From a virus, in IMG/VR virus record IMGVR_UViG_3300047557_003879, positions 1 through 20,814 of that record: DNA of 20,814 nucleotides. One strand, 5' to 3'. The notes below the pieces were generated by a model. It worked only from the letters and a program-made list of their open reading frames with translations. It had not been told where the DNA came from and did not search any database. How positions within the stretch are numbered: position 1 is the stretch's first letter; each line of letters begins with the position of its first letter. Below are positions 1 through 20,814 of the stretch, piece by piece. Position numbers and translations under genes: made by a program.

Positions 1-7
1 ATAAATA
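1..7 (+). promoter_or_regulatory. T4-type late promoter box (cut by window edge)
   Basis: The window opens with ATAAATA, the core of the T4 late promoter TATAAATA; its first base lies outside the window. It is followed after 7 bases by a hairpin and after 48 bases by the start codon at 56. Calling it a promoter rests on the recurrence of the same box in other gaps of this window. Confidence 0.4.
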
Positions 8-14
8 TCTTTGG

Positions 15-37
15 CCTTGTATTTTGGTAATACAAGG
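15..37 (+). promoter_or_regulatory. Perfect hairpin in the 5' leader of the first gene
   Basis: CCTTGTATT (15-23) pairs perfectly with AATACAAGG (29-37) across a 5-base loop. No T-run follows, so it is not a standard intrinsic terminator for the plus strand. If the box at 1-7 is a late promoter, the hairpin would sit at the very 5' end of the transcript, where it could protect the mRNA. Confidence 0.5.
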
Positions 38-55
38 GGTGTATGAGGTAATAAA

Positions 56-409
56 ATGGCAAGAACAAAAACCGCCAAGCAAGCCAGCAATGAACAACAT
101 ATAGATCATTCAGATGAACAGCTTGTTGACTATGATAAAATTGTTTCAATTCAGTTGCTAATTAATCAACACTTGTACAAAGAACTTTCGTTATTGTACA
201 AGGAACTTCAAGGTCAAGTGGATATAGAACAGGCCACAAGTATACTTGTAAGCTCTATGAGCACAAATTTAGGTATTCTTCTTGCTCAGATTAAGGATGA
301 TTCCAGGAATACATATATTAACATAGCAACTAATATAATGCAACAAGCCATACTACAAACTATAGAAAAGTTAGGTGAGCAATCTTATGGTCAAATTGGT
401 CATGCATAA
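56..409 (+). CDS. Small phage protein of unknown function, upstream of tail tube
   Basis: I do not recognise this 117-residue protein. It starts at ATG 56 behind a GAGG sequence (45-48). It reads as mostly helical and soluble, with no signal peptide, membrane segment or cysteine cluster, and a charged N-terminal tail (basic, then acidic up to about residue 30). Its place directly ahead of the tail-tube gene, with its own late-promoter-like box, suggests a late gene for a virion or assembly protein, but this is inference from context only. Confidence 0.75.
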   Translation: MARTKTAKQASNEQHIDHSDEQLVDYDKIVSIQLLINQHLYKELSLLYKELQGQVDIEQATSILVSSMSTNLGILLAQIKDDSRNTYINIATNIMQQAILQTIEKLGEQSYGQIGHA

Positions 410-438
410 GTATGATATTTTAAAAAAAATCTTTTTTG

Positions 439-446
439 TATAAATA
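439..446 (+). promoter_or_regulatory. Late promoter box TATAAATA upstream of tail tube gene
   Basis: An exact match to the T4 late promoter TATAAATA stands 24 bases before the ATG of the tail-tube gene, followed by a GGAGA ribosome-binding site at 459-463. T4 late promoters consist of little more than this box and are read by the phage sigma factor gp55. A strongly expressed late gene is where it is expected. Confidence 0.65.
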
Positions 447-470
447 CAATACATTAATGGAGACTTACTT

Positions 471-1118
471 ATGGCAATAATACCCCCAAGAAACTTACTA
501 CCTCCTACGCTAACACGTTATGGGGTTCCCACTGACGTTACAGGTGCATTAAACGGTCAATTGTTGATGCCCAAGCTTAAGCATCGTTTCCGTGTAACTG
601 TTTTGAACTTTGGAAACGTTCCAAACCTTGTTGATTTTACTCGTCAAGTAATGAGTGCTGGTAGACCTAATATTTCTTTTGGTGAAAACGAAATTCACAG
701 TTATAATAACATAGTGTACTACGCTGGTAAACCATCATGGCAAACAATTGACGTTAGCCTACGTGATGACATCAACAACAAGGCTTCTGCACTGGTAAGT
801 GCTCAGCTGCAAAAACAAATGAACCATTACACTCAGAGTGCCGCTATAAGTCACACCAACTATAAATTTACTATGCGAATCCAAACTCTAGACGGTACTA
901 TGGACACACTAAACACACTAGAAGATTGGAAGCTTGAAGGTTGTTATATTGTAAGTTCAAACTACGGAGATATGGATTACTCACAGGCTGGTGAGCCCAT
1001 GACAATTGCTCTAACAATCAGATATGATAACGCCACTCAGGGTAATGAACTGGCTGAAAGTGCAATTAATACAGCTGTTGGTACAGCGTTAACAGCAGTT
1101 GGTGCGTTAGGATTCTAA
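471..1118 (+). CDS. 19: Tail tube protein (T4 gp19-like)
   Basis: This 215-residue protein is the best match in the window to the major tail-tube subunit of T4-like phages, which stacks in hexameric rings inside the contractile sheath and forms the DNA channel. The N-terminal half (residues about 35-100) has the familiar order of a strand rich in basic and aromatic residues, a segment around the GRPNISF motif, then the paired YYAGKPSW and DVSLRDD stretches. The C-terminal half contains the WKLEGCYI and IALTIRYDN strands found near the end of tube proteins. T4 gp19 is 163 residues, so this version is longer, as in many marine relatives. The start ATG has GGAGA 7 bases upstream. A strong terminator follows directly, which suggests it is transcribed as its own unit from the box at 439. 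Confidence 0.85.
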   Translation: MAIIPPRNLLPPTLTRYGVPTDVTGALNGQLLMPKLKHRFRVTVLNFGNVPNLVDFTRQVMSAGRPNISFGENEIHSYNNIVYYAGKPSWQTIDVSLRDDINNKASALVSAQLQKQMNHYTQSAAISHTNYKFTMRIQTLDGTMDTLNTLEDWKLEGCYIVSSNYGDMDYSQAGEPMTIALTIRYDNATQGNELAESAINTAVGTALTAVGALGF

Positions 1119-1139
1119 TCATTACTAACTTTACAGAAT

Positions 1140-1169
1140 AAAAGGCGGCTTTTGCCGCCTTTTGTTTTT
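1140..1169 (+). terminator. Intrinsic terminator after tail tube gene
   Basis: The stem AAAAGGCGGC pairs with GCCGCCTTTT around a short T-rich loop and is followed by GTTTTT. It lies 22 bases after the tail-tube stop codon. GC-rich stem plus T-run is the classic form, and it separates this abundant transcript from the next gene. Confidence 0.9.
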
Positions 1170-1194
1170 GGTAAAAAAATATAAACTGGTTGAG

Positions 1195-1202
1195 CATAAA
1201 TA
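1195..1202 (+). promoter_or_regulatory. Late-promoter-like box CATAAATA
   Basis: CATAAATA differs by one base from the T4 late box and lies after the terminator at 1140-1169, where a new promoter is needed. It is only 5 bases ahead of ATG 1208, so a transcript from it would have almost no leader. Either the gene starts later or is leaderless, or this match is chance. Confidence 0.35.
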
Positions 1203-1207
1203 ACAAT

Positions 1208-2185
1208 ATGGTAGAATTCTTAAGAAGTCCTCGCACAGCCTCTCGTATTTTTAACACAACCGGATATAATCAGCTTACGTTGGCTGTTCCTCGTGTTAAA
1301 TTTTTGTTTTTTGTTGAGTTTAATTTATCAGCTGCAGCTATATCTATGTTAAACAATGCACAGATAAATTCAATGAATGATCCCCAAAATATAGCATTTA
1401 AAGTAAAAAGTATTGAAAAACCAAAAATTAATTTACAGGTTGACGAATTAAATCAATATAATAAAAAATACTTAGTTTATAAAAAAGTAGACTATCAAGA
1501 AACAAGTATTAAGTTTCATGATAGTAATGACAATTCTTTATTATCATTCTGGGTTAATTATTTCACTTATTTTTTTGGTGACAGTCGGCCAAAAAACCAA
1601 GTGAGTAGTAATCAAAGTCCTGTTGACCCATTATTCAACGACGACACTGGGTGGGGAGTAAGAACATTAACTAATGAAACTAAGTTCTTTAATAGTATTA
1701 GAGTTTTGGTGTTTTTTGCTAATACATATACTGCATTTAAGTTTATGAATCCAAAAATTACAAGTATAGATTGGGATTCAAGTGATTATAACAGTTCAGA
1801 ATTTGAATCAGTTTCCATGAATTTAAAGTATGAGTTTTTACAATATGAAGCATTTGGTAAGCCTATAGGGTTTGCAGGATATACTGGCAAATATGGATTT
1901 ACACAACAAGACACTTTACCTACAACTGCTACGGGTGTAATTATACCGTCTTCCATTCAACCAAGGATTTTTGATGACAACATTGGTGTGTCTCGGACTT
2001 TCTCTCAGACCGTTGCACCTGCGCCAACATCACAACTTGTAACAAGAAGCTTTTTTGGTCGTGAGAAAACTGTAAACGTGGCCACACAAAAAGATAACTT
2101 AAATTATGTGAAATCATTTTTTAGTCCTACACAACCACCTGCATCTTTTGGTGGACAAACACCTAACTTTGGACCGGTAGATTAA
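1208..2185 (+). CDS. Tail-tube-fold structural protein, possible baseplate tube initiator (gp54/gp48-like)
   Basis: The frame is open from TTG 1190, but ATG 1208 (giving 325 residues) is the more likely start; neither has a good Shine-Dalgarno sequence. The central part resembles a tail-tube domain: a KVKSIEKPKI strand, a long hairpin ending in SIKFHDSND, a helix with SFWVNYF, and later IRVLVFF and PKITSIDWDSSDY strands followed by VSMNLKYEF. In T4, gp48 and gp54 carry such a domain and start polymerisation of the tube on the baseplate; gp54 is 320 residues. The C-terminal 100 residues are Pro-, Thr- and Gln-rich and look flexible. It sits right after the tail-tube gene. The fold is fairly convincing; the choice between gp54, gp48 or another tube-like virion protein is not settled. 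Confidence 0.6.
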   Translation: MVEFLRSPRTASRIFNTTGYNQLTLAVPRVKFLFFVEFNLSAAAISMLNNAQINSMNDPQNIAFKVKSIEKPKINLQVDELNQYNKKYLVYKKVDYQETSIKFHDSNDNSLLSFWVNYFTYFFGDSRPKNQVSSNQSPVDPLFNDDTGWGVRTLTNETKFFNSIRVLVFFANTYTAFKFMNPKITSIDWDSSDYNSSEFESVSMNLKYEFLQYEAFGKPIGFAGYTGKYGFTQQDTLPTTATGVIIPSSIQPRIFDDNIGVSRTFSQTVAPAPTSQLVTRSFFGREKTVNVATQKDNLNYVKSFFSPTQPPASFGGQTPNFGPVD

Positions 2186-2187
2186 CC

Positions 2188-2667
2188 ATGGTAGATAATA
2201 ACTTTACAAGCCAACTTGTTACACAGCAACTATCTCAAAGAAGTGGGCAGGTTGCTATTTCAACAAAAGGTGGAAATTCAAAATTTATTAATAGCTTAAA
2301 CAATCAAGTGATCAGTGGACCAGAGGCAGGGTCGGTAATTTTAGCAAATCCACAAAAGCCTAATGATCCAAAATTAACAGCTAAAGCACTTGATAGTGCA
2401 CGCGGTTATTATGCAGGTCGAAATGTTCCACCAGAATTTGTTGAAGCTATAGCAAGTGTTGCTGCTTATTTGAGTAATGTAAGTGGAATTCCGGTCAACT
2501 CTATGTTAAGTCCAACTTCTGTAAGTTTAGAATTAATATCTGCATACAACAGATTTAAACCTAAAGGTAGTCAGGTTGGTATACTTAGTCCACAACTAAA
2601 TCCAACTTGGTTTAATAATCCAATTTTAAGAGGAAGTATAACCGCAGCATTGAAAGATCAGGCATAA
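2188..2667 (+). CDS. Unknown virion-associated protein
   Basis: I do not recognise this 159-residue protein. It begins two bases after the stop of the tube-fold gene and ends one base before the gp4-like gene, so it is certainly co-transcribed and probably translationally coupled. The first 55 residues are Gln-, Ser- and Asn-rich and likely flexible; the middle (about 65-130) contains two amphipathic helices around the EFVEAIASVAAYLS stretch; the end is Pro- and Asn-rich. No transmembrane segment or enzyme motif is visible. Context points to the baseplate, tail or neck. Confidence 0.75.
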   Translation: MVDNNFTSQLVTQQLSQRSGQVAISTKGGNSKFINSLNNQVISGPEAGSVILANPQKPNDPKLTAKALDSARGYYAGRNVPPEFVEAIASVAAYLSNVSGIPVNSMLSPTSVSLELISAYNRFKPKGSQVGILSPQLNPTWFNNPILRGSITAALKDQA

Positions 2668-2668
2668 T

Positions 2669-3118
2669 ATGGGCAAGTGGGCACAAGATGAATTTATTCC
2701 TAAAAATCCTCAGAAAATAATTGGTAATGCCAGAATAGTTTACCGCAGTTCTTGGGAATTAACTGTTATGAACCTACTTGATCAGCACCCAAATGTTATA
2801 CAGTGGGCGAGTGAAAGCATAAGTATACCTTATAAAAATCCCTTAACAGGTCGCCAATCAGTTTATATACCTGATTTTCTTGTGGTGTATAAGGATAAAA
2901 CTAATAAACAGCGTGCTGAACTTATTGAGGTTAAACCCATGAAGGAGGCAATTGCTGAAAATGCACGTAGTAAACGAGACAAGGCCGCATTAATGGTCAA
3001 TACAGCAAAATGGGCAGCGGCTATGCTATTTTGTAAAAAAAATGGATTAATATTTCGCATTCTTACTGAAGCAGACCTATATATTAGTAAAGGATCGCAG
3101 CTTAAGAGGAAAAAATGA
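2669..3118 (+). CDS. 4: Head completion nuclease (T4 gp4-like)
   Basis: The 149-residue protein matches T4 gp4 (about 150 residues) in length and motif layout. The family has a TnsA-like restriction-endonuclease fold and is needed to finish DNA-filled heads before tails join. Visible catalytic pattern: SSWE with Glu30, IPDF with Asp69 and ELIEVKP with Glu87 and Lys89, which is the E...PD...ExK signature. The N-terminal MGKWAQDEFIPKNP segment and the following YRSSWE are typical of the family. It overlaps the small-terminase gene by 4 bases (ATGA) and starts one base after the previous stop, so head completion and packaging genes are in one operon. Confidence 0.8.
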   Translation: MGKWAQDEFIPKNPQKIIGNARIVYRSSWELTVMNLLDQHPNVIQWASESISIPYKNPLTGRQSVYIPDFLVVYKDKTNKQRAELIEVKPMKEAIAENARSKRDKAALMVNTAKWAAAMLFCKKNGLIFRILTEADLYISKGSQLKRKK

Positions 3119-3579
3119 GTAAACCATTTCAACAGTTGGAAGAAGCACTAAATTTACCATCAATGGATGATGCCATTCAACCAATATCACAAGACGAAGT
3201 TTTGCAAGCACTTGAAACCGCCAAAAATCTTGAAAAGGAATTTGAAAAGATTAATCATTACGACCAGCATGATACAGAAATGGATACACTTGCTGAAATG
3301 GCAATTAAGGCTCACCAAGATTTACAAGAATTTGGAATGAACGTAGATGTCAGACATGCAGGTGAAATTTTTAGTAGTAGTAGTCAAATGTTAAAGATAG
3401 CCGTTGATGCAAAAAATAATAAAGTTGAAAAGAAGCTTAAACTAATGAAATTACAACTTGAAAAAATAAGAATGGACAAAGAAAATAAAGAAGATGAACA
3501 TTTAATGGGAACCGCCATGCCATTAGATCGCAATGAAATCTTAAAAATAGTCAAGCAAATTAACTCTGACGATAAATAA
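3115..3579 (+). CDS. 16: Small terminase subunit (T4 gp16-like)
   Basis: This 154-residue protein is close to T4 gp16 (164 residues) in size and character: an N-terminal segment, then two long helices (about residues 20-75 and 85-130) with heptad-like spacing and very high Lys/Glu content, and a short C-terminal tail that contains LDRNEILKIVKQ. In T4 the small subunit forms rings through a central coiled coil, recognises the concatemer and stimulates the large-subunit ATPase. GAGG (3106-3109) precedes the ATG, which overlaps the stop of the gp4-like gene. Support also comes from order: gp16 upstream of gp17 as in T4, although here three extra genes lie between them. Confidence 0.75.
   Translation: MSKPFQQLEEALNLPSMDDAIQPISQDEVLQALETAKNLEKEFEKINHYDQHDTEMDTLAEMAIKAHQDLQEFGMNVDVRHAGEIFSSSSQMLKIAVDAKNNKVEKKLKLMKLQLEKIRMDKENKEDEHLMGTAMPLDRNEILKIVKQINSDDK
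3571..3578 (+). promoter_or_regulatory. Late-promoter-like box GATAAATA
   Basis: GATAAATA overlaps the stop codon region of the small-terminase gene and lies 23 bases before ATG 3602, with an AAGGAG ribosome-binding site (3586-3591) between. Spacing equals that of the exact TATAAATA ahead of the tail-tube gene. Confidence 0.45.
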
Positions 3580-3601
3580 AGTATCAAGGAGCAATGCTAC
3601 A

Positions 3602-4390
3602 ATGAAAGAATTTATTGAATATTTAGCTGAGAGTACTCGTAGCTATGCATTTACTATAAAATTTGCGAAACAACCTACTGAAGAGCAAGTAAGCATATTG
3701 GAAGCTTGGTTAGATAAGTACGATTTAAAAGAGTGGTCTAGACCAACATTGATAAAAGAAAATCATAAAGATTTTATTGATCAGCCTAATAGAGAAGTAT
3801 ATGCAATGGACGTGGTACTGGGACTACCAGTCAGTCAATATATTTTATTGCAAGATTTAACTCGCGCTGCCAACATCAGTGAAAAATTTATGGTTGTCAG
3901 AAGTCATAATGAACCAATTGAGCAATATAGCCGGTATGATGTTTGGAAAAGACAGCAAGATGCACTGGAGAAAAAGCAAGGAATGGAACAAGGCCCTCGT
4001 CTAAGCACAGATCGCTTGTATAGTCCAGCTGAACAGCCAATTGTTGATCCATTATTTGGTAATCAATATAATGAAAAATTACTATCATACTTGGCGAATG
4101 TATCTGAAACTCGTCCAACTGATCACATAGATTCTGCACAACCGTTGTTTTCATGGCTTCAACTAGAAGACGTTACTCCTGGAGAACCAATCCAGGATAC
4201 AAGTGATTTTAATGCACACATAAAAACACCAAAACCAACGAGTAAGGGTGAAAAGACAGAACCAGTTCAGACAAAGTTTGTTAATAACAATGGTGAAATG
4301 TCTGACAATTCAATTCCACGTGTCAGGTTCTATAAAGATCCTATTACAGGTAAAGCAAAACAGGTAATTAAACCTATGGAGAAAAATTAA
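3602..4390 (+). CDS. Conserved phage protein of unknown function, packaging region
   Basis: I do not recognise a function for this 262-residue protein. The start is supported by AAGGAG at 3586-3591. Residues 1-105 look like a compact alpha/beta domain: an opening helix (MKEFIEYLAES), strand YAFTIKFA, a helix, and a long strand-helix segment around YAMDVVLGLPVSQYILLQDL. From about residue 110 the chain becomes polar, charged and proline-containing, with few predicted elements, and ends in PRVRFYKDPITGKAK. The MKEFIEYLAES opening is, from memory, shared by virion-associated proteins of marine T4-like phages. A head or packaging accessory role is inferred from the position between the terminase genes. 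Confidence 0.75.
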   Translation: MKEFIEYLAESTRSYAFTIKFAKQPTEEQVSILEAWLDKYDLKEWSRPTLIKENHKDFIDQPNREVYAMDVVLGLPVSQYILLQDLTRAANISEKFMVVRSHNEPIEQYSRYDVWKRQQDALEKKQGMEQGPRLSTDRLYSPAEQPIVDPLFGNQYNEKLLSYLANVSETRPTDHIDSAQPLFSWLQLEDVTPGEPIQDTSDFNAHIKTPKPTSKGEKTEPVQTKFVNNNGEMSDNSIPRVRFYKDPITGKAKQVIKPMEKN

Positions 4391-4391
4391 T

Positions 4392-5204
4392 ATGGATAAG
4401 CATATTCAATTATCAATTACAAGCCCAACAACAGAAGTAACAGTTAGTAGCGTTGACGCTGATGAAGTTGCCAGAATCGTAAAGTTAGCAGGTATCCAAA
4501 AGCCATCTGCAACCCCAGCTGTATTGCCGACTGCTGCACTACCGCCTGTGCCTACACCAGCTGAATTTCCATCTGTGCCAACTATAGAGCCAGCTGCTGA
4601 TGTTCCAATGTCCTCTGGTATGGATAGTATGGCGCATGATTCAAGCTATCCACCAACTGATGCAGATACTGACATGGCTCATAGTATGGATGATACCAGT
4701 GCAGAAGACATGGTCCTGGATAACATGGAAGACCTGTATAATTTTGATGCATCATCAGACGAAGATACATTACTACCTGAACCATCTATGCATGCTGACG
4801 CGAATGGTATGACGGATGCAGAGGAACCTTCATATAGTGCCTTCCACGAAAGCCAAGCTGCATTTGATTATGGTATTGAAGAGGAAGACGATGCACAGGA
4901 TGATACAGGAGTTGAAGTTCCTGTCAATAACTATATGTGGCAGGCCGAGCGACTACCCCAACGTTTCAAAGGCAGTCCAGGAGACAGTGGCTTACTAGAA
5001 GATATCCATAAAAACCTAATATCTCGATACAAAAACTACCTGAAAGAGTCATCCAAACGTGAAAATGAAGCTGGTAATATGAGTCCACTAAGTGACCCTA
5101 CCAAGCCTGAATTTGATAAAGACCCACTAAGTGATGAAACTCCTGTTGATGATGGGAGCCGTAGTCCTATGAGTACAGTAGTAAGACAATCATTTTACAA
5201 ATAA
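4392..5204 (+). CDS. Acidic, disordered protein, possible internal head or scaffold-type protein
   Basis: The 270-residue protein begins one base after the previous stop, with GGAG at 4379-4382. Residues 22-36 hold a helix with the motif EVARIVKLAGIQ; 37-70 are a Pro/Ala-rich linker; 72-150 are strongly acidic and rich in Asp, Met and Ser; 175-225 contain a more ordered piece (NNYMWQAERLP and LLEDIHKNLISRYKNYLKE); the end is again flexible with a repeated PLSD motif. Very acidic, low-complexity proteins next to terminase and head genes are often scaffold-core or internal head proteins in T4-like phages. The KLxGI motif and Asp/Met-rich segment recur in the product of 7686-9398. Function is inferred. 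Confidence 0.7.
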   Translation: MDKHIQLSITSPTTEVTVSSVDADEVARIVKLAGIQKPSATPAVLPTAALPPVPTPAEFPSVPTIEPAADVPMSSGMDSMAHDSSYPPTDADTDMAHSMDDTSAEDMVLDNMEDLYNFDASSDEDTLLPEPSMHADANGMTDAEEPSYSAFHESQAAFDYGIEEEDDAQDDTGVEVPVNNYMWQAERLPQRFKGSPGDSGLLEDIHKNLISRYKNYLKESSKRENEAGNMSPLSDPTKPEFDKDPLSDETPVDDGSRSPMSTVVRQSFYK

Positions 5205-5211
5205 GGAGATA

Positions 5212-5460
5212 ATGTTAGTCAAAAAACCATCACCAGTTTTATTACAAATAGTTTACTACATGCCAAAACATCCTACTTTGGTACAGGAATTTACATGGGG
5301 GTATGATGATCATACTCCAGAGCTTATCAGAACTCATAAGTTTTTAAATTACTGGAAAAATCATGTGGATGCAGTAATTGCAGATATTTTTATTAGCATA
5401 AGTAATGGTAAACAGTATCAATGGCGAAATGTTGACGACATTTTAAAATTTCATGGCTAA
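5212..5460 (+). CDS. Usg-family-like small protein
   Basis: The 82-residue product resembles the Usg family (COG5425), small proteins I know from alphaproteobacteria, where the gene lies among tryptophan genes and has no established biochemical role. Shared pattern: a strand ending IVYYMPKHP, then LVQEFTW, a D..P spacer, HKFLNYW, a negatively charged helix and a short IADIFISIS strand, in the order and spacing of Usg (I-Y-x-hP-x-H-x4-F-x-W ... FL-x2-W). AAGGAG at 5203-5208 is only 3 bases from the ATG. It overlaps the large-terminase N gene by 8 bases, so it is likely coupled to it. The family call rests on remembered Usg sequences and not on a search. Confidence 0.6.
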   Translation: MLVKKPSPVLLQIVYYMPKHPTLVQEFTWGYDDHTPELIRTHKFLNYWKNHVDAVIADIFISISNGKQYQWRNVDDILKFHG

Positions 5461-5884
5461 AAATACAACCGACTTTCAAAAACTAAAAGCTCCTAACCAA
5501 CCTACAAATTATACTAAAGAACAATTGCAAGAACTTGTCAATTGTGCAAAAGATCCATTGTACTTCATGGAGAAGTACATGTATGTACAGCACAGTGTCA
5601 AGGGAAAAATACCATTTGAAGCATATGAATTTCAAAAAAAATTAATACACGGTTATAATAATTTTAGAAATGTCATTGCCATGATTCCGCGTCAAAGTGG
5701 GAAGTGCATTTCAAGTCATGTCCAAATGTCAATAAAAAATAAACAAACAGGGGAAATTTTTGAAATACCAATTGGAATCTATTATGAATGGGCAAGATGC
5801 ATGCGAGACGGCAGAACCCCTCCAGACATCTCAGTCTATAAGAAACATGAAGTTGTTTCAACAAATGACGGATGTGTGAATTAA
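5453..5884 (+). CDS. 17: Large terminase N-part (gp17) fused to N-terminal half of a split intein
   Basis: Residues 1-84 are the N-terminal part of the phage DNA-packaging motor ATPase: the FMEKYMYVQH stretch, the adenine-binding region around FEAYEFQKKLI and the start of the Walker A loop, MIPRQSGK. Where the next Thr should follow, the chain continues with CISSHVQMSI, an intein block A with the nucleophile Cys85, and ends after 59 intein residues at TAA 5882-5884. The rest of the terminase lies downstream in another frame and begins with the matching intein half. Protein trans-splicing would join Lys84 to the Thr of the downstream product and restore RQSGKTTTAAG. The gene overlaps the Usg-like gene and has no clear ribosome-binding site of its own. 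Confidence 0.9.
   Translation: MAKNTTDFQKLKAPNQPTNYTKEQLQELVNCAKDPLYFMEKYMYVQHSVKGKIPFEAYEFQKKLIHGYNNFRNVIAMIPRQSGKCISSHVQMSIKNKQTGEIFEIPIGIYYEWARCMRDGRTPPDISVYKKHEVVSTNDGCVN
5705..5881 (+). other. N-terminal half of atypically split intein (59 residues)
   Basis: The segment starts with Cys (the acyl-shift nucleophile) in CISSHVQMSI and continues with a TGEIFEIPIGIYYEW stretch typical of intein block A and the following strand. It stops before any block B. No homing-endonuclease motif is present. Most natural split inteins break after block B, near the endonuclease insertion site, with about 100 residues on the N side; this one breaks between A and B, as in the described AceL-TerL and VidaL inteins. 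Confidence 0.88.
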
Positions 5885-5910
5885 TCCCAGGTTTATAATA
5901 AAAATAATAT

Positions 5911-5930
5911 TTGTCAATAAAATTTGACAA
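5911..5930 (+). promoter_or_regulatory. Inverted repeat in the gap between the two terminase genes
   Basis: TTGTCAA (5911-5917) and TTGACAA (5924-5930) form a perfect 7-base stem with a 6-base AT loop, 10 bases before ATG 5941. The RNA hairpin would be weak. It is directly followed by AATAAATA, which overlaps its last two bases (5929-5936). It could influence translation of the second gene, which lacks a visible Shine-Dalgarno sequence, or be chance in AT-rich DNA. Confidence 0.3.
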
Positions 5931-5940
5931 TAAATATAAA

Positions 5941-6309
5941 ATGCAGAAAATTTCAGAACTAGTAGAGAGAAAATTTATAGATCAAGTTAAGATTGACGAT
6001 TGGGAAGTATTGACAGATACTGGGTGGTCTCCGATAGAATCTGTGTCAAAAACCGTTGAATACCAGATTTATATACTAGAATTGGCATCTGGTAAACATC
6101 TTGAGTGTGCTGATACTCATATAGTTTTTGATGATCAATATAATGAGGTATTTGTCAAAGACTTAATTCATGGGCAGATGATTATAACATCTGATGGCCC
6201 AGAAAAAGTTGTAAGTGTTACCAAAACCTCTGAATACGAAAATATGTATGATCTTTCTGTAGCCAGCACTAATCATAGGTATTATACTAATGACATTCTT
6301 AGTCATAAC
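5941..6309 (+). other. C-terminal half of atypically split intein (123 residues)
   Basis: In order: a charged leader (MQKISELVERKF), a DWEVLTDTGW strand, block B in GKHLECADTHIVFDD (with Ala in place of the usual Thr three residues before the His), the EVFVKDLIHGQ segment, block F in YDLSVASTNHRYY, and block G in DILSHN with the usual penultimate His and terminal Asn. The residue after the splice point is Thr, which is an accepted +1 nucleophile. No LAGLIDADG or HNH endonuclease lies between blocks B and F. The part could be 10 residues longer if TTG 5911 is used. Confidence 0.88.
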
Positions 6310-7653
6310 ACAACCACCGCTGCTGGATTTTTATTACACTATGCATTTTTTAATCCTGATGTAACTATTTTAATTGCAGCTAACAAGTTTAAATCAGCAA
6401 ACGAAATTATGTTAAGAATCAAATATGCATACGAAGAAATGCCTAATTTTATTCGTCCTGGTGTTATTGAATACAATGTGACCAGTATAAGATTTGATAA
6501 TAGTAGCAGAATACTGGCCACTACTACAACCCCTGATTCTGGTCGTGGTATGGCTATTAGCTTACTATACTTGGACGAATTCGCATTTGTGAAGCCGCGA
6601 ATGGCCACTGAATTTTGGTCTGCTATGGCTCCAACCTTGGCAACAGGTGGAAAGTGTATAATTACAAGTACCCCGCAAAGTGACGAGGACATGTTTGCCG
6701 ATATTTGGAAAGGAGCAAATGTAACTGTAGACGAAGACGGTAACGAGCTTCCTGATGGTGTTGGAATTAACGGATTTAAGTCTTTTAGTGCACATTACAG
6801 TGATGTGCCAGGACGAGATGAAAAGTGGGCACAAAAGGAAATTGCCAAGATAGGAATGGAAAAATTCCAAAGGGAATACCTGTGTCAATTTGCCGGTGAA
6901 GAAAGTACTCTTATTAATAGTTTGTCTTTGCAAAGACTCCGTGGCATAGATCCCATTTATACAAAACATGATGTTCGCTGGTACGAAAAAATTTCACCCG
7001 ACAAAACATATTTGGTGAGCTTAGATCCTGCGGCGGGTGTTCATAAAGATTATAGTTGTATTGAGGTTTTTAGTTTACCTGATTTAAAGCAGGTAGCTGA
7101 GTGGGTCAGTAATAAAACGGCTATTCCTAACCAAGTTAAGTTACTTCACACTGTGATTGGAACAATATTTAATGAAATGAAAAAGCAAGGAACAAGATCT
7201 GAGCCTGAAATATATTTCACTATAGAAAACAACAGTTGGGGTGAAGCAGCTATACAGTCTGTAAATGATATTGGTGAAGAAAACTTTATGGGACAATTTT
7301 TACATGAACCCAAACGTCCTGGCGTTCCACGGTATAGAAAAGGTTTGAACACCAATGGCAGAACTAAAAGTAGTGCCTGTTCAAAGTTAAAAACACTTGT
7401 AGAAGCCGGTCGTTTAACAATTAACAGCAAGTTATTAATAAGACAATTGAAGTTTTTTATTAGTAAAGGCGACAGTTTTGCTGCTAAACCCGGCGAGAAC
7501 GATGACACGGTTATGAGCACTCTATTATGTATTAGAATGATGCAAATGGTTACAAATTGGGATGATAAAGTTGGTGAGGCTATGAAAGATGTGTTTGACA
7601 CAGATTCGGCTGATTTTAGAGATCCTTTGCCATTTTCAGTTGTAATTACGTAA
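5941..7653 (+). CDS. 17: Large terminase C-part (gp17) preceded by C-terminal half of a split intein
   Basis: ATG 5941 is the first ATG in the frame (open from TTG 5911); both starts lack a clear ribosome-binding site. From 5941 the first 123 residues are the C-intein, ending DILSHN at 6309. The remaining 447 residues, starting TTTAAGFLLHYAF, are terminase: Walker B and catalytic Glu in SLLYLDEFAFV, the coupling motif IITSTP, and the RNase H-like nuclease with LDPAAG (first Asp, codon 7024-7026), FTIENNSWG (Glu) and GENDDTVMS (last acidic pair). Spliced with the 84 residues encoded upstream, the motor would be 531 residues, a plausible gp17 length. The packaging ATPase therefore depends on trans-splicing, since Walker A Lys and Thr lie on different polypeptides. 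Confidence 0.9.
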   Translation: MQKISELVERKFIDQVKIDDWEVLTDTGWSPIESVSKTVEYQIYILELASGKHLECADTHIVFDDQYNEVFVKDLIHGQMIITSDGPEKVVSVTKTSEYENMYDLSVASTNHRYYTNDILSHNTTTAAGFLLHYAFFNPDVTILIAANKFKSANEIMLRIKYAYEEMPNFIRPGVIEYNVTSIRFDNSSRILATTTTPDSGRGMAISLLYLDEFAFVKPRMATEFWSAMAPTLATGGKCIITSTPQSDEDMFADIWKGANVTVDEDGNELPDGVGINGFKSFSAHYSDVPGRDEKWAQKEIAKIGMEKFQREYLCQFAGEESTLINSLSLQRLRGIDPIYTKHDVRWYEKISPDKTYLVSLDPAAGVHKDYSCIEVFSLPDLKQVAEWVSNKTAIPNQVKLLHTVIGTIFNEMKKQGTRSEPEIYFTIENNSWGEAAIQSVNDIGEENFMGQFLHEPKRPGVPRYRKGLNTNGRTKSSACSKLKTLVEAGRLTINSKLLIRQLKFFISKGDSFAAKPGENDDTVMSTLLCIRMMQMVTNWDDKVGEAMKDVFDTDSADFRDPLPFSVVIT

Positions 7654-7659
7654 GGTTTT

Positions 7660-7667
7660 GATAAATA
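7660..7667 (+). promoter_or_regulatory. Late-promoter-like box GATAAATA
   Basis: GATAAATA lies 18 bases upstream of ATG 7686 in the short gap after the large-terminase stop. Same form as the box at 3571. Confidence 0.45.
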
Positions 7668-7685
7668 ACCGTATCGGTGAAATAA

Positions 7686-9398
7686 ATGCAATATAACTTA
7701 AAAAATATTAGAAAAACATTATATGGGATACTTAAATCTCCAGGTCACGAAGTAAAGTCAATTAAGCTTTTTGATGAAAGCGGCACGGAAACTATTGACC
7801 CAGTAAATGCTAACAGATTTTTTGTTGAACTTAAAAGTTTTTCACCAAAGATTGAAAGTTATAAAGTTTTAGTTGCACTACGTCAACTTGGACAAAAAAG
7901 TCATATAGACATTAAAACACCATATATAGATAACGAAAAAGATTTTGATGAACTAATAAAATTGGTAAAATATATCAAGTTAGCAATTGGAAAAAAAGAA
8001 GGCATCAAAATCAATTGGCAAAAATTTGACAAAGAAATAGATATGCGGGAGGAAGCTATGCATAACATAAAAGAAAGTAAAGATGTTTCAAAACTAAAAG
8101 GTACTACAAAAAGCTCCTTTCAACGTATAGGATCTTCCACCTTAATTGTTCGTCATACAGACCATATTAATGAAAATAGCCATGGTGCTCGCACCAGAAA
8201 AATACGTGCGCTGTTTATTGAAAATAAAGACGGCGAAAGATACAACTATCCTCATAAGCATATAGCGGGAGCAAGAGCTTTTGCACGACATATTTCACAT
8301 GGTGGAACAAATTATGATACCGTCGCTAAGAGAATCATAAATTTAAGTGAAGATTATTTGACATTGAAGCGTGTAATAAAAGAAATGCGGATACTTAAGG
8401 GTATGGAAGCAGATACTCTTACATTAAAGTATTGCACTGAAGCTATTAATCGCAGATTGAAAAGTATGCGTGGCCCAAAAGGGTACGAAATTATTAGTAA
8501 GGAAATCATCAGTGAAAACATGATTACTGATATGAATAGTATTGACGACATTCATAAACGGCTAGTTGAGACATGCCAATGTCAGCAAGAAAGTCCATTT
8601 TATTCTGATCTGGCTGTTGCAGCAAAGTATATGAGCCAGCAACCTGATATTAACTCTCCTGCTGAATACTCATGGTCAGGCCCCATAAATACTAACTATG
8701 GTGACGCTGCTAACTATGATGACTTGTATAATCAGATAATGGAGTTGGTACAACGCTGTAATAATCCACATATTGCGAATGAACTTCGTGCAATAGCGTT
8801 CCAAGTACAGGATAGTAAAGCATTAAATGAAAGCGACGTAAAAATATTTTTAAACGCTGTTGACAGTGCCATAGAGCATAATAAGACCATGGGAATTTTG
8901 AGTGAGCAAATGCCGGTGGATAGTGTACCTGAAGAAAATGAATTACACAAGTATTTGGGTGATTATGAACTAAACCACATCTTTAAAACTGATACTGACA
9001 TGGACGATGTAGAGAAAGCTGACATGTTTGATCCTGCTCGTTCAAATATGAACCAAATGAACATGGATGCACACGATATGGATGCATACGACATGGATGC
9101 ACACGATAATCTCCCAACTCCTGAAATGGATGATGTTGAAACACTTGACGACATAGAAATGCCTGTTCATGAAGAATCTTTTTGGGACAACGTAAAAATG
9201 CCAGATCAGCCCAAGAAGCCAGAATCTTCTAAACCAGAAACAGGACAATATGACAAAAAAAATCCAAAGGATATTGACAGACTAAAGAAAGATCTTGAAA
9301 CAGGTAATGTTAAAATGACAGATAAATCTGGCAAACCAGTTGAATTAACTGAGAGTGCTGAACTAATAAGATTGAAAAAATTATCTGGTATTAGTTAA
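7686..9398 (+). CDS. Large probable virion or head-assembly protein with acidic tail
   Basis: I recognise this 570-residue protein only as a kind found in marine T4-like phages, without a known function. Residues 1-130 form an alpha/beta region beginning with an amphipathic helix (NLKNIRKTLYGIL). Residues 145-235 are the best-preserved part, with SSFQRIGSSTLIVRH, then RALFIENKDGERYNYPHKH, AGARAFARHISHGG and a helix. Residues 270-425 are mixed helical. Residues 430-500 are very acidic and Met/Asp-rich with a tandem MDAHD/MDAYD repeat. The last 60 residues are Lys-rich and end AELIRLKKLSGIS. A weak GGTGA precedes the ATG. It follows the terminase and precedes gp32 but has its own box (7660), which suits a late structural gene. 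Confidence 0.75.
   Translation: MQYNLKNIRKTLYGILKSPGHEVKSIKLFDESGTETIDPVNANRFFVELKSFSPKIESYKVLVALRQLGQKSHIDIKTPYIDNEKDFDELIKLVKYIKLAIGKKEGIKINWQKFDKEIDMREEAMHNIKESKDVSKLKGTTKSSFQRIGSSTLIVRHTDHINENSHGARTRKIRALFIENKDGERYNYPHKHIAGARAFARHISHGGTNYDTVAKRIINLSEDYLTLKRVIKEMRILKGMEADTLTLKYCTEAINRRLKSMRGPKGYEIISKEIISENMITDMNSIDDIHKRLVETCQCQQESPFYSDLAVAAKYMSQQPDINSPAEYSWSGPINTNYGDAANYDDLYNQIMELVQRCNNPHIANELRAIAFQVQDSKALNESDVKIFLNAVDSAIEHNKTMGILSEQMPVDSVPEENELHKYLGDYELNHIFKTDTDMDDVEKADMFDPARSNMNQMNMDAHDMDAYDMDAHDNLPTPEMDDVETLDDIEMPVHEESFWDNVKMPDQPKKPESSKPETGQYDKKNPKDIDRLKKDLETGNVKMTDKSGKPVELTESAELIRLKKLSGIS
9063..9107 (+). repeat. Three tandem 15-base units coding MDAHD / MDAYD / MDAHD
   Basis: Units are ATGGATGCACACGAT (9063-9077), ATGGATGCATACGAC (9078-9092) and ATGGATGCACACGAT (9093-9107). 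The first and third are identical and the middle one differs by two bases, so the array is young, and being a multiple of three it keeps the frame. It extends the acidic, Met-rich linker of the protein at residues 460-474. Confidence 0.9.
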
Positions 9399-9429
9399 AA
9401 ATAACTGTACAAATAATCTCCATATTAGA

Positions 9430-9437
9430 CATAAATA
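9430..9437 (+). promoter_or_regulatory. Late-promoter-like box upstream of gene 32
   Basis: CATAAATA lies 67 bases before the gp32 start and just ahead of the leader hairpin at 9441-9478. A transcript from this box would begin close to the base of the hairpin. Confidence 0.4.
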
Positions 9438-9440
9438 GAT

Positions 9441-9478
9441 AGTCAGCCGCAAGACAGAATGATGGAATGCGGCTGTCT
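9441..9478 (+). promoter_or_regulatory. 32: Leader hairpin with alternative pairing upstream of gene 32
   Basis: AGTCAGCCGCA (9441-9451) pairs with TGCGGCTGTCT (9468-9478), 10 of 11 bases, across a 16-base loop. The loop itself starts with AGACAG (9452-9457), which is fully complementary to CTGTCT (9473-9478), so two structures compete for the same 3' bases. T4 gp32 represses its own translation by binding its mRNA leader next to a pseudoknot; this element sits in the equivalent place, 26 bases from the ATG. It might alternatively be a terminator for the gene upstream, but only TTT follows the stem before AAA. Confidence 0.5.
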
Positions 9479-9504
9479 TTAAACCTTTATATGGAGAAAA
9501 ATAT

Positions 9505-10557
9505 ATGGCATTATCATTACAAGAAATCAGAGCAAAACTTTTAGCAAAACAAGAACTTAATAATAACAATAAAAACGGCGGTCCAAATTTAGATAATTCA
9601 GTTTATGCTTTTTGGAACAATCCTGTAGGATCTACCGCAACAATCAGATATCTTCCAGATGGGGATGAAACTAACGACTTTTTCTGGAGAGAGCGTATGA
9701 TGATCAGGATCCCCTTTGCTGGTATTAAAGGGCACGCAGATGGTAAGCAAGTTGATGTTACTGTTCCATGCGTGGACATGTGGAAGCCAAATACCTGCCC
9801 AATCGTAGCAGAAATCAGACCCTGGTGGAAAGATGACAACCTGAAAGCTTTAGCCAGGAAATATTATCGTAAAAAGAGTTGGCTTTTCCAGGGATTTGTC
9901 ACAAACAATCCAAATAAGGAAGACGTACCCCCTGAAAATCCAATCCGTAGATTTATTATGACACAGCAGTTGTATGATATTATTCATACTGCTCTTGTAA
10001 GTAATGATTTGGATCATCTGCCAACCGATTATGAGCATGGTCGTGATTTTAACTTAACTAAGACTTTAAAGAAAAGTCCAGATGGTGAACATTCCAACTA
10101 TACAACTTCCAACTGGTCTATGAGAACTCGTGTTCTCAATGACGACGAGATGTCTGCAATTCAAAAGTATGGCCTGTTTAATTTGAATTCGTTCTTACCT
10201 AAGAAGCCAGATGAAGCACATCTTAATGCTATCATGGAATTATTTACTGCCAGCGTAAATGGTGAGCTATATGACCTTGAGCGTTGGGGCAATTATTACA
10301 AGCCTGCAGGGTTCAAGGCTGATAATAATTCGTCTAGTAATGATGATTCAGATGAAGTATCATCACCTATGGTGCCTTCAGCGCAAATATCTAGTGCACC
10401 AAGTGCTAACTCTATTCTAAGTAAGCTTGGAAATAGAACACCTGAAACTGTATCAGCTCCAGCCAAAGATGTTTCAGAAGCATCTACGGGTAGTTCAAAG
10501 ATGCAGACACCAGATGATATTATTGCCGCTATTCGTCGGCGTCATCAGCAAAAATAA
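9505..10557 (+). CDS. 32: Single-stranded DNA-binding protein (gp32)
   Basis: The 350-residue protein is a T4 gp32 homologue, which coats ssDNA cooperatively during replication, recombination and repair. Residues 3-16 (LSLQEIRAKLLAKQ) match the basic N-terminal segment used for self-association. The OB-fold core runs from about 30 to 240 with YAFWNNPVGSTATIRYLPDG, the PFAGIKGH and DVTVPCVDMW stretches, the WLFQGFV strand and SNWSMRTRVL. In T4 a zinc ion is held by one His and three Cys; here His77, Cys89 and Cys98 are visible but the position after CPI is Val, so the site is reduced. The tail from about 270 is Ser- and Asp-rich and presumably binds partner proteins, ending with a basic IAAIRRRHQQK. 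GGAG at 9493-9496 supports the start. Confidence 0.92.
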   Translation: MALSLQEIRAKLLAKQELNNNNKNGGPNLDNSVYAFWNNPVGSTATIRYLPDGDETNDFFWRERMMIRIPFAGIKGHADGKQVDVTVPCVDMWKPNTCPIVAEIRPWWKDDNLKALARKYYRKKSWLFQGFVTNNPNKEDVPPENPIRRFIMTQQLYDIIHTALVSNDLDHLPTDYEHGRDFNLTKTLKKSPDGEHSNYTTSNWSMRTRVLNDDEMSAIQKYGLFNLNSFLPKKPDEAHLNAIMELFTASVNGELYDLERWGNYYKPAGFKADNNSSSNDDSDEVSSPMVPSAQISSAPSANSILSKLGNRTPETVSAPAKDVSEASTGSSKMQTPDDIIAAIRRRHQQK

Positions 10558-10566
10558 GAAATGCTT

Positions 10567-10590
10567 AAAGAGGGGGGCAACCCCCTCTTT
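10567..10590 (+). terminator. Perfect hairpin with GCAA tetraloop after gene 32
   Basis: AAAGAGGGGG and CCCCCTCTTT form a perfect 10-base stem closed by GCAA, a GNRA tetraloop. It lies 10 bases after the gp32 stop. The only T residues are within the stem, so termination may be partial or the hairpin may serve as a 3'-end stabiliser of the abundant gp32 message. Confidence 0.75.
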
Positions 10591-10609
10591 AACAACATTC
10601 ATGTACAAC

Positions 10610-10617
10610 TATAAATT
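10610..10617 (+). promoter_or_regulatory. Weak promoter-like box TATAAATT before uvsX
   Basis: TATAAATT is one base off the T4 late box and lies 18 bases before ATG 10636, with AAAGGAGA between. uvsX is an early to middle gene in T4, so this may be a coincidence. Confidence 0.25.
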
Positions 10618-10635
10618 TCAATAAAGGAGACTTTT

Positions 10636-11706
10636 ATGAAACCGTTTGATGTTTCTAAATTTAGAAAAGAACTAACTAAGAACATTCCTGGAATATCCGT
10701 TGGATTCAAGGATCCAACAACGTGGATAAGTACTGGAAATTATGCATTAAACTATTGTATTAGCAGTGACTTTAACAAAGGTGTTCCGCTAGGTAAAGTT
10801 GTTATGATGGCAGGGCAAAGTGGCTCAGGAAAAAGCTTTATTTGTGCTGGAAATCTAGTTAGAAATGCACAGGAAAAAAATATTTTTGTTGTACTAATTG
10901 ACACTGAAAATGCACTTGATGAAAAATGGTTAAGAGCACTTGGTGTTGATACGTCAGAAGATAAATTGCTGAAAGTTAACATGGCTATGGTTGATGATGT
11001 AGCCAAGTTAATTCATGATTTTGTCAAAGACTATAAGACTCGGTTTGAAAGTACTAATTCAGAAGAAAGACCAAAGGTTCTATTTGTTCTTGATAGCATT
11101 GGTATGTTACTGACACCTACTGATGTACACCAGTTTGAATCAGGGGATCTAAAAGGTGACATGGGTCGTAAACCAAAGGCATTAGCTGCCTTGGTAAGAA
11201 ATTCTGTTAACGTGTTGGGTGAATACGAAATTGGGCTTGTATGTACAAACCACAGTTATGCAAGTCAGGACATGTTTAATCCTGATGACGTTATCTCTGG
11301 GGGCCAAGGGCCAATATATGCATCTAGCATAGTTGTAGCTATGAGAAAGCTTAAGCTAAAAGAAGATGAAGCTGGCAATAAAACAACTGATGTTAAAGGA
11401 ATTAGGGCACAGTGTAAGGTTATGAAAACTAGGTTTAACAAACCTTTTGAAGAAGTTGAAATTAAAATTCCGTATGAGCAAGGTATGGACCCATACAGTG
11501 GATTGTTTGATCTATTCGTAAAGAAAAACTTATTAGTTCGTGACGGTAATAAGTGGGTATATACATCACTTGAAGGAACACAATTTAAATATTTTGAAAA
11601 AGCATGGCAACGAAATGAGGATGGGTGTCTTGACAAAGTTATGTCAGAGTTTGGTACAATGATTGAGAAACAAACAACAGTTGCTGTTGCACCTCTGGCA
11701 GAATAA
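10636..11706 (+). CDS. uvsX: UvsX recombinase (RecA family)
   Basis: The 356-residue protein is the phage RecA/Rad51-type strand-exchange ATPase that drives recombination-dependent replication. Walker A is GQSGSGKS (60-67), the catalytic Glu lies in IDTENAL (Glu91), Walker B is KVLFVLD (147-153), and the CTNHSYAS segment with GGQGPIYASS supplies the DNA-loop and sensor region. T4 UvsX is 391 residues; the difference lies in the C-terminal tail. It starts after AAGGAGA and follows the hairpin behind gp32. Downstream come the small ORF and uvsY, its mediator, and uvsW, so the recombination machine is encoded together with gp32, which it displaces. Confidence 0.95.
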   Translation: MKPFDVSKFRKELTKNIPGISVGFKDPTTWISTGNYALNYCISSDFNKGVPLGKVVMMAGQSGSGKSFICAGNLVRNAQEKNIFVVLIDTENALDEKWLRALGVDTSEDKLLKVNMAMVDDVAKLIHDFVKDYKTRFESTNSEERPKVLFVLDSIGMLLTPTDVHQFESGDLKGDMGRKPKALAALVRNSVNVLGEYEIGLVCTNHSYASQDMFNPDDVISGGQGPIYASSIVVAMRKLKLKEDEAGNKTTDVKGIRAQCKVMKTRFNKPFEEVEIKIPYEQGMDPYSGLFDLFVKKNLLVRDGNKWVYTSLEGTQFKYFEKAWQRNEDGCLDKVMSEFGTMIEKQTTVAVAPLAE

Positions 11707-11717
11707 AGGAGAATAAA

Positions 11718-11951
11718 ATGGAACTACGAAATGATAATATCATTGAAATTTGGGAAATGTTCAGTGAAATTATATCACCTGATAAACGAAACGATGCTGC
11801 TCTAACTTTGGTTGAGTATTTACAGCAAAACGGATACGACCTTGATGATCTTAAGGATCTAAAGGGGCAGGACGATTATTTTGACTTTGCAATTACTCAA
11901 CTGGGTATTGATGATGAAGACAGAGATACATTAGAATACGAAGATTTTTGA
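11718..11951 (+). CDS. Small acidic protein between uvsX and uvsY
   Basis: The 77-residue product (MELRNDNIIEIWEMF...) is unknown. AAGGAG lies 5 bases before the ATG and only 11 bases separate it from uvsX. It is helical and strongly acidic, ending in a run of Asp and Glu (DDEDRDTLEYEDF). I recall comparable small acidic ORFs between uvsX and uvsY or near them in marine T4-like phages, so the position appears conserved. An adaptor of the UvsX-UvsY-gp32 complex or a DNA mimic is conceivable, but nothing in the sequence proves it. Confidence 0.8.
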   Translation: MELRNDNIIEIWEMFSEIISPDKRNDAALTLVEYLQQNGYDLDDLKDLKGQDDYFDFAITQLGIDDEDRDTLEYEDF

Positions 11952-11966
11952 TAAAAGTGTGATGAG

Positions 11967-12437
11967 ATGTGGTACAATAAAGTAGTAGAGGATCTTGGAC
12001 AGATTCCAGTAGCTGTTAGCTTCTTTGAGAAAGAATTAACAGATGCATTCAAAGAAACTAAGCTAGTTGGCAGTCTTGAAAAAAATGCACAAGATCTTTC
12101 AGGTATCACATCTCATCGGTTTTCGCAACTACAAGAAGTAGAAGCAATTCTGAAGTTTCTTAACATCAAATATGACAAAATCCGTAGCGATCATTACCGT
12201 AAGTATCTGGAAAGATATCAAAGAGAGTTGTCTGACAGAAGTATTGAAAAATACATAGATGGCGAACAAGACGTAATATCAATGTTGACTATAATAAATG
12301 AAATTTCTCTGATTAGAAATCAATATCTTTCAATTATGAAAGGTCTTGATGTGAAAAATTGGCAAATTAGTAACATTACAAAACTACGTGTAGTAGGACT
12401 TGAAAACTCTTTACTAGATACTGATAAGAACAATTAA
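11967..12437 (+). CDS. uvsY: UvsY recombination mediator
   Basis: The 156-residue protein matches UvsY (137 residues in T4), the hexameric mediator that loads UvsX onto gp32-coated ssDNA. The C-terminal half carries the recognisable family stretch: KIRSDHYRKYLERYQREL, an acidic turn (DGEQDV), then NEISLIRNQYLSIMKGLDVK, and KNWQISNITKLRVVGLEN. The N-terminal half is helical with many basic residues for DNA contact. It follows the small acidic ORF by 15 bases. The ATG has a weak GATGAG upstream. Confidence 0.88.
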   Translation: MWYNKVVEDLGQIPVAVSFFEKELTDAFKETKLVGSLEKNAQDLSGITSHRFSQLQEVEAILKFLNIKYDKIRSDHYRKYLERYQRELSDRSIEKYIDGEQDVISMLTIINEISLIRNQYLSIMKGLDVKNWQISNITKLRVVGLENSLLDTDKNN

Positions 12438-12458
12438 TAATTAAAAAGGCTATGGAAT

Positions 12459-13913
12459 ATGAATGAAGTAAACTTGAATATTTTAGATGAATGTACGGTC
12501 AAGATTGAAGGACTAGATGTGTCCACTCGTCAAAAATGCGTCAGTGCACTAAAATACTTTTTACCGCATGCACGATATAGTCCAGCATTTAAGCTTGGAA
12601 GATGGGATGGTACACAGTCATTTTTTACAATAGGTGGAAAAACATACCTTAATCTTCTTGAAAAAATTCTACCTATAATTATAGATGAGGGGTATGAATT
12701 AAACATAAATGATCATAGAGAGAAATATGATTTTAATTTTGAGCCAATTACTGAAAATTTTTTAGCTGATAGAATGTGGCCAGCAGGTCATCGTTTTGCA
12801 GGACAGCCAATAGTACTTCGTGATTATCAAGTTCAAATTGTAAATGAGTGTATTAATAATTTACAGGGGATAACGATAGCTCCTACAAGTGCTGGAAAAA
12901 CTATTATTGTTGCATCACTAAGCAAACTTGCAGAAAAATATGGACGAACTCTTGTTATTGTTCCTAATAAAAATCTTGTATTACAAACTGAAGAAGACTT
13001 CAGAAATATTGGGCTTGATGTGGGTGTAATATTTGGTGACCGAAAAGAATTTGATAAGACACACACTATCTGTACATGGCAAAGTTTAAATGTATTAGAT
13101 AAAAAAAGTAAAGATTCATTGGATGAAGGGCAGCTTGAAATATTCTTAAACAACCTTGTTGCTGTTATTTGTGATGAGGTACATCTAGTAAAAAATATGG
13201 GAATTTTGCATAATTTGCTAACCACTGTCTTTGCAAAGCTTCCAATACGATGGGGTCTTACTGGCACTATTCCAGAAGAAGAATATAATCAGGTTAGTTT
13301 ACACAGTGCTATTGGTCCCATAATTGGAACACTGTCTGCAAAAGACTTACAAGACCAAGGTCATTTGGCCAAATGTAACGTTAATATACTTCAAACTCTT
13401 GAAACTGCGCATTATGCGGATTATCAGGCAGAATTAAAATATCTGGTTACGACTAAATCAAGAATTGAATGGCTTGCAAAAACTATTCAAGTAGTTTCTG
13501 AAAGTGGTAATACACTTGTTCTTGTAGACAGAATTGAAACTGGTAAGTTGTTATGCGATTTGATTCCACACGCAACTTTTATCAGTGGTAAAATTACTGC
13601 CAAGAAAAGAAAAGAAGCATATCAAGAAATTAATTTGGCAAATAATGCAATTATGATTGCAACATTTGGTACAACATCAACTGGTATCAATATTGGAAGA
13701 TTATTCAATCTATTTCTGATAGAACCTGGAAAAAGTTTTGTCAGAACTATTCAAAGTATTGGTCGTGGATTAAGAAAAGCTGATGATAAAGACCATGTAG
13801 AAATATATGATGTATGTAGTAATATGAAATCTTCTAAAAAGCACTTATTAAAAAGAATACAATTTTATAAGAAGGTTCAATACCCTTACGAGATAAGTAA
13901 AATAACATACTAA
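12459..13913 (+). CDS. uvsW: UvsW helicase (SF2)
   Basis: The 484-residue protein is a T4 UvsW-type helicase, which branch-migrates and unwinds recombination intermediates, stalled forks and R-loops. An N-terminal domain (1-100) with the WDGTQSFF segment recalls the UvsW DNA-binding domain. Then: motif Q region LRDYQ (120-124), Walker A APTSAGKT (141-148), motif Ia (VIVPNKNLV), motif II DEVH (239-242), motif III GLTGT (266-270), motif V TFGTTSTGIN and motif VI QSIGRGLRK (431-439). T4 UvsW is longer (587 residues). It is the last of the uvsX-uvsY-uvsW cluster. Confidence 0.93.
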   Translation: MNEVNLNILDECTVKIEGLDVSTRQKCVSALKYFLPHARYSPAFKLGRWDGTQSFFTIGGKTYLNLLEKILPIIIDEGYELNINDHREKYDFNFEPITENFLADRMWPAGHRFAGQPIVLRDYQVQIVNECINNLQGITIAPTSAGKTIIVASLSKLAEKYGRTLVIVPNKNLVLQTEEDFRNIGLDVGVIFGDRKEFDKTHTICTWQSLNVLDKKSKDSLDEGQLEIFLNNLVAVICDEVHLVKNMGILHNLLTTVFAKLPIRWGLTGTIPEEEYNQVSLHSAIGPIIGTLSAKDLQDQGHLAKCNVNILQTLETAHYADYQAELKYLVTTKSRIEWLAKTIQVVSESGNTLVLVDRIETGKLLCDLIPHATFISGKITAKKRKEAYQEINLANNAIMIATFGTTSTGINIGRLFNLFLIEPGKSFVRTIQSIGRGLRKADDKDHVEIYDVCSNMKSSKKHLLKRIQFYKKVQYPYEISKITY

Positions 13914-13965
13914 AAAAAGAGCTTTTAATTTTTGGGGTAAATATTCCAAAATTGAAAGATTACAA

Positions 13966-14466
13966 ATGCGAATTTTAACCAATAATAATACTGCTTTTTC
14001 TATAAATCAAGTGCAGGAAGGAATGGACACTTTAAACTATTGTGTCCTTGACTATAGCAACCCTTCTGATGTTGATTACTTCTTTTTGCCTTTATTATTT
14101 TTGGAAAGTTTTTATAGTCCATGTATAGATGTAAAAATAGGTCCTTATTGTATACAGATGCCACTAGATTGGTGTGTTTTAATAGGGGATGTAAATCTTG
14201 GTGATTTAGAAGTCATGCCCCTAGTTTACTTGATGGATAAGGATTTTGATGTTTTTTGTTTCAATCCTATACAAGGTTATATGCCTAAATTTCATAAATT
14301 AGAAATATTAAATACTTGGCCTGATGTAAAATGGTTTTTTCCAAAACTTAAACCGGGTCACATTCTGGCAATTCCTTTATCAGAAGAAAATAATTCATTA
14401 TGTGCTTTTTTTGTAAAAGAACAAAATAAATTACCTGATACAATTGATATAAGAAAAATGTTTTAA
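13966..14466 (+). CDS. Conserved phage protein of unknown function after uvsW
   Basis: The 166-residue protein resembles a family I recall from other T4-like phages without known role. It is rich in hydrophobic and aromatic residues, mostly strands, with the segments NYCVLDYSNP, FFLPLLFLESF, IQMPLDWCVLIGD, LGDLEVMPLVYL, CFNPIQGYMP and WFFPKLKPGHILAIPL. The hydrophobic stretches are interrupted by charged residues and are unlikely to span a membrane. No ribosome-binding site stronger than GAAAG is present. It is separated from uvsW by 52 bases and followed by the hairpin that ends the convergent gene. Confidence 0.8.
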   Translation: MRILTNNNTAFSINQVQEGMDTLNYCVLDYSNPSDVDYFFLPLLFLESFYSPCIDVKIGPYCIQMPLDWCVLIGDVNLGDLEVMPLVYLMDKDFDVFCFNPIQGYMPKFHKLEILNTWPDVKWFFPKLKPGHILAIPLSEENNSLCAFFVKEQNKLPDTIDIRKMF

Positions 14467-14513
14467 AAAAGTACACCCTCAATAGTTGCTAAGGCGTTCT
14501 ATTGAGGGTGTAC
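14465..14513 (-). terminator. Long perfect hairpin between convergent genes
   Basis: GTACACCCTCAATAG (14471-14485) and CTATTGAGGGTGTAC (14499-14513) form a 15-base perfect stem with a 13-base loop. On the minus strand the stem is followed by TTTTTT (14465-14470 reversed), so it is a proper intrinsic terminator for the minus-strand gene at 14545-15639. It may also stop plus-strand transcription from the uvsW side, but that side has no T-run. Confidence 0.85.
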
Positions 14514-14544
14514 CGAGTCTACCTGATTTGGCACAGGTTACTTA

Positions 14545-15639
14545 TTAGGCACTTTGAATTCGTGCTTGATTACTTGCGGTTAGGTCTCTATTACTCATAA
14601 TCCAATCAAATTCATTGCCATTATATGTGTAAACAGTTCTATTTCTGATTTCTTGTGCATATTGAACTGTGTTGATTGGTCCAAGTGTTACGGATGGGAT
14701 TGCTGTATATGCTGATCCACCATTTGTAATGGTCACACCTGAAATGCTACCTGCTGCATTGACAGTAGCAGTTGCGGCGGCGCTACCAGAACTAAATGTC
14801 ACGGCAGCAATATCAAAGTCAGTTCCACCGTTTGTGACAACGACGTTGCTGACAGTCCAAGTAGCATTTACTGTTGCTCCAGTGCCAGCACCACTTGTAG
14901 TAGTTGAGACAGGGTTTGCTGGTAGTGCACTGAATACACCCCTGGTGGCTACTGTCAAGTTTGCAAGGCCCCAGCGAACGTTAAATGTGGCACCAGATCC
15001 GTTGCTTGCACTGTTGCTACCCTGCAAGGTTGTTCCAGAAATAGTCTGAATACCGGCAGCGTTACGGATGCCGCCTCCAGCTACTTCTGTAAATCCAGTT
15101 ATTGATCCACCAGCACCTGTGCTTGATACGGTGATTACTGCGTTGCTTACCCAACCGGCTCCACCAAACGTAATCTGGTTGCCAATCTGATAGTTTGTTC
15201 CAGCAGCGTTAATTGCCAAGTTGCCAACTCTAATGCCAGTAACGGTGTAACTAGCCACGGCAGTGTTTGTTCCACCGAGAAGAGTCACTGTGTCGTTGAT
15301 CTCGTAGTCAGCTGTGATAACACCAGTCCCACTAACAGCAATTGTTGCGTCACTTGCTCCCATACGTACTGTGCCTGTAGCGCCAGATCCACTTGCACCA
15401 TATGGTGTAACAGTGATATTTGCTTGACCTTGCTGTAAAGCTACACCACCCTGGGCTAGTTTTACGACCCCGGTATACGCACCATCAGCGGTTGTCATTT
15501 TATATGATTTGTTCGCTACCTGTTTGTTGATGTATGATAATGCAGGGGCTGGTGCTCCTGGTATCCATGCGGTTGCTTGTATTTGTTGTCCTGATTGGCT
15601 TGTATTGCCAATAAATCTATTATTAATAGGGCGACCCAT
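14545..15639 (-). CDS. Repeat-rich beta-structured virion protein (fibre or decoration type)
   Basis: The 364-residue protein is very rich in Gly, Ala, Thr, Ser, Val and Asn and contains imperfect repeats of about 40-60 residues with the pattern GTGV..YEINDTVTL, GTNYQIGNQITFGG and GGSAYTAIPSVTLG, that is, strand-turn-strand units seen in phage fibre and capsid-decoration proteins. The opening MGRPINNRFIGNTSQSG and the close FDWIMSNRDLTASNQARI look conserved in marine T4-like phages. AAGGAG lies 6 bases before its ATG. Its base composition is clearly GC-richer than the flanking genes. It stands alone on the minus strand between recombination and replication genes, with its own terminator, and looks like an insertion into the early region. 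Confidence 0.75.
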   Translation of the reverse strand: MGRPINNRFIGNTSQSGQQIQATAWIPGAPAPALSYINKQVANKSYKMTTADGAYTGVVKLAQGGVALQQGQANITVTPYGASGSGATGTVRMGASDATIAVSGTGVITADYEINDTVTLLGGTNTAVASYTVTGIRVGNLAINAAGTNYQIGNQITFGGAGWVSNAVITVSSTGAGGSITGFTEVAGGGIRNAAGIQTISGTTLQGSNSASNGSGATFNVRWGLANLTVATRGVFSALPANPVSTTTSGAGTGATVNATWTVSNVVVTNGGTDFDIAAVTFSSGSAAATATVNAAGSISGVTITNGGSAYTAIPSVTLGPINTVQYAQEIRNRTVYTYNGNEFDWIMSNRDLTASNQARIQSA

Positions 15640-15784
15640 TTTTTTCTCCTTAAATCCGTTCTAGGGCTACGCGGTGGGTACCGCATAATTAGAATACATG
15701 TATATTTAGTATTAAAATTAAAATATAGGTAGTAAGACCTTGAGAAATGACAAAAGCTGGTCTAAAATAGGTTAGAGGTTTGTA
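15640..15784. promoter_or_regulatory. Divergent intergenic region
   Basis: The 145 bases between the minus-strand structural gene and the plus-strand operon must hold promoters for both. On the minus strand ACTAAATA (15703-15710) is a poor late-type box, 63 bases from the start. A short stem GCGGT/ACCGC (15671-15684) lies in the leader of the minus gene. AGAGG at 15774-15778 is the ribosome-binding site for ATG 15785. No other convincing signal is seen. Confidence 0.35.
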
Positions 15785-16285
15785 ATGTCACAAAATAAAG
15801 ACCGAAAACTTGATCTTAATAAGACACTATTAGCACTGGATAGGAAAGATCTAGAGTTTTATGATTCATTAACTGCAGAAGAAAAGAAATCCTATACTCC
15901 ATTGATACTAATGAGATATATGAGTCTTTTAACAGATCAAAATCCAAATATAATTTACGCAGTTTTGGCCACTAATGACTTGGTAAATCTGGGGTTTTGG
16001 CAGTTAACTAAATATCCAGATCTGCAACATCTTCTTCTGTGTCTAGCCGGAACTGGATCAAAGCAGTATCATTCTTGGATTCCAGTGAAAAATAAAAAAA
16101 GATCAAACAAATTACATTCATGGGTGTTAGATTTATACCCTGATTACAATGAAGCTGAAATAAAACTATTTTTGTCAAAGTTCACGGCTGACTCATTCAA
16201 TGAGTTTCTCAGAGATTTAGGCATGTCTGATACTGATATAAAAGAAATGGTTACATCATGGAAAAAGTACCATGAACTCACATGA
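15785..16285 (+). CDS. Possible sliding-clamp loader small subunit (gp62-like)
   Basis: The 166-residue protein has the layout I associate with gp62-like clamp-loader subunits of marine T4-like phages: a short opening helix, EEKKSYTPLILMRYMSLL (a Y-x-P-x-I-x2-R-x2-S pattern), ATNDLVN, a helix with LQHLLLCLAG, a basic HSWIPVKNKKR turn, then YPDYNEAEIKLFLSKFT and a C-terminal helix. T4 gp62 is 187 residues and loads the gp45 clamp with gp44; neither gp44 nor gp45 lies in this window. Alternatives are an unrelated conserved protein. It overlaps the zinc-finger gene by 14 bases. Confidence 0.45.
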   Translation: MSQNKDRKLDLNKTLLALDRKDLEFYDSLTAEEKKSYTPLILMRYMSLLTDQNPNIIYAVLATNDLVNLGFWQLTKYPDLQHLLLCLAGTGSKQYHSWIPVKNKKRSNKLHSWVLDLYPDYNEAEIKLFLSKFTADSFNEFLRDLGMSDTDIKEMVTSWKKYHELT

Positions 16286-16958
16286 ATGTGACTTTTGTAA
16301 GAAAACATTTGTAAAAGAAATCACATTGTTAAGCCATTCTTGCGAAAAAAAACAACGGTGGTTTAATAAAGATAGTGTTGAATCTAGGATTTCTTTTTTA
16401 GCATGGAACAGATTTTATACTTTGGCTAACCTAAACAAAAATAAAGATTTCTATGCAAATTTTAGAAATTTCATAGACAGTAAATATTACAATTCTTTCT
16501 ATAAATTTGGAAAATATATTGTGTCAATTGATGCAGTTGAATCTGGAAAATTTATTGATTATGTAATAAAAAACAATTTGCCTATTGATAAATGGACACA
16601 CCATGATGTTTATGAAACTTATATACGGCAACTTATATCTCAAGAATCTGCTGACCATGCAATTGAAAGAACAATAAAATTAATTGATAAATGGGGCATT
16701 GAAACAAACAACCTGTGGACTGATTTCTTCAGAATAGTAAATCCTGGGCAGCTTATATTATGGCTTAAAGGGGGAAGAATATCACCATGGGTGATATATA
16801 ATATAGATAGTGCTGCGGATTTTTTTAATAGATGTACACCAGAACAATTGGCTATAATAAAAGATGTTGCACCTATATCTGTTTGGAAGGTTAAATTTAA
16901 CAATAATAAAGAAACGTGTGACATTATAAGAGAAACTTTAAAAAAGAGTGGAATGTAA
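16272..16958 (+). CDS. Conserved phage protein with N-terminal zinc finger
   Basis: The 228-residue protein starts with a compact CCHC finger, ECDFCKKTF...LLSHSC, with Cys6, Cys9, His22 and Cys24 as the likely ligands, followed by a basic EKKQRWFNKD stretch. The remaining 190 residues are helical, with ISFLAWNRFYTLA, SKYYNSFYKFGKYI, KFIDYVIKNN and GGRISPWVIYN segments. I recall a matching family in T4-like phages, without known function. The finger suggests contact with nucleic acid. It overlaps the gene before and is followed within 1 base by the coiled-coil ORF, so the four genes from 15785 to 17834 form one unit. Confidence 0.8.
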   Translation: MNSHECDFCKKTFVKEITLLSHSCEKKQRWFNKDSVESRISFLAWNRFYTLANLNKNKDFYANFRNFIDSKYYNSFYKFGKYIVSIDAVESGKFIDYVIKNNLPIDKWTHHDVYETYIRQLISQESADHAIERTIKLIDKWGIETNNLWTDFFRIVNPGQLILWLKGGRISPWVIYNIDSAADFFNRCTPEQLAIIKDVAPISVWKVKFNNNKETCDIIRETLKKSGM

Positions 16959-16959
16959 T

Positions 16960-17250
16960 ATGGATAATGAAATGTATATAACTGACGAATCAGATGACGA
17001 TAATCAAAAACCCCCCAGTGCAATACTAACACGTCGTGGAAAAACTCATCTTATTACACTTGGTGATAAACAATTTGAAATTGTAGATCCTGTGCTTGTT
17101 ATGCAACTAGAGACGCTAATTAAAAAACTTGAAAATAGAATTTCAGCACTGGAACATGAACTTGTACAAACAAAAGCAAGGCTGGGTAGAACAGACAGAA
17201 AGATCAATGAAACCGTTATGGAATTAAACAACAAGGTTGACTACGAATGA
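16960..17250 (+). CDS. Small coiled-coil protein
   Basis: GTG 16948 also opens the frame, but ATG 16960, one base after the previous stop, is the likelier start and gives 96 residues. The N-terminus is acidic (DESDDDN); a middle part with RRGKTHLITLGDKQFEIVDP looks like strands; residues about 45-92 form a heptad-patterned coiled coil (LETLIKKLENRISALEHEL and onward). Such proteins usually form dimers or trimers. It overlaps the DnaE-like gene by ATGA, so the two are translationally coupled. No function is recognised. Confidence 0.75.
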   Translation: MDNEMYITDESDDDNQKPPSAILTRRGKTHLITLGDKQFEIVDPVLVMQLETLIKKLENRISALEHELVQTKARLGRTDRKINETVMELNNKVDYE

Positions 17251-17834
17251 ATTCAGTAGGAGATGTTGATATTGATTTTGCAGATCGAACTCTGGCACTG
17301 TCATTTTTAGATCATATACCGGCATCAATAATTTCCAAAAATAAAATTGAAAAACACACCACTGGTGTTTATTTTCATGTTGTCCCAGTAGATCCATTGT
17401 CCAATCTTTGCAGCATTGATTATGATCGTGCCTCTATGATGAATTGTTACAAAATAGATTTGCTTAATGTTTCTGTTTATCAACAAATTAAAGATGAAGA
17501 GCAGCTGTTAAATCTTATTAATTGTGAAATTGATTTTAAAATTTTTGATGATGAATCCTTCACATCCAAGGTTATACACTTTAGCAATCACGCGCCTCTT
17601 GTTTCTCAACTTAAACCAAGAAGCATTGAACATATTGCTATGATTCTCGCATTGATACGTCCAGGTAAAAAATACTTAATTTCAGATGCAATAAGTAATG
17701 GATTATCGTCAATTCAAGATAAAATATGGCTTGATGAAAACAACGGTCTATTCACATTCAAAAAATCTCATTCATTTGGTTATGCCATGCTAGTCAAAGT
17801 TCATGCATGTCTTTTAGTTCAACAATCTGCTTGA
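17247..17834 (+). CDS. Miniature DnaE-like (bacterial PolIII alpha palm-like) protein
   Basis: The 195-residue protein carries, in the same order, the palm motifs of the bacterial replicative polymerase DnaE. GDVDIDFADR (5-14) corresponds to PDFDVDF with the two catalytic Asp (here Asp8, Asp10). KHTTGVYF (36-43) corresponds to KHAGGVVI. YKIDLLNV (68-75) corresponds to VKFDFLGL with the third catalytic Asp (here Asp71). QLKPRSIEHIA...ALIRPG (121-140) corresponds to [20 protein letters not shown], and FKKSHSFGYAM (171-181) to FNKSHSAAYAL. DnaE is about 1160 residues in E. coli; the PHP, most of the fingers, beta-binding and tau-binding parts are missing. It may be a degenerate or repurposed palm, a decoy for the host replisome, or a partner of the neighbouring replication proteins. 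Activity cannot be judged from the sequence. Confidence 0.65.
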   Translation: MNSVGDVDIDFADRTLALSFLDHIPASIISKNKIEKHTTGVYFHVVPVDPLSNLCSIDYDRASMMNCYKIDLLNVSVYQQIKDEEQLLNLINCEIDFKIFDDESFTSKVIHFSNHAPLVSQLKPRSIEHIAMILALIRPGKKYLISDAISNGLSSIQDKIWLDENNGLFTFKKSHSFGYAMLVKVHACLLVQQSA

Positions 17835-17882
17835 CTAGTCCACCGTAATAGTGCATTATTAAACAAAATATGGAGGTTTATT

Positions 17883-18347
17883 TTGGATAATATCATTGAT
17901 TTTTCAGTTTCTGAAAATATTTTTGGCTTTACAGTTCGTGGTCATTCTAAGAATGGGGATTGGAATAATATTGTCGTGGAGAATGAAAGTCAAAATCCAC
18001 TTGAGAATTTTTCTGAAACAGAAATTCATGGTCGAATTTTTCGCAATCCTAACACAAGCCTAGAGAACCTTACCGAAACGTTTCGTCAACTGCCAAAATG
18101 TTTAGAAAACAAATATTCATTGAAATGCTGGGTTCACGAAACGAAAGTGTATTCTCTAATTACTGTTGATGAGGCAGATGCAGCCATGTTTTATTGGAAG
18201 CTATCCAACATTTGGGAAAACTGGTCTAAAAACGCTGAAAAAGAACATTGGGAGTCTGTTGCTGAGTCTAAAAGTAATAAACTAATTGTTGATGAAAATG
18301 GCAAGGTAAAGGTCCGCGTTACTGTTAATACTCTAAACGATTCTTAA
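17883..18347 (+). CDS. Unknown protein with TTG start
   Basis: The frame opens at TTG 17883, 6 bases after a strong GGAGG (17872-17876), so TTG is very probably the true start; no ATG lies nearby. The 154-residue product is soluble, acidic and Trp-rich, with strand-like segments (FGFTVRGHS, SLKCWVHETKVYSLITVDEA) and a helix around AAMFYWKLSNIWENWSKNAEKEHWE. I do not recognise it. Its stop codon overlaps the stop of the minus-strand gene at 18344 in a TTAA palindrome. Confidence 0.75.
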   Translation: MDNIIDFSVSENIFGFTVRGHSKNGDWNNIVVENESQNPLENFSETEIHGRIFRNPNTSLENLTETFRQLPKCLENKYSLKCWVHETKVYSLITVDEADAAMFYWKLSNIWENWSKNAEKEHWESVAESKSNKLIVDENGKVKVRVTVNTLNDS

Positions 18348-18715
18348 GCTTTTGCCAGTTTAATAGTTCTTTTTTTCAATCTACGGTTGATAAGGTCCAG
18401 CATATTAACTGCTGGACCTTCAACTATTACTGCATCTTTTCTTGCAAATGTTTTTAAATACTTTTTAAATGGCTTAAATTTTTCTCGCAGAAAAAGATTT
18501 ATGGGGATTGTACGGTTACTCTCCCACCACCACGTATCGCCATATTCCAGAAAAGATTTTTTTTGTTCGTGTGTGAATGATTGATCAAGTACATATATGC
18601 TTATAAAGCTTGTATCTGCATGTTGTACTATTCCTATGTATTCTTTTTCTAAATAGGTAATTATAGTCAAGAAAGGAAACTTTTCTTGTAAAACTTTATG
18701 TGTATCTTTGTTCAT
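18344..18715 (-). CDS. Conserved phage protein of unknown function, convergent
   Basis: The 123-residue protein starts at ATG 18713-18715 on the minus strand with AAGGAG just upstream (18720-18725) and a perfect TATAAATA further up. It shows LTIITYLEKEYIGIVQH (strands), DQSFTHEQKKSFLEYGDTWWWESN, RTIPINLFLREKF and a basic C-terminus (NRRLKKRTIKLAKA). The TWWWESNRxIPIN block is, from memory, typical of a conserved family of T4-like phages with no known role. The basic tail would allow nucleic acid binding. It is the second gene of the window on the minus strand. Confidence 0.8.
   Translation of the reverse strand: MNKDTHKVLQEKFPFLTIITYLEKEYIGIVQHADTSFISIYVLDQSFTHEQKKSFLEYGDTWWWESNRTIPINLFLREKFKPFKKYLKTFARKDAVIVEGPAVNMLDLINRRLKKRTIKLAKA
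18392..18420. repeat. Perfect 11-base inverted repeat inside the minus-strand gene
   Basis: AAGGTCCAGCA (18392-18402) and TGCTGGACCTT (18410-18420) pair perfectly with a 7-base loop. It lies inside coding DNA of the minus gene, 45 bases beyond the stop of the convergent plus-strand gene. No T-run follows on either strand. The gene pair overlaps at the stops, so the space for an ordinary terminator is missing, and this hairpin may serve that purpose for the plus-strand transcript. Confidence 0.6.
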
Positions 18716-18736
18716 ATTACTCCTTGATGGTGTGCA

Positions 18737-18744
18737 TATTTATA
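18737..18744 (-). promoter_or_regulatory. Late promoter box TATAAATA on the minus strand
   Basis: TATTTATA on the plus strand reads TATAAATA on the minus strand, an exact T4 late box, 21 bases before the ATG of the minus-strand gene at 18715. The spacing agrees with the plus-strand boxes. Confidence 0.6.
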
Positions 18745-18772
18745 CTTTAAATTACAAGTAAATAATCAAATT

Positions 18773-18780
18773 AATAAATA
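18773..18780 (+). promoter_or_regulatory. Late-promoter-like box AATAAATA
   Basis: AATAAATA lies 24 bases before ATG 18805, the start of a structural gene, back to back with the minus-strand box at 18737. GAAGG at 18786-18790 may serve as ribosome-binding site, though it is rather far from the ATG. Confidence 0.45.
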
Positions 18781-18804
18781 GTATAGAAGGAAATCGCATA
18801 ATTC

Positions 18805-19665
18805 ATGGTAGACCAAGTTTTGTTCAAATTCAAAGAATATGTACAGCTATGGCTTACCAATGGAAATGTGCCAAATACAAATCCGCCCATGATTCAATAT
18901 GATACTAAAATTTACAAAGGTGCAACAAATACTATAGATTTTGTTGTCAGAAATAATGATAGAAAACCTGTTAACCTTGTTGGATATCAAATAGAAGCGT
19001 TAATTGAACGGGTAGAAAACCCTGAATTACTTTTGACAAAAACAGTGCAGGCTACTGAGGAAACAAGTGGAAAAGCTCAGTTAATATTATACCCAGGTGA
19101 CATAGAATCTTGGTATGGTGGTTTTTACAGATATACAATACGACTGACTGACATAACAGGTAAGCAGACATACCTATACACAGATGTAAACCGAAGCACT
19201 TATAATAGTTTTGAATTAATTGAAGGTTTACAACAAGCTTTGGCACCAGCTATAGAAATAAACAACTCTCAGTTTACTCCCTATAGTCTTTCATATTATA
19301 ATACTGGTGCCCCAAATGCACCGCTTCCATACGATGGATTTGAGAATATATGGACTACAGGGGCATTGCAGGGTGATGCACAAAAAATGCAAAGCAACGG
19401 CATGCACACGGTTGTCGCCTACACAAGTCACAATTTTATTGGACGATTTTGGATTCAGGGTAGCTTAAGTGTGGATGCACCTCAAGAAACAGACTGGTTT
19501 GATATTAAATTAATGCCTGGATCAAATTTCTTTTCATATACAGCTTATGACAGTCCAAAAATTCGCGCATTTAACTTTACAGGTAATTATTATTGGGTTA
19601 GAATGTTCTATCAGGCTAATGAAGTTAATAAAGGCTTTTTTGATAAAATTTTGTACAAGGCATAA
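18805..19665 (+). CDS. Probable virion protein with N-terminal Ig-like (BppU-type) domain
   Basis: The 286-residue protein has a beta-rich N-terminal domain at about residues 28-125: IYKGATNTIDFVVRNND, LVGYQIEALIER, AQLILYPGDIESWYGG and YRYTIRLTD. This order is the one seen in the N-terminal domain of baseplate upper (BppU-type) proteins, which anchors a receptor-binding part to the virion. The second half (about 170-286) is a separate beta domain with FIGRFWIQGSL, TDWFDIKL and NYYWVRMFYQ, a pattern of a jelly-roll-like domain common in fibres and decoration proteins. It has its own late-type box. I cannot name the protein; tail fibre, baseplate or head decoration are all possible. Confidence 0.65.
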   Translation: MVDQVLFKFKEYVQLWLTNGNVPNTNPPMIQYDTKIYKGATNTIDFVVRNNDRKPVNLVGYQIEALIERVENPELLLTKTVQATEETSGKAQLILYPGDIESWYGGFYRYTIRLTDITGKQTYLYTDVNRSTYNSFELIEGLQQALAPAIEINNSQFTPYSLSYYNTGAPNAPLPYDGFENIWTTGALQGDAQKMQSNGMHTVVAYTSHNFIGRFWIQGSLSVDAPQETDWFDIKLMPGSNFFSYTAYDSPKIRAFNFTGNYYWVRMFYQANEVNKGFFDKILYKA

Positions 19666-19700
19666 CTTGCTATCTCAGTAGCTTCTTGGCACAATATAGT

Positions 19701-20720
19701 ATGACAACTATACATGATCTTGTTTTAGAATTCATACCTCATAAAAGAAAACAAAACATAAAAGGATGGATAACCTTTGACGCACCATGCTGTCATCACA
19801 GAGGACACAACAGGGATAAACGTGGTCGTGGTAATATGTTTTTAGATCCTGTTGGATCATTAGCAATTAACTGTTACAATTGTGGCTTCAAGTCTGTTTT
19901 TAAAGACGACACATTAACATCGTCGTTTGAAACCTGGATGATTTGGTTGGGTGTACCACAAGATAAAATTCAGCAGCTTAAGTTAGAGTTACTAACTAAA
20001 AGACTTCACGGGGTGGAAAACAACCAATCTAAACCGTTATTTTTCCAGTATTCCAATAAATTTCCTGAAATTCAGTTACCTGATAAGTCAATAGAAATAT
20101 CAAATAATTCACCTGAAAAATCAAAATTTTATGCAAATTGTGTAAAATATCTTGAAGATCGTGGTAATGTAATACGTCATGGATGGAAATATTTTTGGTC
20201 TAACAACATCCAAAATCAACTTAATAATCGAATAATTATACCTTTTATGTATTATGGAAAAATCGTTGGGTGGACTGGAAGATATGCTGGAAAGCCTAAT
20301 AAAACCACATCCAAATATTTCAACGGATGTAAACCTCAAAATTACTTGTTTAACGCAGATGTTATGGCTATTCCAACAAGAAAATTCATAATTATATCAG
20401 AAGGGCCATTAGATGCTATAGCTACTGATGGTGTTGGGGCATTAGGTAAACAATTAAGTGCTGTGCAAATTTCTTGGATTAACTCGTTTGATAAAGAAGT
20501 TATTATACTTCCTGATCGTGAAAAAGATAACCAAGATCTTATTGACACCGCAATTTCGCAGGGTTGGTCAGTAAGTTTTCCAGAATGGGAACAATCAATA
20601 AAAGATGCAGCGGATGCTTCCAAACTATATGGAAAATTATGTACAATACATACTGTGCTTAAATACCGAACCGATAATAAGTTGCAAATTGGAATAAAAA
20701 GAAAAATGTTTAAAGGTTAA
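19701..20720 (+). CDS. 61: DNA primase (T4 gp61-like)
   Basis: TTG 19686 opens the frame, but ATG 19701 gives 339 residues, near T4 gp61 (342); neither start has a clear ribosome-binding site. A zinc-binding region is visible at the N-terminus: APCCHHRGH (Cys30, Cys31, His32, His33) and CYNCGF (Cys58, Cys61). The central part has RIIIPFMYYGKIVGWTGRY, a core segment of DnaG-like primases. The Toprim part follows: IISEGPLDAI with Glu234 and Asp238, then IILPDREKDN with Asp271 and a second acidic position. The enzyme makes the RNA primers for lagging-strand synthesis on ssDNA with gp41. The helicase gene seems to follow directly. Confidence 0.88.
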   Translation: MTTIHDLVLEFIPHKRKQNIKGWITFDAPCCHHRGHNRDKRGRGNMFLDPVGSLAINCYNCGFKSVFKDDTLTSSFETWMIWLGVPQDKIQQLKLELLTKRLHGVENNQSKPLFFQYSNKFPEIQLPDKSIEISNNSPEKSKFYANCVKYLEDRGNVIRHGWKYFWSNNIQNQLNNRIIIPFMYYGKIVGWTGRYAGKPNKTTSKYFNGCKPQNYLFNADVMAIPTRKFIIISEGPLDAIATDGVGALGKQLSAVQISWINSFDKEVIILPDREKDNQDLIDTAISQGWSVSFPEWEQSIKDAADASKLYGKLCTIHTVLKYRTDNKLQIGIKRKMFKG

Positions 20721-20724
20721 AAAT

Positions 20725-20814
20725 ATGGATGACAGTAGAGATTGGTCAGAAGATAAGCAGAAATTGTTGATTGACATTTTATTGAGTTGTGATGAAATAT
20801 TTGCAAGGTGTCAG
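20725..20814 (+). CDS. 41: Start of probable replicative helicase (gp41-like), cut by window end
   Basis: ATG 20725 opens a frame that stays open for 30 residues to the end of the window (MDDSRDWSEDKQKLL then IDILLSCDEIFARCQ). It starts 4 bases after the primase stop. The helix with a polar run followed by LLS-x2-x-x-FxRC is what I expect at the N-terminus of DnaB-type helicases of T4-like phages, and the primase-helicase order fits. The piece is too short to see any catalytic motif. Confidence 0.5.
   Translation, partial: MDDSRDWSEDKQKLLIDILLSCDEIFARCQ

What the first reader, a model, noticed from the sequence alone, without database searches (positions are those of the whole stretch)
5453..7653. 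Large terminase gene broken in its Walker A loop by an atypically split intein
The upstream gene ends its terminase part at ...PRQSGK and continues with a Cys-starting intein block A; the downstream gene starts with intein blocks B, F and G, ends ...DILSHN, and continues TTTAAG. Joined, they give an intact Walker A and a 531-residue gp17. The split is between blocks A and B (59 + about 123 residues), not at the usual site after block B; AceL-TerL and VidaL are the described precedents that I know. The N half here is longer than the 25 residues of AceL-TerL. Because the ATP-binding loop is divided, packaging is impossible until trans-splicing happens, so splicing could time packaging. No single indel or substitution can fuse the halves: the N frame stops at 5882, the C frame has a stop at 5905, so at least two changes would be needed.
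Basis: partly seen in the sequence, partly recalled or inferred. Interest (0 to 1): 0.9.

Follow-up and report, generated by a model that had tools for sequence, protein, structure and literature searches.

The report
Packaging motor split by trans-splicing intein
In this jumbo-phage fragment the DNA-packaging motor (large terminase) is made as two separate proteins, each carrying half of a self-splicing intein that must rejoin them at the ATP-binding loop; this is a real member of a known kind (atypically split inteins), and its relatives show the steps by which such splits arise, lose their nuclease gene and become hard to undo.

Summary
ORF 5453-5884 encodes the first 84 residues of a T4-type large terminase, ending ..PRQSGK, then a Cys-starting 59-residue IntN. 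The second ORF (probably ATG 5941, to 7653) encodes a 123-residue IntC ending ILSHN, then the other 447 terminase residues starting TTTAAG. Twenty close relatives (about 70-77% identical) have no intein, with the two parts directly contiguous at GK|TT.

The intein is not unique. The same family sits at this P-loop in many phages: continuous (L047; Ackermannviridae), split with a homing endonuclease (HEN) ORF between the halves (about 20 loci, including L036 in the window's own clade), split with a truncated or lost HEN (L008, L028, this window, L043), and split with halves about 79 or 173 kb apart on opposite strands in two cultured phages (VmeM-32, SCTP-2). Both halves are under purifying selection, the splicing residues are present, and a continuous relative folds confidently as an intein whose best solved match is VidaL. 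The split falls where the AceL/GOS-TerL consensus intein is split.

Trans-splicing itself is inferred.

The parts
5453..5704 (+). N extein: first 84 residues of the large terminase (gp17), ending ..PRQSGK, the 5' part of Walker A
   Evidence: PHROG terminase large subunit 4.8e-14; contiguous with the C extein in 20 homologues
5705..5881 (+). IntN: 59 residues, Cys1 at 5705; conserved core 5705-5839 (45 aa), unconserved tail 5840-5881
   Evidence: 47-54% identity over the whole stretch to L008 and L028; dN below dS in the core
5882..5884 (+). Stop codon TAA of the N precursor
5885..5940 (+). 56-nt gap between the halves; holds a 7-bp A+T-rich hairpin (5911-5930); no endonuclease gene or detectable remnant
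   Evidence: no Rfam match; no terminator-like site
5941..6309 (+). IntC: 123 residues from ATG 5941 to the terminal Asn (..NDILSHN)
   Evidence: Pfam Intein_splicing 3.7e-07 on 5911-6309; 54-59% identity to L008, L028 and L036; profile match to VidaL, gp41-1 and CatC
6106..6129 (+). Intein block B (CADTHIVF) with the conserved His
   Evidence: A, D and H invariant in 30 family members
6241..6309 (+). Intein blocks F and G (NMYDLSVASTNHRYYTNDILSHN), penultimate His and terminal Asn
   Evidence: M, D, H and N invariant in 30 members
6310..7650 (+). C extein: 447 residues of terminase starting with Thr+1 (TTTAAG..), with Walker B (LLYLDEFAFV) and the nuclease domain; stop 7651-7653
   Evidence: PHROG terminase large subunit 5.9e-115; Pfam Terminase_6N 1.1e-12

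Best explanation
The two ORFs are the two precursors of one T4-type large terminase. Each carries one half of a class-1-type intein inserted between Lys and Thr of Walker A. After translation IntN and IntC associate, Cys1 and Thr+1 carry out the acyl shifts, the terminal Asn cyclises, and the exteins are ligated into the 531-residue enzyme with an intact P-loop (splicing steps inferred, not shown). The element is a mobile, selfish intein of the atypical split type (break between blocks A and B). It probably descends from an arrangement with a free-standing Vsr/I-Bth0305I-like homing endonuclease gene between the halves; in this lineage that gene has been lost while the terminase gene stays split (seen in relatives, inferred for this window).
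For: Exact empty site in 20 homologues. Same two-part architecture in independent contigs, and a continuous version of the same intein in L047 and in Ackermannviridae. In cultured phages VmeM-32 and SCTP-2 the halves lie about 79 and 173 kb apart on opposite strands, with one N-half match per genome, so terminase there depends on joining in trans. Splicing residues conserved. Purifying selection on both halves. Continuous homologue modelled at pLDDT 88 as a Hint domain with the flexible loop at the split place; best solved match VidaL by fold and by profile, CatC also found. Window clade holds L036 (endonuclease-sized ORF present), L008 (truncated) and L028 (remnant). Inteins more alike than exteins between L028 and L036.
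Against: No splicing or expression data. ATG 5941 lacks a clear Shine-Dalgarno sequence, unlike several genes of the window. The window is a fragment, so another terminase cannot be excluded. No endonuclease remnant is detectable in the window gap itself. IntN alone matches no Pfam or NCBIfam family.
Confidence: 0.88

Rival explanations
1. The locus is decaying: the intein can no longer splice after loss of the endonuclease gene, and another terminase supplies packaging.
For: The endonuclease gene is absent, the IntN tail is unconserved, the C half lacks a clear ribosome-binding site, and the genome is incomplete.
Against: All splicing residues and the terminase motifs are intact and both halves show dN well below dS. 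The cultured split relatives have a single N-half match.
Confidence: 0.05
2. A continuous intein was broken by a sequencing or assembly error.
For: A continuous homologue exists (L047).
Against: No 1-2 nt indel tested restores one frame, and the same split with the same C-half start occurs in L008, L028 and L036 from other samples.
Confidence: 0.03
3. The split intein is a retained regulator: slow or conditional trans-splicing sets when packaging starts.
For: Walker A is incomplete until splicing; P-loop insertion makes terminase activity depend on it. Reviews propose such roles for P-loop inteins (PMC5050341).
Against: Most close relatives have no intein, an unrelated intein can occupy the same bond (L022, L026), and the element looks mobile. 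Selfish insertion into a conserved site explains the position.
Confidence: 0.04
4. The two products are joined by RNA splicing, or work as two chains without any joining.
For: A terL intron exists in phage ICP1, and a nuclease-split ribonucleotide reductase works as two chains (PMC10448857).
Against: No Rfam match in 5600-6400. The inserted sequence is protein-coding intein under selection. Walker A Lys and Thr would lie on different chains with intein fragments attached.
Confidence: 0.02

Closest known systems
AceL-TerL / GOS-TerL atypically split inteins (consensus Cat; CatC, PDB 6dsl)
   Same: Split between blocks A and B in a terminase large subunit; CatC aligns along nearly the whole IntC, so the break is at the same place; Cys1 as in AceL-TerL.
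   Different: Insertion at Walker A with Thr+1, against Cys+1 for GOS-TerL (PMC11766414; for AceL-TerL from memory), so another site in the gene. IntN 59 aa (core 45) against 25 and 37 aa. Low sequence identity.
VidaL intein (PDB 6vgv)
   Same: Best solved match by profile (2.6e-11) and by fold (TM 0.84 over VidaL); naturally split with a very short IntN (from memory).
   Different: About 17% identity in the structural match; IntN far longer here; host gene of VidaL not checked.
Mycobacteriophage TerL1-a intein
   Same: Insertion between the invariant Lys and Thr of the terminase Walker A motif (PMC5050341).
   Different: Found in a different terminase family (Terminase_1); the paper's text does not mention split inteins.
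Ackermannviridae TerL inteins (PhaxI, BX-1; intein noted in terminase of Salmonella phage Mooltan, PMC6486243)
   Same: Same intein family at the same P-loop bond.
   Different: Continuous, one gene.
Fractured genes (Dassa et al. 2009; a PolB example in phage MIJ3, PMC6892783)
   Same: Split intein; in close relatives (L036 and others) a homing-endonuclease-like ORF lies between the halves, with an I-Bth0305I/Vsr-like C-terminal domain.
   Different: The window has lost the endonuclease gene; the MIJ3 nuclease is HNH; the original paper could not be read.

Membership tests
Class 1 intein (Hint splicing domain) | Cys or Ser at position 1 | tested here: met
   Cys1 at 5705-5707; Cys in L008 and L028 as well
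Class 1 intein (Hint splicing domain) | Block B His, penultimate His, terminal Asn, and Cys/Ser/Thr at +1 | tested here: met
   Invariant H112, H175, N176 (L047 numbering) in 30 members; Thr+1 here
Class 1 intein (Hint splicing domain) | Hint fold | tested here: met
   Only for the continuous homologue L047: pLDDT 88, 64 PDB matches at E <= 0.001, top ones inteins. The window halves were not folded together
Class 1 intein (Hint splicing domain) | Splicing activity | not testable with these tools
   Needs expression of both precursors
Naturally, atypically split intein (AceL/GOS-TerL, VidaL type) | Halves on two separate genes | tested here: met
   Separate ORFs in different frames, not joinable by a 1-2 nt indel
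Naturally, atypically split intein (AceL/GOS-TerL, VidaL type) | Break between blocks A and B, not at the usual endonuclease site | tested here: met
   CatC aligns with profile positions 16-122 of the IntC; break in the flexible loop 32-56 of L047
Fractured gene (split intein with a homing endonuclease gene between the halves) | Endonuclease gene between the halves | tested here: not met
   56-nt gap in the window; present in L036 and about 20 relatives. The window is therefore not filed under it, only as a probable derivative
T4-type large terminase (gp17) | ATPase and nuclease domains with Walker A and B after splicing | tested here: met
   Pfam Terminase_6N above cut-off, Terminase_6C just below it; PHROG terminase 5.9e-115
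Self-splicing RNA intron | Catalytic intron RNA between the exons | tested here: not met
   No Rfam match up to E 0.1 in 5600-6400

The most novel reading that the evidence does not exclude
This P-loop intein family is a natural series of how split inteins evolve: a homing endonuclease gene settles in the disordered loop between blocks A and B of a continuous intein and fractures the gene; the endonuclease gene is then lost repeatedly without the gene re-fusing (window, L028, L043 and others), and in some phages the halves drift to distant loci (VmeM-32, SCTP-2): a ratchet that makes an essential motor depend on trans-splicing.
Probability: 0.5. Interest if true: 0.65.

Novelty: new member of a known kind. 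Interest (0 to 1): 0.52.

Why it matters
Described natural inteins split between blocks A and B are few. This family adds dozens, with Cys1/Thr+1 chemistry, a different terminase insertion site and longer N fragments, which is useful for protein-labelling tools and for the question of how split inteins arise. Closely related alleles with and without the endonuclease ORF (L043/L044), a continuous relative (L047), and cultured phages with the halves far apart make the origin and loss of splitting directly testable.

Tried and rejected
Small-indel repair of the frames: none works. RNA intron: no Rfam match. Endonuclease remnant in the window gap: none found, whereas L028 has one. Terminator between the halves: none; promoter-like sites about as many as in shuffles. 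IntN alone is too short and diverged for Pfam and NCBIfam. Two mixed alignments misplaced the IntN fragments, so the structure job used L047 plus IntC rows only. The endonuclease model is poor overall (pLDDT 62); only its C-terminal domain is usable, and its matches are weak by E-value. Plasmid search with the intein: no match. The primary papers on fractured genes, GOS-TerL, Cat and split-site rules are not held, so statements on them rest on reviews or on memory and are marked. L071 was first labelled as possibly continuous in the tree; its ORFs show a long N-half extension overlapping the C half instead.

Full report
Observation. The window is an entire 20,814-base virus record. ORF 5453-5884 encodes 84 residues of a T4-type large terminase ending ..IAMIPRQSGK and then 59 residues beginning with Cys. 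After the stop at 5882 and a 56-nt gap, a second ORF in another frame encodes an intein part ending ..NDILSHN and then 447 terminase residues beginning TTTAAGF. Pfam identifies Intein_splicing and Terminase_6N in the second ORF, and PHROGs calls both exteins terminase. In 20 homologues about 70-77% identical over the C extein, the N and C exteins are directly adjacent at the same residue. Of the other nine, five are split at the same place (L008, L012, L016, L017, L028), one shows an IntC at a contig end (L025), two carry a different, continuous intein at this bond (L022, L026), and one is truncated (L029). No 1-2 nt indel tested restores one frame; single larger deletions would.

Anatomy. The homologous start of the C half is ATG 5941 (MQKISE), matched by MHRISE, MHAMSE and MHSISE in relatives; the TTG at 5911 is not conserved. 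IntC is then 123 residues. IntN is conserved for about 45 residues and unconserved for the last 14. Cys1, the block B His, block F Asp, penultimate His, terminal Asn and Thr+1 are present. The continuous homologue L047 models as a Hint domain (pLDDT 88, pTM 0.81) with one low-confidence stretch at about residues 32-56, which is where the other members are split. Its best solved match by fold is VidaL, and the family profile finds VidaL, gp41-1 and the AceL/GOS consensus CatC. CatC aligns along almost the whole IntC, so the break is at the same place as in AceL/GOS-TerL.

Family. Searching with the IntC alignment gave 51 viral loci. Several states occur: continuous (L047; Ackermannviridae, with 294 cultured-phage records covering at least 80% of a TerL-plus-intein query); split with a 0.9-1.5 kb gap holding an endonuclease-like ORF (about 20 loci); split with a truncated ORF (L008) or a remnant (L028); split with a short gap or overlap (window 56 nt, L067/L069, L072, L050, L063, L043); and split with the halves far apart. 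The last is seen in complete genomes of cultured phages: VmeM-32 (N half 79,965-80,273 minus, C half from 1,111 plus) and SCTP-2 (N half about 429.4 kb minus, C half about 256.4 kb plus), each with one N-half match. L043 and L044 are 93-98% identical on either side of the gap, yet L044 has the endonuclease-like ORF and L043 does not, and L043 remains split. Members in L042, L048, L049 and L059 sit in the P-loop of a gene that looks like gp46 (sequence reading only, not tested).

Mobility and selection. The window forms a supported clade (99/92) with L036 (endonuclease ORF present), L008 and L028. On the tree the short-gap state needs at least five changes on supported branches, so the endonuclease gene has come or gone repeatedly. 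L028 and L036 inteins are 71-72% identical while their exteins are 44-52% identical, and the window-L036 inteins (59%) also exceed their exteins (49%): the element has moved between phage lineages. Differences are concentrated at third codon positions and dN is well below dS in both halves, with dS partly saturated. The L036 endonuclease model is poor overall, but its C-terminal domain matches Vsr and the homing endonuclease I-Bth0305I, weakly by E-value (0.03-0.05; probability 0.98-0.99).

Mechanism. The best explanation is protein trans-splicing that restores Walker A. Shown: gene anatomy, homology, conservation, insertion site, modelled fold of a continuous homologue, architecture series. 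Inferred: association of the halves, ligation, expression of the C half (no clear Shine-Dalgarno sequence at ATG 5941), and past presence of an endonuclease gene in the window's own lineage. Timing of packaging is not supported; a sporadic, mobile distribution is enough to explain its presence.

Comparison with what is known. P-loop K|T inteins in terminases are known in mycobacteriophages (PMC5050341). An intein in the terminase of a Salmonella myophage was noted (PMC6486243). Split inteins with a nuclease gene between the halves are known (PMC6892783; Dassa et al. 2009, cited there, not held). Atypically split inteins are described with IntN of about 15-25 aa (PMC12707363), and GOS-TerL with 37 (PMC11766414). 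The combination here, an A/B-split intein at the terminase Walker A with Thr+1 and a 59-residue IntN (about 31-62 in the family), was not found in the library searched, which lacks most subscription papers. I file it as a new member of a known kind; the family-level series is the more interesting part.

Noticed in passing
L033 2733-4374 (Escherichia phage vB_Ec-M-J) and relatives: Terminase is annotated as two overlapping ORFs whose frames cross by +1 exactly at Walker A (RQM / GKTT), with no intein. The 64-base stretch is identical in nine records; possibly a programmed frameshift.
   Followed up: partly
L022 4765-6100, L026 4774-6100, L023 5700-6100: A different, continuous intein (Ala1, LAGLIDADG-like) sits at the same terminase GK|T bond; L023, from the same sample as L022 and 90-94% identical, has the empty site.
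   Followed up: partly
L111 / L094 (vB_VmeM-32) and L109 (SCTP-2): The VmeM-32 terminase C half carries a second, continuous intein at Walker B (DE|C), and the SCTP-2 C half runs into another intein-like stretch and ends early, so that gene may be in three pieces.
   Followed up: no
L042, L048, L049, L059: The same split intein family lies at the P-loop of a different gene that looks like gp46/SbcC.
   Followed up: no
L042 1962-3023, L044 1500-3005, compared with L036 1853-3022: Endonuclease-like ORFs between the halves share an N-terminal region but some end in what looks like a GIY-YIG domain instead of the Vsr-like one.
   Followed up: no
L075 1170-2894 (minus strand): Between the split halves lies a 575-codon ORF on the opposite strand with WGVDN repeats and a Vsr-like EFNGLYWH..IWEDDW motif.
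   Followed up: no
L093 3986-5008 (Caulobacter phage Cr30): A homologue of the L036 endonuclease (34% identity) lies directly upstream of an intein-free terminase gene.
   Followed up: partly
L095 301-1361 (vB_VmeM-32): uvsX also appears to be broken, with a SegG-like endonuclease gene between the pieces and a HintC domain annotated on the second.
   Followed up: no
window 14545-15639 (minus strand): A 364-aa Gly/Thr/Ser-rich ORF on the opposite strand to its neighbours, with no PHROG match.
   Followed up: no
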